Origin: Prochlorococcus sp. AG-402-G19
GTDB taxonomy: Bacteria > Cyanobacteriota > Cyanobacteriia > PCC-6307 > Cyanobiaceae
Length of the DNA stretch: 64,000 nucleotides
NCBI GenBank assembly: GCA_003279455.1
Contig: QCHU01000001.1
Coordinates: forward strand, 62,001 to 126,000
Direction: 5' to 3'
Position numbers and translations under genes: made by a program
In this document: positions 1 to 64,000 of the stretch, piece by piece
Position numbering within the stretch: the first letter of the stretch is position 1
Layout of the letters: the number at the start of each line of letters is the position of its first letter
Notes under the pieces: generated by a model
Database searches by the model: none
Seen by the model: only the letters and a program-made list of their open reading frames with translations
Told to the model about the DNA's origin: nothing

Positions 1-356
1 TAGTTAAAGATGTAAAAAAAGAATTATCCAATCAAATCGATTTAGCATTATCTAAAGGCATAAATAATGATCAAATAATTATTGATCCTGGAATAGGTTT
101 TGCGAAGAATGTTGATCAAAACTTAACCCTTCTAAAAAATATAGAAGAATTTGTTTATATGAATTATCCAGTATTAGTAGGTGCTTCTAGAAAAAGATTT
201 ATTGGGTCAGTTATCAATGAACCTGACCCTAATAAAAGAATATTTGGAACCTCTGCAGTAGCCTCTCGATGTGTGATTGCAGGTGTTGATATTTTAAGAG
301 TTCATGATGTTAAACAAATTTCTCAGGTGATAATAATGACCAAGTCAATTATTTAA
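1..356 (+). CDS. folP: Dihydropteroate synthase, 3' part (5' end outside window)
   Basis: FolP joins para-aminobenzoate to the pterin pyrophosphate in cytosolic folate synthesis. The ORF track begins at an internal ATG (159), but the same frame is open from the first bases of the window. It reads through IIIDPGIGFAKN, the conserved DPGIGF segment, and then GASRKRFIG, the SRK motif that binds the pterin phosphate. Only about the last 118 residues are present. The stop lies 7 bp from the stop of chlH, so the two genes converge with almost no spacer. The identification is secure; the true start cannot be seen. Confidence 0.93.
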   Translation, partial: VKDVKKELSNQIDLALSKGINNDQIIIDPGIGFAKNVDQNLTLLKNIEEFVYMNYPVLVGASRKRFIGSVINEPDPNKRIFGTSAVASRCVIAGVDILRVHDVKQISQVIIMTKSII

Positions 357-363
357 TGTTTTT

Positions 364-3300
364 CTAATCTTCTTTATTTACTCCTTCAATTCTATCTTCT
401 ACTTCTTGATAAAGTTCTTTCAACTGTTCAATATTTTCATCGGATGTTTCCCAATATCCTCTCCCATTAACTTCCAACAATGTACCGACTATTCTTCTAA
501 AACTATGAGGATTCAATTCCATTAATCTTTTCCTCATCTCTGGATCATTTATAAAAGTTTCATTTGACTCTTCATATACGAAATTATCAACTTGGCCACT
601 AGTTGCACTCCATCCTAATGTGTAATTAAGTCTGTTCGATACTTCTCTTACTCCCTCATATCCAGACTTCAGCATTCCTTCGTACCATTTTGGATTAAGT
701 AATTTTGTTCTTGAATCTAATCTAATAGTTTCACTTAGTGATCTTACCTGAGCATTGGCTGTAGTTGTATCTGCTATGTAACTGCTGGGAGCTTTACCAT
801 CATCTCTAAGATTTTTAATTAAATTTGTTGGGTCAGAGTCAAAATAATGACTTACATCTGTGAGGGATATTTCTGAAGAATCAAGGTTTTGGAAAGTAAC
901 GTCAGCTGTTTTCATAACAGATTCAAATACATCCCTGTTCTGATTCATCTCCCCTGGATTATCAGCGTTAAAAGCATAAGTTTTCCTTGAAAGATACATT
1001 TCTTGTAACTCATTTTCTTCTTCCCATGTTGAGTTCTCTACAGCTAAGTTAACATTCGAGCTATAACTTCCACTTGCATTTGAGAAAACTCTGCTTGCAG
1101 ATTCCCTAATACTTTTCCCTTCCTTTTCTGCCTGCTCAAGTGCATGTTTTCTTACGAAATTTTTATCAAGTGGTTCATCTGCCTCAGCAGCCATTTTTAC
1201 AGCTTGATCAATTAATGCCATTTGATTAATAAATAAATCTCTAAAGACACCAGAACAGTTCACTACTACATCAATTCTTGGTCTTCCTAATTCTTCAAGA
1301 GATAAGAGCTCTAATTTATTGACCCTTCCAACCGAGTCTGGCTTTGGTTTCACACCTACGAACCAAAGGATTTGAGCAAGTGATTCTCCATATGTTTTTA
1401 TGTTATCAGTACCCCAAAGTACGCAAGCAATAGTTTCGGGCCATGTACCTTGCTCCTCTTTTTGTCTTTCAATAAGCTTGTCAACAACACCTTTAGCAGA
1501 AGCCACAGCAGCTACTGTTGGTATCGATTGGGGATCTAGTGCATGAATATTTTTACCACTGGGTAATACTCCAGGGTTCCTTATGGGATCTCCACCTGGA
1601 CCAGGAATAACATAATCACCATCTAAAGCTTTTAACAAGCTCTCCATTTCTTTATCTGCACATATTTGTTCTAAACAAAATCTCAAATAGTCAAACAATT
1701 TATCCAGTGAATTTGAATTTACATTTTCAAAACCTGCTTTCTTCGCTGATGCTTGCCATGGCGAAGGGATTGAGAAACCAATTCCTCTTAAAAATTCAAC
1801 AATTAGAGTCCAAATATTCTTCTTCATATTTACTCTGCCATCTCTTCCTGTAAGAGACTTAACCATTGAACCAACGGATTCTCTAGAAGTTTCTGTAATT
1901 AATTTATTAAGTTCAACATCTTCTAATTTTCCCTTGTTATTTCCTTCATAAACTTCCTCAATCGTTTTCCCTTTTGCTTCAGCTAATAAACCTGGTAAAG
2001 ATCTGATTCCATCATCTTCTCTTTCTATAGATGCGATACTTACCAATGTTGCAATAGCTTCTTCAGCAGTGGCGGGTTTTCCAATTGTGTGTAAGCCGCA
2101 AGGTAATAATCGACTTTCTATTTCCATTAATTGTTTATAAACATTTCCTACTACCAAATCTCTTTCATCTATGTCCAATTCGGAGGCATCTTTTTCAGGA
2201 AGTTTTACATCTTCGTCTAGATTACATTTCTTTGATGTTTCAACTATTGCATTAACAATTTGAATTCCTCTTCCACTCTCTCGCAACTGTTGATAAGAAC
2301 CAACTAATTCTCCAAGTTCCTTTAGTCCTTTGTATAGTCCGGCATTTTCTGCTGGAGGAGTTAAATAACTAATTGTTGATGCATATCCTCTTCTTTTTGC
2401 GATTGTTGCTTCCGAAGGATTATTAGCGGCATAGTAATAGAGATTAGGTAAGCCTCCAATTAATGAATCGGGATAACAAGTCTCACTCATACCCATTTGT
2501 TTCCCAGGCATGAACTCAAGAGATCCATGGGTACCAAAATGTAGAACTGCGTCTGCCTTCCAAACTTTTTCTAAATATGTGTAATAAGCTGCAAAGCCAT
2601 GATGTGGACTAGCACTTCTGGAATAAAGCAATCTCATTGGATCGCCTTCATATCCAAAGGTTGGTTGTACTCCAACAAATACATTCCCAAATTCTTTACC
2701 ATATATAAGAAGATTTTGACCGTCACTATTTAAATTTCCAGGTGGCTTTCCCCAGTTCTCTTCTAGCCTTTCAGAATAGGGAGTCAATTTTTCATATTCT
2801 TTTACGCTCATTCGATGAGCTATTGATAGTTCCGGAGAACCTTGTAATGCTTCAGGGTCATTAATTAATGTCTCCATAAGTTCCTTTGGATTCTTAGGCA
2901 TATCTTTTATGTCATAACCTTTCTGCTTCATTTCTTCTAAAACTCTATAAATTGAGCCAAAGACGTCTAAATATGCAGCTGTTCCAACATTTCCTTTATC
3001 TGGTGGAAAACTAAAGACAGTAATCGCTAATTTCTTCTGGTCTCTTTTTTTAATTCTTAGTGATGACCATCTAATAGCTCTTTCAGCTATTGCATCTACT
3101 CTGTCTTGGAGTGTATGTGCTTTTCCAGTGGCATCATCACGTCCGGATAAAACAATCGGTTCAATAGCTCCATCTAATTCAGGAATTGCAATTTGAAGAG
3201 CTACTTGAACTGGATGAAGACCAAGGTCACTACCCTCCCATTCTTGTGTCGTTTGGAAAACCAGAGGTAGAGCAACCATGTAAGGTCGATTGAGTTTCTT

Positions 3301-4377
3301 TAATGCCTCAACTGCTTTTGGATGATCTTGCCTTGCAGGTCCTCCTACAAGGGCAAAACCGGTAAGTGAGACAACCCCATCAACAATTGGTTTGTCAGGG
3401 TTAATTGGATCGTAATAAAATTCATTTACAGGCTTAGAAAAATCTAATCCACCACAAAAAATTGGAATGACTGTTGCTCCCCGATATTCCAATTCTTGAA
3501 TTACAGCGACATAGTGAGCATCATCTCCAGTAACAATATGACTCCTTTGAAGTACAAGACCAATTACTGGACCTGCCTTTGCCTTATTTGATAGATCCTC
3601 TCTAGAAGCTGTCCAATTTAGATATTCTTTTTTATCTTCAAACATATTTGGCGCTAAAGGATGCCAAATTCCTAAATCTGGAAAAACTTCTGGCTCTGCA
3701 ACTTCAATATTCTCTTTTTCAGTATTAAGTTCTGGAAAAACATATTTGTCACCAAGCATTAGTAGGAAATTTCTCAGATTATCTGGAGTTCCACCTAACC
3801 AATATTGAAAACTAAGCATAAAACTACGAGCGTCTTGTGCCTTGTCTACAGGTAGATACTTAAGAATTGATGGAAGAGTATTTAGAAGCTTCAACATTGA
3901 ATCTTGAAAGCCAGCACCACCTGCTTCTTTCCTCTTCTTCATGAAGTCGCCAATAATGCTTTTACTTTGACCTAACTGGGCCATAGAAAAAGTGCCCAAT
4001 TTGTTCAGTCGCATCACTTCTGGCATTGAAGGGAATACAACTGCAGCTTTAAGATTTTCTTTATGAGGTTCGACTGCTTCAACAACCTTTTGCGCTAAAT
4101 CTTCAATGAAAATCAATGAAGCTACAAATAAATCAGCATTTTCTATATCTTTTTTAAAGCTTTCATAATTTGCTGTATCTCTTAATTCTTCAATTAAATA
4201 TCCATTAAGTTCAATTCCAATAGGACCATTTTGAGAATTTAATGAGTTTGCAGCTTGTGTAAGAGCATTTTGATATTGAGGCTCAAGAACCACATAAACA
4301 GCCTTCATCACTGCCTTATGCTTGTGATTCTCGACAGGTGAAACTCTGCGATTGGCTGAGCGAACCTGTGTAAACAT
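364..4377 (-). CDS. chlH: Magnesium chelatase subunit H
   Basis: ChlH is the large porphyrin-binding subunit of Mg-chelatase. With ChlI and ChlD (not in this window) it inserts Mg2+ into protoporphyrin IX, the committed step to chlorophyll. The 1337-residue length is normal for the family. The CobN/Mg-chelatase motif [14 protein letters not shown] lies near residue 612, and glycine-rich [11 protein letters not shown] is in the C-terminal half. The N-terminal region ([13 protein letters not shown]) matches the ChlH cap domain. The start is chosen at [11 protein letters not shown] because the next upstream gene, dapB, is divergent. The paralogue CobN lies about 50 kb away in the same window and carries the same HGSLE motif. 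Confidence 0.97.
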
Positions 4378-4491
4378 CTTTTTCTTCTATCGGAATTCGA
4401 CCAAGCCTAGTGTTCAGTGGCCCTTTAGTGTGTTATTTAGTTAATGCGTGTTACAAGGGATATCAAATATGATTATAAAAAAAGCAATTCA

Positions 4492-5340
4492 ATGAGTTCT
4501 GCTAATCAATCAATACCAGTTTTAGTCGCAGGAGCCTTAGGCCGAATGGGATCTGAGGTGATTAAAGCAATTAATTCATCTAATGATTATGAACTAGTTG
4601 GCGCAATTGATAATCAGAAGGAAAAAGAAGGTCAAGACATTGGAACATTAATTGGCATAAGCCCGCTTGATGTATTTCTTTCTAGTGATTTTGAAGGTTC
4701 TCTCTGTGCTGCAAGTCAGAATGTCCCTAAAGATGGTTCAAACAATGCTGCTGTACTAGTTGATTTCACACATCCCAAAGTTGCTTATAGTCACACACGT
4801 ACATCTATTGCATATGGAGTCCATCCAGTAATTGGAACTACTGGAATAACATCAGATCAATTAGAAGATCTCTCTAAATTTGCAGAAAAGGCATCACTTG
4901 GTTCAGCAATTATTCCAAACTTTTCAGTAGGTATGGTATTGCTGCAGCAAGCTGCAGCAGCTGCGGCTCGTTTTTATGAGTTCGCTGAATTGACAGAGAT
5001 GCATCATAATAAAAAAGCTGATGCACCTAGTGGAACTTGTATTAAAACAGCTGAATTGATAGAGGAGCAACGCTCAAAGTTCAATAAATCTTTAGTGAAC
5101 GAGGAAGAATCTATAGAAGGTTCTCGAGGTGGTTCTCGTCCTAGTGGCTTAAGGCTTCATTCGGTAAGGTTACCCGGACTAGTTGCTCATCAACAAGTCA
5201 TGTTTGGGTCTAATGGAGAAACTTATGAGTTAGCTCATAACACTATTGATCGTTCTGCTTATATGCCTGGTGTTTTGTTAGTGATTAAAAAAATTAGATC
5301 ATTCAATAAATTGGTTTATGGGTTAGAGAAAATTCTATAG
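4492..5340 (+). CDS. dapB: 4-hydroxy-tetrahydrodipicolinate reductase
   Basis: DapB reduces 4-hydroxy-tetrahydrodipicolinate with NAD(P)H in the diaminopimelate pathway to lysine and peptidoglycan. The Rossmann motif is GALGRMG. The catalytic segment EMHHNKKADAPSGT carries the family histidines and the substrate-binding KxDxPSGT. The ORF track starts at 4444, but I place the start at the ATG at 4492 because the nucleotide-binding strand then begins about ten residues in, as is usual. The extra 16 residues of the longer form are basic and unremarkable. The gene is divergent from chlH, and a membrane-protein gene follows after 12 bp. dapF, from the same pathway, sits at the other end of the window. 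Confidence 0.95.
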   Translation: MSSANQSIPVLVAGALGRMGSEVIKAINSSNDYELVGAIDNQKEKEGQDIGTLIGISPLDVFLSSDFEGSLCAASQNVPKDGSNNAAVLVDFTHPKVAYSHTRTSIAYGVHPVIGTTGITSDQLEDLSKFAEKASLGSAIIPNFSVGMVLLQQAAAAAARFYEFAELTEMHHNKKADAPSGTCIKTAELIEEQRSKFNKSLVNEEESIEGSRGGSRPSGLRLHSVRLPGLVAHQQVMFGSNGETYELAHNTIDRSAYMPGVLLVIKKIRSFNKLVYGLEKIL

Positions 5341-5352
5341 TCATTAATACAA

Positions 5353-6000
5353 ATGCTTTTTCCGATTAAGCAAAAAGAGATAAATAAATTGATCCCTTCA
5401 GTTGCAACAGGGACTCAATTTAATTCAGCTTTGGGTAACCCTCAGAAAATTTTCCAACGCATTTTGATCTCGGCAATTGGTGGTGTAATAACATTGCTCA
5501 TAAGCCAAAGTCAAGTAACAAGTCAGTTTTACTCTTTATGGTTGGTTTTGGGCGTAGTTTTTCTTTTATACATTTTATGGGGACCAATTCTTGAAGCTAG
5601 TAGGAAAAACTCTAAGTTTAAAAGTTTTTCTTTTTCGGCATTAGTTGATGGTTATATTTCTGATGTTTACGTAGAAGATAGGGTAGAAAATCAACAGGAA
5701 CAAGCTAATAGAGATGGAAGATTAGAGGTTTTAGAAAAAAAAAGAACATGGGTCATTTTGGAGATAGAAGATGAAGATGGATTTATAGGAAAAATTAGTT
5801 TTCCATTACAAAATAAGTTCAATATACTTACTAAAGGAATGAGAATTAACTGTGTAGTCTTTAGTAATAGAAGAGACTTTGAAAGGATACAAGCGATAAG
5901 CGATGCCTGGTGCCCAGAAATTAATTTATGGGTTGGTTCTTATCCATTTCTTCTCAGACCTGCATTCGAAGAATTTGTTAATATGAAAATTCTTAACTAA
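5353..6000 (+). CDS. Conserved cyanobacterial two-helix membrane protein, function unknown
   Basis: This 215-residue protein has two adjacent hydrophobic helices at about residues 35-50 and 58-77 (GGVITLLIS, LWLVLGVVFLLYILWGP). A soluble C-terminal domain follows, with an acidic segment and a beta-rich ending. It resembles a family conserved across cyanobacteria, often loosely labelled a phosphate-transporter permease; I see no transporter signature to justify that name. It lies 12 bp after dapB and probably shares its transcript. No catalytic motif was recognised. The coding call is strong because of length, position and codon use; the role is unknown. Confidence 0.8.
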   Translation: MLFPIKQKEINKLIPSVATGTQFNSALGNPQKIFQRILISAIGGVITLLISQSQVTSQFYSLWLVLGVVFLLYILWGPILEASRKNSKFKSFSFSALVDGYISDVYVEDRVENQQEQANRDGRLEVLEKKRTWVILEIEDEDGFIGKISFPLQNKFNILTKGMRINCVVFSNRRDFERIQAISDAWCPEINLWVGSYPFLLRPAFEEFVNMKILN

Positions 6001-6033
6001 TTATTATTTATAATAACTGATATAATATAAACC

Positions 6034-7146
6034 ATGAATATAGCAATTGTAGGTTCCGGGTTAACTGGATCACTAGCAGCAATATCATTGGCGAGTGCTG
6101 GCTGTAGAGTTGATCTTTATGAAAGATTATCTGATCAAGAACTTGTAAATAGAGATCGAACATACGCTATTACACATTCCTCTAGAAAAATATTAATAAA
6201 TCTAGGAATCTGGTCCCATTTGCAAACTCATCTAGTACCATTTCAATATCTCAATGTGATTGATTATGAATTAAATAAAAAATTTAGATTTCTAGTAAAT
6301 GATTTAGATATATCTGATCAAAAATATTCAGCTGTAGGCTGGATTGTAGAGCATAAAAATATAATGGATACAATATTAGAATTTATTGCAAAAATTGAGA
6401 ATATTAATAAAATACCTACTTCTGTTATACCTAATACAAATAATTACGACTTAATTGTTGCAGCAGATGGATCAAATTCAGCTATTAAGAAAAAGCTTAA
6501 AACTCCATCCTTTAATTTTAATTATGATCAAATCTGTATTACAGCCAGGGTTTTATTAAGAGGTGTTGATTCTAATGAAGCATTCGAAATATTAAACTCT
6601 GAGGGTCCTTTTGCTGTTTTACCTCTAGGAGGAGATTTATTTCAAATTATTTGTAGTCAATCAATAGCTAAAGGCACACATAATAAGACTTTATCTAAAT
6701 CATTATTTTTAGACTATATATCAACAATTCTTCCTTATGGTATAGAGCCAGATACAATAATTGATGATCCAACTTATTTTCCTATAAATTTCGTTTTCAA
6801 TTACTCATTCTTCTCGGGCAAATATATTTATATTGGTGAATCTGCTCACAAAATTCATCCAGTAGCGGGACAAGGATTAAATCTTTGCTGGAGAGATGTT
6901 AAATGCCTTTCAAATATCGTTTCGATACCTTTTTTAAAAAATAATTATTCTTTTATCCCTTTTTTATACTCATTTTCAAGATTTTTTGATGTTCTGTTAA
7001 TATCAATATTAACTGACAGCTTGGTAAGATACTCTAGAAGTAATTTTAATATTTTTATGGTACCAAGGTCATTAACTTTCTTTATTTTAAAAAAATCAAA
7101 AATTATTAGAAGATATATACTTAATTTAATGACAAATGGAGTATAA
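6034..7146 (+). CDS. UbiH/Coq6-like FAD-dependent monooxygenase
   Basis: This is a 370-residue flavoprotein of the aromatic-hydroxylase type. The N-terminal dinucleotide motif is GSGLTG, followed by an acidic strand end (YER). The middle segment is VAADGSNSAI (the DG motif). The FAD ribityl motif GESAHKIHPVAGQGLN has Glu where most members have Asp. The C-terminus is rich in aromatic and hydrophobic residues, suggesting membrane association. In proteobacteria the family hydroxylates ubiquinone precursors; in cyanobacteria the substrate is not established and could be a quinone or another aromatic. The preceding spacer is 33 bp and very AT-rich. Confidence 0.85.
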   Translation: MNIAIVGSGLTGSLAAISLASAGCRVDLYERLSDQELVNRDRTYAITHSSRKILINLGIWSHLQTHLVPFQYLNVIDYELNKKFRFLVNDLDISDQKYSAVGWIVEHKNIMDTILEFIAKIENINKIPTSVIPNTNNYDLIVAADGSNSAIKKKLKTPSFNFNYDQICITARVLLRGVDSNEAFEILNSEGPFAVLPLGGDLFQIICSQSIAKGTHNKTLSKSLFLDYISTILPYGIEPDTIIDDPTYFPINFVFNYSFFSGKYIYIGESAHKIHPVAGQGLNLCWRDVKCLSNIVSIPFLKNNYSFIPFLYSFSRFFDVLLISILTDSLVRYSRSNFNIFMVPRSLTFFILKKSKIIRRYILNLMTNGV

Positions 7147-7162
7147 CATATATTATATATAA

Positions 7163-7366
7163 ATGATTAATAATGAAATCAATCCAGCCTCCGAAGAACT
7201 GTGCAACTTTATAATTGATAAAATTGGCATAAATAAGAGTGCATTGGAACTTGGGCTGAAAAGATCCTCTGTTAATAATGCACCACTACCTATTGTAATG
7301 TTGAGTTATGGTTTAATAACTATAACTCAACTAAATTTGATACTTTCGTGGTTAAACGATAATTAA
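7163..7366 (+). CDS. DUF2949 family small protein
   Basis: This 67-residue protein matches the cyanobacterial DUF2949 pattern. An N-terminal helix (EELCNFIIDKIGI) is followed by a segment of type LPIVMLSYGLITITQLNLI and a terminal tryptophan-leucine (SWLN). It is predicted soluble and helical. The function of the family is unknown. It starts 16 bp after the FAD monooxygenase and is probably co-transcribed with it. The family assignment is from memory of the motif, not a search. Confidence 0.78.
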   Translation: MINNEINPASEELCNFIIDKIGINKSALELGLKRSSVNNAPLPIVMLSYGLITITQLNLILSWLNDN

Positions 7367-7901
7367 TAATTGATTAGTTATTCTAATAGCAAATTAAGTT
7401 TAAATTAAATCAATAATTAAGCTAAACAAGAAATGAATATCATATAAATCACCCAATATTTATATTATCAATTTAGAAACTATATTTTTTAGTTTCGACT
7501 CTCGCAAGTAAATAATTTAATATAATTATTTTTCAATTATTTCTGATTAATATCCAATCTATATTCATATTAAAAATTTTAATATTAGGTTTCCTAATAT
7601 TAATGATTTGGACTTTTATTAAAGACAAAATCAGATAAAAATTAAAATTATCTAGATCATTTCCTATCAATACTATCATGATTTATAGTAGATATAATAT
7701 TTGTTAAGCAAGCTTAATTCATACCATATCATCGGATATTCATATATGTCGTTTATATCTTTAATCAAGATTAATGTTTTTGAAAAATTTTTTTTTTATG
7801 TACTCTCTCAAGTTTTCCATTATTAGGAATTATTGGTGTGCGATTATTTTAAACTAACAATAAAGCTAGCCAATCTTCAATCTGCTGTCATTATTTAAAG
7901 T
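7367..7901. other. 535-bp AT-rich spacer without a gene
   Basis: Both strands were read. The longest ATG-initiated frame noticed is about 19 codons (near 7799) and has no support. The stretch is extremely AT-rich with short A and T runs. It must contain the promoter of the DUF3038/DUF4335 pair, but no clear hairpin, RNA gene or repeat was found. Confidence 0.6.
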
Positions 7902-8489
7902 ATGAAGAAATCCAATTTAAATTCTACGCAGGTCAACAATGGCTCAAAGCATCTAGATAGTACTATCCGTGAAACTTATTGTAATTGCGTGATTGCAAAT
8001 GATGCTTCAAGAAAAATTGATTTTTTAATATTAGTTATTGAGACACTTCAAATCAATGCGACTGATTCCCTATTATTAAAGGCAAAAAATATTGGCCTGT
8101 CAGATGATTTTTCAAGTAGAGTTCAATTTTGGAAAATGAGATGCTCCAATCCTCTAAGGAATACTCATACACTTACATCTCTAACTTCTGAGCAGATTGA
8201 TTCACTTGTTGAACTTATTTCCCATATGGCAGAAAATCTCTACCCCCTTATTAGGCAGTTACTCTCTTCAAAGGAACCAAAGAAACTTAGTCAGGAACGA
8301 TGGCTTTTATTTACTTCACGACTCAAGGCACTCATACGTAAAAGGATGAATATTAAACGGAGCTATATTGCTTCGTTGTTAGGTGAAGACAATAATGAAC
8401 CTTTTAGAGAGTTATTAGTCATACTCTCACTATCCTGTGGAGAAGGGGGAGCTAATCGCTTGAAAGCCTCTTTATATCATCAATCATAG
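7902..8489 (+). CDS. DUF3038 family protein
   Basis: This 195-residue helical protein has no membrane segment and no recognisable catalytic motif. Its length, the ERWLLFTSRLKALIRKRMN-like central part and the pairing with a DUF4335 gene fit the cyanobacteria-restricted DUF3038 family. The downstream gene starts 9 bp after the stop, so the two form a transcriptional unit, and this pairing is a recurring arrangement in cyanobacteria. The function is not known. The C-terminal part (SCGEGGANRLKASLY) is the most conserved-looking segment. Confidence 0.78.
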   Translation: MKKSNLNSTQVNNGSKHLDSTIRETYCNCVIANDASRKIDFLILVIETLQINATDSLLLKAKNIGLSDDFSSRVQFWKMRCSNPLRNTHTLTSLTSEQIDSLVELISHMAENLYPLIRQLLSSKEPKKLSQERWLLFTSRLKALIRKRMNIKRSYIASLLGEDNNEPFRELLVILSLSCGEGGANRLKASLYHQS

Positions 8490-8498
8490 AATTTATAT

Positions 8499-9107
8499 AT
8501 GATTAACTTATCTTATAGATTTGATCAAAACTCTTCATCCCTACAAATCTCAGGGATGCCAGATGTATCAAATGGAGACTCGGAAAATACTATCGGAATT
8601 TTATCATCATGGTCATTGAAAATCATTGGTTCTCCCCTACTTGAGGGAGAGAAGGAACATCTTGATAATTTAATGCAAGTTATACTTAAATATTCCAGAT
8701 CCTATATCTCTGGAATTAGAAAAACATTTGTATCTAATAAAAAAATAATCACAATATCTCCCTTCGGTATGAGTCATAAGTTACTACTAAAAAGTACAAA
8801 GGAAGGTATTAATCCTTTAGAAATAATTTTAGATGACTCTGAATTGTCAGATCTAACGCGATGCATGGACCTTTTAAGATTTGATCCTAGATTTAATATT
8901 CGATGGGATATCAATCAGGAAAGACCATTTAGAAAAAAATATATCCTTAATAACCAATCAAATTCAAATAAAAATATTAATTTCCTATATGCTCTTATTA
9001 TCTTTTCATTTGCTAGTACTTTACTAATATTATTTCCGACAAATGATAAGTATGAGTTACAAGAATTCACTAACAGTAGTCAAACCTTATCCAAACCAAC
9101 TGAGTAA
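8499..9107 (+). CDS. DUF4335 family protein with C-terminal membrane anchor
   Basis: This 202-residue protein is the partner of the DUF3038 gene 9 bp upstream. The N-terminal half follows the DUF4335 pattern, with LSSWSLKIIGSPLLEGEKE followed by a helix ending in SYISGI. A single hydrophobic helix near residues 164-178 (FLYALIIFSFASTLLILF) suggests a membrane anchor near the C-terminus. No enzymatic motif was seen. Function unknown; the two-gene unit suggests that the proteins act together, which is an inference. Confidence 0.78.
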   Translation: MINLSYRFDQNSSSLQISGMPDVSNGDSENTIGILSSWSLKIIGSPLLEGEKEHLDNLMQVILKYSRSYISGIRKTFVSNKKIITISPFGMSHKLLLKSTKEGINPLEIILDDSELSDLTRCMDLLRFDPRFNIRWDINQERPFRKKYILNNQSNSNKNINFLYALIIFSFASTLLILFPTNDKYELQEFTNSSQTLSKPTE

Positions 9108-9243
9108 GATATAAAATTATAATATTTTTATTATATAATTTTGAAAGGAAGTATAGTTAATCTACCCTAATTTATTAAATTATACTTTAGTTGATAATAG
9201 TTTACTGATATAATAAATTTAGCTTAAAGAAAAAATTAGTTTA

Positions 9244-9894
9244 ATGAAGCTTTCTTCTAAAGATAGAGAGAAAATTGATAATAATGACGATCAAATCTTT
9301 TATCAACAACCAAGATATGTTCATCACCTTAGCAATTCTTTTAGAACTAGACTTACAAGCATCTACTCAGAATATCTACTAAATCATCATGTGATTCTTG
9401 ATTTAATGAGTAGTTGGGTAAGCCATTTACCATTAAATATGAGATATAAAAAAGTAATTGGCCATGGGATGAATGAAGATGAGTTGGGTGCAAATAAGAG
9501 GCTTGATAAGTTCTGGATCCAAAATTTAAATAAGATACAAAATATGCCATTTGAAGATTCATCTATTGATGCTGGATTAATAGTTGCCGGTTGGCAATAT
9601 CTTCAATATCCTGAAAAAGTTTCATTAGAATTATCAAGAATTATCAAATCAGATTCATTATTGATAATATCTTTCACTAATCGTGCATTCTGGAGCAAAG
9701 CTCCAAATATATGGACATATTCGTCTGAAGAAAATAGACTTGAATACGTTAAGAGTGTTCTAACTGCTAACGGTTGGAGAATTGATAAAATATTTAATGA
9801 AAAAACCCATGAAGATAAGCTTTTTGGGTTTTATTCAGCAGAGGGTGATCCTTTCTTTTCTATAATTGCAAGAAACAATAAGTCTCAAAACTGA
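9244..9894 (+). CDS. Class I SAM-methyltransferase-like protein
   Basis: This 216-residue protein has a Rossmann methyltransferase outline. Motif I is weak (VILDLMSSWVSHLP, with the usual glycines replaced). A GHGMNEDEL turn could be motif II. It continues with MPFEDSSIDAGLIVAGWQYL (motif IV region) and ELSRIIKSDSLLIISFTNR (motif VI region). This arrangement is typical of a cyanobacterial and plant methyltransferase-like family in which motif I is diverged, so real methylation activity is uncertain. The gene lies between the DUF4335 gene and a thioredoxin-like gene on the same strand. Confidence 0.72.
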   Translation: MKLSSKDREKIDNNDDQIFYQQPRYVHHLSNSFRTRLTSIYSEYLLNHHVILDLMSSWVSHLPLNMRYKKVIGHGMNEDELGANKRLDKFWIQNLNKIQNMPFEDSSIDAGLIVAGWQYLQYPEKVSLELSRIIKSDSLLIISFTNRAFWSKAPNIWTYSSEENRLEYVKSVLTANGWRIDKIFNEKTHEDKLFGFYSAEGDPFFSIIARNNKSQN

Positions 9895-9943
9895 ATTACT
9901 TGTTATTAATATGTATATTTAGTATTAGAACACTAGAGTTTTT

Positions 9944-10252
9944 ATGTCTTATTCTCTAATTAAATTTAGTTCTGAGGATTGCGGAACCTGTCACAGAATG
10001 AGTTTCTTTGACTCTAAAGTTGCAACTGAATTAGGTATTGAATTTATCAGCGTAAAGCTACAAGATACAGTGCTTTATAGAAAATATAGGCCAATATTAT
10101 TAAAACAATACCCTACAAAAGAGGGTATGGGCTGGCCAACTTATCTATTAGTTAATGAGCCAGAGGGTGAATTCGAAATTATTGGTGAGTTAAAGGGGGG
10201 AATTGCTAAGGGTGATTTTAGAGAAAGACTTTCAATCCTAATGTCAAAATGA
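9944..10252 (+). CDS. Thioredoxin-like protein with CGTC active site
   Basis: This 102-residue protein begins with the beta strand and CxxC of a thioredoxin fold: SLIKFSSEDCGTC, with cysteines at residues 13 and 16. The expected cis-proline is present in GWPTYLLV. The redox pair CGTC differs from the usual thioredoxin CGPC, so this is likely a specialised thiol reductant or oxidant rather than the main thioredoxin. There is no signal peptide, so it is presumed cytosolic. It converges on the next small gene, with 7 bp between stops. Confidence 0.8.
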   Translation: MSYSLIKFSSEDCGTCHRMSFFDSKVATELGIEFISVKLQDTVLYRKYRPILLKQYPTKEGMGWPTYLLVNEPEGEFEIIGELKGGIAKGDFRERLSILMSK

Positions 10253-10259
10253 TTAATAA

Positions 10260-10508
10260 CTAATTTACTGGTTGCATTAAGCCACCACTTCCTGAGTCGG
10301 AATCATCGTCATCGTTTCCTGTGTCTACAGTCAAAAGAGTGTAAACTCCTAGAGCGATAAGACTAATCATTCCGCTAAAAAGACTTAGTCCATATTGGTT
10401 AGTGCTAATTTCTATTACTTCACCCAAGGTAAAAATACTCAAATTTTGGAGACTATAGCAATTTTTTACAAAAAAAATGTTTTGATCAACCAATTGAAAG
10501 ATTGACAT
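10260..10508 (-). CDS. Small single-helix membrane protein with acidic tail
   Basis: The ORF is 82 residues. The part that looks conserved is the C-terminal half: a hydrophobic helix (LSLFSGMISLIALGVYTLL) followed by an acidic and glycine-rich tail (DDDDSDSGSGGLMQPVN). Similar GGLMQPV tails occur, as far as I recall, in tiny cyanobacterial membrane proteins. The first 30-35 residues look unlike coding sequence of that family, so the true start may be an internal TTG or other non-ATG codon just before EISTNQYGL. Function unknown; a thylakoid accessory protein is possible but not shown. Confidence 0.6.
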   Translation of the reverse strand: MSIFQLVDQNIFFVKNCYSLQNLSIFTLGEVIEISTNQYGLSLFSGMISLIALGVYTLLTVDTGNDDDDSDSGSGGLMQPVN

Positions 10509-10536
10509 ATCTAACTATTTAGAATTTGATAATTAT

Positions 10537-13500
10537 TTATTTAGTATTTATTTGGGAGTTCATTAAATTTAGCCATTCAATCAATTGGTCTAGTAATTTG
10601 TCGCTATCCAATATACCTAGACCTCTTATGGTCACAGTGGAATACCTATCAGCTTTTTTATAGATAAATCTTCCGTGAAGATGATTAGCCAAACCTTTCC
10701 TGAGCACCTTAAAAGCTGGCTCATCCATCATCGTTTCCAGCTCAATATTTGGTTTAGACAATTTAATTCTCGAGAAACCACAACTTTTAGCGATTATCTT
10801 TAACTTCATAACTTCTATTAATGATTCAACTGCCTTTGGTAATGCTCCATATCTATCAATCAAGTTGCTAGCAAATTGAACTAAGGCCTCATTGTTTTCA
10901 CACTGTGTAGCTAACCTATAAGCATTTATTTTTTCGTCTGGATCAGTTATCCAATCACCAGGTATAAAAGCCGTCACAGGTAAATCAATTTGAGTATCGT
11001 CAACTACAGGGATGTCTTGTCCTTGTATTTCGGCGATAGTTTCCTGTAATAATTCCATATACAAATCAAAACCTATGGTTTCCATTTGACCACTTTGTTC
11101 AATACCTAAAATATTTCCAACACCTCTGATTTCCATATCCCTCATTGCTAACTGATAACCGCTTCCTAAATCACTAAATTCTTTTATGGCTTTTAAGCGT
11201 TGTCTTGAAGTCTCAGATAATTTTTCATTGCTTGGGTAAAACAACCATGCGTGTGCTTGTACTCCACTACGTCCTACTCTGCCTCTTAATTGATATAGTT
11301 GTGATAAACCAAATTTATGAGAATCTTCAATTAAAATTGTATTAACTCTAGGAATATCTAATCCACTTTCAACAATCGTTGTACATAACAAAATATCAGC
11401 TTCTCCAGCATTAAAAGCAAGCATCGAGTTCTCTAAAGCTCCTTCTTCCATTTGACCGTGGGCGATTAATAATTTCACATTTGGAATCATTATTTTTAAT
11501 TTTTCAGCTACATCATCTATCCCTTTTATTCGAGGAACGATATAAAATATCTGCCCACCTCTATCAATCTCTTGTGAAATAGCGCTTCTAATAATTTCAT
11601 TATCAAGTGGTGCTAAATGAGTTTTAATTGGTCTCCGTAATGGTGGTGGGGTAGTTATCAAACTCATTTCACGCACACCAGAAAGACTCATATAGAGTGT
11701 TCGTGGTATTGGTGTTGCAGAAAGAGTTAATACATCTACACTTTTTTTTAACTCCTTGATTTTTTCTTTATGATTAACCCCAAATCTTTGTTCTTCATCT
11801 ATAACTAGAAGACCCAAGTCCTTATAAACTAATTTTTTATTTAAGAGCTGATGTGTCCCAACAACAGCATCAATTTTCCCATCTTTCAATCCATTTATAA
11901 TTTGTTTTCTTTCACTAATGGTTTTAAATCTATTTAGTAAAGAAACTCTTATTGGGTAAGGTGCGAAACGATCAGATATAGTTCTCCAGTGTTGTTGCGA
12001 TAATATAGTTGTAGGTGCTAGCAAAGCTATTTGTTTACCTGAACTTATTGCTTTAAATATTGCCCTTATTGCTACCTCAGTCTTACCAAATCCAACATCT
12101 CCGCACACTAATCTATCCATTGGCTTTTCAGTTTCCATATCAGCTTTAACTTGAGCAGTTGCTTTAGCTTGATCTGGCGTTAAAGCATATGGGAATGAAT
12201 CCTCTAATTCACTTTGCCAAGGACCATCATTTGGAAACTTGAATCCTTTTTCTTTACTTCTTTCTGCATATAACTTAATCAGGTCAAGAGCAACTTTTTT
12301 AACAGATTTCTTTGCTTTTTCTTTAATTTTATTCCAATTTGCACCTCCTAGTTTACTGATAGTAGGGCTCTTTGAATTTGAATTTCTATATCTACCTAAA
12401 CTACCAAGTTGATCTGCTGCTACACTTAATTTTCCATCCATATATTTTATTACTAAATAATCTCTAGACTCACCATTGATGTTTAACTTCTGAATATTTT
12501 GAAACAGGCCAATACCATGGTTTCTATGAACGACATAGTCTCCAGGTTTCATTTTATTTGGATCAATTTTTTTACTTTGCGATTGCTTTCTTCTTCTTAT
12601 ATAGCCTGTACTAGAAATATTATTCTGCCCGAAAAATTCCTTATCGGTTAGTAAAGCGATTTTCCATGCTGGAAGATAAAATCCCTCTATTTCACCTTCA
12701 TTAGAATTTTTAATTGCTACCGGTATATTGTCATTCAAAAGACTATTAATACCATTAATATCCTTGTTATTAGGGATAAATTTAGAGATACATTCATGTT
12801 CCTCTAAGAGTGAAACAGCCCGACTTGGTTGCGCTGAAATTATCCAAACAGAATACTTATCTTTGATTAAATCGTTTATTGATAAACTTATTTTTCCATA
12901 TTGATTTGGAAGCCATGGATGGATTTTACTCGAAATGTTAAATACATTAGTTTTGGTTTTAGTATCTTCTAGGTCTGTTATATCAATTCCTTTATAATTA
13001 TTTACTATTTCAAAAATATAATCAAGATTGTTGTGAAGATTTGGTTTAAAAATATTTTTTATTGATTTACTATTTTCTGCAGAATTAATTTCGTCATTAT
13101 AACTATCTTTAACAATTTTAATCCAGGCATTTCCATGAGATAAGCATTGCAACCTTTCTTCAACAACAATAAATGTATTATCATCTAAATAATCTAGTAA
13201 TGAAGAGGGCTTATCAAATGCTACACCTAGATACTTTTTGGCGGATAGTAAAATGTTTGAATTTACTAACTCAGAGTACTCATCATCTTTAAACAGAATT
13301 GATATATCCTTATCGTTTACATTAATCAGCTTATTGATAATTAGTGGGTTAAAACCTGTTGGAGTAATACATACATTATCAATTCTATCTAATGACCTTT
13401 GTGATATTGGATCAAATTCCTTAATCTTATCTAATTGATCACCAAATAACTCCAATCTAATTGGTAATTCACTACTAACTGGATAAATATCAATTATGTC

Positions 13501-14043
13501 TCCACGCCTTGTCCAAGTCCCTTCTTGATCTATATTATTAGTCTTTATATATCCAGATTCACTCAGTCTATTTGACAAAATACTAAGATTTATTTCATCA
13601 CCTACTTTTAATTTTATACACATAGATTTTAGATATTGATAAGAAGGAAGATGCGGTTGCAATGATCTTTCTGTCGCGATAATCGCTATATTCTCATTAT
13701 CTTTCAACTCAAATATATCACTAAGAACTTGTAATTGACCCCAAATTATCTCTGTTGTTACTTGTATAGAGTCATATGGAGATACTTCACTCGTAGGATA
13801 TAAGCATGTTTTACTCCAACCACAATCTTTAATCAATGGAAACCATCTAGTAGCATCTTCTAATGTTGGAACAATTACTAATAATACTTTTGCATCTTTT
13901 TTAGCAAGAGAAGAAGTAATTAAGGCTTTTGCTGTTCGCGATGCTCCTGTTAATATTAATCTTTCTTGTCTATTTGTTCGTTCAATCAACTCGTTTGTTA
14001 ATTGATGACTTTCTAAATAATTAGTAATGGACTCTAAAGACAC
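10537..14043 (-). CDS. mfd: Transcription-repair coupling factor Mfd
   Basis: Mfd removes RNA polymerase stalled at lesions and recruits UvrA for strand-specific repair. Its 1168 residues match the full-length family. The N-terminal UvrB-like region is present. The RNA-polymerase-interacting Tudor-like domain starts at about residue 500 (KPGDYVVHRNHGIG). The translocase has Walker A GDVGFGKTE at about 646-654, the DEEQ box (VIDEEQRFG) and the helicase C-terminal QLRGRVGRSG. The C-terminal D7 domain is also present. uvrC is in the same window. All expected motors and motifs are intact. Confidence 0.97.
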   Translation of the reverse strand: MSLESITNYLESHQLTNELIERTNRQERLILTGASRTAKALITSSLAKKDAKVLLVIVPTLEDATRWFPLIKDCGWSKTCLYPTSEVSPYDSIQVTTEIIWGQLQVLSDIFELKDNENIAIIATERSLQPHLPSYQYLKSMCIKLKVGDEINLSILSNRLSESGYIKTNNIDQEGTWTRRGDIIDIYPVSSELPIRLELFGDQLDKIKEFDPISQRSLDRIDNVCITPTGFNPLIINKLINVNDKDISILFKDDEYSELVNSNILLSAKKYLGVAFDKPSSLLDYLDDNTFIVVEERLQCLSHGNAWIKIVKDSYNDEINSAENSKSIKNIFKPNLHNNLDYIFEIVNNYKGIDITDLEDTKTKTNVFNISSKIHPWLPNQYGKISLSINDLIKDKYSVWIISAQPSRAVSLLEEHECISKFIPNNKDINGINSLLNDNIPVAIKNSNEGEIEGFYLPAWKIALLTDKEFFGQNNISSTGYIRRRKQSQSKKIDPNKMKPGDYVVHRNHGIGLFQNIQKLNINGESRDYLVIKYMDGKLSVAADQLGSLGRYRNSNSKSPTISKLGGANWNKIKEKAKKSVKKVALDLIKLYAERSKEKGFKFPNDGPWQSELEDSFPYALTPDQAKATAQVKADMETEKPMDRLVCGDVGFGKTEVAIRAIFKAISSGKQIALLAPTTILSQQHWRTISDRFAPYPIRVSLLNRFKTISERKQIINGLKDGKIDAVVGTHQLLNKKLVYKDLGLLVIDEEQRFGVNHKEKIKELKKSVDVLTLSATPIPRTLYMSLSGVREMSLITTPPPLRRPIKTHLAPLDNEIIRSAISQEIDRGGQIFYIVPRIKGIDDVAEKLKIMIPNVKLLIAHGQMEEGALENSMLAFNAGEADILLCTTIVESGLDIPRVNTILIEDSHKFGLSQLYQLRGRVGRSGVQAHAWLFYPSNEKLSETSRQRLKAIKEFSDLGSGYQLAMRDMEIRGVGNILGIEQSGQMETIGFDLYMELLQETIAEIQGQDIPVVDDTQIDLPVTAFIPGDWITDPDEKINAYRLATQCENNEALVQFASNLIDRYGALPKAVESLIEVMKLKIIAKSCGFSRIKLSKPNIELETMMDEPAFKVLRKGLANHLHGRFIYKKADRYSTVTIRGLGILDSDKLLDQLIEWLNLMNSQINTK

Positions 14044-14106
14044 TATTTCTTTTTTACATATCTAATATACATAAGCTTAACATTTTTCCTGTCTTAATGA
14101 GAAAAT

Positions 14107-14775
14107 CTAATGATTTTGATATTCATTTCGAATTGATTTTAACTTTTCAACGAATGATATTAATTGATCTTCATTAAGATCCTTCCTGGTTGACACATTA
14201 AATTCCTTTAGTAAATAATCTCTTCCCTGTATATTATCCCATGATAAATCTCTAAGGATATTGTCAGACTCTCGTATTAATCTATTAATATTTTCTCTTG
14301 CAAAATCAGAATGACTTGGTTTATTTAACTTTTTTAATAAACTTAAATACTCTACAATATCGTTATAATTAGTTATCTTGTTCCGATTATTATAACCAAA
14401 GCTTTTCTCTAAAAAATTAATTTCATCATCTCTAGACCATTTCAGTCGTTCAATTTCTGCATCTATCGCTGTTAATTCATTACTCCAATCACTAGGTACT
14501 TGTGTAATATTAGTCTTTTCTAGTTTATTACTATTAGGTAATTCTACTTTCAATGAAGAGCTAATTAAGTTTTCATTATTACTCTTTGAAGTTGCTTCCT
14601 TAGGTGATTTTGTATTTAATCTTTTATATAACCTAGATATTGCCTTATCCTCAGCATCTTGAGCTGTTAACCCCTCTGCTATTGCACTTCCAAGACTTTT
14701 GTCACTTACCCAACCAGACACTTTAACAATAGCTTTATTCTCAGAAGAGTGGCATAGTCTCGATTCAATTCTCAT
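14107..14775 (-). CDS. Conserved picocyanobacterial protein of unknown function
   Basis: This 222-residue protein has three visible parts. Residues 1-50 form a compact domain (MRIESRLCHSSENKAIVKVS, then a helix ending in ISRLYKRL). Residues 51-95 are a polar serine/asparagine-rich linker. Residues 96-222 are a charged helical domain with regular leucine spacing. There is no signal peptide, membrane segment or enzymatic motif. It lies upstream of mfd on the same strand and may share its promoter. The N-terminal part recalls domains that bind nucleic acids, but I cannot support a specific family. Confidence 0.65.
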   Translation of the reverse strand: MRIESRLCHSSENKAIVKVSGWVSDKSLGSAIAEGLTAQDAEDKAISRLYKRLNTKSPKEATSKSNNENLISSSLKVELPNSNKLEKTNITQVPSDWSNELTAIDAEIERLKWSRDDEINFLEKSFGYNNRNKITNYNDIVEYLSLLKKLNKPSHSDFARENINRLIRESDNILRDLSWDNIQGRDYLLKEFNVSTRKDLNEDQLISFVEKLKSIRNEYQNH

Positions 14776-14859
14776 AACCCTTTTGAAATAGCACTAATTA
14801 GAATTATTAGAGTTAACATATAGCAAACAGACAGTGTAAATAGCTTTTTTTGTAATTTA

Positions 14860-15582
14860 ATGGATTCAGCATCACTCAGATCATTAACTCCGTTACTTGA
14901 TGGTATCGATAGATGGGTTGAACTAGCACCACTTTTGCCAATTATAATCTCGTTAGAGCTTGTACTATCTGCTGATAATGCTGTCGCACTGGCATCCATA
15001 ACTAAAAAACTAAATAATATTGATCTTCAACAAAAGGCATTGAATATTGGCATATTTATTGCTTTATTATTAAGAATAGTTGTAATACTTACTGCACAAT
15101 TCTTTTTGAATTTTTGGCCGGTCAAGTTAATTGGTGGTATTTATTTAATTTCACTATCAATTTCTAAATTTATTTATATAAACAATAATTCTTCAATTGA
15201 CAGTGAAATAGATAACAATCACAAATCAAAAAGTTCATTATTTAAGGTTATTATTTTATTGGCTGTAACTGATTTAGCATTTTCAATAGACAGTATTACG
15301 GCAGCAGTAGCTATAAGTGACCAATTTCTTTTGGTCATCACAGGAGCAATTATTGGAGTTATAGCATTACGTTTTACTTCAGGACTATTCATCAAATGGC
15401 TAGAGATATATGTAAATTTAGAAAAAGCTGGTTATATTGCAGTTGGTATTATTGGATTAAAGTTAATTATTCAATTGATATTATACAAGTTAGTAATACC
15501 TGAATATTTATTCTTCTTAGGCATGCTATGCCTTTTTCTTTGGGGTTTCTCAATTAAACAAATTGATATTGATAAAATTTAG
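14860..15582 (+). CDS. TerC family integral membrane transporter
   Basis: This 240-residue protein has about seven hydrophobic helices. It carries the two TerC signature stretches with membrane-embedded acidic residues: [15 protein letters not shown] near residues 31-45 and [14 protein letters not shown] in the second half. The family includes manganese exporters and factors that metallate exported proteins; a role in Mn2+ homeostasis is plausible given the photosynthetic demand for Mn. The gene overlaps the end of fmt by 4 bp in a convergent arrangement. The minus-strand ORF at 14772-14999 overlaps its 5' end and is treated as a shadow. Confidence 0.9.
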
Positions 15583-16589
15583 TTACCTAATATATTGTTA
15601 ACTTCCAGACCAGCCTGAATTGATAAAGTGTAGCTATCTGTAGGCCTTTTACCTTCTAGTTGAGCACTATTAACTTGTATTGCATAATCATTAGTACATA
15701 TGTTTAGTCCATTTTTATTATTTATCATAATAATTTGTCCAGGAATATTATTTTCTACTAATACATTGTCTGTATTGTTTGAATCTTGTATTTTTTTATA
15801 ATTAAGAGCTTTATTTGCCTCTAATATTTTAATTCTTTTACCATTGTATAGAGTATAAGCGTTGGGATATAGTCCTCGAATTTTCTTTATAATTGTCCTA
15901 GCATTTTGATTCCAGTCAATTAAATAGTCTTCTTTTTTTATTTGTCTGGCATAAGTCGGGCTTACATCTAATGATGATTGTTCAACAGCGCCTAATTCTT
16001 CTAACATTCTAAATTTATTTAAACTTAAGTTTAGACTTAATCTATTTAAAAATTTAACTAATAAGTTTGATGAGATATTAGATAGTCTATTAGTAAGTAT
16101 CTCAAGATTATCTGAATAATTTATAATAGTAGACTCTTGTGAAACAACTGGACCTGTATCTAAGCCCTCTTCCATCGACATAATACATATACCTGTCTTT
16201 TCATCATCATTGATAATACTCCACTGAATTGGAGCTGCTCCTCTCCATAAGGGCAACAATGAGGCATGACTGTTCCAACATCCAAGTTTTGGAACATCTA
16301 AAACTTCTTTTGGAAGAATCTGACCAAAAGCTACAACAATATAAACATCAGCGTTCAAACTTATGAGTAGGTCCTTTGTTTTATGATCATTTCTTATTGA
16401 TTGAGTAGTTAGTACACGTATACCTAAATCTATTGCTGCTTGTTTTACCGGTGATGGAGTCAATTTTTTTCCTCTACCACGCTTTCTATCTGGTTGTGTA
16501 ACTACGGCAATAACTTCATATCCAGCATTTACTATTGTTACTAAATTTTCAGCAGAATATTTTGGTGTTCCCCAAAAAATTATCTTCAC
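15579..16589 (-). CDS. fmt: Methionyl-tRNA formyltransferase
   Basis: Fmt formylates initiator Met-tRNA using 10-formyl-tetrahydrofolate. The N-terminal Rossmann start is [14 protein letters not shown]. The catalytic region includes [20 protein letters not shown] (Asn-His plus the SLLP loop). The C-terminal OB-like domain contains [18 protein letters not shown]. The 336-residue length is normal. Its ATG overlaps the TGA of the tldE-like gene by 4 bases, so translation is probably coupled in a tldD-tldE-fmt operon. Folate supply links it to folP at the start of the window. Confidence 0.96.
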
Positions 16590-17986
16590 GCTTCACCAGT
16601 TATTGACATGTTTTCAACCCAAACATGGGGGCTGATCCCTTGATGGGTAACGATCTCTTCATTTTCAATTTTCACAATACTCTTAAGAACTTTTAAGATA
16701 TCCCCTGCAATAGTTGCAGCTTCAATTGATGTCTTCTTACCATCATTAACAATCCAACCATCAAATGGTAGAGAGAACGAACCTTGACTAGCTTTAACTC
16801 CTGAATGTAGGGCCGATAGTTCATCAATTAGTACATATTCTTTGAGTGTATTTTTAATACTTAGACTTTCATCTTTATCCAGTTTATTTTGACTTTTACT
16901 TACAACCAGCCAATCTGGAGAAACCGATACTTTTGCTCCTAATCCTGCATGACCTGTCGGTTTAACACCAAATTTTCGTGCTGTCGCTTCTGAATGAATT
17001 AAATTAGACAATATACCATCAGTAACTAAGTTTATGTTTTGTGTAGGAGTTCCTTCACCATCAAAACTAAATGCACCTACATTTTCAGGGTGAAGGCCTT
17101 CGTCACTTATATTTAAATTAGAAACTGAAATTTGTTCACCTATTGATTCTTCGTTCATTAAACTGAGACCATCAATAATAGATCTCGCATTGAACATTGA
17201 ACTAAAGGCACTTATCAGTTGAAGGAATGCATCAGGAGTGAAGCAAATAAGATACTTATTTGTCTCAATAGATTTGTAGTTTAAATGACTAATTAACTTT
17301 TCTGATGTTTCATTTATACAGGAATCTATATCAAGTTCTTCTAAATTAGAATTAATTCTAATACCACCTGCACTTCTTGGCTTTTTGTTTTCTTCCTCGG
17401 CCTTTGCATACAAATATATAGATGATTGTGTTAGTTTCATATGTCTATTCGCACCATCACTATTTATATATATCCTTTCCATATAAGATTCATTTAGTCC
17501 ATTATATGGAACAGATTTAATTGACTTATGAGTATCGATTAATTGTTTCTCTGATTTTTTAAGAATATTAAGTAAATGATCTATTGTATGAGATTTCGAA
17601 ACTTTTTGTTTTATATATTTTAATTCTGTTTTGGCTAATGGAGAGAATTCTGGAGATTCATTTTCATTGCCGAAAACGCTAGCTTCTATTGCTCCACTCA
17701 GTGCTTTTTTTATGCCTTCACTCGTTAAGTCAGAAGTACTAGTGATACCCACTTGATTTTTTTTATTCCATACTCTTATTGTCATTGAGTTTCGTTGAGA
17801 ACCTTTGAGTTGTTTAGCATTACCTTGCTGAACTTGAACAGAAACATCTCTACTTAATGATGCTCCCATATCCCATTTTTCAATTGCTGAATGTTGAATA
17901 TGTTCTTCTAAAATATTTTTTAATAATTGAGGATCTAATTCAGTTCCTTGTTGACTAGTAAATATTTTGTTCATTTTAACGTCCAC
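16586..17986 (-). CDS. tldE: TldE/PmbA-like subunit of the TldD-TldE protease
   Basis: This 466-residue protein belongs to the TldD/PmbA family and lacks the HExxxH metal motif, as expected for the TldE (PmbA) partner. Recognisable segments are [20 protein letters not shown] and a late catalytic-like region with [15 protein letters not shown]. In E. coli the heterodimer degrades unfolded peptides and processes microcin B17 and CcdA. The gene overlaps tldD by 11 bp upstream and fmt by 4 bp downstream, so the three are likely one operon. Substrates in cyanobacteria are not known. Confidence 0.92.
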
Positions 17987-19421
17987 CTACGGTTATTGAA
18001 TCTACTTTTATATGAGGTTGCCCTACAGTAACGTTTATGCTTCCACTAACAGATCCACAAAAACCCGCTGCAAGATCAAGATCATTTGCACACATTGATA
18101 TCCTTGGAAGTATTTCTTTAGCCTCACCAATTAATGTGGCTCCCTTAACTGGCTGGTCTAGTTTTCCATTTTTTATTAAATAGCCTTCGTCAACTGAGAA
18201 GTTGAATTGACCAGTGGGGCCTACACTTCCTCCACCCATAGATTTACAGTAAAGACCATTATCAACACTTTTAATTAATTCTTCAGGAGTATAATTGCCT
18301 TGTTTAATGTATGTATTTCTCATGCGACTTGCTGCAGCAAATGAGAAATTTTGTCTCCTACCACTACCTGTTCTAGGATGACCTGTCCTCAGACAGCCTG
18401 CTCTGTCAGAAAGAAATCTTTTTAATATTCCATTTTCTATAAGTAAAGTATTTTGTGGTTCCATTCCTTCATCATCCATAGATAGTGAACCAAATGCATG
18501 ATTTGAAAGTCCTTCATCTACAGCACTTACAGCCTTATGTGCTATTGGTTTGTTAATTGAATCATGAAATGGGGATGTTCCTCTTTCAAGCTGAGTAGTT
18601 TCAAGAAGATGACCACAAGCTTCATGGAATATGACACCGCCAAATTTATTAGCAAGGACAACAGGCATTTGACCTGCATCGACATAATCAGCATAGAGCA
18701 TTTTCTGAGCACTCTCGTTAATTTCATCGGCACTTTCACCGATATTCCAATTTCTTAAATCGTCTGGGTTACTTGAACTTCCATACCTTCTAGCTGAAGT
18801 AGATCTGCTTTTATCTTTTTGTGCAATTACATTCATACCAACTGTTTGATGAAGACGAATATCTCTAGCAAAAACACCATCAGAAGCGGCAACTAAAACT
18901 TCTTGCCAATTTCTTGAATAGCTAGCTCTTCTCACCTGTAGATTTTTATTTTTAGCCGAGAGGGTATTAGTAGCATCTATCAATTTGATAGTTAATTCAT
19001 CGAGGCCTGGAGAGTGAGTTAACCAATTATTCTTTTTTGACCCATAATCCTTCAAATTTGCTAAGCCAGCGAATCTAAAATTATTGATTGATCCAGAGAC
19101 GAGGCCTAGCATCCCCAAAGCTTGATTAAGAGCATAAAGAAGCCCAGCCTTGGATAAATCATTAGTGCTAACAAAACCATCTTTTTTTCCAAGAAATACC
19201 CTAATACCAGCCCCAATGCCAAATGATGGGCTTACATTAGAAATATCTTCTTGTTCGGCTAAAAGAGAAAGGTTATCTGATTTTTCAAGAAAGATTTCTA
19301 CAAGGTCAGCTCCAGCTGCTTTTCCAATAGATAATAATTCTTCAATTTGTGGTTTTAATGTTGCATCAAATGTATGAAATAACAAATTTTCACTTTGCTT
19401 AGATAGTAATGAGTTAGTCAA
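17976..19421 (-). CDS. tldD: TldD metalloprotease subunit
   Basis: This 481-residue protein is the metal-binding half of the TldD-TldE protease. The HExxxH motif is HEACGH at about residues 265-270, followed by LLETTQLERG. The C-terminal segment GGSVGPTGQFNFSVDEGYLI is typical. It begins a probable operon with tldE (11-bp overlap) and fmt. There is no signal peptide, so it is cytosolic. The motif is intact, so the protease should be active. The ORFs at 18542, 18564 and 19150 are shadows of this gene. Confidence 0.95.
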   Translation of the reverse strand: MTNSLLSKQSENLLFHTFDATLKPQIEELLSIGKAAGADLVEIFLEKSDNLSLLAEQEDISNVSPSFGIGAGIRVFLGKKDGFVSTNDLSKAGLLYALNQALGMLGLVSGSINNFRFAGLANLKDYGSKKNNWLTHSPGLDELTIKLIDATNTLSAKNKNLQVRRASYSRNWQEVLVAASDGVFARDIRLHQTVGMNVIAQKDKSRSTSARRYGSSSNPDDLRNWNIGESADEINESAQKMLYADYVDAGQMPVVLANKFGGVIFHEACGHLLETTQLERGTSPFHDSINKPIAHKAVSAVDEGLSNHAFGSLSMDDEGMEPQNTLLIENGILKRFLSDRAGCLRTGHPRTGSGRRQNFSFAAASRMRNTYIKQGNYTPEELIKSVDNGLYCKSMGGGSVGPTGQFNFSVDEGYLIKNGKLDQPVKGATLIGEAKEILPRISMCANDLDLAAGFCGSVSGSINVTVGQPHIKVDSITVGGR

Positions 19422-19553
19422 TTTTTTTTATCTTATTATGGCATTTTGAAGGCTTAACTGTGTATTTGAATACTATTTAGACATATTTTTTGTTATTATC
19501 TATGAATCAAAACTATAAAATGAATTAAAATTAGAAAATATCGAAATTATAAT

Positions 19554-20030
19554 TCAGTTTGCTCCTATCCATTTTTGACCATTTAATCTTTGAAGAACCC
19601 TAGAAATCAATAAAGGTAATGTAGTCTTCTTTTCATCAATCAAGAAGGATTCAACAATGCCTGGAGGTGAATTTGATTCAGCTAATAATATAGTCTTATC
19701 TGAAGTAATTATTTCTTTATTAAAACAAAGCCAAAATCTTCTTTGCTCAGAGATTTCACAGATTACCATCCAACAATTACCTCCTACAACTGGTCGTTTA
19801 CCCTCTATTAGTTTTATATCAATAACAGAGATACCTTTACATTCAATAGATGTCTTTAATCCAGGTATTAAATGGCTATTTATAAACTCTTTAAAGGGTT
19901 TATCCTCGAGTTTTGGTGGCTTTACAGGTTTTTTAACAGTTGATTGAGTTTCTAAATTTGATACAGGTGCTGATACGGCATTAGTTACTTCTTTGTTTGA
20001 TTCAATTTTTGATTGGTTTTTGTTTTCCAT
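19554..20030 (-). CDS. DUF2996 family protein
   Basis: The 158-residue protein has a disordered lysine/proline-rich N-terminus of about 45 residues. A compact domain typical of cyanobacterial and chloroplast DUF2996 follows: KPFKEFINSHLIPGLK, then a beta-rich middle, ESFLIDEKKTTLPLLISRVL and a closing RLNGQKW. Function is not established. It is a single gene between tldD and a membrane-protein operon on the same strand. The plus-strand ORF at 19657 is its shadow. Confidence 0.82.
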   Translation of the reverse strand: MENKNQSKIESNKEVTNAVSAPVSNLETQSTVKKPVKPPKLEDKPFKEFINSHLIPGLKTSIECKGISVIDIKLIEGKRPVVGGNCWMVICEISEQRRFWLCFNKEIITSDKTILLAESNSPPGIVESFLIDEKKTTLPLLISRVLQRLNGQKWIGAN

Positions 20031-20099
20031 AAAATCATATTAGCAAAGTTGTAAAGATGTTTGTTGAGTTATTTTTGATTAAAAATATTTTATTGTTGT

Positions 20100-20642
20100 T
20101 TACCAGTTTGAAAACGAATCATCATTCCAGTCAGAAGAAGTTTGCGAATCTTGATTATAAGATTCATTTTTTTCATCTCGTTCAAAATATGACTGTTTAT
20201 AATCATTTTCTTTTTCATATTTAGTACTATCATTTATATCATCTTCATTATAACGTTCTGTCTTTCCAATCACTCTGAATTGAGCATTAACTGTAGGAGC
20301 TGGATCATTAATATCTCTCTCAATTAATGTTTTTTCATCAGACACTCTAAGATATGAATCATTATATTTACTGGTTTCTTCATTAATATCTTCATACTTA
20401 TACCTTAGAGATTTGTTGCTTTTTATTCTATTAATATTAGCTACCTTAGTTGTTATTATATATGAGAGTATGAAGCCAATTCCTGTCGATCCTGCAATAT
20501 ATGTACCCAGTGTATATGATGGAGTATTCCAAATTAGGATTCTTAACTTTGTGTTTTCTTTCTGGTTAATAATATTTAAAAATATTATTAATACTATGGT
20601 TGATACAAATGGTAGGGCTTTAATTAAAAAATTTAATTTCAT
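20100..20642 (-). CDS. Membrane protein with two helices and acidic tail, LapA-like
   Basis: This 180-residue protein has two hydrophobic helices in the first 65 residues (FLIKALPFVSTIVLIIFLNI and YIAGSTGIGFILSYIITT). A long hydrophilic, Asp/Glu/Asn/Ser-rich tail follows and ends in WNDDSFSNW. The two-helix N-terminus with a short extramembrane loop resembles LapA/DUF1049 proteins. The tail contains DPAPTVNAQFRVIGK, which looks like the most constrained part. The start overlaps the end of ubiX by 4 bp, so it is the last gene of the RNB-ubiX unit. Confidence 0.68.
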   Translation of the reverse strand: MKLNFLIKALPFVSTIVLIIFLNIINQKENTKLRILIWNTPSYTLGTYIAGSTGIGFILSYIITTKVANINRIKSNKSLRYKYEDINEETSKYNDSYLRVSDEKTLIERDINDPAPTVNAQFRVIGKTERYNEDDINDSTKYEKENDYKQSYFERDEKNESYNQDSQTSSDWNDDSFSNW

Positions 20643-21247
20643 TTATTAGATCCACTCCATCTTTTTATGTGTTTTAAGTCCTCACCAAGAGAATCAAACA
20701 ATCTAACTACAATAAAATCTATTAAATCATCAAGAGTTTTTGGGTTTGTATACCATGCGGGGATTGGTGGCACAATTAAAGCACCTGCAGTAGCTAAACG
20801 TTTAATGTTTTCTATATGAATTAGATTTAATGGGGATTCTCTTGGAGAAATAATTAATGGTCTGTTTTCCTTTAAGTGAACATCGGCACATCTCTCAATT
20901 AAATCTAAAGAAAAACCAGATGCAATTCTTCCTAATGTTCCCATTGAACATGGAACAATTACCATCCCCTTTGTTTTGTGACTTCCGCTTGCTATTGAGG
21001 CTGCATGATCATTCCATCTATAACATTTTAAATTTCCTGATGTAACACCAAATAGATTCCTCCAATAATCAGCTTGAGCTTTTGGTTCTACTGGAATATT
21101 TATATTACGTTCACTTTTAGCAACTTCATATGCGCCTTTACTGAGTATTAAATCTACAGATTGATTATTTTCTAACAATAATTGAATTGAGCGCTCCCCT
21201 ATTTGCATAGCTGAGGCTCCTGTAATTGCAATTACTATACTATTCAT
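20639..21247 (-). CDS. ubiX: Flavin prenyltransferase UbiX
   Basis: UbiX makes prenylated FMN, the cofactor of UbiD-type decarboxylases. The 202-residue protein opens with IAITGASAMQIGERSI, the FMN-binding start of the family. It has the VPCSMGTLGRIASG loop and RPLIISPRESPLNLIHIENI, which contains the conserved Pro-Arg-Glu. It sits 5 bp downstream of the RNase-like gene and overlaps the next membrane-protein gene. In cyanobacteria prenyl-FMN is expected to serve plastoquinone ring decarboxylation by UbiD; that link is family knowledge, not visible here. Confidence 0.94.
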   Translation of the reverse strand: MNSIVIAITGASAMQIGERSIQLLLENNQSVDLILSKGAYEVAKSERNINIPVEPKAQADYWRNLFGVTSGNLKCYRWNDHAASIASGSHKTKGMVIVPCSMGTLGRIASGFSLDLIERCADVHLKENRPLIISPRESPLNLIHIENIKRLATAGALIVPPIPAWYTNPKTLDDLIDFIVVRLFDSLGEDLKHIKRWSGSNK

Positions 21248-21252
21248 TAATT

Positions 21253-23550
21253 TTAATTTTCAGAGTCAATGTCAATAGTGATTTCATTATCATTGATTGA
21301 TTCGTTATCTTCGTCCTTTACAAGCTCTAAGTCAATTTGATTTTTTAGAATATCTACTTTTAAAACCCTGATATTTACTTTTTGTCCAAGTTGATATGTC
21401 TTTTTACTCTTCCTTCCAACTAAAAGGTTTTGTCTAGATCTATATTCATACCAATCGTCACCAAGAGTACTTACATGAACTAAGCCTTCTGCTGTTAAGT
21501 CATTTATTTCGGCAAAAAAACCATAACTTTGTACTCCGGTTATAATTGCCTCTACTTCTTTACCAACGATTCTCTGAGCTTCTCTACCCTGAGCTATTGA
21601 AATAATATTATTTCTGAAAGTTTTAGATTTCTTTCTGATATCATTTAAATTTTGAATTAAAGTTGAATTCGAATAATTATTAATATTTTCATTTATTTTA
21701 GATGATAATAAATCCCAATGTAACTCTTTCCAGCTATCTTTTTTGCCTAGTTCAATCAAATCCTTGCTTCTACTTGAGGATTTATTTTTACCATCATTTA
21801 AAAGTGCAGTTAATATAAACTGATTAAATATATTCCAGTAATTTAAGGTTGGACAGCACCATGGAGATTCAATATTGTTTGTTATTATTTCAGAATCTAA
21901 ACTTATTGCTTCTGTATGCAAATTAGGTTTATAAAGTTTCAAATGAATTCCAGGAATTATATGTTTAAGAAGCTTATGAAGTATTTTCTTTTCGGAACTG
22001 GTATCGAAGGATTTTATCAATTCTGCTGTCGATAATGTCCCATCAATGTTAACGTTTATATTATTATCTAATGCTAGTGCTGTTTTTGTTAATTCGTTAA
22101 TTGCGGATGAATCAATTTCCTCATGCTCTTTATAAATGAATGGTAATTTATATCCAATTAGATGATTAGCCAAAATATTGCTAGAGAGCCTAATGTATAC
22201 ATCAATAATAGATTGTGGGTCTGTGTTGCTATATGTTTTAGACCATCCGTGAAAGTCTCTTCCAGGAAATGTCTTATGTAATTCAGATAGTCTTTCTAAA
22301 TTGGGAATATGTTCATCTAATTTAATAGATGAACAATTATTTGAATTAATTTGTTGTGAAGCATGTAAGATTGTATAAATAACTTCTAGATTATCTTTAA
22401 TAGTTTTAATTGCAATTGGAATTGACTTTGAAGTCGCTTTTCTATTTACTATAGTTTTAAGGTGTTTTGTTGTAATAATTTTTACTGGCCTAATAATACT
22501 GGTACTAAATTTCCAATCAGTTACATGTCCATCGCCATTAATATCCACCATTAATGAAATGGCTTCATTTGCCTCATTAAGTTTGAATTTTGATGCTGAG
22601 GTTAATGATTCATTAAGAAAATCAAGCCAATTATTTCCTAAACATATGATTTCACCTTTATCTTTAAGAAATTGATCAAGTTTTCCACCTAAATTAATTC
22701 TTTCAGAAACTGTAGGAGAATGAATCCATATTCTATTACCACCGTCATTCGGCTCAGCAAATATCGCTGGTAGTGATGGAGTATTCTCAGATTCCCAACT
22801 TTGAAATAATAATGAAGGTTGAGTTGTTAAATCTTCTCTACCTTTTAAAGGGATTTTCTTTGGTGCAACTTTAGGTGTCACTATATTTCTAGATATATTG
22901 TTCTTTGAAAGTAATAGTTCTATATCACCTTCTACACCACCATTTATAGATAGTTCTCTAATAATTGATCCTTTTGCATTAAATTGAGCAATAGGATACT
23001 TCGTGATTTTTACTTCATAAATAAAATCTCTATTTGGCTGCCAATTATCTTTATCATTTTCTAATTCAATAGTTACTGGAATTCTGTCGTCCAAGGGGAA
23101 TGCCCTTAATTTTCCAGTAGATTTTTCTGATTCTACCTTTGCTAGTAAAATATCATTATATCTATGTAATACGCATTGGATAGATCCCTCAGGTGCTCTT
23201 CTTTTTACACCTTGTTTTGTGATTATTACAATTACAAAATCACCATGCCAAGCATTATTCAAATTAGCTTCTCTAATGTAAATATCTTCACCTTGATCTT
23301 CTCTAACAACAAAACAATACCCCTTACTGCTACATCGGACTCTGCCTTTTATCAAGCCAATATCATTATTAACTGTAAGCTTATCATCACTAATAAATTG
23401 AACAATGCCTAGTTTTGAAAGAGCTTTGATTGCTATGTGTAATTTATCTTTATCAATTTTTTTAGTCAGCTTTAAAGACTTTTCTAACTTGGATACTTCT
23501 AATCCATCCTCCCTATCAAGACTTTCTAGTATTTGTAAAACTGATCTCAT
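21253..23550 (-). CDS. RNase II/R-like protein with degenerate catalytic centre
   Basis: This 765-residue protein has the domain order of RNase II/R. A winged-helix-like start (residues 1-60) and cold-shock-like OB segments (about 65-200, GLIKGRVRCSSKGYCFVV) come first. An RNB-like body spans about 240-600, and a C-terminal S1 domain lies at about 665-740 (GVQSYGFFAEINDLTAEGLV). The catalytic Asp cluster (normally ending in DDA) reads LPAIFAEPNDGGNRIWIHSP near residue 258. The SPIRRY motif is replaced by SPWCCPTLNYW near 561. It is therefore probably an RNA-binding pseudoenzyme. The reading frame is intact, so it is not a decaying gene. It heads a unit with ubiX (5-bp gap). A second RNB protein with intact residues lies at 39.6 kb. 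Confidence 0.85.
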   Translation of the reverse strand: MRSVLQILESLDREDGLEVSKLEKSLKLTKKIDKDKLHIAIKALSKLGIVQFISDDKLTVNNDIGLIKGRVRCSSKGYCFVVREDQGEDIYIREANLNNAWHGDFVIVIITKQGVKRRAPEGSIQCVLHRYNDILLAKVESEKSTGKLRAFPLDDRIPVTIELENDKDNWQPNRDFIYEVKITKYPIAQFNAKGSIIRELSINGGVEGDIELLLSKNNISRNIVTPKVAPKKIPLKGREDLTTQPSLLFQSWESENTPSLPAIFAEPNDGGNRIWIHSPTVSERINLGGKLDQFLKDKGEIICLGNNWLDFLNESLTSASKFKLNEANEAISLMVDINGDGHVTDWKFSTSIIRPVKIITTKHLKTIVNRKATSKSIPIAIKTIKDNLEVIYTILHASQQINSNNCSSIKLDEHIPNLERLSELHKTFPGRDFHGWSKTYSNTDPQSIIDVYIRLSSNILANHLIGYKLPFIYKEHEEIDSSAINELTKTALALDNNINVNIDGTLSTAELIKSFDTSSEKKILHKLLKHIIPGIHLKLYKPNLHTEAISLDSEIITNNIESPWCCPTLNYWNIFNQFILTALLNDGKNKSSSRSKDLIELGKKDSWKELHWDLLSSKINENINNYSNSTLIQNLNDIRKKSKTFRNNIISIAQGREAQRIVGKEVEAIITGVQSYGFFAEINDLTAEGLVHVSTLGDDWYEYRSRQNLLVGRKSKKTYQLGQKVNIRVLKVDILKNQIDLELVKDEDNESINDNEITIDIDSEN

Positions 23551-23632
23551 AATAAGGTGGCTAATTAATAAAATTAAATTTATTTAAGTCTTTAATAACT
23601 AAAGACTTGCTTATTGTAAAAGAATTTGATTA

Positions 23633-23926
23633 CTAGCTATCACTAGTAGACTCTTTTTTGATTTGTGTAAAAAGCTTAATACCTATAATTAAGAATACTA
23701 TTCCAGAAAGCAATTTGAGTAAAAATGCAGGAACCAGATTTGCAATAGAACCTCCAGCCAAGGCTCCTAAAAGAGTAGCTAATATGAGAGCTAATGACGA
23801 TCCAATAAATACTGCTAGTGGCTTATTGGTTGTACTACTTAATGTAATTGTTGTTAATTGAGTTTTGTCACCCATCTCAGCTAGAAATACAGTAACAAAA
23901 GTTGTAAAAAGAAGGGTTAGGATCAT
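23633..23926 (-). CDS. UPF0016/GDT1 family half-transporter, C-terminal type
   Basis: This 97-residue membrane protein has three hydrophobic helices and one copy of the signature ExGDK(S/T), here EMGDKT at residues 17-22 of FLAEMGDKTQLTT. The full-length GDT1/TMEM165/Mnx proteins have two such copies in about 200 residues and move Mn2+ or Ca2+. Here the two halves are separate genes 17 bp apart, so the working unit is presumably a heterodimer with the next gene. A role in Mn export from the cytosol or into the thylakoid lumen is an inference from Synechocystis Mnx. Confidence 0.88.
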   Translation of the reverse strand: MILTLLFTTFVTVFLAEMGDKTQLTTITLSSTTNKPLAVFIGSSLALILATLLGALAGGSIANLVPAFLLKLLSGIVFLIIGIKLFTQIKKESTSDS

Positions 23927-23943
23927 TAAATTTTGATTAAATA

Positions 23944-24300
23944 CTAATTTTGAATAAAGTCAATAAAACCTTGTGTCACCAGGTATATTCCCAAACTTAA
24001 CATAATTACCCCTGAAAGTAGCGTAAACCTTTCCTTAGGAAAGTTATTTGCGATCCACCTACCGATAAGAACTCCAAGAAGACTTGTAGAGATAAGTGCA
24101 AGTGCTGCACCAATGAAAATAATTATTGGTCTACCAGACTGAGCAGATAGCATTAATGTCGCGAGTTGTGTTTTATCAGCTAACTCAGCTAGGAAAATTG
24201 TACTAAAAGTGGTAAATAAAATACTAAAAAAAGAACTTGAATCATTAGTGTCAGTTTTATCGAGTTGAGAATTTGAATTAGGATTTCCCATTACTTCCAA
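23944..24300 (-). CDS. UPF0016/GDT1 family half-transporter, N-terminal type
   Basis: This 118-residue protein has a polar N-terminus of about 23 residues and three hydrophobic helices. It has one signature copy, ELADKT at residues 39-44, in which the usual glycine is replaced by alanine. It is the upstream partner of the half-transporter that follows after 17 bp. The two proteins are similar along their length (FTTFxTxFLAExxDKTQL), which points to an internal duplication of the family. An ATG three codons into the ORF (24291) is an equally possible start. Confidence 0.87.
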   Translation of the reverse strand: MEVMGNPNSNSQLDKTDTNDSSSFFSILFTTFSTIFLAELADKTQLATLMLSAQSGRPIIIFIGAALALISTSLLGVLIGRWIANNFPKERFTLLSGVIMLSLGIYLVTQGFIDFIQN

Positions 24301-24593
24301 TACAGTGATGTTATCTTTTTTACTAAATGCTTTTCATCAATTCTACATTAGATAAATCCTGAAAATTGATCAAGCTAATAATAATCTAAATATGATTAAT
24401 TTTTTTTTCAGGGTCATAAATTAATTTAATATATCTATGAATAAATAACTTTCAATTTTTTTAGCACCTCTTTTTTCGTAAAATCAATGAAAATTGTCAA
24501 AATATACTTGTTATGATTTAAAATCAATATTTTTTAATTATTGTAAAGTAGAGCCATTTTGTTTAGTAAAATAAAAAAAGTTATAAAATCATC

Positions 24594-24677
24594 ATGGGAA
24601 ACCTATTGCCTCTAGTAGCAGTATTTCTTGCAGGACCAGCAATTATTGCATTGATCTTCTATAGAAGAGGTGTTTAA
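24594..24677 (+). CDS. psb30: Photosystem II protein Psb30 (Ycf12)
   Basis: This 27-codon gene is too short for the ORF track. The product MGNLLPLVAVFLAGPAIIAL plus FYRRGV is a single membrane helix. The GP in the middle of the helix and the basic-Gly ending match the Psb30/Ycf12 pattern. Psb30 is a peripheral subunit of photosystem II that stabilises the complex. It stands alone, convergent with recJ (4 bp between stops), and a 293-bp spacer upstream must hold its promoter. Length and motif agree; the risk is that another tiny thylakoid protein has a similar pattern. Confidence 0.82.
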   Translation: MGNLLPLVAVFLAGPAIIALIFYRRGV

Positions 24678-24681
24678 AGCT

Positions 24682-26571
24682 TTAGGATGCTTGGCCTAAA
24701 GCAATTTCAGCAAAAACAAGAATTTTCTTAGCAAACGCTAATTGATTTTTATTAATATTCTTAGAGTTTTTAGAAATGTCAGAACTAACACACTGGCCTT
24801 TAGTGTTAGTTATTAGTATTTTTCTGTTATTTATTAATTGACATTTATAAATGTTTTTATGCATTTTTAATTCAATAATATTTTTATGTGCTTTCATATC
24901 AATAATGTTTAACTGTAGATTATTAGATTGCTTCCACTTGTTCATCTCAATGTAAAAAGCTATATCTATTAAATCATTTTTCTTAATATTATTAGTCTCA
25001 TTCCATTTTATTGCATTCATTGAACTAGTACCGTCATCTAAAGTCATCTTTAAATGTGCGCCATTAAGTTTAAAAATCTGTGAAACTTTACATTTCCTTG
25101 TCCAAAATATTGGCGCTGGATTCATGATTCCAAAGGGGCCTATCAATAATAACTGTCTATAAAAATCATAGTTTATATCAGAAAGACATATGTGAGCATC
25201 TGGCTTTATAGCTTTATTTAAATCAATATATCTAAATGTCCTCTTAGCTATAGTATCTAGTCTTTCACTCAATTTAATTATATTTTCCTCATTAATTGAA
25301 AATCCTGCTGCAGCAGAATGCCCGCCATGAGCAATTAAAAGATCACTGCATTCTTCTAGTGCCAGATTTACTTTTAAACGCGAATTAGATCTTATAGAAC
25401 CTCTATATTTCCCATCATTTGCTAATGCAAGTATTGCTGTAGGCAAATTAAACTTATCAACAATACGTGCTGCAACAATTCCAATAATGCCAGGGTGCCA
25501 TTTTTTATTTGTTAATACAAGAAATTTTGAACCATTAAAATATTGACTCCTCGCCATTTCAAGCGCTTCTTCTTCTATTAAAGCAGTAAGTCTTTTTCTT
25601 TCTTTATTAATTTGAAAACAAGTTTTTGTAAGTCTATCTATAGATTCTTTAGAGTTATTTGTAAGAAGTTCTATTATTATTCTTGGATCACTTATTCTAC
25701 CAACAGAATTTATTAATGGAGCAATCTTATAACCAATATCTTCTGATGTTATATCAATTTCATTAATAGAAAGTTTTTTAATAATAGATTTGATTGCTTT
25801 ATTATTTGTATTTGATATTTCTGGCAAAAATTCCTTAAGCCATTTTCTATTAGCTCCTTTAAGTGGAGCCATATCAGCAACAGTTCCAATACTAAAAAGA
25901 GCATTAGCCGTTGTTTTATTTATATCATAATTTAGTTTATTACATATATTTTTACCTAATAGATATGCAATTCCAACACCAGCTAAATATTTATAGGGAG
26001 AGTCATCAGGGGTATTCTCTGGGTGAATTAACGAATAAACATTTATTTTATTGTCAGGAATCTTATGATGATCTGTAATAATTAAATCGATACCAAGTTC
26101 ATTTGACTTTTTTATTGCGTCAACTGCTGAAATCCCATTGTCGACAGTGATAATCAATTTTATTTGTTGACTATTAATTTCAGAGATCATATTTATATTT
26201 AATCCATAACCATCATCCTGTCTTGACGGTATATATGGTGTAACTTTGGCTCCAAGTATGGTTAATAATTCAAATAACAAGACAGTGCTTGTTATCCCAT
26301 CAGCATCATAATCTCCGCATATGGCAATTTGCTCTTTTCTAGAACATGCATCAATTATTCTATCTGTTGCTTTTTTTAATTCATTGAAGTGAAGTTCTGG
26401 ATTTGGAAGTTCTATTGGGGTTATGTAATTATCCAGTTCATTATTTAAATCGAAGCCTCGTCTAATTAAAACTTTCTGCAAAGTGTAGTTTAAAGGGCAG
26501 TTTTCTATTTCTTTTTCTTTTATTGGTTTCGGTAATATCCATGTTTTAATTTGATTATTGTCTGTATTCAA
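24682..26571 (-). CDS. recJ: Single-stranded-DNA-specific exonuclease RecJ
   Basis: RecJ degrades single-stranded DNA 5' to 3' in recombination and mismatch repair. The 629-residue protein has the DHH-phosphoesterase motifs GDYDADG at about residues 85-91 and TDHHK at about 165-169. It also has the DHHA1 part with AHGGHSAAAGFSI. A C-terminal OB-like region follows (RKCKVSQIFKLNGAHLKMTL). All metal ligands recognised by eye are in place. The gene is divergent from the HAD phosphatase gene, 48 bp away. Confidence 0.95.
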   Translation of the reverse strand: MNTDNNQIKTWILPKPIKEKEIENCPLNYTLQKVLIRRGFDLNNELDNYITPIELPNPELHFNELKKATDRIIDACSRKEQIAICGDYDADGITSTVLLFELLTILGAKVTPYIPSRQDDGYGLNINMISEINSQQIKLIITVDNGISAVDAIKKSNELGIDLIITDHHKIPDNKINVYSLIHPENTPDDSPYKYLAGVGIAYLLGKNICNKLNYDINKTTANALFSIGTVADMAPLKGANRKWLKEFLPEISNTNNKAIKSIIKKLSINEIDITSEDIGYKIAPLINSVGRISDPRIIIELLTNNSKESIDRLTKTCFQINKERKRLTALIEEEALEMARSQYFNGSKFLVLTNKKWHPGIIGIVAARIVDKFNLPTAILALANDGKYRGSIRSNSRLKVNLALEECSDLLIAHGGHSAAAGFSINEENIIKLSERLDTIAKRTFRYIDLNKAIKPDAHICLSDINYDFYRQLLLIGPFGIMNPAPIFWTRKCKVSQIFKLNGAHLKMTLDDGTSSMNAIKWNETNNIKKNDLIDIAFYIEMNKWKQSNNLQLNIIDMKAHKNIIELKMHKNIYKCQLINNRKILITNTKGQCVSSDISKNSKNINKNQLAFAKKILVFAEIALGQAS

Positions 26572-26619
26572 AAGCTTAACCTAGTTTGATTATTTGCTAA
26601 TAAGAATTATATTAGTTTT

Positions 26620-27393
26620 ATGCAAAATAACATGCAAAAGTTAGAAGCTGTCTTTTGGGATGTAGATGGAACTATAGCCGACACTGAATTGTGTGGTCAT
26701 AGAGTCGCTTTTAATTTAGCTTTTAAAGATTATGACTTGGATTGGAGCTGGAACGAGAAGCAATATTTGCAACTTCTAAGAATATCAGGAGGATTAAACA
26801 GAATAATCCACTATCGGAACCATATAAATAGCAACCTTAGCGATAGACAATGTTCAAAAATTCAATTAAGAAAGCGCCTTCATTATGAGAAATTAATTCG
26901 ATCTGGAAAGATTAAAGTGAGAGAAGGGGTTTTTAGACTAATTACTGAACTGTCAAACTTTGGTGTAGAACAATACATCGTTACAACCAGCGGTAGAGAT
27001 TCCTTGGAACCTTTTTTAGAGTCTTCAATGAGTTCACATTTAAAATTTATTTCCGGGACAATTACTTATGAAGATGTAAGTAAACACAAACCCTTTCCTG
27101 ATGCATATAATTTAGCAGTTCAATTAAGCAAGAAATGCGAGGATAATTCTATAGCAATTGAAGATTCTACAATTGGTGTTGAGGCTGCCAAGGCGGCAAA
27201 CCTTAATTGCCTATTAACATTGCCACCATGGACAAGTTCTAATCAAGAAATATCTAATAAAGCTAATGCTTGTGTTAATAGCCTTGGAAATATAAATAAT
27301 CCTTCTAAATTAATTTATGGAAAACGTTTAAGTAGTAATAATGTTGATTATGAATATCTGACCGCTATTATTAATAAAAATGCAGAAAACTAA
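26620..27393 (+). CDS. CbbY-type HAD hydrolase
   Basis: This 257-residue HAD-superfamily phosphatase contains motif I WDVDGTIADTE (nucleophile and acid Asp), motif II VTTSGRD, motif III HKPFPDAY (Lys) and motif IV AIEDSTIGVEAAKAA. The cap insert after motif I is that of CbbY/phosphoglucomutase-like enzymes. CbbY family members hydrolyse sugar phosphates such as xylulose-1,5-bisphosphate, an inhibitor of Rubisco, but the substrate here is not determined. The gene overlaps the next gene by 14 bp. Confidence 0.92.
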   Translation: MQNNMQKLEAVFWDVDGTIADTELCGHRVAFNLAFKDYDLDWSWNEKQYLQLLRISGGLNRIIHYRNHINSNLSDRQCSKIQLRKRLHYEKLIRSGKIKVREGVFRLITELSNFGVEQYIVTTSGRDSLEPFLESSMSSHLKFISGTITYEDVSKHKPFPDAYNLAVQLSKKCEDNSIAIEDSTIGVEAAKAANLNCLLTLPPWTSSNQEISNKANACVNSLGNINNPSKLIYGKRLSSNNVDYEYLTAIINKNAEN

Positions 27394-27709
27394 ATTTAGA
27401 AAATTCTTTAATTCAATTTTTACTATTATTAATCCTTTAATAACCGATTCATGGAGCAAGAGAAGTGTAATACTACTTTCCTTACTCTTTGGTTATTATT
27501 TTACCAATAGTATAATTTCTTTTTTATTAGATAAATCTGTTAATACAATATTAATTGCATTTATAATCTTATTAATTATGGAGTTATCAATAAGATCATC
27601 ACTATTAAATAAATTTGGTAAATTATCAATAATTATAATATCAATTAATAATTTTAGAATTGGCTCAACCTATGCTCTTATTCTTGAAGCTTTTAAACTT
27701 GGTTCCTAA
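27380..27709 (+). CDS. Ycf20-like DUF565 membrane protein
   Basis: This 109-residue protein fits the DUF565/Ycf20 family. It has a short basic N-terminus, two hydrophobic helices (SVILLSLLFGYYFTNSI and ILIAFIILLIMELSI) and the ending RIGSTYALILEAFKLGS. Ycf20 relatives in algae and plants have been linked to photoprotection; the molecular role is unclear. Its start lies inside the end of the HAD gene (14-bp overlap), suggesting coupled translation. It converges on rpmF with 6 bp between stops. Confidence 0.88.
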   Translation: MQKTKFRKFFNSIFTIINPLITDSWSKRSVILLSLLFGYYFTNSIISFLLDKSVNTILIAFIILLIMELSIRSSLLNKFGKLSIIIISINNFRIGSTYALILEAFKLGS

Positions 27710-27715
27710 TTATCT

Positions 27716-27895
27716 TTAATCAGAATCTTCTTCTGATGTCTCATTCATTGGATAAACAAAGCCCTGAGCTCTACCAGTAAGAACTGATTTCCCTATTGAT
27801 AAAGCCTTTTCTGCAGCTACAGCTGCTTTACCTTTCCAGGTTGCATGTCTTTGGTTTCTCTTCCCTTTAGAGGTTTTTTTCTTTGGTACCGCCAT
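27716..27895 (-). CDS. rpmF: 50S ribosomal protein L32
   Basis: This 59-residue gene is absent from the ORF track because of its length. The product begins [20 protein letters not shown], the classic L32 start, and continues with [20 protein letters not shown] and an acidic tail ending EEDSD. Lys/Arg richness at the N-terminus fits rRNA binding. The zinc-type cysteines of some L32 proteins are absent, as in other short cyanobacterial forms. It is divergent from the FtsH-like gene. Confidence 0.96.
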
Positions 27896-28066
27896 TTCTT
27901 CTCAACATTTATAATTTAATATCTTATAACGTCATGCACCAATTTAACAAAATACCTTTAAATAAGAACTAAAGACATGTCTATTTTCTTTAAAAACTCT
28001 GGTTAGTTTAGAATTTGACTATAGTTTACCTATAAATACTTTTTAATTTGTAAAATTAATAATCAA

Positions 28067-29794
28067 ATGAATAAAAGTTATAGTCAATTATTAAAAGATA
28101 TTGAAAGTGGAGAGATAGTTTCTATTATTTTAATACCTGAGAGAAGAGAGGTTATAGTTGAATTTAGAAATTCACAGAAGAAAATAATTCCAATATTTTA
28201 CAATGATCAGAAAATTCTCCGAATTTCTGAAGAATATAATGTTCCACTTACTGTTAAAGATATTAGATCAGAACAGCGTTTAGCAACTTTCATTACTGGT
28301 ATTGGCTTAACTTTAATATTTGTTTTATCGCTTTCTTTTCTTATTAAGAGATCATCCAAGTTGTTAAACAACATGCAGAGTTTTTCACGCCGTTCCACTC
28401 AGGTAAAAGAAGATGATATTGGAAAAATCACTTTTGACGATGTAGCTGGATTAAATGAAGAATCTGAAGAATTAAAAGAAATAGTAACCTTTTTAAAGAA
28501 TCCACAGAAACTTATTGACCTTGGAGCAAAAGCTCCCAAAGGAATCTTGTTGGTTGGACCACCTGGCAATGGTAAGACTTTATTAGCTCGCGCGATAGCA
28601 GGCGAAGCAAATGTACCATTCTTCTCTATTTCTGCATCAGAATTTGTTGAAATGTTTGTTGGTGTTGGGGCTGGAAGAGTCAGAGATCTTTTTAAAAGTG
28701 CCAAATCAAAATCACCATGCATAATTTTCATTGATGAAATTGATTCAATTGGTCGTCAGAGAGGAACTGGAATCGGAGGGGGAAATGATGAAAGAGAACA
28801 AACACTTAATCAATTACTAACAGAGTTGGATGGTTTTAAAACTAATAATGGTGTAATTGTCATTGCAGCAACAAATAGGCCCGATATTCTTGATCAAGCC
28901 TTAACAAGACCCGGAAGATTTGACCGTCGAATTGAAATTTCACTCCCTGATAGGGAAGCTAGGCATAAAATCTTGTCAGTACATGCAAGAACAAAACCTC
29001 TATGTGATTCTGTTAATCTCATGGAATGGGCTACTAGGACGCCTGGTTTTTCAGGGGCTGACCTGCAAAATCTTCTAAATGAGGCTGCAATTTATGCCGC
29101 TAGAACTAATAAATCAAAAATAAGTACTATTGATTTAGATAAAGCTCTTGAAAAAGCTCGATTTGGCTTGTTAGCAAAACCACTTTCAGATAGCGCTAAA
29201 AAAAGACAAATTGCATATCAAATTATTGGTAAAACATTAGTAGCCTTATTAATTCCGTCTCAGGATAAATTAGAAAAAATATCATTATTTAAGTCTCTCG
29301 GTGATATGTATGGAATGACTTATTTCATACCTGATGAGGAGACTGTGGATAGTGGACTTCTAACACGAAGTTATATTTATAACAAGATAGTAATTTCACT
29401 AGGATCGAGAGCTGCAGAAATGGTTGTTTTTGGATCTAAGGAAGTTACCCAAGGCTCGCAAAGGGATCTTGAGAATGTTTACTATTGGGCTAAACAAATG
29501 GTTACTAAATTTGGATTCTCAGACCTTGGTCCAATTGCTTATGATTCAGATAAAAATTCAATATTTCTTGGAAAAGATATTATGAAAAATATAAAAGAGT
29601 ATTCTCAACATACAAGTAAAGCTATAGACAGAGAAATAATATCCATAGCCAATAAGGCTATGCATCATGCCATAAATTTATTATCAGATAAAGTTACATT
29701 AATGGATACACTGGTTGATGAACTGATAGTAAATGAAACACTTGAATCTGAATATGTTATTAATGCCCTTAACGCCTATCTATCTGTTAAATAA
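28067..29794 (+). CDS. FtsH-like AAA protein lacking the HExxH protease motif
   Basis: This 575-residue FtsH homologue has an intact AAA module: Walker A GPPGNGKT at about 164-171, pore loop FVGVGAG, Walker B IIFIDEID and the second region of homology [20 protein letters not shown]. The protease domain is present in outline ([20 protein letters not shown]), but HEAGH is replaced by QIIGK at residues 385-389, so zinc binding and proteolysis should be lost. The usual first transmembrane helix is also missing: the ORF opens directly at [15 protein letters not shown] and keeps only the helix at about 71-92. An in-frame TAG upstream excludes a longer form. It resembles plant FtsHi proteins and may act as an unfoldase or as a subunit in mixed FtsH hexamers. 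Confidence 0.9.
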
Positions 29795-29814
29795 TTAATT
29801 ATAGAATATTATTT

Positions 29815-30411
29815 TTAGAGTGCAGAAAAGTATTCTTTGCTCCCTTTAGGGTCTTCTTTCATGGTCTTGTCACCGGGCGTCCATCCTGCAGGACATACCT
29901 CGTCTGGGTGAGATTCTACATATTGATATGCTTGTAAAATTCTTAGAGTTTCATCTATATTTCTACCAACAGGTGCCTTGTTAATTGTTGAATGCATTAT
30001 GACTCCACTCGGGTTAATTATAAATAAACCCCTATCAGCTTCTCCATCCTCATTTAATACATTATAAGATTGGCAAATTTCACGTTTTAAGTCTGATACG
30101 AGAGGATAGTTAATATCGCCAATACCTCCTTCATTTCTTGGTGTTTGAATCCAAGCTAGATGAGTAAATTTGCTATCAACCGATACACCCAAAACTTCTG
30201 TGTTTTTATTGCTGAAATCGCTGTATCTATCGCTAAAAGCTGTAATTTCAGTAGGACAAACGAATGTGAAATCTAGAGGATAGAAAAATAAAACCACATA
30301 CTTTCCTCTGTACTGAGAGAGAGTAATGTCTTTAAATTCTTGATCAACAACTGCAGTAGCAGAAAAATCTGGTGCTTGCATACCTACCCTAAGGCACTCA
30401 TTTGACGTCAT
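29815..30411 (-). CDS. 2-Cys peroxiredoxin
   Basis: This 198-residue thiol peroxidase of the AhpC/TSA (Prx1) class reduces H2O2 and organic peroxides. The peroxidatic cysteine lies in [14 protein letters not shown] (about residue 51). The resolving cysteine is in [13 protein letters not shown] (about 172). Both are intact, together with the GG(I/L)G-type loop GGIGDINYP and a C-terminal YF region, a feature of peroxide-sensitive typical 2-Cys enzymes. It is expected in the cytosol, reduced by thioredoxin. It stands alone, convergent with the FtsH-like gene. Confidence 0.95.
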
Positions 30412-30536
30412 GGATCTTGTTGCGTATTTTGATTGGTTTGAGGGGTAGAGAACTTCCCTTATTCCTTTTTATAATTTATCATGTTAGGACCTAATAAACA
30501 TTGTCTTTTCCATCTAAAGGAATATATTCTATAAAA

Positions 30537-30950
30537 ATGAATGATTCGATATGTTGGGATCCATCCCTTGTTAAAAAATTTAGTTCTTCAAATCATTTTA
30601 AGTTGTTAAATCAATTGAAAAGTGAAGTTAAAAAGTATCCTTTGAATAATAAAAAGAATTCAAAGTCAGATAATACTAAAGTTTGTAATCAAGATCTCAA
30701 AAATAATACAAATATTGAATACAAGCAAAATACTACAATATCTAAGAATTCCAATAAGGACACTGATAACAGTACTAATAAATCAAATATTAGTTTTAAT
30801 AATTCTAAGAATTTTTCTATTTATAATCAAACGAGAGATAATTCTATTATGCGACAAAGTGAGATTCATTCAATTGATCAACCCATATCCAATGATGACT
30901 CCTCATCTATAAGCTTTAAAGAACGCCTAAATCAAATAGACATGAAATAA
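30537..30950 (+). CDS. Asparagine/serine-rich hypothetical protein
   Basis: The ORF track begins at 30501, but I prefer the ATG at 30537 (MNDSICWDPSLVKKFSSSNH), after which the sequence looks constrained for about 35 residues. The rest is low-complexity Asn/Ser/Lys until a C-terminal helix with SFKERLNQIDMK. The product is then 137 residues. The conserved ends with a variable middle suggest two short binding elements joined by a disordered linker. No enzymatic motif or signal was found. It lies just left of the tRNA-Met and the small-ORF island. Function unknown. Confidence 0.6.
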   Translation: MNDSICWDPSLVKKFSSSNHFKLLNQLKSEVKKYPLNNKKNSKSDNTKVCNQDLKNNTNIEYKQNTTISKNSNKDTDNSTNKSNISFNNSKNFSIYNQTRDNSIMRQSEIHSIDQPISNDDSSSISFKERLNQIDMK

Positions 30951-31075
30951 TATTATTCTGATAATAACTCATAATAATAGCAATCTTACAGTTACAAAAA
31001 AAATAAAACTGATAGAGCAAACTTTTCTAATCAATAATTATTGCATAATATTTTTTCTTTAATCTTAAACTCAAA

Positions 31076-31149
31076 TGTCAGTGGAGAGACTTGAACTCTC
31101 GACCTCAGCGTTATGAATGCTGTGCTCTAACCGGCTGAGCTACACTGAC
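31076..31149 (-). tRNA. trnM-CAU: tRNA-Met (CAU anticodon, elongator type)
   Basis: A full cloverleaf folds from the minus strand. The acceptor is GTCAGTG/CACTGAC, the D arm GCTC/GAGC, the anticodon loop TTCATAA and the T arm GAGAG-TTCAAGT-CTCTC, with discriminator A. CCA is not encoded. The first acceptor pair is G-C, which argues against the initiator. The anticodon stem CAGCA/CGCTG leaves an A-C mismatch at the pair next to the loop (31-39). CAU could also denote tRNA-Ile2 with lysidine, but the body resembles elongator Met. It borders the gene-poor stretch to its right. Confidence 0.88.
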
Positions 31150-31941
31150 AGACTGACACCTATGAAAATAACAGAGATTGAGTCTAGAATTTACCAAGAA
31201 ATTTTCTTGGTACCTAACTGATCAAATCTGAAATTATAAGGTTTACATTACTATAATAATTCAGAATGGTCTTCTACGGAAGAAATCTTTAGATCAAAAT
31301 TTATTTGAGATATCTTAGTAAAATAAACTAATGAATCTACAGTTATAGAAGCAAGAATTATCTAGGCTGTAGCTAGTGAGATGTGGTTATAAGAGATAAT
31401 CAGTACTTTTTAACAAATCAAAAGAACTTATATATAAAATAGTGATGTGTCCATAACGAATAATGTATTATTTAAATTAGGTGATATAACTAATATATTT
31501 ATTAAGGTTGAAAAGCAAAAGAAAATGACTATTAAAAGAATTTATTTATATTAATTGTGTAGTAGAAATAAAGATCTATTGTATAAATATTTAGTAGTGA
31601 CAATCTAAATGCATATCAAGATTTATCCATTATCATTATAAGATATCTTACAACAAGATTCAAAAAGTTTCTTATTTTAAGTAAAAATATAAATGAAATT
31701 AAACATAATATTTAGAAAGAAAAAACCTGGACAACTAAGAATTCTTTTAAAAAAATTTTATATATACATAAAGTAAAAACATTATAAGCTAAAATTTGTT
31801 TCTTATTGTTATATTTATATTTACATTTCATATATATCTTCTGCATGTTGCCATTACTAATGAATATTGCTATGTATAAATAGAGGGTGATTGGAAAATA
31901 AAGAAGCTTCCCCAACAACAAGCTTCGTCATCCTCAATAAT
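31150..31941. other. 790-bp stretch without a supported gene
   Basis: Between the tRNA and the frameshifted oxidase gene no convincing ORF was found. The track ORF at 31712-31921 (minus) is hydrophobic and lysine-rich by AT content only and is rejected. A palindrome with 10-bp arms (taccaagaaa/tttcttggta) lies at 31192-31212. The rest is AT-rich with no clear structure. It could be remnant sequence of the tRNA-adjacent island. Confidence 0.55.
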
Positions 31942-32510
31942 TTAAGGGTTTATACGTTCCTCAATCCATTCTTTTTTTCGAATCCATCTTCTTCTTATAT
32001 GAACAGGTTTATGAATTACTAATTGATCAACATGTGAGATATCGATTTTTAAAATAGCGAAATTTTGTGATAGCTCTTTATTTAAATTAACTGAAATTTC
32101 ATTTATGTGTTCATAATTAAAACTAGCTCCTGGTCTTGGCCAGTTCCACATTGCTTTAGTTTTATCACTTAGTTGGTCCCAATGACGTAAATTTTCCTTA
32201 CTTAAGTCAATTGATGACTTACCACGAAACCTGAATTGAGATTTTGATTTAGAAAATAGCCAGCATAATTCAACGTTATTATTTAACCCCAACTCATCAA
32301 ATTTCTCACTTCTTTTGTCAATATATATTTGCATTTCATAGGATCACTCCACCCTCTAAAAACTACTGTTCTTACTCTTGGTGTATTATCAGTTCCTATT
32401 GTGGCTAACTGAATCCAACTTGAGGAGTTGAATCTTGATTCTTTCCTCAGAGCAGATCTAAGTTGTACTAACCATGGTGGCATAATAAATACAATTACTA
32501 ATTTCATCAA
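31942..32510 (-). pseudogene. Pyridoxamine 5'-phosphate oxidase-like FMN protein, frameshifted
   Basis: Two overlapping minus-strand ORFs together make one member of the Alr4036-like PNPOx family (FMN-binding split barrel). The upstream ORF gives PPWLVQLRSALRKESRF and ends with RVRTVVFRGWSD. The downstream ORF resumes at YIDKRSEKFDELGLNNNVEL and continues with CWLFSKSKSQFRFRG and the C-terminal RRRWIRKKEWIEERINP. The join needs a one-base change near 32330-32345, around CCTATGAAATGCAAAT. No classic slippery site was seen. The likely start is the ATG before PPWL (about 32483). Either a recent mutation or a sequencing error explains it; the rest is undamaged. Family members have unproven substrates. 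Confidence 0.78.
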
Positions 32511-32618
32511 AAGAAATAAATCTGTAATTTATAACTTCTTTTAAATTGATACTATATTTATTAGATTTTAAAATAGTACTTGTTAATTCCTAATTAATTA
32601 TTTGCTGATAAATAAATT

Positions 32619-32759
32619 TTAATGTTCTTCATCTTCATTTCCAATCCTAACTTCGACGCCTACAAAAGTTGCAAATAAAACTATGCATAAGCCAATAATC
32701 GATTTCCATAGAACAGTATGAGCTACTGGATCAGGAGATTGAAAGAAATCTGTAACCAT
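32619..32759 (-). CDS. 46-residue single-helix membrane protein
   Basis: This ORF is below the track cut-off. The product starts MVTDFFQSPDPVAHTVLWKS, then has one hydrophobic helix (IIGLCIVLFATFVGVEV), and ends in an acidic tail (GNEDEEH). The order of amphipathic start, helix and acidic tail is typical of small thylakoid or inner-membrane proteins. No chlorophyll-binding ExxNxR motif is present, so it is not a high-light-inducible protein. It ends about 108 bp from the frameshifted gene and starts 15 bp downstream of the next small gene, on the same strand. Confidence 0.65.
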   Translation of the reverse strand: MVTDFFQSPDPVAHTVLWKSIIGLCIVLFATFVGVEVRIGNEDEEH

Positions 32760-32774
32760 ATATAAATGATACAA

Positions 32775-32981
32775 CTATTTCTCTTCTTCCCAATCTTCTT
32801 CTGCCTTATCGAGAAAATCTTCAACAGAATTGTCAAAGGTTTCAGCTACAGACCTCAACATTTTAGAAATAGTTACATCTGGACAAGCGAGATCTTTTTG
32901 GATAGCTTCAGCACAGTCTTTAATTTCTTCCCATGCATCAACTAGGATTTGAGAATCCACAGGTTTCCAGTCTTCTGACAT
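32775..32981 (-). CDS. Small acidic helical protein
   Basis: This 68-residue, strongly acidic and tryptophan-containing protein (MSEDWKPVDSQILVDAWEEI to FLDKAEEDWEEEK) is predicted wholly helical, with two cysteines (DCAEAI, LACPDV). It has no membrane segment. It lies 15 bp upstream of the 46-residue membrane protein, so the two may form a unit. No family was recognised with confidence; the composition looks like a real, conserved small protein rather than a random AT-rich ORF. Confidence 0.65.
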   Translation of the reverse strand: MSEDWKPVDSQILVDAWEEIKDCAEAIQKDLACPDVTISKMLRSVAETFDNSVEDFLDKAEEDWEEEK

Positions 32982-33078
32982 AGATCAACTACCAATCAAG
33001 GTTAGATAATGGAATATTTCATGATCAACCAAATTTTAGCTTGTATTTAGCTGTTATTGTCTTGGTTTCTACATTTAC

Positions 33079-33273
33079 ATGCAAGGTGCACTTCAAATGT
33101 TAATTTTTTTTCCATATGAATATTACATCAGAAAAAATCAGAGGCTTAGTTCAGATCCTGAGTCATCAGTTATTAAGACTGCTCAACTCAAGCAAGCCTT
33201 AGCACAACTTGAGGCCAACCTCTCTAGAGAAGAACTTCAACAAATCACAGAGATATCCAAAAAAACAAAATAA
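33079..33273 (+). CDS. Small hypothetical protein, paralogue of the ORF at 33734
   Basis: The 64-residue product has an aromatic N-terminus (MLIFFPYEYYIRKNQRLSS) and a helical C-terminal part, TAQLKQALAQLEANLSREEL. That part is clearly similar to TAELQQVLAQIEANLSIVEY of the small gene 460 bp downstream. The shared coiled-coil-like helix supports real coding. The true start could be the ATG at residue 7. No Shine-Dalgarno is visible, which is common in this organism group. Function unknown. Confidence 0.6.
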   Translation: MQGALQMLIFFPYEYYIRKNQRLSSDPESSVIKTAQLKQALAQLEANLSREELQQITEISKKTK

Positions 33274-33361
33274 CTCTCTTGCAAAGAAGTTTCAAACTTA
33301 TAACTCTTATTTACGAATTTTGAAAAACACCTATAAATAAAATAGACATTAGATTTTTATC

Positions 33362-33421
33362 ATGCTATTGCCTAAGCCAGTTAGACCTGTAGATTCTAAA
33401 AAGAAAGGAAAGGACGATTAG
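33362..33421 (+). CDS. Possible 19-residue peptide gene followed by a strong terminator
   Basis: An ATG frame encodes MLLPKPVRPVDSKKKGKDD and ends 37 bp before a near-perfect terminator hairpin. The proline/lysine-rich composition is not typical of random AT-rich sequence. A TATAAAT-type -10-like box lies about 30 bp upstream. The unit could be a tiny peptide gene or a small RNA of about 150 nt whose sequence happens to contain a short frame. Evidence is limited to position and composition. Confidence 0.4.
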   Translation: MLLPKPVRPVDSKKKGKDD

Positions 33422-33458
33422 TCCTAGTTTAATTAATTTAATTAATTCTTTACAATTC

Positions 33459-33495
33459 AAGAACATAGATATAAAACTATATCTATGTTCTTTTT
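33459..33495 (+). terminator. Rho-independent terminator
   Basis: A perfect 15-bp inverted repeat, AAGAACATAGATATA and TATATCTATGTTCTT, is separated by a 4-base loop and continues into a run of T. It is the clearest terminator hairpin in the window. It ends whatever transcript carries the 19-codon ORF. Because the upstream arm begins with A residues after a T/A-rich stretch, it may also work weakly on the other strand. Confidence 0.85.
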
Positions 33496-33733
33496 CATTC
33501 TATTAGAATCAAATTATATAATAATTTAAAAATATAGTAGAATAAGATCTCTAATGACATATACATTAAGTCAATAAAAAAGTTGATTCAATCAATTATT
33601 GATTAATCAACAAATCATTATTCAAGACATTGACATATAAAAAATCTTTGGCAATTTATTCTTGTATTCTTCCTTTTAATTCATTAACCTTTTTACTTTT
33701 CTTATCTGAGAAAATTAATTTATTCACTAATCT

Positions 33734-33889
33734 ATGAAAACTGTATCCATAGAACTTAAAAAACTTAGAACCATGGCTGAGAGATCATTGAATAAAACAG
33801 CTGAACTGCAGCAGGTTTTGGCCCAAATAGAGGCTAATTTATCAATTGTTGAATACCATAAGGTTAAAGAAAAGACTAATAAATTATAA
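33734..33889 (+). CDS. Small coiled-coil-like protein, paralogue of the ORF at 33079
   Basis: The 51-residue product begins MKTVSIELKKLRTMAERSLN and continues TAELQQVLAQIEANLSIVEY, ending EKTNKL. The second part repeats the C-terminal helix of the 33079 gene (TAQLKQALAQLEANLS) at protein level with silent differences in the DNA, which supports both as coding. The track ORF on the minus strand (33727-33927) is its shadow. Function unknown; a helical oligomerising peptide is the simplest reading. Confidence 0.6.
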   Translation: MKTVSIELKKLRTMAERSLNKTAELQQVLAQIEANLSIVEYHKVKEKTNKL

Positions 33890-34066
33890 CTAAACTTCAG
33901 TAGGAAACTAAATATTACATAATTCATTTATTCATTAGTTTATCAAGAAAAAAATATATACCTTGAAATTTAGAAAAATATTGTTAAATTAATAAAAGAA
34001 TCATTTTTAACAATTCCTTAATTTTTCTATCTTCTAGATTTAAATTTTCTATTAAATTATTCTAAA

Positions 34067-34177
34067 ATGCTTTGCAACTGTAATCACTGTCTAAAAATTA
34101 AAGAACAAATTACTAGATCAGAACAAAGGCAAGCACTCTTATTTAAGGAAAGAAATTATAAATTAAATATTAAGTAA
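34067..34177 (+). CDS. Possible 36-residue cysteine-containing peptide
   Basis: The frame encodes MLCNCNHCLKIKEQITRSEQ followed by a basic helix ending KLNIK. The cysteine cluster CNCNHC within the first eight residues could bind a metal, and the remainder is helical and basic. It ends 4 bp from the stop of the next minus-strand gene. It is short and has no paralogue here, so the call is tentative. Confidence 0.4.
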   Translation: MLCNCNHCLKIKEQITRSEQRQALLFKERNYKLNIK

Positions 34178-34181
34178 AGCT

Positions 34182-34400
34182 TTATTGCCTATATGGAACA
34201 ACTGGTATTGATATTCTTATCTGCTGTTTGCCATCTCTGTTTGAATTTTTTTCAATAGACTGACTTTCCTTTTTAATAATAGATTTATTTATTTCCTGCT
34301 TTCTAGTTTCTAGATTTATAAAAAAGAAATATAATCCAATTAATAGAAAATAGGGTAAAAGATTTTTTATATTCTTTAGTATCAATACTATTTCCTTCAT
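34182..34400 (-). CDS. Small single-helix membrane protein ending in ISIPVVPYRQ
   Basis: This 72-residue protein has one hydrophobic helix at about residues 13-28 (LLPYFLLIGLYFFFI), a basic polar middle and a distinctive C-terminus, RISIPVVPYRQ. The ending looks constrained and resembles tails I associate with small picocyanobacterial proteins. Its strand is opposite to its neighbours. Function unknown. It lies within the small-ORF island. Confidence 0.55.
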   Translation of the reverse strand: MKEIVLILKNIKNLLPYFLLIGLYFFFINLETRKQEINKSIIKKESQSIEKNSNRDGKQQIRISIPVVPYRQ

Positions 34401-34716
34401 ATCTTAATTAATTAAATATAAATATATTAATTATAATTGATATTTAAAACTACGCAAAGTTTTATTCTGCTGGCTTAACGATAATCTATTATTTTAATAA
34501 ATTTACAGTCTAATGAACATATCAGATATTAATTAATTGTATACTAATTATAAATTAAACTAATTCATTGGTCTTTAGATAAATCGATTTTAATATTATA
34601 GTTAAAGATTCTGGGTTGCAATCATTAGATTATGGAATTTAATTAAACGTTGAAATATAGAGTGACTCACGGATGATACTTGTAATAGTTAAGTTAGTGG
34701 TAGTTACACAACAGAA
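34401..34716. other. 316-bp AT-rich spacer, nothing recognised
   Basis: No frame longer than about 20 codons has any support on either strand. A-rich runs and ATTAATTA-type repeats are present, but no stable hairpin followed by T was seen. It probably contains the promoter of the broken gene that follows. Confidence 0.5.
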
Positions 34717-34932
34717 ATGTTTTCTATAGCAACAGCACTTTTTTTTCCTGATTATGGCAACGAAGGTCTACCTTGGGACCTATTACTTTTACATTGATAT
34801 TTTTTCGCAATATTTATACCATTTATCATCATTTTCAATGCAGCAAGGAATTCTGATCAAGAGAACCCTAACAGAGTTAAAGATGAAACCACCAGATTTC
34901 CAGATTTGCATCCTCGGGCACAACAATATTAA
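34717..34932 (+). pseudogene. Small membrane protein gene interrupted by in-frame TGA
   Basis: One frame runs from ATG 34717 to TAA 34930-34932 with a single internal TGA at codon 27 (34795-34797). The first part reads MFSIATALFFPDYGNEGLPW then DLLLLH. After the TGA it continues as YFFAIFIPFIIIFNAARNSD, a membrane helix, and ends FPDLHPRAQQY. Composition is protein-like on both sides of the stop, and TGG (Trp) to TGA is the simplest change. The track ORF 34754-34945 is in another frame and is rejected. Its last bases overlap the next minus-strand gene. It is either a recent nonsense mutation or a read error. Confidence 0.65.
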
Positions 34933-35117
34933 GAGAGTGAATTAATCTTGTTGATAAATAGAACATCGTAGTTTTTATCGTCGCTTTCAATAGCGTCTAT
35001 CCATTCTCTAAATTCACTTTCCAAGGCTCTCTTATTTTGATCATCTAGTATTGATAACCTTTTAATTGCATAATTGATAGTTAACTCACAAGTACCAATT
35101 AACCTTGTACTAGACAT
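34929..35117 (-). CDS. Small helical protein, paralogue of the ORF at 35351
   Basis: This 62-residue protein (MSSTRLIGTCELTINYAIKR, then a segment ending ALESEFREWIDAIESDD) is similar to the gene at 35351-35536. Shared positions include an I/L-KRL helix, N(K/R)xAL and E(F/Y)(R/K)EW followed by acidic residues. It has no membrane segment. The two paralogues lie head to head with 233 bp between their starts, so they may share a regulatory region. Function unknown. Confidence 0.6.
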   Translation of the reverse strand: MSSTRLIGTCELTINYAIKRLSILDDQNKRALESEFREWIDAIESDDKNYDVLFINKINSLS

Positions 35118-35350
35118 TGACGATAAAGTAATTTAATGTAACTTTATTAAATCGAATAAAAAAGGGGAATTAGTAAATCCCGTAATTATTTATGTTAGAA
35201 GATCATATTTATAATCTCTACTTCAGGCAGTTTAAAATAATAAACGAAAAGAAAAAAATTTAAGTTGATTTGATTAGCTTGAATTAGTTATGTGTAATAA
35301 ATGAAACGGAAAAGTACTTACTTTTTATTTATAATATAAAATATTTATCA

Positions 35351-35536
35351 ATGTATACCATGCAATCTGGAGCTTTACAAGCTGTTGAGGTAATGCTCAA
35401 CGGATCACTTAAACGTCTAAATAGTATAAAAGGTGAGAATAGGGAAGCGCTTTATGATGAATATAAAGAATGGTTAGAGGTAGATGATAATAATGTAATT
35501 AATGATGGAGTATTGTATTGTAACTTTCTTGGATAA
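35351..35536 (+). CDS. Small helical protein, paralogue of the ORF at 34929
   Basis: The 61-residue product is MYTMQSGALQAVEVMLNGSL, then KRLNSIKGENREALYDEYKE and WLEVDD with a short tail. The KRL...NREAL.DE..EW pattern matches its head-to-head neighbour, which supports both genes being real. An alternative start is the ATG at residue 4. It converges on trmL with 8 bp between stops. Function unknown. Confidence 0.62.
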   Translation: MYTMQSGALQAVEVMLNGSLKRLNSIKGENREALYDEYKEWLEVDDNNVINDGVLYCNFLG

Positions 35537-35544
35537 AATAAAAA

Positions 35545-36045
35545 CTATTTAATTAATAAGTTTAATTGCAAACATGCTGAATAACAAACTATTCCACATG
35601 CAACAGATAAATTCAAACTTCTTACTCCCCCAATCTTTAATTTATTTTCACCTCCTGGCATAGGTATACCTGCAACTATTTCACACTTTTTCATTATGGA
35701 GTCAGGTAATCCTGTATCCTCTCTTCCGAATAAAAGTATATCTGTATTTTTATAAATAATATTTGATATTGAATTGCTACTCTTTTTAGTAAGCGCAATA
35801 ATTCTTGATTTGGTAAAAGTATTTTTATATTCTTCAAATGATTCATATAAATGAACATCCACTTCAGGCCAGTAATCTAATCCAGCTCTTTTTAAATATT
35901 TATCTTCAAAGCTAAAACCAGTGGGCTTAATAATATCGAGAGGAATATCAAAAGCTAAGCATGACCTTCCAATTGTACCTGTGTTTTGTGGAATTCTTGG
36001 TTCAAATAATGCGACTCTTGGTCGAGATCTATTTAATGAAATCAT
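35545..36045 (-). CDS. trmL: tRNA (cytidine-34-2'-O)-methyltransferase, SpoU family
   Basis: This 166-residue SPOUT enzyme methylates the ribose of the wobble base in certain leucine tRNAs in other bacteria. Seen motifs are FEPRIPQNTGTIGRSCLAF (motif 1, with Asn and Arg), LLFGREDTGLPDSI (motif 2) and RSLNLSVACGIV (motif 3, knot). The length is that of TrmL, shorter than other SpoU proteins. Its ATG overlaps the end of cobU by 4 bases, so the two are translationally coupled despite unrelated functions. Confidence 0.93.
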   Translation of the reverse strand: MISLNRSRPRVALFEPRIPQNTGTIGRSCLAFDIPLDIIKPTGFSFEDKYLKRAGLDYWPEVDVHLYESFEEYKNTFTKSRIIALTKKSSNSISNIIYKNTDILLFGREDTGLPDSIMKKCEIVAGIPMPGGENKLKIGGVRSLNLSVACGIVCYSACLQLNLLIK

Positions 36046-36599
36046 GGTATAAGTTCACCAATTTTATCTAAGTCAATAGCAGTACCATTGACAGCAAGCC
36101 ATCTTTTTTTTGATTTGCTACAAATCAATGAGCTTAGAGTGCTATGTCGTTCACGAAATAAATGACCTATTGGTGTTGCCGGAACTATTCCCCAGCCAAC
36201 TTCCTCAGAAACAAGAACAATGCATAAATTATCTTCTGTAAGACAATTCAGCAGTTTATTTTGGAATTTGTTCCATTGATCGTTGTCTTCTATTAGGTAG
36301 TGCTCCACCAAGCCAGCTAATGAGTCTATTAATATTGATTGATTTCCCCTGATCGTTTCAATTGCTTTGCAGATGTCTGTTGGATGCTCAATAAGCGTCC
36401 AGCTATCAGGTCTTCTCCTCCTATGAATATCGATCCTTTTTTGCCAATCTGGGTCGTTTGGTCTTGGTTTAGATGTTGCTATGTAAGTAACTAGATCTTG
36501 CTCCTTTATTAAAAATTCAGCTAATTTACTTTTTCCACTTCTTGTTGGTCCTGTTATTGAAATAAGTCCTTTATAATTTTTAGCTATTGGTTTGATCAT
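36042..36599 (-). CDS. cobU: Adenosylcobinamide kinase / guanylyltransferase
   Basis: CobU phosphorylates adenosylcobinamide and then transfers GMP to it, preparing the nucleotide loop of cobalamin. The 185-residue protein has the P-loop GPTRSGKSKLAEF. The RIDIHRRRRPDSWTLIEHP segment contains the histidine that carries GMP in the family. VLVSEEVGWGIVP fits the guanine-binding region. Marine picocyanobacteria are known to make pseudocobalamin, so this enzyme would serve that product. cobN and the corrinoid-using metH are in the same window. It overlaps trmL by 4 bases. Confidence 0.94.
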   Translation of the reverse strand: MIKPIAKNYKGLISITGPTRSGKSKLAEFLIKEQDLVTYIATSKPRPNDPDWQKRIDIHRRRRPDSWTLIEHPTDICKAIETIRGNQSILIDSLAGLVEHYLIEDNDQWNKFQNKLLNCLTEDNLCIVLVSEEVGWGIVPATPIGHLFRERHSTLSSLICSKSKKRWLAVNGTAIDLDKIGELIP

Positions 36600-36731
36600 A
36601 TTTAGGGTTGTTGGATAAACTATTATTAGTGTTTTTTATATCTTATATCGATATGGTTTAAAATTAAAGATAAGCACTGATATGTATAATAAAGAATCAA
36701 TATAATCTTTTATAAATTGGTTGAATAGACA

Positions 36732-37349
36732 ATGTATAAAATTTCTAGCTTAGTTATAATATTTGGAGTTTTTTTATTAATTTTATCAATAATAAACATT
36801 TCTACTGCTAGCCAAGTTAATCCAACCTTAGTAAGAGCAGAGACTATATCTGGTATCGCTTCAATAGCATTAATAACTATAGGTTATCTATGGACTGAGA
36901 TTAAACCTAAGCAACCGTCGAGAGCTAGGTTGGATGGTAAAGAAGGCTTTGAAATTTGTAATGAATTAACTAAGGATCAAAGAAATGAGTTAGCTTGGGG
37001 AAGTCAGCAAATACTTACTGCAACAGCAGCAAGTACAATATTAATATATTGGGATGATAAAGTAATACTTAGAAGAGGCCTGATATCTGAAAAAATGTTT
37101 ATACCTGGAGAAACATGTAAGAGGGCAACTGAGCAAAAACGATTAATTTCATTAGTTAATACGGAATTATTTCCAGGTAGAGATGAGTTTGATGGTGTTC
37201 TAAATAATTTGCCTGCTGTGATTGTTTATCCTCTGGAAAATAGAGGTCACACAATAGTCGGAGGTTGGTCAAAGCGATCTTTTACTAATTCAGATGAAAA
37301 ATGGATATCAGGATGGTCTGACAAGTTATACGTTCTACTCAGTAATTAG
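36732..37349 (+). CDS. Cofactor assembly of complex C protein (CCB2/CCB4 type)
   Basis: This 205-residue membrane protein has two N-terminal helices (VIIFGVFLLILSII; ISGIASIALITIGYLW). A soluble domain follows with ELAWGSQQILTATAASTILI, a FIPGETC segment and an ending rich in Trp (GGWSKRSF, WISGWSDKL). This matches the cyanobacterial homologues of chloroplast CCB2/CCB4, which attach heme ci to cytochrome b6 of the b6f complex. It overlaps the lptC-like gene by 15 bp convergently. The assignment is by recall of motif order; exact CCB subtype is uncertain. Confidence 0.82.
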   Translation: MYKISSLVIIFGVFLLILSIINISTASQVNPTLVRAETISGIASIALITIGYLWTEIKPKQPSRARLDGKEGFEICNELTKDQRNELAWGSQQILTATAASTILIYWDDKVILRRGLISEKMFIPGETCKRATEQKRLISLVNTELFPGRDEFDGVLNNLPAVIVYPLENRGHTIVGGWSKRSFTNSDEKWISGWSDKLYVLLSN

Positions 37350-37994
37350 GAAGTTAATCGTTGTTTGTACCTGTTTCTCATTGGATGTAAAAACTAAAGT
37401 ATTATCTTTTTTAAACCATTTTGCAAAGTCAGCTTTAATTTGTATCTGATATTTCTCTTCTCCTGATGAATTATATACATTTCTATTTAATTCACTATTA
37501 TCTATATTCAGTAAGCCATAACCAATGTTATAGAATCCATTAGATGCATTTATCTTAGTATTATCTAAATTAATATTAACTTCATTATTTATATCAATAA
37601 CAGAAGTATTTAAATCCCAATCAAATGAATTTGTAGTGATATAGTAATCCTGATTGTTAGGAAATGATATGTTTACATTGTTAAAAACTCTAATAGAGTT
37701 AGTTAAATTGTTGAGAATAGAATTTCCAGATTTTACTTTAAAGTCTTGACCATTCTTATTAAATATCTCAATTGAGCTTTCAATAATCTCTAAATTATTA
37801 CTTTTTGGATCAATTATTGCTTTAGGACTAACGATTCTTAAGCTAGTTTGATTATTAGGGTTTTCTTGAAGTAGTTCGAAATTATTAATATAACTTTTAT
37901 CATCTAACTGAGAATTCAATTTGTTAGATTTTTGACATCCTAATAGTGGTAATATAGTAATTATTAATACAAAATAGACCTGTAAATATTTCAC
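37335..37994 (-). CDS. LptC/YrbK-like lipoprotein
   Basis: The 219-residue protein begins with a lipoprotein signal: basic start, hydrophobic YFVLIITILPLLGCQ and lipobox LLGC. The rest is beta-rich with Asn- and Ile-rich repeats, as in LptC, which receives lipopolysaccharide from the inner-membrane LptBFG complex. Sequence similarity to LptC is general rather than motif-based, so another outer-envelope lipoprotein remains possible. Its ATG overlaps the metG stop by one base, so it is co-transcribed with metG. Confidence 0.72.
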   Translation of the reverse strand: MKYLQVYFVLIITILPLLGCQKSNKLNSQLDDKSYINNFELLQENPNNQTSLRIVSPKAIIDPKSNNLEIIESSIEIFNKNGQDFKVKSGNSILNNLTNSIRVFNNVNISFPNNQDYYITTNSFDWDLNTSVIDINNEVNINLDNTKINASNGFYNIGYGLLNIDNSELNRNVYNSSGEEKYQIQIKADFAKWFKKDNTLVFTSNEKQVQTTINFLITE

Positions 37995-39544
37995 TAGATA
38001 GAATTCTCATTAAATTCAATTTTATCCATTACAGGACGTGGCTCTTCTAGGCCATTATCTGGATCTAACAAACCCCAATGTAAGGATTTTTGAAAATTGA
38101 TAGATGAAGAATCAATCTTTAATTGATTTAATATTCTAATACTTAAATCTGGTACAAACGGATTTAGCAATAATCCAATAATTCGACAAGTTTCTAGTAC
38201 AGAATATATATCAAGAGCAACTATTTCTTTTTTTGTTATATCTTTAATTAGTTTCCATGGAGCACGATCATTTAAATAGAGATTTGCTTTATTAGCAAGA
38301 TCAATAATAGCATTTGCAGAGTTTCTAAAATTACTATCATTAAATGATTTTATATATTCATTTATTTTAATCTCTGAATGAAGCTTAAGAGAAGATTCAG
38401 TTAATAAAGACTTATCAATTGGAATTTTATCATTAAACCACTTTTTAGACATTGTAATTGTTCTGTTTAACAAATTACCAATAGTATTACTTAAATCACT
38501 ATTAACAATATCGACAAATCTTTTCATTTGAAAATCACCATCTTCTCCAAATTCAATATCTCTTAAAAGATACCATCTCATTGCATCTATCCCCCCATAT
38601 TCCAAGAGTTCAATGGGGTCAAGTACGTTGCCTAATGATTTACCCATTTTTTGACCTTCTCGTGTTAAGAAGCCGTGTCCAAAAACACTTGCCGGTGTTT
38701 TCATGCCAGCAGAAAGTAGCATTGCAGGCCAATAAACTGCATGAAACCTGAGTATATCTTTACCAATTACATGTATATTTGCGGGCCAATTACATAAGGA
38801 ATCATCGGTGAGTTCAGGGCAGCTTTGATCGCGAAGTGAGCCACTAACATATCCTAATAAAGCATCGAACCATACATAAAAAGTGTGATCCTTGTTTTCA
38901 GGAACATTAATACCCCATTTTAAATTTATTCTAGAAATCGAGAAATCCCTTAAACCTTTGGAGACAAAATTAACAATTTCATTCTTTCTACTTTTAGGAG
39001 AAATAAAACCATCTACTTGAATTAATTTCTCAATTTGATCTTGATATTTTGATAATCTAAAAAATAAATTCTCTTCATCTCTCCATTCTAATTCCTTTTT
39101 ATGAATTGAACAGATTGGGCTTTTATCATTATCTTCTATATCCTTATATTCTTCACATCCAACGCAATACCAACCACTTTGCCTACCCATATAAACATCA
39201 TCAGATTCAAGTACTCTGGAATAAAACTGATGAACTATAGATGTGTGTTCTTCAGAAGATGTTCTTACAAAACGATCATAACTAATATTTAATTTATCCC
39301 ATAAATACTTATACTTTTCTGTAATTTCATCACAATGTAGTTGTGGTTGGAGGTTTTTACTTACAGCGGTTCTCTCAATTTTTTGACCATGTTCGTCAAC
39401 ACCAGTAAGAAAAAGGACTGTATTTCCACTTAGTCTTTGAAATCGAGCAATTGCATCACAAGCGATTGTTGTATAAGAACTACCTAGATGAGGCTTGTCA
39501 TTAACATAATATAGTGGTGTTGTAATTGTGTATTTCATATTCAT
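37994..39544 (-). CDS. metG: Methionyl-tRNA synthetase
   Basis: MetRS charges tRNA-Met; a tRNA-Met gene lies 7 kb to the left. The 516-residue protein has the class I signature TTPLYYVNDKPHLGSSY near residue 8. It also has a zinc knuckle-like CVGCEEY...CSIH and the KMSKS loop as KMGKS in GQKMGKSLGN at about residue 300. The C-terminal EMAP-like dimerisation domain is absent, as in other short bacterial MetRS. It is followed directly by the lptC-like gene (1-bp overlap) and lies downstream of the zam-like gene on the same strand. Confidence 0.96.
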   Translation of the reverse strand: MNMKYTITTPLYYVNDKPHLGSSYTTIACDAIARFQRLSGNTVLFLTGVDEHGQKIERTAVSKNLQPQLHCDEITEKYKYLWDKLNISYDRFVRTSSEEHTSIVHQFYSRVLESDDVYMGRQSGWYCVGCEEYKDIEDNDKSPICSIHKKELEWRDEENLFFRLSKYQDQIEKLIQVDGFISPKSRKNEIVNFVSKGLRDFSISRINLKWGINVPENKDHTFYVWFDALLGYVSGSLRDQSCPELTDDSLCNWPANIHVIGKDILRFHAVYWPAMLLSAGMKTPASVFGHGFLTREGQKMGKSLGNVLDPIELLEYGGIDAMRWYLLRDIEFGEDGDFQMKRFVDIVNSDLSNTIGNLLNRTITMSKKWFNDKIPIDKSLLTESSLKLHSEIKINEYIKSFNDSNFRNSANAIIDLANKANLYLNDRAPWKLIKDITKKEIVALDIYSVLETCRIIGLLLNPFVPDLSIRILNQLKIDSSSINFQKSLHWGLLDPDNGLEEPRPVMDKIEFNENSI

Positions 39545-39608
39545 AATATATTCTGACTATTATATTGTATTTTTAAAACTTTTGCATACATGCGATTATC
39601 GTTTATAT

Positions 39609-40886
39609 TTATGATGAAATTAATTCAAAATAAATTATATCATTATTATTATTAACTATATACTTAACGTTAAAGCTTCCACCGATATTTAAATTTTTTT
39701 GTGTGTGTAGGTTACATATAGTAGAAAAATAGTATTCTTTAAAGTATAAAATACAAATATTTTTATATCTGTTAATCCAATTCAGCAATATTACATTATA
39801 TTCCTTAAATGAGTTATTTTCAAACCATTTAATTAGGAAATATTTTTGATCTTCTCTATATCTCATTATATTTTCTCTTCCTTGATTATTAATCTTATGA
39901 ATTATTTTTTCAACTTCTTCTTTAGATATAAGATCTTTATTATTGAGATATCTATTTAATTGGAAGTTAACTAACAAATCAGCATATCTTCTAATCGGTG
40001 AGGTTGCATGTAAATAAGATGTTAATCCTAAACTGGAGTGTGGCATTGGATTTATAGAATAATATGACTTACCCATTGTTTTCTTCAGTAAAAAATTATA
40101 TAAAACTTTATTATCCAAACCTTGTATATTGTCTTTATTAACTTTCTCAAAACGTTGTTGAACCCTATACGGAACTGGTATTCCGTTGATGTTACAAAAA
40201 TCTGAAATCAAATTTCCATACAAGATCATAGCTTCACTTATTAGTTGTCTCGATAACGTTGGATCAATTATCTTAAGGGTTGGAATATTATCTTCTACAA
40301 AAATCTTTCCATATGATTCTAATATTTCCATAGCACCAGAATTCTTTCTCCAAAATTTTCTACCTTGTAAAATCGTAGAAATAATACTTAAATCTTCTTC
40401 TTCTTTTGGCGCATAATCAATAAGTTCATCGGCTTCTATATAATTTAACCTGAAGTCTACTTTAATTATACTATTAACTATTTCTGTAGAGCTAACACTG
40501 CCGTCTTTATTAAGAATAACACCTAAGCTTAATGCTTCTCTCTTTTCTTTATCACTTAGACTAAACACTTCATTAATTAAAATTTCAGGAAACATGTAGT
40601 AAGTATTAGTTGATAAATATACAGTTGAAATTAGCTTTCTTGCATTCTTATCAATAGCTGATTGATATTCAAAATAAGAAGTTGGGGAGGCAATATGAAT
40701 CCATATCTTGTACTGACAAGGTTTTCTTTCTAAGGAAATAGCATCATCTATTTCAAAAGTCTGTGAATCATCAATTGAATAAGTCTTTAGATGTGTAAGG
40801 TCTTTAACAAATGGATTAATATTATTTGTTTGTTTAAATCTAGAAATTATATCTTTAACTTCATTATTTAATTTTTTATTGCACAT
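39609..40886 (-). CDS. zam: Minimal RNB-family exoribonuclease (Zam-like)
   Basis: This 425-residue RNase II-family protein is nearly reduced to the catalytic RNB domain. The metal-binding Asp cluster is intact in DDSQTFEIDDAIS at about residues 38-50, and the RNA-gripping motif SPIRRYADLL is at about 294. Cold-shock domains are missing at the N-terminus; the last 65 residues may form one OB fold. Picocyanobacterial genomes carry a homologue annotated Zam (acetazolamide resistance) between metG and rpsR, which is the arrangement here. It contrasts with the RNB protein at 21.3-23.6 kb, which has the RNA-binding domains but not the active site. Confidence 0.88.
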   Translation of the reverse strand: MCNKKLNNEVKDIISRFKQTNNINPFVKDLTHLKTYSIDDSQTFEIDDAISLERKPCQYKIWIHIASPTSYFEYQSAIDKNARKLISTVYLSTNTYYMFPEILINEVFSLSDKEKREALSLGVILNKDGSVSSTEIVNSIIKVDFRLNYIEADELIDYAPKEEEDLSIISTILQGRKFWRKNSGAMEILESYGKIFVEDNIPTLKIIDPTLSRQLISEAMILYGNLISDFCNINGIPVPYRVQQRFEKVNKDNIQGLDNKVLYNFLLKKTMGKSYYSINPMPHSSLGLTSYLHATSPIRRYADLLVNFQLNRYLNNKDLISKEEVEKIIHKINNQGRENIMRYREDQKYFLIKWFENNSFKEYNVILLNWINRYKNICILYFKEYYFSTICNLHTQKNLNIGGSFNVKYIVNNNNDIIYFELISS

Positions 40887-40909
40887 TCTATTTTTAATAG
40901 AATATTATC

Positions 40910-41131
40910 CTATCCTTCTGGATTAACAAAGGGGAGCAAGGCAATAATTCTTGCTCTTTTAACTGCTGTAGTTAAATCTCTTTGTTGCTTAGCTGTTAAT
41001 CCTGTAAGCCTTCTAGGTAAAATTTTACCTCTATCTGTAATAAATTTCTTTAATAATTCTACGTCCTTATAGTCAATAGGATCACCAGGTTTTATAGGAG
41101 AGAGTTTTTGTTTAAATAGTGAATTAGTCAT
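40910..41131 (-). CDS. rpsR: 30S ribosomal protein S18
   Basis: The 73-residue protein shows the S18 core: [20 protein letters not shown], then [20 protein letters not shown] and [10 protein letters not shown]. It contacts S6 in the small-subunit platform. It lies 27 bp downstream of rpmG on the same strand, the usual cyanobacterial and plastid pairing (rpl33-rps18), and 23 bp upstream of zam. Confidence 0.97.
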
Positions 41132-41158
41132 TTTTAGAAAGTGTATAAAAGGAAATGA

Positions 41159-41356
41159 TTATTTGATTTCTCTATGGATAGTCATCTTATTTAATTCAGG
41201 ACAGAATTTTTTAAGTTCTAGTCTCTCAGTAGTGTTTCTACGATTTTTTTCTGTGGTGTATCTAGATACTCCTGCTGAACGCTTTTCTGAGCTAGGTACC
41301 GATCTAGACTCAGTACATTCTAAAGTAACCACTATTCTGGTACCTTTTTTAGCCAT
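41159..41356 (-). CDS. rpmG: 50S ribosomal protein L33
   Basis: The 65-residue protein begins [20 protein letters not shown] and ends [19 protein letters not shown], both typical of cyanobacterial L33. Only single cysteines remain at the two former CxxC positions, so it is a zinc-free form. It heads the rpmG-rpsR unit and is divergent from pheT, with a 116-bp gap that must hold both promoters. The plus-strand ORF 41163-41360 is its shadow. Confidence 0.97.
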
Positions 41357-41472
41357 ATGATCTTAGCTCAGCTTTTGTGAGTCTAGGGAACAAAGTACAA
41401 TCTTACTAGGCTAAGCACCCTTTTTTATAAATTCATTTGAGCACCTATGTTTAACTCCTGTCAGAGCAAATC

Positions 41473-43947
41473 ATGAAGGTATCAGTTTCCTGGCTAAAAG
41501 ATCTTGTCGAATTTAAGAATGATATTGATGAATTGGCTGAAAAGCTTTCGATGACTGGTTTTGAAGTTGAATCATTAGAAGATTTATCAGAGCAAGCTAA
41601 GAATGTTGTTATTGGTTTTGTTGATGAAATAAAACCACATCCAAATGCCGATAAACTCAAAGTCTGTTCTGTAGATGTTGGTTTACCCAAAAAGCTAAGT
41701 ATTGTTTGTGGAGCACCAAATGTAAAAGCCGGATATCATGTCCTTGTAGCGAAGGTTGGAGCTTATTTATCTTCAAAGTCATTAAACATAAAACTTTCTA
41801 GTTTAAGAGGCGTAGAAAGTGAAGGCATGATTTGTTCATTGAATGAATTAGGGATTGAAACTAGTAATGAAGGTATAGAAATTCTTGAAGAGAATGAAAC
41901 AACTATCCCTCCAATTGGTTCAAATGCTGTCGATTATCTTGGTTTGAATGACACAGTAATTGAATTAGCTATTACTGCTAACAGACCTGATGGTATGTCG
42001 ATGGTTGGGATAGCAAGAGAAATATCAATAATAACAAATTCAAAATTAACATTACCAACTTTAAATTTCAATAATGACTTTGAAAAGTTTGAACCAAATA
42101 TAATTGACAAAGAAACGATCGGAATAGACTGTATTTACTCACTCACATTTATAGATAATATAGACAATACTGGAAAGACAAATAAATCTATTTTTAATAA
42201 ATTAAGTTCATTAAGTCAAAATTGTATAAACCCAGTTGTAGACATAACTAATTATTTAATGCTTGAACAAGGCCAGCCTCTACATGCCTTTGATGCAGAT
42301 CTATTAGATAACATAATTGGTAGAAAAGTTATGCCAAATGATTTTGGTATTAGAAATGGCAAATCAGGCGAAACATTTGTGGCACTCGACAAAAAAGAAT
42401 ATAAATTAAATGAAAATATAAAGGTAATTACATGCGATGATTTTCCAATTGCAATAGCTGGCGTTATCGGTGGAAATAATAGTTCCGTAAGCTCTAAAAC
42501 TAAAAGAATTTGGCTGGAAGCAGCTGTTTTTACTCCTACATCAATTAGAAATAGTAGCAGAGAGATAGGGCTTAGAACAGATGCAAGTAGTAGGTACGAA
42601 AAGGGTATATCAGCTAACATGACAATAGCAGTCTCAAAAAGAGCTAGTGAACTTATCTCGTTAGAATTAGGAGGTAATATTAAATCTAGTTATGTTAATA
42701 ATAAATTTATTAAAAGAGATATTAGGGTCAATCTTAGAATGAAGAAAATAAACAGTATTCTAGGTAAATTGAGTCTCAAAGATAATAGTAAAATTCATAT
42801 ATCTTCTAATACACTGCGTCATCTTAATAAGGATGATGTTGAACCTCTACTAAAAAAACTTGGTTGCCTACTTACTTCAAATTCTGATGGTTGGAATATA
42901 GAAATTCCTCCCTACAGATCATCTGATTTAATAAGAGAGATAGATTTAATAGAAGAGATAGCAAGATTAATTGGATATGATAATTTTGATTCAAATATGC
43001 CTAATCCTCTTGAGCCAGGAGTACTAACACCTGCCAATTTGGTCGAAAGACGATTACGAAATTCCTTTATCAATAATGGTTTTCAAGAGGTAGTTTCTTC
43101 ATCACTTGTTGGTCCTGATAATACTGATGAAAGTCCTGTAATAATCAAAAATCCATTACTATCAGAGACAAGTAGATTAAGAACAAATGTATGGGATGAA
43201 CATCTTAAAATTCTTCAGAGGAATGTATCATTTGGGTCTGAAGCTTGTTGGATTTTTGAAATAGCAAAGATATACAAAAAAGATAACGAAAGCTTTGTTG
43301 AAACAAATTTATTGGCAGGCTCATTAACTGGCAATAAGCGAGTTAGCAAGTGGGGAAAAGCATCAAAACAAATAGCGTTAGATTATTTTGAAGCAAGAGG
43401 AAAACTAAAACAATCTCTTGAGGTTATAGGAATTGAAACTGTTGATAAGCAACTTACCGACAAAGATTTCATGCATCCGGGTCGAACTTCTGAATTGTTT
43501 GTTGAAGGAAAAAGTATCGGATACTTTGGACAAATACACCCTATTCTTTCTGAGAAATATGATCTAATTAATGAAACTTACTTATTTAACCTGGACTTTG
43601 ATTCTTTAATTAAAGCAGCTACAAGAAAAACTAATTGGACAAGAATTTATAAGGATTACCCCACTGTCCCATACATGGAAAGGGACATTGCACTTATTCA
43701 TTCAAAAAAATATAGTTCATTAGAAATAATCAACCTAATAAAAAAATCTGGAAGACCACTTTTAGAGAAAGTGGAATTGATAGACCGCTACGAAGGATCT
43801 TCTATTCCAGAGGATTCAGTTAGCCAGGCTTTTAGAATAAAATATAGAGATCCAAAGAAAACACTAGTAGAAGAAGATATAAATCCAATACACGAAAAAA
43901 TAAGGAAAGCCCTTAAAGAAAAAATAAAAGCGGAACTCAGAAGCTAG
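41473..43947 (+). CDS. pheT: Phenylalanyl-tRNA synthetase beta subunit
   Basis: PheT pairs with PheS (elsewhere) to charge tRNA-Phe. The 824-residue protein shows the N-terminal tRNA-binding OB domain (PHPNADKLKVCSVDVG, about 56-71). It then has the B3/B4 editing region with DITNYLMLEQGQPLHAFD and the B5 region with EIPPYRSSDLIREIDLIEEI. The C-terminal anticodon-binding domain ends in the AFRIKYRDPKKTLVEEDI region. All domains are in order and full length. It is divergent from rpmG. The structured spacer lies downstream. Confidence 0.97.
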   Translation: MKVSVSWLKDLVEFKNDIDELAEKLSMTGFEVESLEDLSEQAKNVVIGFVDEIKPHPNADKLKVCSVDVGLPKKLSIVCGAPNVKAGYHVLVAKVGAYLSSKSLNIKLSSLRGVESEGMICSLNELGIETSNEGIEILEENETTIPPIGSNAVDYLGLNDTVIELAITANRPDGMSMVGIAREISIITNSKLTLPTLNFNNDFEKFEPNIIDKETIGIDCIYSLTFIDNIDNTGKTNKSIFNKLSSLSQNCINPVVDITNYLMLEQGQPLHAFDADLLDNIIGRKVMPNDFGIRNGKSGETFVALDKKEYKLNENIKVITCDDFPIAIAGVIGGNNSSVSSKTKRIWLEAAVFTPTSIRNSSREIGLRTDASSRYEKGISANMTIAVSKRASELISLELGGNIKSSYVNNKFIKRDIRVNLRMKKINSILGKLSLKDNSKIHISSNTLRHLNKDDVEPLLKKLGCLLTSNSDGWNIEIPPYRSSDLIREIDLIEEIARLIGYDNFDSNMPNPLEPGVLTPANLVERRLRNSFINNGFQEVVSSSLVGPDNTDESPVIIKNPLLSETSRLRTNVWDEHLKILQRNVSFGSEACWIFEIAKIYKKDNESFVETNLLAGSLTGNKRVSKWGKASKQIALDYFEARGKLKQSLEVIGIETVDKQLTDKDFMHPGRTSELFVEGKSIGYFGQIHPILSEKYDLINETYLFNLDFDSLIKAATRKTNWTRIYKDYPTVPYMERDIALIHSKKYSSLEIINLIKKSGRPLLEKVELIDRYEGSSIPEDSVSQAFRIKYRDPKKTLVEEDINPIHEKIRKALKEKIKAELRS

Positions 43948-43970
43948 TCTCATTAGTCTATTATTTGTCT

Positions 43971-43998
43971 AAAAAATAGTCCAAAGAAGAGACTATTT
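43971..43998 (-). terminator. Minus-strand rho-independent terminator
   Basis: On the minus strand, AAATAGTC and GACTATTT form an 8-bp stem with a 9-base loop, and the second arm runs into TTTTTT. A longer imperfect pairing extends outward (TCTCT with AGA). It is correctly oriented to end a transcript coming from the right, that is from the RHH-J gene or from an RNA encoded in the 44.0-44.7 kb spacer. It lies 24 bp after the pheT stop. Confidence 0.65.
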
Positions 43999-44677
43999 AG
44001 AGACCAGCAAGACTCAAGTAAAAGCTATAAGAAGTTCTCTGAGAATCATTTCGTTATCAGGCAATCATTTATTTGATTAAAAAATAATTTATAGCTCAGA
44101 AACGTTTAAAACATATGACGACAAGAAGTTAACAAACTAAAAACACGGGAACAGTGGTCTTACAAGTCTAACAAGAGAATTAATATTGGACTCATAAAGA
44201 GTCTCGTAAAAGATTAACGAGAAATGGCTGTACTAATGTTCGACTACATTCTCTGAATACTTGAAATACAACTCCGAACATATGAAATTCTTTAGAAATT
44301 TACTAACTACGCTTTGCATAACTGTCTATAAAGCAGTTATGCAAAGCGCGAAAGCAAGTTACTCCAATGGTATGTGCTCCGGAAAATGTGATTGGACAAA
44401 TTATGGACATAGATAGACAAATGCAGCACAAAGACAAAGATTCACTGAAAAGCTCTTAGTAAAAACCCGTAATTTTCATTCATTTTAAATCGCACTAAAT
44501 GATGTCCCATACCTTTTATTTGTTTTTATACAAATCAAAATCAAACAAACGACTCGTTCAATTTAAATGCCTTGAAACTGGATAAGTTAATAAAAGATTA
44601 TAAGATTAGATCTAGAATGTCTCGCATAAGACGCATCAATAGACCAGTCATAAGACTCAACCGAGATGGTCGAGAAC
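43999..44677. other. ORF-free, hairpin-rich spacer; candidate structured RNA
   Basis: No supported frame is present in 680 bp, but the base composition is less AT-extreme than other spacers. Several inverted repeats follow each other: GACTC-ataaa-GAGTC at 44189-44203, CTCGT/ACGAG at 44203-44221, GAGAAATG with CATTCTC at 44219-44253, and the perfect 15-bp repeat at 44310-44348. A minus-strand terminator lies at the left edge. The stretch is either a long 3' untranslated region of the RHH-J gene or one or more non-coding RNAs. I do not recognise tmRNA, RNase P RNA, 6S or SRP RNA signatures here. Confidence 0.5.
44310..44348. repeat. Perfect 15-bp inverted repeat with 9-base loop
   Basis: CGCTTTGCATAACTG is followed by nine bases and then by its exact reverse complement CAGTTATGCAAAGCG. 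The arms contain 7 G/C pairs, high for this genome. No T run follows on either strand, so it is not a simple terminator. Processing site, RNA stabilising hairpin or protein-binding site are all possible. Confidence 0.8.
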
Positions 44678-45715
44678 CTAATTTTTATATAAATCTTTGA
44701 GTAACTGATAGGCCTCGTTTAATTTTCTCATATTTTCGTTTGAGCCTCCAGCATCAGGGTGATTGGAAAGAGCTTTTTCTTTATAAGCGTCTCGAATGAA
44801 TGAAAGAGTTAGAGATGATCCGGCCTTTGTTGGTAAACCCAATAACTTCAAAGCACCATGAACAGTCATAGTTGACTCAAGTGTCTGGAACGAAGTCACA
44901 TTTTGACTACGTTTGAATTTATTCACGAACCTACGAATAAGAGTGGGAATTCTATTTCTTAAGTTTTTAGTAGAAAAGGGGTCTTCGAGAGCACCCGCCA
45001 AAATAACAACATCATCAAAAGTTACTGAATCAATTTTCCATTCAGGACAATATGAATTAAGCATTTTACATGCAGCATTCAAGGTAAAAGGAATGTTTTC
45101 TGTACCATCTACATTGGGCCAGATATCTCTTGCAAACCAAATCATTGATGCCTCAATAACACTTTCAGTCGGCTTTTGCCCATAAAGATATATCCAATGT
45201 TTTTCTGCAGCGTCTTTTGCTTTTACTAAATCATCGATATTTATAGTGGTAATTGAAGTATCTTCCATATTTTTAAACGTTTTATCTCTACTCAAACTTC
45301 TTTTTAAGTTTGTCGTCTGTTTTCTAATAAAACCTGGTAATTCAATACCTGTAGATACAGTTTCCTTTTGATTGGTTTTTGAATTATTAGTTTTGAAATC
45401 ATTTACAGATACATTTTTTATTTCAATATTTTTGTTTCCTACTATGACTAGTGCTTTTTCTTCCTTTGTACTATTTTCAATTCCACGTTGAACGCTTATA
45501 GAGTCATGATTAGTATTATGAGTTAAATCTAATTGTTGGTTTTCAATTATTTCTTCATCAAAATCTTTTGGTAAAATAACTTGTAATAGTCTCTCGAAAA
45601 CTTGTCCTCTTCTCCTAAACCCCCACTCTTTACGAAGGCGATCGACGCCGTCTATTAGATCAATTGGCAAATCAATTGAAATTCTCTTAATATCCTTTTT
45701 TTCACCTTCCGTCAC
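44678..45715 (-). CDS. Ribbon-helix-helix plus J-domain fusion protein
   Basis: This 345-residue protein opens with a CopG-like ribbon-helix-helix pattern at about 8-47: a strand KRISIDLP, then helices with IDGVDRLRKEWGFRR and GQVFERLLQVIL. A polar linker (50-150) follows, then a helical middle domain (about 155-270, AEKHWIYLYGQKPTESVIEA). A C-terminal J-domain ends it, with the HPD signature in EKALSNHPDAGGSNENMRKL (HPD near 318-320). J-domains stimulate Hsp70 (DnaK); the RHH part suggests DNA binding or dimerisation. The combination is unusual. The gene is preceded by a 180-bp spacer and followed by the hairpin-rich spacer. Role unknown; a chaperone-linked regulator is an inference. Confidence 0.8.
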   Translation of the reverse strand: MTEGEKKDIKRISIDLPIDLIDGVDRLRKEWGFRRRGQVFERLLQVILPKDFDEEIIENQQLDLTHNTNHDSISVQRGIENSTKEEKALVIVGNKNIEIKNVSVNDFKTNNSKTNQKETVSTGIELPGFIRKQTTNLKRSLSRDKTFKNMEDTSITTINIDDLVKAKDAAEKHWIYLYGQKPTESVIEASMIWFARDIWPNVDGTENIPFTLNAACKMLNSYCPEWKIDSVTFDDVVILAGALEDPFSTKNLRNRIPTLIRRFVNKFKRSQNVTSFQTLESTMTVHGALKLLGLPTKAGSSLTLSFIRDAYKEKALSNHPDAGGSNENMRKLNEAYQLLKDLYKN

Positions 45716-45897
45716 AATATCCTTAAAACTATTTACATATTAATGGTCTTTTTATTTTCAACACACCTTTAGCTTTGAATTTATATAATTAAATAATTAT
45801 GAAATGCATATAAATTTGGAGATATTATTTAAAAACTAGGAAAGACCCACATCGATCAACATTTTAAAGTAATATTCTCAAAAATTGAATTATTTAG

Positions 45898-46077
45898 ATG
45901 AAATTCTGCACATCCTCCCAGGATTGGAGTAAAAGAAAAAAAATATTTCAAGCTAGGAAATTAAATTTTCTAGTTTCTGTTAAAGAATCGTATGAAAGAA
46001 AACTTGCAGCTATTACTGCATCCATATCAAAACTCGAGGAACAAATGAATTCAAATAGTACAAGTATAGAAAGCTAA
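45898..46077 (+). CDS. 59-residue basic protein with a C-terminal coiled helix
   Basis: This frame was below the track cut-off. The product starts MKFCTSSQDWSKRKKIFQAR and continues with a helix SYERKLAAITASISKLEEQM that has heptad-like spacing, ending in polar residues. Tryptophan, cysteine and arginine content are not what random AT-rich sequence would give. It converges on the Ap4A phosphorylase gene with 15 bp between stops. Function unknown. Confidence 0.55.
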   Translation: MKFCTSSQDWSKRKKIFQARKLNFLVSVKESYERKLAAITASISKLEEQMNSNSTSIES

Positions 46078-46092
46078 ATAACTCTGATCAAG

Positions 46093-46932
46093 TTAGTCAA
46101 TAACATCCTTCAATATTTGTTCTGCACCAAATTTAATTAGGACATCTACATCAGATTTTTTTGTTCCTAGAAAATATCCAGCAAAACCTAGAGCATTTAT
46201 ACTAAATCCATACGACTTATCTGTTTTACGGGTTATTAGCGCTATCCACTCAGAAGTTATAATCAAATTATACGGTTTTAAAGGTTTACTATCTAAATCT
46301 ATATCACCTAAATTCATCTCATGAATCATAGATTTATAAGAATTATATAAATCATTTGTATTAGTGTCTATGTTGTAATTCCTTTGTTTAATGGAAATAC
46401 AATGAGAAATTAGAGATTTAGTATTATCGTTATTATTTAATAATGAACAAAACCAATCATATCTAGGACAAATACTCTCATAATGATGTCTTGGTAACAA
46501 TTGAAAATGTCGATGAGGTTGACTCGCGCCAGCTTCCTTACTGCTATTAAAGAACCACAAACCAGTAGTATCATTATCTACATTTTTTATAGCATCGAAA
46601 TCATCATTATTAAGCCATCCATTTTGCGGTTTCCATTCATTTGTTATCAACAACATATGTCCGAGTTGTACTGGATATTTATTTAATATTAATGTGTGTT
46701 TATTGTTTATAGATTGTATTTCAAGCCTAGAATCCCAAGGAATAAATGGGTTGCTTTTAGGACCATATTCAACTAAATACTTGGGAATAGGGCTTAAAAG
46801 AAAACGAAGTTCATAATCACAACATAACTTATTCGTTTTATATTTTTTGGTATCCAGAGGAATTAAAGCCCCAGAATCTACAGCTTTTCTACTAATCTGA
46901 AGAGCTTTGGTCCATATAATTTGGCTCTTCAC
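46093..46932 (-). CDS. Ap4A phosphorylase (ATP adenylyltransferase), HIT superfamily
   Basis: The 279-residue protein has the HIT-like catalytic motif in SQPHRHFQLLPRH (HxHxQ type). The N-terminal domain is typical of Ap4A phosphorylase II, with SNPFIPWDSRLEIQSI and LILNKYPVQLGHMLLIT. The enzyme splits diadenosine tetraphosphate into ADP and ATP. The C-terminal region with ITRKTDKSYGFSINALGFAG fits the family. It is a single gene upstream of a gene-poor spacer. Confidence 0.9.
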   Translation of the reverse strand: MKSQIIWTKALQISRKAVDSGALIPLDTKKYKTNKLCCDYELRFLLSPIPKYLVEYGPKSNPFIPWDSRLEIQSINNKHTLILNKYPVQLGHMLLITNEWKPQNGWLNNDDFDAIKNVDNDTTGLWFFNSSKEAGASQPHRHFQLLPRHHYESICPRYDWFCSLLNNNDNTKSLISHCISIKQRNYNIDTNTNDLYNSYKSMIHEMNLGDIDLDSKPLKPYNLIITSEWIALITRKTDKSYGFSINALGFAGYFLGTKKSDVDVLIKFGAEQILKDVID

Positions 46933-47281
46933 CTCAAATATCCTTTATAAAAAATGTTATACAATTATATTATTAATATTCAAAAATATAAATATTGAAA
47001 AAAAATCTTAGTAACTATGCACTTATAATTAACATCAAATAATTAAAAAACAACACCAAGTTTCTTTAAAACAGCTAATTTATGGCTATCAAGCCGTCCA
47101 AAGCGTGAATAGAGGATTGAATCTCGTTAATTGGTTTGGTGCTCTAGAGACGATTTATGGGCATCTACAGGCCGATTTATTGCTTATAAGAACTTTTAAA
47201 AAATTAGTGTAAAAAAATTCATAAAATCAGATTTACAAAAATAAAAAAGAAAAAAGTCCTAAGTATTGATTTGGTAATCAA
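46933..47281. other. 349-bp spacer with a GC-richer core
   Basis: The left part (46933-47060) is AT-rich. The centre (about 47075-47185) is noticeably richer in G and C, with GGCTATCAAGCCGTCC and GGTTTGGTGCTCTAGAGACG. No frame beyond nine codons starts there. The composition shift could mark a small RNA or a 5' leader of the following gene; no terminator hairpin was found to define it. Confidence 0.4.
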
Positions 47282-47668
47282 ATGAGCATAATCCCAAGAT
47301 CCTTTGTACGGGAATGGTTTTTGCGCAAAAATAGAAAATTGAAATTTATCAATTTGCAAAATAGTTTGAGTTTATTGGCAAATAAGGTTGACGAAAGCAG
47401 GGGGGAAAGAGGTAAAACCTCTTTCAGTAATGTGTCCTCGATGGATTGGGACTTTTCTGAAGACGAAGCTTTTATGGCTCTATGCGATGCGTTTCGCGAG
47501 AGCGGGGAAACGTCTGCCATGGAATTTTTGGCAACTGGTGAAGGTGCTTTTCACTTTCAGGAATTAACTCAAAATGCTGCTGGAGAAGGAATTGATTTAA
47601 GTGATTCAGTATCAATGGCAGAGTTTCAATTGGAAGTATTAGAAACCATCGATGAAATGAGTAGCTAA
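47282..47668 (+). CDS. Small acidic hypothetical protein, start uncertain
   Basis: The ORF is 128 residues, but its first 50 residues are basic and variable-looking. The part that looks conserved begins at MDWDFSEDEAFMALCDAFRE, continues with MEFLATGEGAFHFQELTQNA and ends in an acidic helix. The true start may be the ATG at about 47441, or GTG 9 bases before it, giving about 75 residues. There is no membrane segment. It converges on metH. Function unknown. Confidence 0.65.
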   Translation: MSIIPRSFVREWFLRKNRKLKFINLQNSLSLLANKVDESRGERGKTSFSNVSSMDWDFSEDEAFMALCDAFRESGETSAMEFLATGEGAFHFQELTQNAAGEGIDLSDSVSMAEFQLEVLETIDEMSS

Positions 47669-47704
47669 TTTTCTGTATAATAATTTATAAATAAGAGAAG
47701 ATAT

Positions 47705-50700
47705 TTAGATCCCAAAGTATTTAGCTACAGGATGTAATGCAACAATAGCTGTTGTACTTTGTTCTGGATGAAGTTGCTCACTTTCATCCATTGTGATGTT
47801 AATTTTTTTAGCATCTAGCCATAGCAACTGTTTTCTTGAGTCTGAAACTTCAGGGCAGGCTGGATAACCAAAAGAATAACGACAACCGCGATACTTAACA
47901 TCTAAAATATCTTTAATATTGTCGGGTTCATTAACTCTAAATCCACATTCAATCCTAATAATAGAATGAATATATTCAGCAAGTGCTTCTGCCAGCTGGA
48001 CAGTCAATCCATGAAAAAAAAGATAATCTGAATATGAATCTTGACTAAATAATTTATGGGAATATTTACTAGCTGATTCTCCCATTGTTACAGCCTGCAT
48101 TGGCAAATAATCTGTGGGTTTATTATTACTTAAATCATTATAAAAATCAGCAATACAAAATCTTTTTCCAGATCTTTGCCTAGGTAATAGAAATTGGCCT
48201 AAGAGACTTTTATGATCTTTATCAAATACTTTTAAATTATTACCAACTCTACCACAAGGAAAATATCCATACACTAATGATGGATTAATAAGCTTTTCAC
48301 TTATTATTTTATTCATCCAGTAATCTAACTGAGGTTCGGCCTTCTTTAATAAAAAGTCCTTATAATCTGAGGCAGACATTTGTTTGGACCGTTTCATTTG
48401 CCATTGGCCTGCAAATAAAGCATTACGATCTAAGAATTTATAAACCTTAGTAATGTCTATATCTTTTTCTAATAAAAACTTTGGGCCTATAAATGGAGGT
48501 TTAATAGGATCTAATTGAGATATATCTTTTGATCTTGAGGTATCTTCAATAGACTTTTCTTTGATTTTGTTGATATTAATTTCTTGATGAGTATTTGTAT
48601 TTTTATAATTACCAATTGTAATACCCTCAGGAGCACCTTCTTTGAAGCCTAATATATTATCCCAGTTATTTGATTCCTTTGCTTTCATATATGAATCCAT
48701 AAATTTCAAATCTGTAAAAGCATCTTTACCGTAAATAACTTTTCCTTTATAAACACTTGCGCAATCTTGATTAACAAATTTTGGAGTGAGTGCTGCACCA
48801 CCTAGAATAATAGGTACAGATATCTCTTCTTCATTTAATGCTTTAAGATTATCTTTCATAAATGCAGTTGATTTGACAAGTAGACCACTCATGGCAATAC
48901 AGTCTGCGTTATGCTCTTTCTGAGCATTTATAATTGAATTGACTTCTTGCTTAATTCCTAAATTAATAACTTCATAACCGTTATTTGATAAGATTATATC
49001 TACTAGATTTTTACCAATATCGTGAACATCACCCTTAACTGTTGCGATAATAAATTTACCTTTAGATTGATTAACCTCAGATTTATCCATATATTCCTCT
49101 AAATATGAAACCGCAAATTTCATTGTTTCTGCAGATTGGAGAACAAATGGTAATTGCATTTGACCCGACCCAAATAATTCACCAACAACTTTCATCCCAT
49201 CTAATAAATATTCATTAATTATCACCAGAGGTTTATATTTCTTTAATGCGAGATCTAGATTTGAGTGTAAATTAGTTTTTTCACCATCAATAATATGATT
49301 CTTTAATTTTTCTTCTATTGGTAAGTTAATATCATCATTATTTGAACTTTTATTTAGAAGTTTCTTTGAATCATCGAAATAACTAGTTAAGGTTGTTAAA
49401 GGATCATAGATACATACTTTATTTTCAAATATTCTTTTATCATAAATAAGATCCATACAAATCTTTATCTCATCTTCACTTATTTTATTTAAAGGTAAAA
49501 TCTTGGAAGGAGAAACAATTGCAGAATCAAGACCGACCTTAATTGCTTCATTAAGGAATATTGAATTAAGAACTATTCTTGCACTAGAAGATAAACCAAA
49601 ACTTACATTTGAAATTCCAAGGATTAAATGAACTTCTGGATGTTGCTTTTTTATTAACTTAATTGCATTGATAGTTTCTAAACCATTCTTTCTATCTTCT
49701 TCTAATCCTGTTGAGATAGGTAATGCTAGAGGATCATAAAAAAGTTCATAAGGTTTTAAGCCAGATAAAGTCGCATCCTTATAAGCTCTTGTAGCTATTT
49801 CTGCTTTTTTTTCAGCAGATCTAGCCATTCCATCTTCGTCAATTGTTCCTATTACGACAGCTGACCCGTATCGTTTAGCAAGATCAATTACTTTATAGAA
49901 TCTATCTGGTCCATCCTCATAATTAGTAGAATTTAGAATACATTTTCCGCCAGCATGTTTTAGCCCACTCTCCATTTTTTCATAATCTGTTGAATCAAGC
50001 ATTAAAGGCAAATTAATATTATTAACAAGTCTTTTGACTAACATAGACATATCTTCGATCCCATTTCTTCCAACAAAATCTACATTTACATCTAAAACAT
50101 GAGCATTTTCCTTCAGTTGAGATTTTGCAATTCCAACAAGACCGTCCCAATCCTCATCGTTTAGGAGTTCTCTTACTTTTTTAGATCCACTAGCATTTAA
50201 TCTCTCACCTACGATCAAGAAAGAGTTATCTTGCACATACGGAATAGACTCATATATTGATGATGCAGCTGGGATTATAGATCTTTCTTTTGAAAGAGTA
50301 TCCAATCTTTGCTCAGAAGATAAAAGCTCTTTAGATAAATCTGAAAGTTGCTTAATATGTTCCGGTCTAGTTCCACAACAACCTCCAATCAACTGAACTC
50401 CTAAATCATTAATAAAATGACTAAGTTGGAACTTAAGTTCCATTGGAGTTAATCGATAATGAGCCTTGCCACCTACATTCTCTGGAAGTCCTGCATTTGG
50501 TATACAACTTATATGAAATGGTGAATGTTGCGATAAATATTTAATATGATCTTTCATTTCTTCCGGTCCAGTTGCACAATTAAGGCCCAAAATATCAATA
50601 TTAAATGGCTCCAGTATTGTTGTAATAGAAGAAATATCACTACCAATAAGCATCTGGCCGGTGGTTTCCATGGTTACCGACACCATTAATGGAATTCTCT

Positions 50701-51253
50701 TTCCAGAACCAATAGCTTCATTTACGCTTTGCAGTGCAGCCTTGATTTGAAGGACATCTTGGCAAGTTTCAATAATAAAAAGATCAATTCCACCTTCAAT
50801 TAGTGCTTTAGCTTGCTCAAGATAAGAATTTTTTAGCTCATCAAAACTGATATGACCTAGGGTTGGTAGCTTGGTTGTTGGTCCAATAGATCCAGCTACA
50901 AATCGTGGTTTTTCCTCTGATTGATATTTATTTGCAACATTCCTTGCTATTTGTGCTGCTTTTAAATTGATCTCATAAGCTTTATTACCAATCCCATATT
51001 CATCTAGAACAATTGAAGTAGCACCAAATGTATTTGTTTCGATTACATCACAACCTGCATTTAAAAATGATTCATGTACTTTTTCTACGCTGGAGACTGA
51101 TGTCAATACAAGGTTTTCATTACAACCTTCTAATGAAGCTCCGCCATAGTCATCTGCATTAAGTTGTTGATCTTGCAGAGACGTGCCGGTAGCTCCATCA
51201 AATACTAATATCGGTCTCTTTTCAGAGTTGAGGTAACCTAAAAAATCAGTCAT
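47705..51253 (-). CDS. metH: Cobalamin-dependent methionine synthase
   Basis: MetH moves a methyl group from methyltetrahydrofolate to homocysteine through a corrinoid. Domains in order: homocysteine-binding with zinc cysteines in GGCCGTRPEHI (about 289-299), pterin-binding (VGERLNASGSKK, about 350), the cobalamin domain with DVHDIGKN at about 741-748 (His is the cobalt ligand), and the SAM-dependent activation domain with GYPACPEVSDSRK near the end. At 1182 residues it is complete. Only about 60 bp separate it from ilvE upstream, and no cobalamin riboswitch fits in that gap. It depends on the corrinoid pathway represented here by cobN and cobU. Confidence 0.97.
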   Translation of the reverse strand: MTDFLGYLNSEKRPILVFDGATGTSLQDQQLNADDYGGASLEGCNENLVLTSVSSVEKVHESFLNAGCDVIETNTFGATSIVLDEYGIGNKAYEINLKAAQIARNVANKYQSEEKPRFVAGSIGPTTKLPTLGHISFDELKNSYLEQAKALIEGGIDLFIIETCQDVLQIKAALQSVNEAIGSGKRIPLMVSVTMETTGQMLIGSDISSITTILEPFNIDILGLNCATGPEEMKDHIKYLSQHSPFHISCIPNAGLPENVGGKAHYRLTPMELKFQLSHFINDLGVQLIGGCCGTRPEHIKQLSDLSKELLSSEQRLDTLSKERSIIPAASSIYESIPYVQDNSFLIVGERLNASGSKKVRELLNDEDWDGLVGIAKSQLKENAHVLDVNVDFVGRNGIEDMSMLVKRLVNNINLPLMLDSTDYEKMESGLKHAGGKCILNSTNYEDGPDRFYKVIDLAKRYGSAVVIGTIDEDGMARSAEKKAEIATRAYKDATLSGLKPYELFYDPLALPISTGLEEDRKNGLETINAIKLIKKQHPEVHLILGISNVSFGLSSSARIVLNSIFLNEAIKVGLDSAIVSPSKILPLNKISEDEIKICMDLIYDKRIFENKVCIYDPLTTLTSYFDDSKKLLNKSSNNDDINLPIEEKLKNHIIDGEKTNLHSNLDLALKKYKPLVIINEYLLDGMKVVGELFGSGQMQLPFVLQSAETMKFAVSYLEEYMDKSEVNQSKGKFIIATVKGDVHDIGKNLVDIILSNNGYEVINLGIKQEVNSIINAQKEHNADCIAMSGLLVKSTAFMKDNLKALNEEEISVPIILGGAALTPKFVNQDCASVYKGKVIYGKDAFTDLKFMDSYMKAKESNNWDNILGFKEGAPEGITIGNYKNTNTHQEININKIKEKSIEDTSRSKDISQLDPIKPPFIGPKFLLEKDIDITKVYKFLDRNALFAGQWQMKRSKQMSASDYKDFLLKKAEPQLDYWMNKIISEKLINPSLVYGYFPCGRVGNNLKVFDKDHKSLLGQFLLPRQRSGKRFCIADFYNDLSNNKPTDYLPMQAVTMGESASKYSHKLFSQDSYSDYLFFHGLTVQLAEALAEYIHSIIRIECGFRVNEPDNIKDILDVKYRGCRYSFGYPACPEVSDSRKQLLWLDAKKINITMDESEQLHPEQSTTAIVALHPVAKYFGI

Positions 51254-51316
51254 AAATTATATATTTAACTTATAAAAATGAAAATCATCAATTTAAATAA
51301 GTTATATAATCTTATT

Positions 51317-52231
51317 TTAATCTATATGTACACGTTTAACCCAATCTTCATATTCAGGAACTAAACCTTCTGTAATTTTAGTCAACTTCGTTCTTAATGA
51401 ATTCATTATTGGCATATCTTTGCTCATTGATGTAGTTTCAATCATTTTTATAGGGGTAATTTTTGCCGCCGTTCCTGTAAGGAATACTTCATCAGATATA
51501 AACAATTCTGTTTTGTCTACTGGTCTTTCAATAACTGTTAAACCATCTTTTTTTGCCAGTTCTATAACACTTGAACGAGTTATACCTTCAAGAATATCTT
51601 GATCAACACCAGGTGTAATTAATTGACCATTACGTACTATGAAAATGTTCATACCACTGGCTTCACTTATCTTTCCTTGACTATTTAATAATAGTGCTTC
51701 ATCAAATCCACTTTTTACTGCCTCAGTTTTGGCTAAGGAGCTAGTGATATAAGCTCCACTAATTTTACCTCTTAATGGAAGTGAGTTATCTTGCTGACGA
51801 GTCCAGCTACTAACGCGACAAGTAACACCATCAGGTGATAGATAATCACCTAGTTCTATTCCATACATAAAAAAATTAGTTTCTATATTATGTAACCTTG
51901 GTGCAATTCCTAAGTCACTAGTATATACAAATGGTCTAATGTATACAGGTTGAGTCGGTTTGTTTTTAACAAGAAATGTTTCAAGAGACTTTAATACAAA
52001 ATCCTCATCTAAATCAGTCATCAAAAATCTAGCACTTTGACATAATCTTTTTGCGTGTTTGTCTGCTCTAAATAATAAAAATGATTTACTATTATTTGGA
52101 TCAGGAATAGCCCGCATTCCTCCAAAAGCTGCAGTTCCATAATGAAGTGCATGAGTAGCTATGGAAAGCTTCGCCTCATTAAATGGGATACATTGCCCTT
52201 CAAACCAAGCGAATGGAAGAAAATTATGCAT
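51317..52231 (-). CDS. ilvE: Branched-chain amino acid aminotransferase
   Basis: The 304-residue class IV PLP aminotransferase performs the last step of Leu, Ile and Val synthesis. Seen are FAWFEGQCIPFNEAKLSIAT, the HYGTAAFGGMRA segment, and the catalytic lysine region RGKISGAYITSSLAKTEA followed by ISEASGMNIFIV. The product starts at MHNFLPFAWFEG, typical for cyanobacteria. It is divergent from cobN with 71 bp between, and lies upstream of metH on the same strand. Confidence 0.95.
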   Translation of the reverse strand: MHNFLPFAWFEGQCIPFNEAKLSIATHALHYGTAAFGGMRAIPDPNNSKSFLLFRADKHAKRLCQSARFLMTDLDEDFVLKSLETFLVKNKPTQPVYIRPFVYTSDLGIAPRLHNIETNFFMYGIELGDYLSPDGVTCRVSSWTRQQDNSLPLRGKISGAYITSSLAKTEAVKSGFDEALLLNSQGKISEASGMNIFIVRNGQLITPGVDQDILEGITRSSVIELAKKDGLTVIERPVDKTELFISDEVFLTGTAAKITPIKMIETTSMSKDMPIMNSLRTKLTKITEGLVPEYEDWVKRVHID

Positions 52232-52302
52232 TATTAGTTCCAGCTAGGATGAAAACAATCAGCATTTCAGTTTTTACTGCTCTTATTACACATAATAAAT
52301 GA

Positions 52303-55300
52303 ATGCATAGAATTTCCACACTTCCAGGGAATGAACCTCAAGAAGAAAATACATTTATCGAACAGCCATCAGCTCCAGTTATCTTCCTAACTAGCGCTAC
52401 ATCTGATATAAGCTGTTTATCTACAGTATTAAAGCTACCTGACAATAATAAGTGGAAAAATAAAATAAGAGCATTACCAATACCTTATTTATCTTCAAAT
52501 GCATCAATTGATCATTATGTAACTAATACATGTAATACAGCTGAAATTATTCTTGTTAGGTTTTTAGGGTCAAGATCATACTGGTCTTATGGATTTGAAC
52601 AATTAGGTTTATGGCAATTAGAGAAACCAAATAGACATCTGATAGTTGTCTCAGGAATTGAAAGTACAGCAAATGATGTTCAAGAAATTAGTAGCATAAA
52701 TCAAGAGAAAGTTGATTTAATTCAAACACTTTTAAATCAAGGAGGTATAAAAAACTATAATTATATGCTTCAAACCTTAGAGAAAATAATTGATGTTGAA
52801 GAAATTAATTTAAATTCAGATTTAATTGAATATCATGATGAGTTAATAAAATGGAAATGGAAAAATAATGATAATCCATCTATTGCCGTATTTCTCTATA
52901 AATCACTTTTACAATCGGGTAATACAGAGTTAGCTGATAAAATAATTGATATATCTAATAAATACAACTTAAATGCCAAAATAATATGGATTACAAGTTT
53001 TAAATCTAAAAACATAGAAAATCAAATCCTAAATTTATTAGAAAAAGAGAACATAAAAGCAATAATAACTACAACCTCATTTTCATCAGTTGAATATAAA
53101 CATGATGATATGAAGAAAAACTTGTGGGATAGATTAGATATACCTGTATATCAACTACTAATATCTAGCTCATCTATAACTGAGTGGAGAGAATCTACAG
53201 TAGGTCTTAACCCCATTGACTTATCAATTCAAGTTGTTTTACCAGAAGTTGATGGTCGAATCTGTACAATTCCAATTGCATTTAAAAACCTTACCTATAC
53301 AGATAATGAATTATCAATTGCTGTATATAAAACAGAACCATATGAAAAACATATTGAATGGTGCATCAAATATATAAAAAATCTTACTTATCTACAACAA
53401 ACAAATAATTCAAATAAAAAGATAGCTATCGTGATAGCAAACTACCCAGTAAAAGACTCAAGAATTGCAAATGGAGTGGGTTTAGATACACCCGAAAGCC
53501 TATTAAATATTTTAAACTGGCTTAAATACGAGGGATATAATCTAGGAAATAAAGAAATTCCTCATAATAGTAAAGAATTAATTAACCTTATATTAAGTCA
53601 TAGGACTAATTCTGAAGAGACAATCTCAAATGATCCTCAATCATATTTAAATATTCAAGATTATTTAATTTTTTGGAAAGAACTCGAATCTAACGTTAAA
53701 GAAAAGATATCAAATCGATGGGGAGACCCACTTGATTCTTTTCAATTAGAAAAGTCTGGATTTCCTATAAATGGAATAAACTTTGGAAATATAACAATTT
53801 TAATTCAGTCAAATAGGGGTTATGAGAGCGATAATTTATCTGATTTACACTCGCCCGACTTGCCTCCTACACATAAATATATTGCACAATATTGTTGGCT
53901 AAATAACACATTTAAAGCAAATGCAATTGTACATCTGGGTAAACATGGAAGTTTGGAATGGTTACCAGGTAAAGGGGTTGGTTTAAGTCATAATTGTTTC
54001 CCATTTATTCTTTGTCCTCCTATTCCAAATATATATCCATTTATTGTAAATGATCCTGGAGAAGGCTCCCAAGCAAAAAGAAGAACACATGCAATCATTA
54101 TAGATCATTTAACCCCACCACTATCTCATGCCGGTAGTTTTAATGACCTTCTAATAATTGAAAATTTAATTGATGAATATTATGAATCTAAATTAATTAA
54201 CGATAATAGAAATGAAATACTAGAAAATAAGATAATAGATCTTTTAATTAAAAATTCATGGCCAGGAATTGAATCAAATAAAATAAAAGCGGGAAAAGAT
54301 AATTTTCTTATACAAGATCTAATAGATACTGCAGAAAGTTATTTATGTGAAATTAAGAATTCACAGATAAGAACTGGTCTTCATGTTTTTGGAGTGAATC
54401 AGAGTATGGATAAATTAGTAGAGTTAACACTAGCTATTTGCAATGTCCCAACAGGAGTAACTCTAGGTCTTACGCAATGTTTAGCAGAAGATTTAGGGTT
54501 TACGTTTGACCCTTGGAGTGATGAAGAGAGTAAAAACTTAAACCAAGATGACATTGATTTATTTAAAGACTATACAGATATTAATGCAAGGAAAGTCGGT
54601 AAAGTAGTTGACTGGTTGAATGACATCGGGAAATATATAATAGAGTTTCATTGTTTTAAAATACTTAATTACAAGAGTAAATCAAAAAAGAAGATAAAAC
54701 TTGAGAGTAAAATTTTAAATTACATAGATCATGAAAAACCTAATATTTTTATAAATCATTTATTAAATAATATTTTACCCAAACTATTAAATAGTTCAGC
54801 TAACGAAAAAACAAATTTTCTCGAGGCTTTAGACGGTAAAAGAATTTCTAGCGGTCCTTCTGGGGCTCCTACAAGAGGGAAATTAGAAGTTTTACCCACA
54901 GGCAAGAATTTCTTTTCGGTTGATATAAGAGCAATACCAACTGAAACAGCTTGGGACTTAGGGAAAAGAAGTGCTGAACAAATAATGGAACTTTACCTAC
55001 AAGAAAATGGTGAACACCTTTCACACCTTGCTATTTCAATTTGGGGTACTTCAACAATGAGAAATGGTGGAGAAGATATTTGTCAGCTTTTTGCTCTCAT
55101 GGGTTTAAGGCCAATATGGGACGGTACTTTAAGAAGAGTAGTTGACGTTGAGGTCATTCCTCTCAGTGTATTGAACAGACCAAGAGTAGACGTAACATTA
55201 AGAATTTCTGGTTTATTCAGGGATGCATTTCCACAGATAATTGAATTGATTCGAAGAGGTCAAAATCTTATTGGAAATTTAAAAGAATCCTCTTCTAATA

Positions 55301-56076
55301 ATCCACTTGCTGAGTCATATAGAAATGGAAATACAAAATCAAGAATATATGGATCTGCCCCCGGATCATACGGAGCAGGATTACAAGAAATAATCAATAG
55401 TGGATCTTGGGAGAATCAATCAGAACTCGCTGATGCTTTTATCGAATGGAGCAAATGGAGATATGAAGGTTCAAGTAAAATCATAAAAGACAAAGATGGA
55501 TTAGAAAGTAATTTATCAAATGTAAAAGTAGTACTTCATAGTCAGGACAATAGAGAACATGACATACTTGATTCAGATGATTACTATCAATTTCAGGGTG
55601 GATTAATTTCCGCGATTAAAAAAACTAGTGGAGCAAATCCTCAAGCCTATTTTGCAGATAATTCAAGGTATCAACGGCCAAGAATTCATAAACTCTCAAA
55701 AGAAATTGATAAAGTCGTTCGTAGCAGATTATTAAACCCTAAATGGATAGAGGGGGTTAAAGAACATGGATATAAAGGAGCTTTTGAAATGTCAGCTAGC
55801 CTTGACTATTTATTCTCTTATGATGCAACTACAAACTTAGTTCCTAATTGGTGTTATCAATCTATAGTGAATAGTTGGTTAATGAATAATAATACGAAAA
55901 ATTTTATTAGTGATAACAATCCATGGGCTTTAAGAGATATCGCTGAAAGATTACTAGAAGCATCTAACAGAAAACTTTGGACAAATGCTAGTAATGAAGA
56001 AATATCATCTATAAAAAAATTACTATCAGATATAGATAGTAAAATTGAAAACTATACTTCTAATAATAATTTATAA
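52303..56076 (+). CDS. cobN: Cobaltochelatase subunit CobN
   Basis: CobN inserts cobalt into the corrin ring in aerobic cobalamin synthesis and is the paralogue of ChlH. The 1257-residue protein carries the family motif HLGKHGSLEWLPGK at about 543-556, matching [14 protein letters not shown] of ChlH. It also has SGPSGAPTRGKLEVLPTGKN and GSAPGSYGAGLQE in its C-terminal half. In organisms without CobS/CobT the ATPase partners are thought to be ChlI and ChlD; which applies here cannot be seen. It is divergent from ilvE. The product would be pseudocobalamin in this group. Confidence 0.96.
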   Translation: MHRISTLPGNEPQEENTFIEQPSAPVIFLTSATSDISCLSTVLKLPDNNKWKNKIRALPIPYLSSNASIDHYVTNTCNTAEIILVRFLGSRSYWSYGFEQLGLWQLEKPNRHLIVVSGIESTANDVQEISSINQEKVDLIQTLLNQGGIKNYNYMLQTLEKIIDVEEINLNSDLIEYHDELIKWKWKNNDNPSIAVFLYKSLLQSGNTELADKIIDISNKYNLNAKIIWITSFKSKNIENQILNLLEKENIKAIITTTSFSSVEYKHDDMKKNLWDRLDIPVYQLLISSSSITEWRESTVGLNPIDLSIQVVLPEVDGRICTIPIAFKNLTYTDNELSIAVYKTEPYEKHIEWCIKYIKNLTYLQQTNNSNKKIAIVIANYPVKDSRIANGVGLDTPESLLNILNWLKYEGYNLGNKEIPHNSKELINLILSHRTNSEETISNDPQSYLNIQDYLIFWKELESNVKEKISNRWGDPLDSFQLEKSGFPINGINFGNITILIQSNRGYESDNLSDLHSPDLPPTHKYIAQYCWLNNTFKANAIVHLGKHGSLEWLPGKGVGLSHNCFPFILCPPIPNIYPFIVNDPGEGSQAKRRTHAIIIDHLTPPLSHAGSFNDLLIIENLIDEYYESKLINDNRNEILENKIIDLLIKNSWPGIESNKIKAGKDNFLIQDLIDTAESYLCEIKNSQIRTGLHVFGVNQSMDKLVELTLAICNVPTGVTLGLTQCLAEDLGFTFDPWSDEESKNLNQDDIDLFKDYTDINARKVGKVVDWLNDIGKYIIEFHCFKILNYKSKSKKKIKLESKILNYIDHEKPNIFINHLLNNILPKLLNSSANEKTNFLEALDGKRISSGPSGAPTRGKLEVLPTGKNFFSVDIRAIPTETAWDLGKRSAEQIMELYLQENGEHLSHLAISIWGTSTMRNGGEDICQLFALMGLRPIWDGTLRRVVDVEVIPLSVLNRPRVDVTLRISGLFRDAFPQIIELIRRGQNLIGNLKESSSNNPLAESYRNGNTKSRIYGSAPGSYGAGLQEIINSGSWENQSELADAFIEWSKWRYEGSSKIIKDKDGLESNLSNVKVVLHSQDNREHDILDSDDYYQFQGGLISAIKKTSGANPQAYFADNSRYQRPRIHKLSKEIDKVVRSRLLNPKWIEGVKEHGYKGAFEMSASLDYLFSYDATTNLVPNWCYQSIVNSWLMNNNTKNFISDNNPWALRDIAERLLEASNRKLWTNASNEEISSIKKLLSDIDSKIENYTSNNNL

Positions 56077-56081
56077 ATTAT

Positions 56082-56741
56082 TTAACGCCTTAGAAGAGAT
56101 AGTCCGTGGCTATCGGTACCACAAGTTGATAATAAAGAATAAGAGTTTGCGCAATCAAATATTTTATCGCATACAAATTCTGATGGGATCCAATTATGTG
56201 CTCTTTCATAGTTATACCAAGTTTCAACAGCATCAAAACCAAGATTTGATGCTTCATTAATCAAGAGATCAAATGGAAGCTTATATCTAGCGGGATGAGC
56301 TAAAACGGCAATTCCATTAGCTTTATGAATCGAATCTACTACTGTCGAAGCTAATAATTCATTACCAATAGCAGCCTTATGATCAACATAAGGTAATAAG
56401 TATTTTGAATTATGATCAAAACCAAGACCTAAAACATGAACTAAACACCCCTTTAATAGACAAGTAATTTCTATACCAGTCCAAAGTTTAGGAAAATTTG
56501 ATCTATCTTTATATATAGAGTCGTTTATTTTGCTTAATTCAATATATGCATTAACTGAATGATGATCTGTAATTGCATAATGATCAATATTTAATTCAAT
56601 TGCTTGGTAATAGATTTGTTTAGCAGTCAAACTTCCATCGCTAAATGTTGAATGCATGTGAAAGTTGATAGAATTTGGACAACTATTCTTAGTAATTGAT
56701 TTAATTATGTTAATTAATTCAGTTGAATAAATATCAGACAT
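56082..56741 (-). CDS. PHP-domain phosphoesterase
   Basis: This 219-residue metal-dependent phosphoesterase has a stand-alone PHP domain. Metal ligands are visible in NFHMHSTFSDGSLTAKQI, AITDHHSV, LAHPARY and CGTDSHG. The arrangement corresponds to small PHP proteins of the YciV/TrpH type, which act on 5'-nucleotides or RNA ends, but no substrate can be assigned. It ends 5 bp from the cobN stop in a convergent arrangement and follows hemJ by 5 bp, so it is probably in one transcript with hemJ. Confidence 0.88.
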   Translation of the reverse strand: MSDIYSTELINIIKSITKNSCPNSINFHMHSTFSDGSLTAKQIYYQAIELNIDHYAITDHHSVNAYIELSKINDSIYKDRSNFPKLWTGIEITCLLKGCLVHVLGLGFDHNSKYLLPYVDHKAAIGNELLASTVVDSIHKANGIAVLAHPARYKLPFDLLINEASNLGFDAVETWYNYERAHNWIPSEFVCDKIFDCANSYSLLSTCGTDSHGLSLLRR

Positions 56742-56746
56742 ACTAA

Positions 56747-57310
56747 CTAAGTGAATTGTTTCCTATTTCTTCTCCATTTAGCATAAAACTGTATACTTGC
56801 AGCCATAAAGATAATTAAGCCAAATATCAACCAACTTGCTGCACTAGTTGGAAACTGGTTTTTAAATACAACAAGCATTACAACAACTACTAATAATAGT
56901 GTCGGCAACTCATTCAAAGCACGGAGTTGCTGCCCACTATAATTATATTGATTATTAGTTAATTCGTTCATAATTTTATAGCAATAAAAATGATAAATAA
57001 GTAAAAAAGCGACAAACAATAATTTAATCTGCATCCATGTTTGTGTAAGATATACAGGTTGCATATATAATAATCCAGATGCCATAATGACAGCTAAAAT
57101 CATGCCAGGTGTTGTTATAATATTAGCTAGTCTTTTTTCCATTAATGTATATTGCTTATTAAATACATCCCTTATTTCTTCTTTCTCATTCTGGACTTCT
57201 ACATGATAAATAAATAATCTGACTAAGTAAAATAAGCCAGCGAACCAAACAACTACACCGATAATATGAAAAGATTTAAACCATAAATATGTCTCTGGTG
57301 AAAAATTCAT
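56747..57310 (-). CDS. hemJ: Protoporphyrinogen oxidase HemJ
   Basis: The 187-residue protein has four membrane helices. It begins YLWFKSFHIIGVVVWFAGLF, with the conserved histidine in the first helix, followed by YLVRLFIYH. It also contains a second-helix-region segment ANIITTPGMILAVIMASGLL and a late KLLFVAFLLIYHFYCYKIM. HemJ oxidises protoporphyrinogen IX to protoporphyrin IX, the shared substrate of ChlH and ferrochelatase. It is followed by the PHP gene after 5 bp. Confidence 0.93.
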   Translation of the reverse strand: MNFSPETYLWFKSFHIIGVVVWFAGLFYLVRLFIYHVEVQNEKEEIRDVFNKQYTLMEKRLANIITTPGMILAVIMASGLLYMQPVYLTQTWMQIKLLFVAFLLIYHFYCYKIMNELTNNQYNYSGQQLRALNELPTLLLVVVVMLVVFKNQFPTSAASWLIFGLIIFMAASIQFYAKWRRNRKQFT

Positions 57311-57402
57311 ATTCTATAAAATGTTTCGTACCTTCATATCACTCTATACATTACTATAATAAAGATTAACTGTCCCATTGTCGTTAATAATTTATCAATA
57401 GA

Positions 57403-59325
57403 TTATTTATTTTCATTTGGGTGAAAATAATTTCGAATAACACCAGCAGTAGATGATCCTAAGCCTGGTGCTGATGAAAGTTCGGAAAGAGATGCCATTT
57501 GAATAGCCTCTATTGATCTAAAATGCTCCAATAATAATTTGATTCTTTGTGGCCCCAATCCGGGTATCTCATTTAATTGAGAGCGTTTCATACGTTGACT
57601 TCTTTTTTGTCTGTGAAAGGTAATTGCGAACCTATGAGCTTCATCTCTAAGTCTTCTTAACAAAAGCATTCCAGGTTGATTAGGGTCAGTGTCTAATGAT
57701 TGTTTAACATTTGGAATAAATATCTCTTCTTTCTTCTTGGCTAAAGATATGAGATTTATATTTTGATCTAGATTCAACTCTTCTAAAGCCTCTAATACAG
57801 AACTTAATTGCCCTTTACCTCCATCTATCACGACTAAATCTGGCCAGTCATTCAAATTATCCTTGTCTAAAACACAAGATTCATTACTTGATAGGTTATT
57901 CATATCACCTCCATCATTTTTATAACGAGCCCATCTTTTAAACCTTCTAGTAATAACTTCAGCCATTGATTCGAAATCGTCACTATGTCCTAGTTTTATA
58001 TTTGAACTTTTAATTTTATATTTTCTGTAATGTTGCCTAGCCGCAATACCATCAATAAATACTACCTGAGAAGCGACAGCATCACTACCTTGAATATGAC
58101 TAATATCATAACATTCAATTCTTTTTGGAATTTTTACCAACTCAAGTATATTGGTTAAATCGTCAAGCTCAATTAAATTTTTATCATGAGATTGTCTAAT
58201 TCTTTGCAACTCCATATTTGCATTCTTTTCTACTAATTTTATAATTTCCGCCTTCTTAGATCTTTTTGGGATTGTTATATTAACTTTTTGCTTTTTTAAT
58301 TCACTTAGCCAATCCGATATTATATCTGTATTTTGTAATTGATGTTGAACTAATATTTCTGAAGGTATTTCAATCGGATCCACATTTGAGTAATGATTTT
58401 CTACAACTTTTTGAAGTATTTGAGAAGTACTGAGATTATTATTATCTGAGAAATATCCAAGTCTTCCAATTAATTTTCCTGAGCGCATTTGAAATATTTG
58501 AATAGAGGATATATTCTCTTCTGATGCCAATGCGATTATATCTCTGCATACAGATGAATCAGGAATAATCATCTTTTGAGATTCATACAATCTATCTATA
58601 CCTTTTAGCTGATCTCTGACAGATCCAGCTTCTTCAAACTTCAATGACTCTGAGAAAGAATGCATCTGTTTTTCTAATAATAGTCTCAATTCTTCAGTTC
58701 TCCCTTGAAATATCATTTCAACTCGTTTTAGTGTATTTTTATAATCTTCTGAACTTATTTCTTCTTGACAAACGCCTGGACATCTTCCAATTGAATAGTT
58801 AAGACACGTTCTATCTTTGTAAAGTGGTATTCTTCTTTGTCTAAGAGGAAATAGTTTTTTTATACTAAATAGGGTCTGTCTAAGTAAATAAACATCAACG
58901 TATGGACCATAATATTTATCTTTTTTCTGTCTTTCACGTCTTTTCCTAGTTAAAAAAATTCTTGGATATTTATCACCCCAGGTTATACAAATATATGGAT
59001 ATTTCTTATCATCTTTTAATAGAACATTAAAATAGGGTTGATTAGATTTTATTAAATTTGATTCTAGAGTTAAGGCTTCACTTTCGGTATCAGTAACTAT
59101 CAACTCAATATCTACAACTTGCCTTACCATTAATGATATTCTTGGACTCAATTCATCACTGGCTCGAAAATAACTTCTAACTCTATTTCTTAACTTTTTT
59201 GACTTACCAACATATAACAATCTATCCTCACGATCTTTCATCAAATAACAACCAGGATCGTTTGGTATATCCTTCAGAAAATTCGATAGTCTTGACTTGT
59301 CCTTAATTAACGGCGTTAATTCCAC
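57403..59325 (-). CDS. uvrC: Excinuclease ABC subunit C
   Basis: UvrC makes both incisions in nucleotide excision repair. The 640-residue protein has the GIY-YIG domain (DPGCYLMKDREDRLLYVGKS, about 22-41) and zinc-region cysteines near 173-185. It has the UVR motif (SLKFEEAGSVRDQLKGI) and the RNase H-like nuclease with ECYDISHIQGSDAVAS and LVVIDGGKGQL. Two helix-hairpin-helix motifs at the end read IPGLGPQRIKLLL and APGLGSSTAG. All are intact. mfd in this window feeds the same pathway. The flavin-reductase gene starts upstream with 18 bp between. Confidence 0.97.
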   Translation of the reverse strand: MELTPLIKDKSRLSNFLKDIPNDPGCYLMKDREDRLLYVGKSKKLRNRVRSYFRASDELSPRISLMVRQVVDIELIVTDTESEALTLESNLIKSNQPYFNVLLKDDKKYPYICITWGDKYPRIFLTRKRRERQKKDKYYGPYVDVYLLRQTLFSIKKLFPLRQRRIPLYKDRTCLNYSIGRCPGVCQEEISSEDYKNTLKRVEMIFQGRTEELRLLLEKQMHSFSESLKFEEAGSVRDQLKGIDRLYESQKMIIPDSSVCRDIIALASEENISSIQIFQMRSGKLIGRLGYFSDNNNLSTSQILQKVVENHYSNVDPIEIPSEILVQHQLQNTDIISDWLSELKKQKVNITIPKRSKKAEIIKLVEKNANMELQRIRQSHDKNLIELDDLTNILELVKIPKRIECYDISHIQGSDAVASQVVFIDGIAARQHYRKYKIKSSNIKLGHSDDFESMAEVITRRFKRWARYKNDGGDMNNLSSNESCVLDKDNLNDWPDLVVIDGGKGQLSSVLEALEELNLDQNINLISLAKKKEEIFIPNVKQSLDTDPNQPGMLLLRRLRDEAHRFAITFHRQKRSQRMKRSQLNEIPGLGPQRIKLLLEHFRSIEAIQMASLSELSSAPGLGSSTAGVIRNYFHPNENK

Positions 59326-59343
59326 CGATCATATCTCGTTAAA

Positions 59344-59826
59344 TTAGCCGCCATAGTTCCACCCTGTACTCGCTAAATTTAAGGCAGATCCATCTTTATT
59401 CAATACTGCACTCTTTACTTCAGCGACAAAGACTGTATGGTCGCCGTGTTCTACACCCGAAATAACTTCACATTCAACTCCACCTATTACATCTTCGATT
59501 AAGGGCATACCAAACTCTCCATAAGTGAATTTACAAGCTTCAAATCGTCCACCTAATCCTTTTTGAGGCTTAAAGAACACAGCTGCTAGATCCTTTTGAT
59601 CTTCTCTCAAAACATTGAGAGAAAACATCTTAGTTCTTTGAATAATTCCATGACTAGATCCATCAGCGCGAACAGCCATTACAACTAAAGGTGGCGTAAA
59701 TGATCCTTGTGTTACCCAGCTAGCAGTAAAACCATTTATTTCATCTCCTTCTCTTACTGCACATATGAATAATCCATGAGGGATTTTGCGCAAAAGAACT
59801 TTTTTGGCATCCTGATTAAGAGTCAT
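59344..59826 (-). CDS. Flavin reductase-like domain protein
   Basis: The 160-residue protein shows the FMN-binding split-barrel of the flavin reductase-like family: IPHGLFICAVREGDEINGFT, ASWVTQGSFTPPLVVMAV and FSLNVLREDQKDLAAVFF. The final EHGDHTVFVAEVKSAVL fits the dimer and FMN site. In cyanobacteria similar domains also occur at the end of flavodiiron proteins; this one is free-standing. It is upstream of uvrC and divergent from coaD. Its electron donor and acceptor are unknown. Confidence 0.85.
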   Translation of the reverse strand: MTLNQDAKKVLLRKIPHGLFICAVREGDEINGFTASWVTQGSFTPPLVVMAVRADGSSHGIIQRTKMFSLNVLREDQKDLAAVFFKPQKGLGGRFEACKFTYGEFGMPLIEDVIGGVECEVISGVEHGDHTVFVAEVKSAVLNKDGSALNLASTGWNYGG

Positions 59827-59893
59827 GCGCTTTGATACGTTTATAGATATGAGATTCTATGAAAGAAATGGACTTTTTTAAAGTTAAGAAACC

Positions 59894-60370
59894 ATGAAGG
59901 CACTTTATCCTGGTAGCTTCGACCCTTTAACGTTTGGACACCTTGATCTAATTCAAAGAGGAAGTGATTTATTTGGAGAAGTTCTCATTGCGGTTTTAGA
60001 AAATCCTTCGAAAAAGGCAACTTTCTCTTGCGAGAGAAGAATAGAGCATATTAAAAATGCAACCAGAGATATAACAGGTTGTAGAACAATAGCTTTTAAA
60101 GGTCTAACTGTGGATTGTGCTCGTGAACATAATGCTGATCTAATTTTAAGAGGCTTAAGAGCCATGAGTGATTTTGAATATGAACTACAGGTTGCTCATA
60201 CAAACAGGTCTTTAAATAATCAATACGAAACAATTTTTCTCGCGACAGAAACACATCATAGTTTTTTAAGTAGTTCTGTAGTTAAAGAAGTCGCTAGATT
60301 TGGTGGAGAGATTCGTCACATGGTTCCTGAGTTTATAGCCAAAGATCTATTGGCACTAAATACTAATTAA
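59894..60370 (+). CDS. coaD: Phosphopantetheine adenylyltransferase
   Basis: CoaD adenylates 4'-phosphopantetheine in coenzyme A synthesis. The 158-residue protein starts [20 protein letters not shown], the nucleotidyltransferase GSFDPxTxGH motif. It carries [20 protein letters not shown] and [16 protein letters not shown], the second conserved region. Length and motifs are standard. The stop overlaps the stop of dacB on the other strand by four bases. Confidence 0.96.
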
Positions 60371-61602
60371 TTACAATTATCAGTATTATCTACTATTGAT
60401 AATATATTCATTATATGTTTTGTCGAATTATCCATATTGTTAACTATAATACTAAAAAATTTGCCTTTTCCTAAAATAAGACCAGAAACGGATCTAACAT
60501 TATTAAGTCTCCCGGATTTAGCCAAAATTCTACCCTTAAGTTTTACTGGAGCTTTCACATTAGCTAAGGATCCCCTAACACCTAATATAGAAAATGATGA
60601 GAAATAATAGTCAGAAAATCTATTAAATTTCATTCTTCTCAAAAATTGAGACAAACCATAAGTGGTTACCCTATTCTTTCTCGATAAGCCACTAGCATCT
60701 GCAAAGATAAAATTGTTAGAATTAAAGTTTTGATCTTTTATCCAATTATTGTATTTTAGATTAGGGAAATCATGAGACCAGTCACTTACTGAATGTCTGA
60801 AAATAACTTCAGCAGTAAAATTGTGGCTCTCAGAATTAACAAGGTTTAGTAAAATATATAAAGGAGCAGACTTGATAACTTTAATTGTCGAAATATAATC
60901 AATAGGATAGTTTTCGTTAACGGATTTTACAAAATATTTTTTTGATAAATTCTTTTTTCTTAGAGCAGTCTCTAGCTCATAAATAAAATTATCAATTGGA
61001 TTAATTAAAGAATTCATACTTGCATTACTAGCTATTGAATATTTAGTAATAGGTGCCCCATATTCTTCGCCTCTATCGGCATACGACCAGCTTGAAGGCC
61101 ACCAATTTTTGGGATTGCTTTTTTTAACGATTATTGGCGTTTTTGCACGTAAATTATAATTAGTATTTTTAAGAACATTAATTAAATCTTCTAACTGACT
61201 TTTGTCGAAATCAGGGTCCCCAGACGCTTCAATATAGATGCTTCCAGCATTTATTTGTTTTAATGATGTATCAAGAGTATAATAAGGTCCTAAGATATCT
61301 AAAGAGAAAGCACTAGAAAGAATCTTCTGATTAGAGGCAGGAATCCTAGGTGTTTGACCATTAATATCTGCAATGAAGTCACCAGAATCATCTAAAATAC
61401 TAACGCTAATATTTGATCTAAAGTTATAAGTATACTCCTCCAATTTATCTTGTAAAGGCTGACATATATTAAACTTTTCAAGACCTATAGTATTAATATT
61501 AATTCTTTGTCTTAAATATGAATATAATGCAAATAAATTATCGTTAAATATATTTATTGATAATAAAATTATCCCAATATATAAATAATTTTTTTTTCTC
61601 AT
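60367..61602 (-). CDS. dacB: D-alanyl-D-alanine carboxypeptidase, S13/PBP4 family
   Basis: This 411-residue penicillin-binding protein has an N-terminal signal anchor ([16 protein letters not shown]). The nucleophile motif SxxK is in [15 protein letters not shown], the second motif region is [16 protein letters not shown], and a KSG-type third motif is in [16 protein letters not shown]. It trims or cross-links peptidoglycan in the periplasm. It is the last gene of a minus-strand operon after dapF, a cysteine desulfurase and a DUF1995 gene (4-bp gap). DapF makes the diaminopimelate used in the same wall polymer. Confidence 0.9.
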
Positions 61603-61606
61603 AGAG

Positions 61607-62227
61607 TTATAAGTTTAGGATTATAGTTTCATCATCAGGACGCTTATCAAATGATTTAACAAAAGAATATCCATCAGGGTTTAATTTAAAAAGCTCCCAG
61701 TCATTAGGAAATCTTTTCAATAATGCACCCATTGATAATGGTTGAACAAAGTAAAGTACCTTCCATTTTTCAGCAAATCTTTTTCTCATTTCCCTACCGA
61801 CACTTCCGATTCCTACTATTGGATCTTCCAACTTTCCGTTAACCATAATTACCGTTGAATTAGTATGAGAACATACTTGCTCAAACATCTCAATATCATA
61901 TGGTTGAGGAGAACAGACTAATAATAAAGAATTCAACGAGTCTGTAGAATTAATAAACTCCTTAAATGTAAAAATCTTATTAGCCAATTCAGGGTTATCT
62001 CTTTTAGCAAGAGCCGCTCCACCAGCATCGGCCCATAATAAAACATTATCGAATTTAATTTCAGTTAGTTTGTTAGATAAACGAATAATTATTGGATTGA
62101 TTCGTAATCCTTCGAATTTAAGGTTGATAGAAAGAAAGGATTGTTCTGAATTACTTGAAAAATAACTTTGAATTGATTCAAATACATTTGTTTCAGCTTC
62201 TCTAAGATCTGAGGGTAGGATATTCAT
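61607..62227 (-). CDS. DUF1995 family protein
   Basis: The 206-residue protein fits the cyanobacterial/chloroplast DUF1995 pattern, with LPSDLREAETNVFESIQSYF at the start. The middle has VLLWADAGGAALAKRDNPEL and CSPQPYDIEMFEQVC, and the end has FVQPLSMGALLKRFPNDWEL. The Arabidopsis relative LPA3 assists photosystem II assembly, so a role in thylakoid biogenesis is possible but untested here. It lies 10 bp after the cysteine desulfurase and 4 bp before dacB in an operon. Confidence 0.85.
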   Translation of the reverse strand: MNILPSDLREAETNVFESIQSYFSSNSEQSFLSINLKFEGLRINPIIIRLSNKLTEIKFDNVLLWADAGGAALAKRDNPELANKIFTFKEFINSTDSLNSLLLVCSPQPYDIEMFEQVCSHTNSTVIMVNGKLEDPIVGIGSVGREMRKRFAEKWKVLYFVQPLSMGALLKRFPNDWELFKLNPDGYSFVKSFDKRPDDETIILNL

Positions 62228-62237
62228 AATTTGATGA

Positions 62238-63419
62238 TCATTGATTTTTGAGTTCTAAAGATTGCAATAATTCATATATTATATTTGAAACTGAATTAAT
62301 ATCATCATTTGAAATCCATGGACCAATAGTTATTCTTAATCCAGATTCTTGGAGTGGTTTGTCAATATTAATTGCTACCAGTATGGGATTTGGTCCTTGA
62401 CTAGATGATGAGCAAGCACTACCACTGCTTATATAGACGCCATGTTGTGACAATAAACGAACAATTTCTCTACCATTAATTGGAATCATTGATTTTGTAT
62501 GACAGAGAAATGAGAGATTATTCGGTAATCGTTCTTTAGGATGACCAGTAAATGTAAGTTGTTTATTCTTAACTAGATTATTTTTTAAAATAGAAGTCAT
62601 TTTAGAAACATTATTCTCAGGAAATAAAGTTTCATTAGCACTAACTTCTATATATTCATTTAGTAGGTCAATTGCTGTCGAAAAACCTGCAATAAGCGGA
62701 ACTGACTCAGTACCAGATCTTATAGAGCCATTCTTAAACCCATAGGTAGGATCATTCATTAATAAATCTCGAACGCCATTTCGCAACATTAATAATCCAA
62801 TTCCTTTAGGCCCTTGAAGTTTATGCGCAGAGGCACTAAGCATATCAACATTTAAATTACTCCAATCAAAAAGACCGCTAGGGAGGACCTGTGTTGCATC
62901 AGTATGAAAAAGTATATTTCGTTTTTTACATTCCATTCCTATGAGATTTATGGGCTGAATGGATCCAATCTCACTTTGCCCCCAGATTATCGAAACAATT
63001 TTTGTCGGAGGAGATAACATTTCATCCAATAGATTTAAGTCAATAATTCCATAATTATCTACAGGCCAGTATTTAATATCCCAGCCATCATTACGCAATT
63101 GATTGGCTATTAAGTTAATCGAAGGGTGTTCAACGCTACTTATAACTAGTCTTCCTTTATCAAGATTTTTAGATACAGATTTAAGAGCAAGATAATTCGA
63201 TTCCGTTGCTCCAGAAGTGAAATATAAGTCGTCAGATGAAGCTTTTAATTTATTAGCTATTGACAATCTAGATCTTTCTAAAATATCTCTTGCAATAACT
63301 CCAACTTTATGAATACTTGATGGATTCCCCCAGCATTCAGATTGTATATCCTGTAATTTATTAATAACATCAATATGTGGCGGAGTAGTCGCTGATGCAT
63401 CGAGATAAATATTTTTCAT
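62238..63419 (-). CDS. Cysteine desulfurase, NifS/IscS type
   Basis: This 393-residue class V aminotransferase removes sulfur from cysteine for Fe-S clusters and thio-modified tRNA. The PLP lysine is in SASAHKLQGPKGIGLL near residue 198. The active-site cysteine is in SSGSACSSSSQGPN near residue 332. The start MKNIYLDASATTPPH is the IscS/NifS N-terminus. The gene sits 12 bp downstream of dapF in an operon. The class is clear; the specific name (iscS or nifS) is not decided. Confidence 0.94.
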   Translation of the reverse strand: MKNIYLDASATTPPHIDVINKLQDIQSECWGNPSSIHKVGVIARDILERSRLSIANKLKASSDDLYFTSGATESNYLALKSVSKNLDKGRLVISSVEHPSINLIANQLRNDGWDIKYWPVDNYGIIDLNLLDEMLSPPTKIVSIIWGQSEIGSIQPINLIGMECKKRNILFHTDATQVLPSGLFDWSNLNVDMLSASAHKLQGPKGIGLLMLRNGVRDLLMNDPTYGFKNGSIRSGTESVPLIAGFSTAIDLLNEYIEVSANETLFPENNVSKMTSILKNNLVKNKQLTFTGHPKERLPNNLSFLCHTKSMIPINGREIVRLLSQHGVYISSGSACSSSSQGPNPILVAINIDKPLQESGLRITIGPWISNDDINSVSNIIYELLQSLELKNQ

Positions 63420-63431
63420 ATAGAAGAGTGA

Positions 63432-64000
63432 TTAAATATCTATCTCTCCACTAAATACTTTTAATGCAGGCCCCTGCATTAAAACTGGACCTGCTTGATT
63501 GGGCCATTCAATTTCTAACTTTCCGCCAGGTAAATAGACATTAGCTTTATTTAAAGTTTTACCTAGTTTAGCTGTTACCACAAGACATGCACAAGCTCCA
63601 GTTCCACAAGCCAATGTGGGTCCACATCCTCTCTCCCATACTTTAACTTTAAAATTTGACTTATCAATTAATTCTACAAAGTGAACATTAGTATCATTGG
63701 GAAATGTAGAGTGTTTTTCAAGGTATCTACCCCACTTTTCAAAAGGTATATTTTCAATTTTATCAACAAATACGATCATATGAGGATTCCCCATACTAGC
63801 AGCATAAACATTTAAAGTTTGATCATTTATTGTGATCTTTCCATTAGGAACTTTTAAATTATTAATTAACAATTTTGTAGGTATTTCTTCAGGAGAAAGG
63901 ATAGGTTCTCCCATATTTACTTTGATATTTTCATTACTATCAATAGAGGTAATAATCAGACCAGCTTTAGTTTCGATTCGAATCTCAGACTTATCTTTAA
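63432..64000 (-). CDS. dapF: Diaminopimelate epimerase, 3' part (5' end beyond window)
   Basis: DapF converts LL- to meso-diaminopimelate for lysine and peptidoglycan. The ORF track starts at an internal ATG (63914), but the frame is open to the window edge and reads IRIETKAGLIITSIDSNENI before VNMGEP, a typical DapF segment. The second catalytic cysteine is in ERGCGPTLACGTGACACL. About 188 residues are present out of roughly 280. It heads the operon of cysteine desulfurase, DUF1995 and dacB, with dapB of the same pathway at 4.5 kb. Confidence 0.95.
   Translation of the reverse strand, partial: KDKSEIRIETKAGLIITSIDSNENIKVNMGEPILSPEEIPTKLLINNLKVPNGKITINDQTLNVYAASMGNPHMIVFVDKIENIPFEKWGRYLEKHSTFPNDTNVHFVELIDKSNFKVKVWERGCGPTLACGTGACACLVVTAKLGKTLNKANVYLPGGKLEIEWPNQAGPVLMQGPALKVFSGEIDI

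Follow-up and report, generated by a model that had tools for sequence, protein, structure and literature searches.

The gene described here, an open reading frame of 765 aa with an ATG start in the ORF listing, occupies positions 21253 to 23550 on the minus strand of the window (the whole analyzed stretch of 64,000 nucleotides from Prochlorococcus sp. AG-402-G19) and is the Prochlorococcus orthologue of zam, which encodes an RNB-family pseudonuclease of photosynthetic cyanobacteria. The pseudonuclease nature of Zam is itself not new; a degenerate active site, the redox-active residues Cys73 and Cys79, and mutant phenotypes were published in 2022 (Thomas et al., PMC9145284). What is new here is the extent of active-site decay in each lineage and the fate of the partner genes, namely the loss of ubiX and the trimming of Rnb. 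We consider, with moderate confidence, that Zam most likely regulates RNA decay by binding RNA without cutting it, under the control of a redox switch.

The assignment as an RNase R-like pseudonuclease drew on the ORF, Pfam, alignment, tree, structural model, and fold search. Pfam domains were detected in the order OB_RNB (6e-18, residues 69–125), CSD2 (1e-9), RNB (5e-32, residues 238–585), and S1 (2e-10, residues 662–742). An AlphaFold model, for which 62 Zam sequences served as input alignment, was confident (pLDDT 88, pTM 0.86). In this model, residues 1–66 (23353–23550, minus strand, as for all features of the gene) formed an N-terminal winged-helix-like region with helices at residues 19–25 and 31–47 followed by a hairpin; the same residues gave a weak OB_RNR_1st match, and the match to TIGR02063 began at residue 4. 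Cold-shock domain 1 (CSD1; residues 67–130, 23161–23352; Pfam OB_RNB/CSD2), which contains the motif RCSSKGYCF, was followed by cold-shock domain 2, delimited by model strands (residues 131–225, 22876–23160), a catalytically degenerate RNB domain (residues 238–585, 21796–22839; 111.9 bits), and an S1 domain (residues 661–745, 21316–21570). Foldseek placed solved RNase R structures on top (8cdu, E 9e-44; 5xgu, E 2e-43; 7dic), with the yeast pseudonuclease Ssd1 lower in the list, and these matches identify an RNase II/R fold. The top NCBIfam model was also RNase R (TIGR02063), but its score of 190.8 bits fell below the equivalog cut-off of 597.85. The original prediction had placed OB, RNB-like, and S1 regions in this order over 765 residues, with which Pfam, the model, and the fold matches agreed, and the RNB profile search that it proposed detected the domain. 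An intact fold is strongly predicted by the model.

A tree built from 67 proteins grouped all Zam sequences (60/60) in a single clade (SH-aLRT 99), which lies on the side of RNase R and apart from Rnb. This corresponds to the published view of Zam as its own clade within the RNase II/R family, with conserved OB-fold domains (PMC9145284). The window protein was found in this clade and has the CSD1-CSD2-RNB-S1 architecture, the degenerate RNB site, and the Cys73-x5-Cys79 pair (23314–23334), characters that it shares with Zam of Synechocystis (sll1910) and Synechococcus PCC 7002 (A1543). Its RCSSKGYCF conforms to the Zam motif RCSSKG[FY]CF, and the numbering is the same as that of C73/C79 in PCC 7002, where both cysteines are redox-active and required for function, and where C73S mimics deletion (PMC9145284). 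Deletion of zam results in pigment and photosystem phenotypes (PMC9145284). Zam was present in nearly all photosynthetic cyanobacteria examined, and no Zam-like full-length match was found among the searched genomes of other, non-photosynthetic Cyanobacteriota classes. A picocyanobacterial-type Zam with 35% identity to the window protein was encoded on CALPNT020000003.1, a contig titled as a Bifidobacterium breve MAG; this label looks wrong. The main text of PMC9145284 mentions neither Prochlorococcus, nor ubiX, nor an operon.

The catalytic residues were scored by alignment column against E. coli RNase R (b4179), since motif regular expressions were too strict. RNase R residues D280 and D281 aligned to L260 and P261 of Zam, so that L260-P261-A262 (22765–22773) stands in the place of D280-D281-A282. 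The D278 column was Pro in 84/86 picocyanobacterial rows; the D272 column lies in a gapped loop where its placement is uncertain, and it was mixed in picocyanobacteria, with Glu in 31/86 rows. SPIRRY (residues 568–573 of RNase R) aligned to C566-P567-T568-L569-N570-Y571, within the segment SPWCCPTLNYW (residues 562–572, 21835–21867) that replaces SPIRRYPDL; the arginines R571 and R572 correspond to L569 and N570. The window protein therefore has neither the four acidic metal ligands (D272/D278/D280/D281) of active RNase R nor the arginines of SPxRRY. The original prediction, made from the letters alone, had read LPA where DDA is expected, with loss of the Asp cluster, and SPWCCPTLNYW in the position of SPIRRY, and the RNase R alignment places both motifs in the same way. 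A full-length Zam match was found in 28/41 same-genus genomes, many of which are incomplete, and a partial match in 2; nearly all were without an internal stop. An annotation error or frameshift behind the loss of Asp was ruled out by the real ORF and the intact frames of the genus. Because of these intact frames, the low dN/dS described below, and the confident model, the loss of the active site is not attributable to chance or frame decay, and the earlier claim that the frame had not decayed is supported on the same grounds. Zam is strongly predicted from its sequence to have no nuclease activity.

The decay survey covered 187 Zam sequences (86 picocyanobacterial and 101 other), in which related genomes were not thinned. 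None of them (0/187) had all four acidic ligands by alignment, and a regain of catalytic residues nearby was thereby rejected. Outside picocyanobacteria (n = 101), three ligands were found in 21 sequences and two in 43, typically D280-D281 together with SPxRRY, and many filamentous lineages had two to three Asp plus SPxRRY. Three families (f12, f17, and f23) retained D272, D280, and D281 as well as SPxRRY, the pattern in f23 being D-A-D-D with Arg. At the other end, the active site was nearly all gone and the RNB domain was shorter in the Gloeobacter-type family (f13) and in family f16. Picocyanobacterial Zam, only about 25–30% identical to that of other cyanobacteria, lies near this extreme, with no SPxRR and with zero acidic ligands in 53 and one in 33 of the 86 sequences (mostly a Glu in the D272 column, where the alignment is poor). 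Since the ligand counts range from three to none by lineage, the decay of the Zam active site, as read from the sequences, is graded. The published statement that the canonical active site is missing from every Zam (PMC9145284) is qualified in this respect: the full set is never present, but near-complete sites survive in the aligned sequences.

Cys73 and Cys79 were each found in 180/187 sequences, and one or both were missing in the six Zam of family f16 and in two others, which counts against the preferred reading. In f16 (L190 and L199 to L203), both redox cysteines are gone (RFSRGSFW versus RCSSKGFCF), as is most of the RNB site, and these proteins could show, as a natural experiment, whether Zam can do without redox control. 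In Zam of Synechococcus sp. RCC307, Cys73 is replaced by Ser (VRSSSKGFCF) and Cys79 is retained.

Mean pairwise identity across the Zam family was 0.67 for CSD1 and 0.66 for S1, versus 0.31 for RNB. For the window gene compared with its nearest relative, dN/dS was 0.070/0.49 (about 0.14) for RNB and 0.015/0.38 (about 0.04) for S1. These values support purifying selection on all Zam domains, with CSD1 and S1 the best conserved at the sequence level. The low dN/dS of RNB implies that this part remains under constraint as a scaffold, and the lower dN/dS of S1 and the higher identity of CSD1 and S1 imply that constraint is strongest on the RNA-binding-type domains. Selection for a function without cutting, as originally proposed, is supported by these data and agrees with how the family is described in print (PMC9145284). 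Nothing points to the specific roles suggested with it, an RNA chaperone or a protector of RNA ends; the literature favors a redox-controlled protein that acts on RNase E and RNA turnover.

In the proposed mechanism, Zam, which has the predicted RNase R fold but lacks the ligands of the catalytic metals, would not cut. The disulfide switch at Cys73/Cys79, published for PCC 7002, may apply here by conservation of the pair. Binding of RNA is suggested by the conserved domains; purified PCC 7002 Zam showed neither nuclease activity nor binding to any tested RNA, which speaks against such a role, although the protein had aggregated (PMC9145284). An action through RNase E may be proposed by analogy with an Anabaena RNase II/R protein that binds RNase E and was identified as Zam by Thomas et al. 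(PMC9145284). In a review of cyanobacterial RNA decay, however, the Anabaena protein Alr1240 is RNase II-like, degrades unstructured RNA, and is treated as an active exonuclease; this RNase E partner may be either Zam or Rnb, and we count this against the proposed mechanism. Exonuclease work in this cell would be left to other enzymes, including a separate Rnb. A link to photosynthesis is suggested by the published zam phenotypes together with the phyletic range seen here. Prochlorococcus is not known to have phycobilisomes, and phycocyanin is for that reason not a target shared by all Zam. It is phycocyanin that the published zam phenotypes concern (PMC9145284), a point against the preferred reading.

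The arrangement of genes invites another reading, in which zam has a regulatory or helper role for flavin prenyltransferase or in quinone synthesis and hence shares an operon with ubiX. The ubiX gene (20639–21247, minus strand; TIGR00421) begins 5 nt downstream of the zam stop codon and is itself overlapped by 4 nt by the third gene in the cluster, which encodes a LapA-like membrane protein (20100–20642, minus strand; Pfam LapA_dom below cut-off). In counts that include related genomes and are uncorrected for kinship, ubiX immediately followed zam in the same orientation in 72/79 picocyanobacterial loci and in 42/80 other loci, the latter covering 19/30 families and leaving 11/30 without the adjacency; the median gap in the non-picocyanobacterial loci, by an ORF-based count, was 21 nt. 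A LapA-like protein was encoded downstream in 24 non-picocyanobacterial zam loci. A PhoU-like gene, named by eye, preceded zam in the same orientation in 31/80 non-picocyanobacterial loci (e.g., L124). The product of UbiX, prenylated FMN, serves UbiD decarboxylases, and Synechocystis ubiX belongs to the CcmR inorganic-carbon regulon, which favors a metabolic connection and provides a lead towards the acetazolamide phenotype. Against this, ubiX was missing in 15/15 tested genomes of a streamlined Prochlorococcus group, g2 (99–100% complete; e.g., G041, G124, and G142), and ubiD in 7/7 tested, a loss that concerns the plastoquinone decarboxylation step; both genes were present in the other Prochlorococcus groups tested. 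Each g2 genome retained zam and contained two RNB genes, and in four inspected loci without ubiX (L117, L119, L121, and L122) the LapA-like gene directly followed zam. Because zam persists without ubiX and then adjoins the LapA-like gene, Zam is not a UbiX accessory; a dependency between the two is weakened accordingly, and we regard this reading as unlikely. The operon with ubiX, which the original prediction left unexplained, is thus a real and old link, but not an obligatory one. Signals for promoters and terminators around the zam cluster were at chance level.

A second RNB gene in the window bears on the remaining readings. This gene, rnb (39609–40886, minus strand; Pfam RNB 222.6 bits), encodes a protein of 425 aa with D39/E45/D47/D48 and SPIRRY present, so that the cell has one RNB member with an intact active site. 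Its model (pLDDT 91) retains a C-terminal S1-like barrel, but the N-terminal domains known from cyanobacterial Rnb (CSD, winged helix, and HTH) are missing. Among 148 Cyanobiaceae genomes, Rnb was at most 460 aa in 39, 461–510 aa in 6, and at least 675 aa in 103; it measured 398–454 aa in the Prochlorococcus groups and 675–746 aa in the 103 genomes with the long form. A separate group (g179) had forms of 436–502 aa. Owing to the trimming, no RNB protein other than Zam has N-terminal cold-shock domains in the Prochlorococcus lineage. The complementary losses, Zam having CSD and S1 without catalysis and Rnb having catalysis without N-terminal RNA-binding domains, would fit a split RNase in that lineage, in which the cold-shock domains of Zam act in trans with the short active Rnb and the pair replaces one full-length enzyme, possibly as a redox-gated, two-subunit exoribonuclease. 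We consider this quite unlikely: zam and rnb are not neighbors, and Zam is dead also in Cyanobium and Synechococcus, while most Cyanobiaceae have a full-length Rnb, so that the decay of Zam needed no trimming of Rnb. That Zam has remained an exonuclease, its active site moved elsewhere or only partly preserved, is very unlikely; the near-complete sites of f12, f17, and f23 and the reported activity of Alr1240 speak for it, but D280, D281, and R571/R572 are all replaced in picocyanobacteria, and zam provides no backup for the essential rnb and pnp in PCC 7002 (PMC9145284). A decaying pseudogene retained by chance in an incomplete genome, to which the long stem branch (1.57) leading to picocyanobacteria might point, is hardly credible given intact frames throughout the genus, low dN/dS, and retention of zam in the smallest genomes, the opposite of the relaxed dN/dS and scattered stops of such a gene. 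A non-cutting, redox-switched regulator remains the preferred reading. With the shortened Prochlorococcus Rnb and the persistence of zam in genomes that lack ubiX, ideas that had been loose guesses can now be tested, and the lineage map (three, two, one, or no Asp) indicates where a search for residual activity is worthwhile.

Compared with known systems, Zam shares the whole fold and domain order with RNase R of E. coli and B. subtilis (TM-score 0.81 to 5xgu, by target length), but differs from it in lacking the catalytic Asp and Arg residues and in its TIGR02063 score (191 versus a cut-off of 598). Cyanobacterial Rnb of the sll1290 type is an RNB-family protein of the same genome, but unlike Zam it is catalytically intact and has other N-terminal domains, which are missing in Prochlorococcus. 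A parallel in kind is found in yeast Ssd1 and Sts5, RNB pseudonucleases whose cold-shock domains are conserved and whose active site has been lost repeatedly, and members of the fungal Ssd1 family bind RNA without detectable degradation (PMC8097288). Those proteins descend from Dis3L2 by a separate, convergent loss and are regulated by phosphorylation, whereas Zam has a cysteine pair instead. Zam is the bacterial equivalent of these fungal pseudonucleases, retained in nearly every photosynthetic cyanobacterium examined despite the loss of residues required for RNA cleavage.
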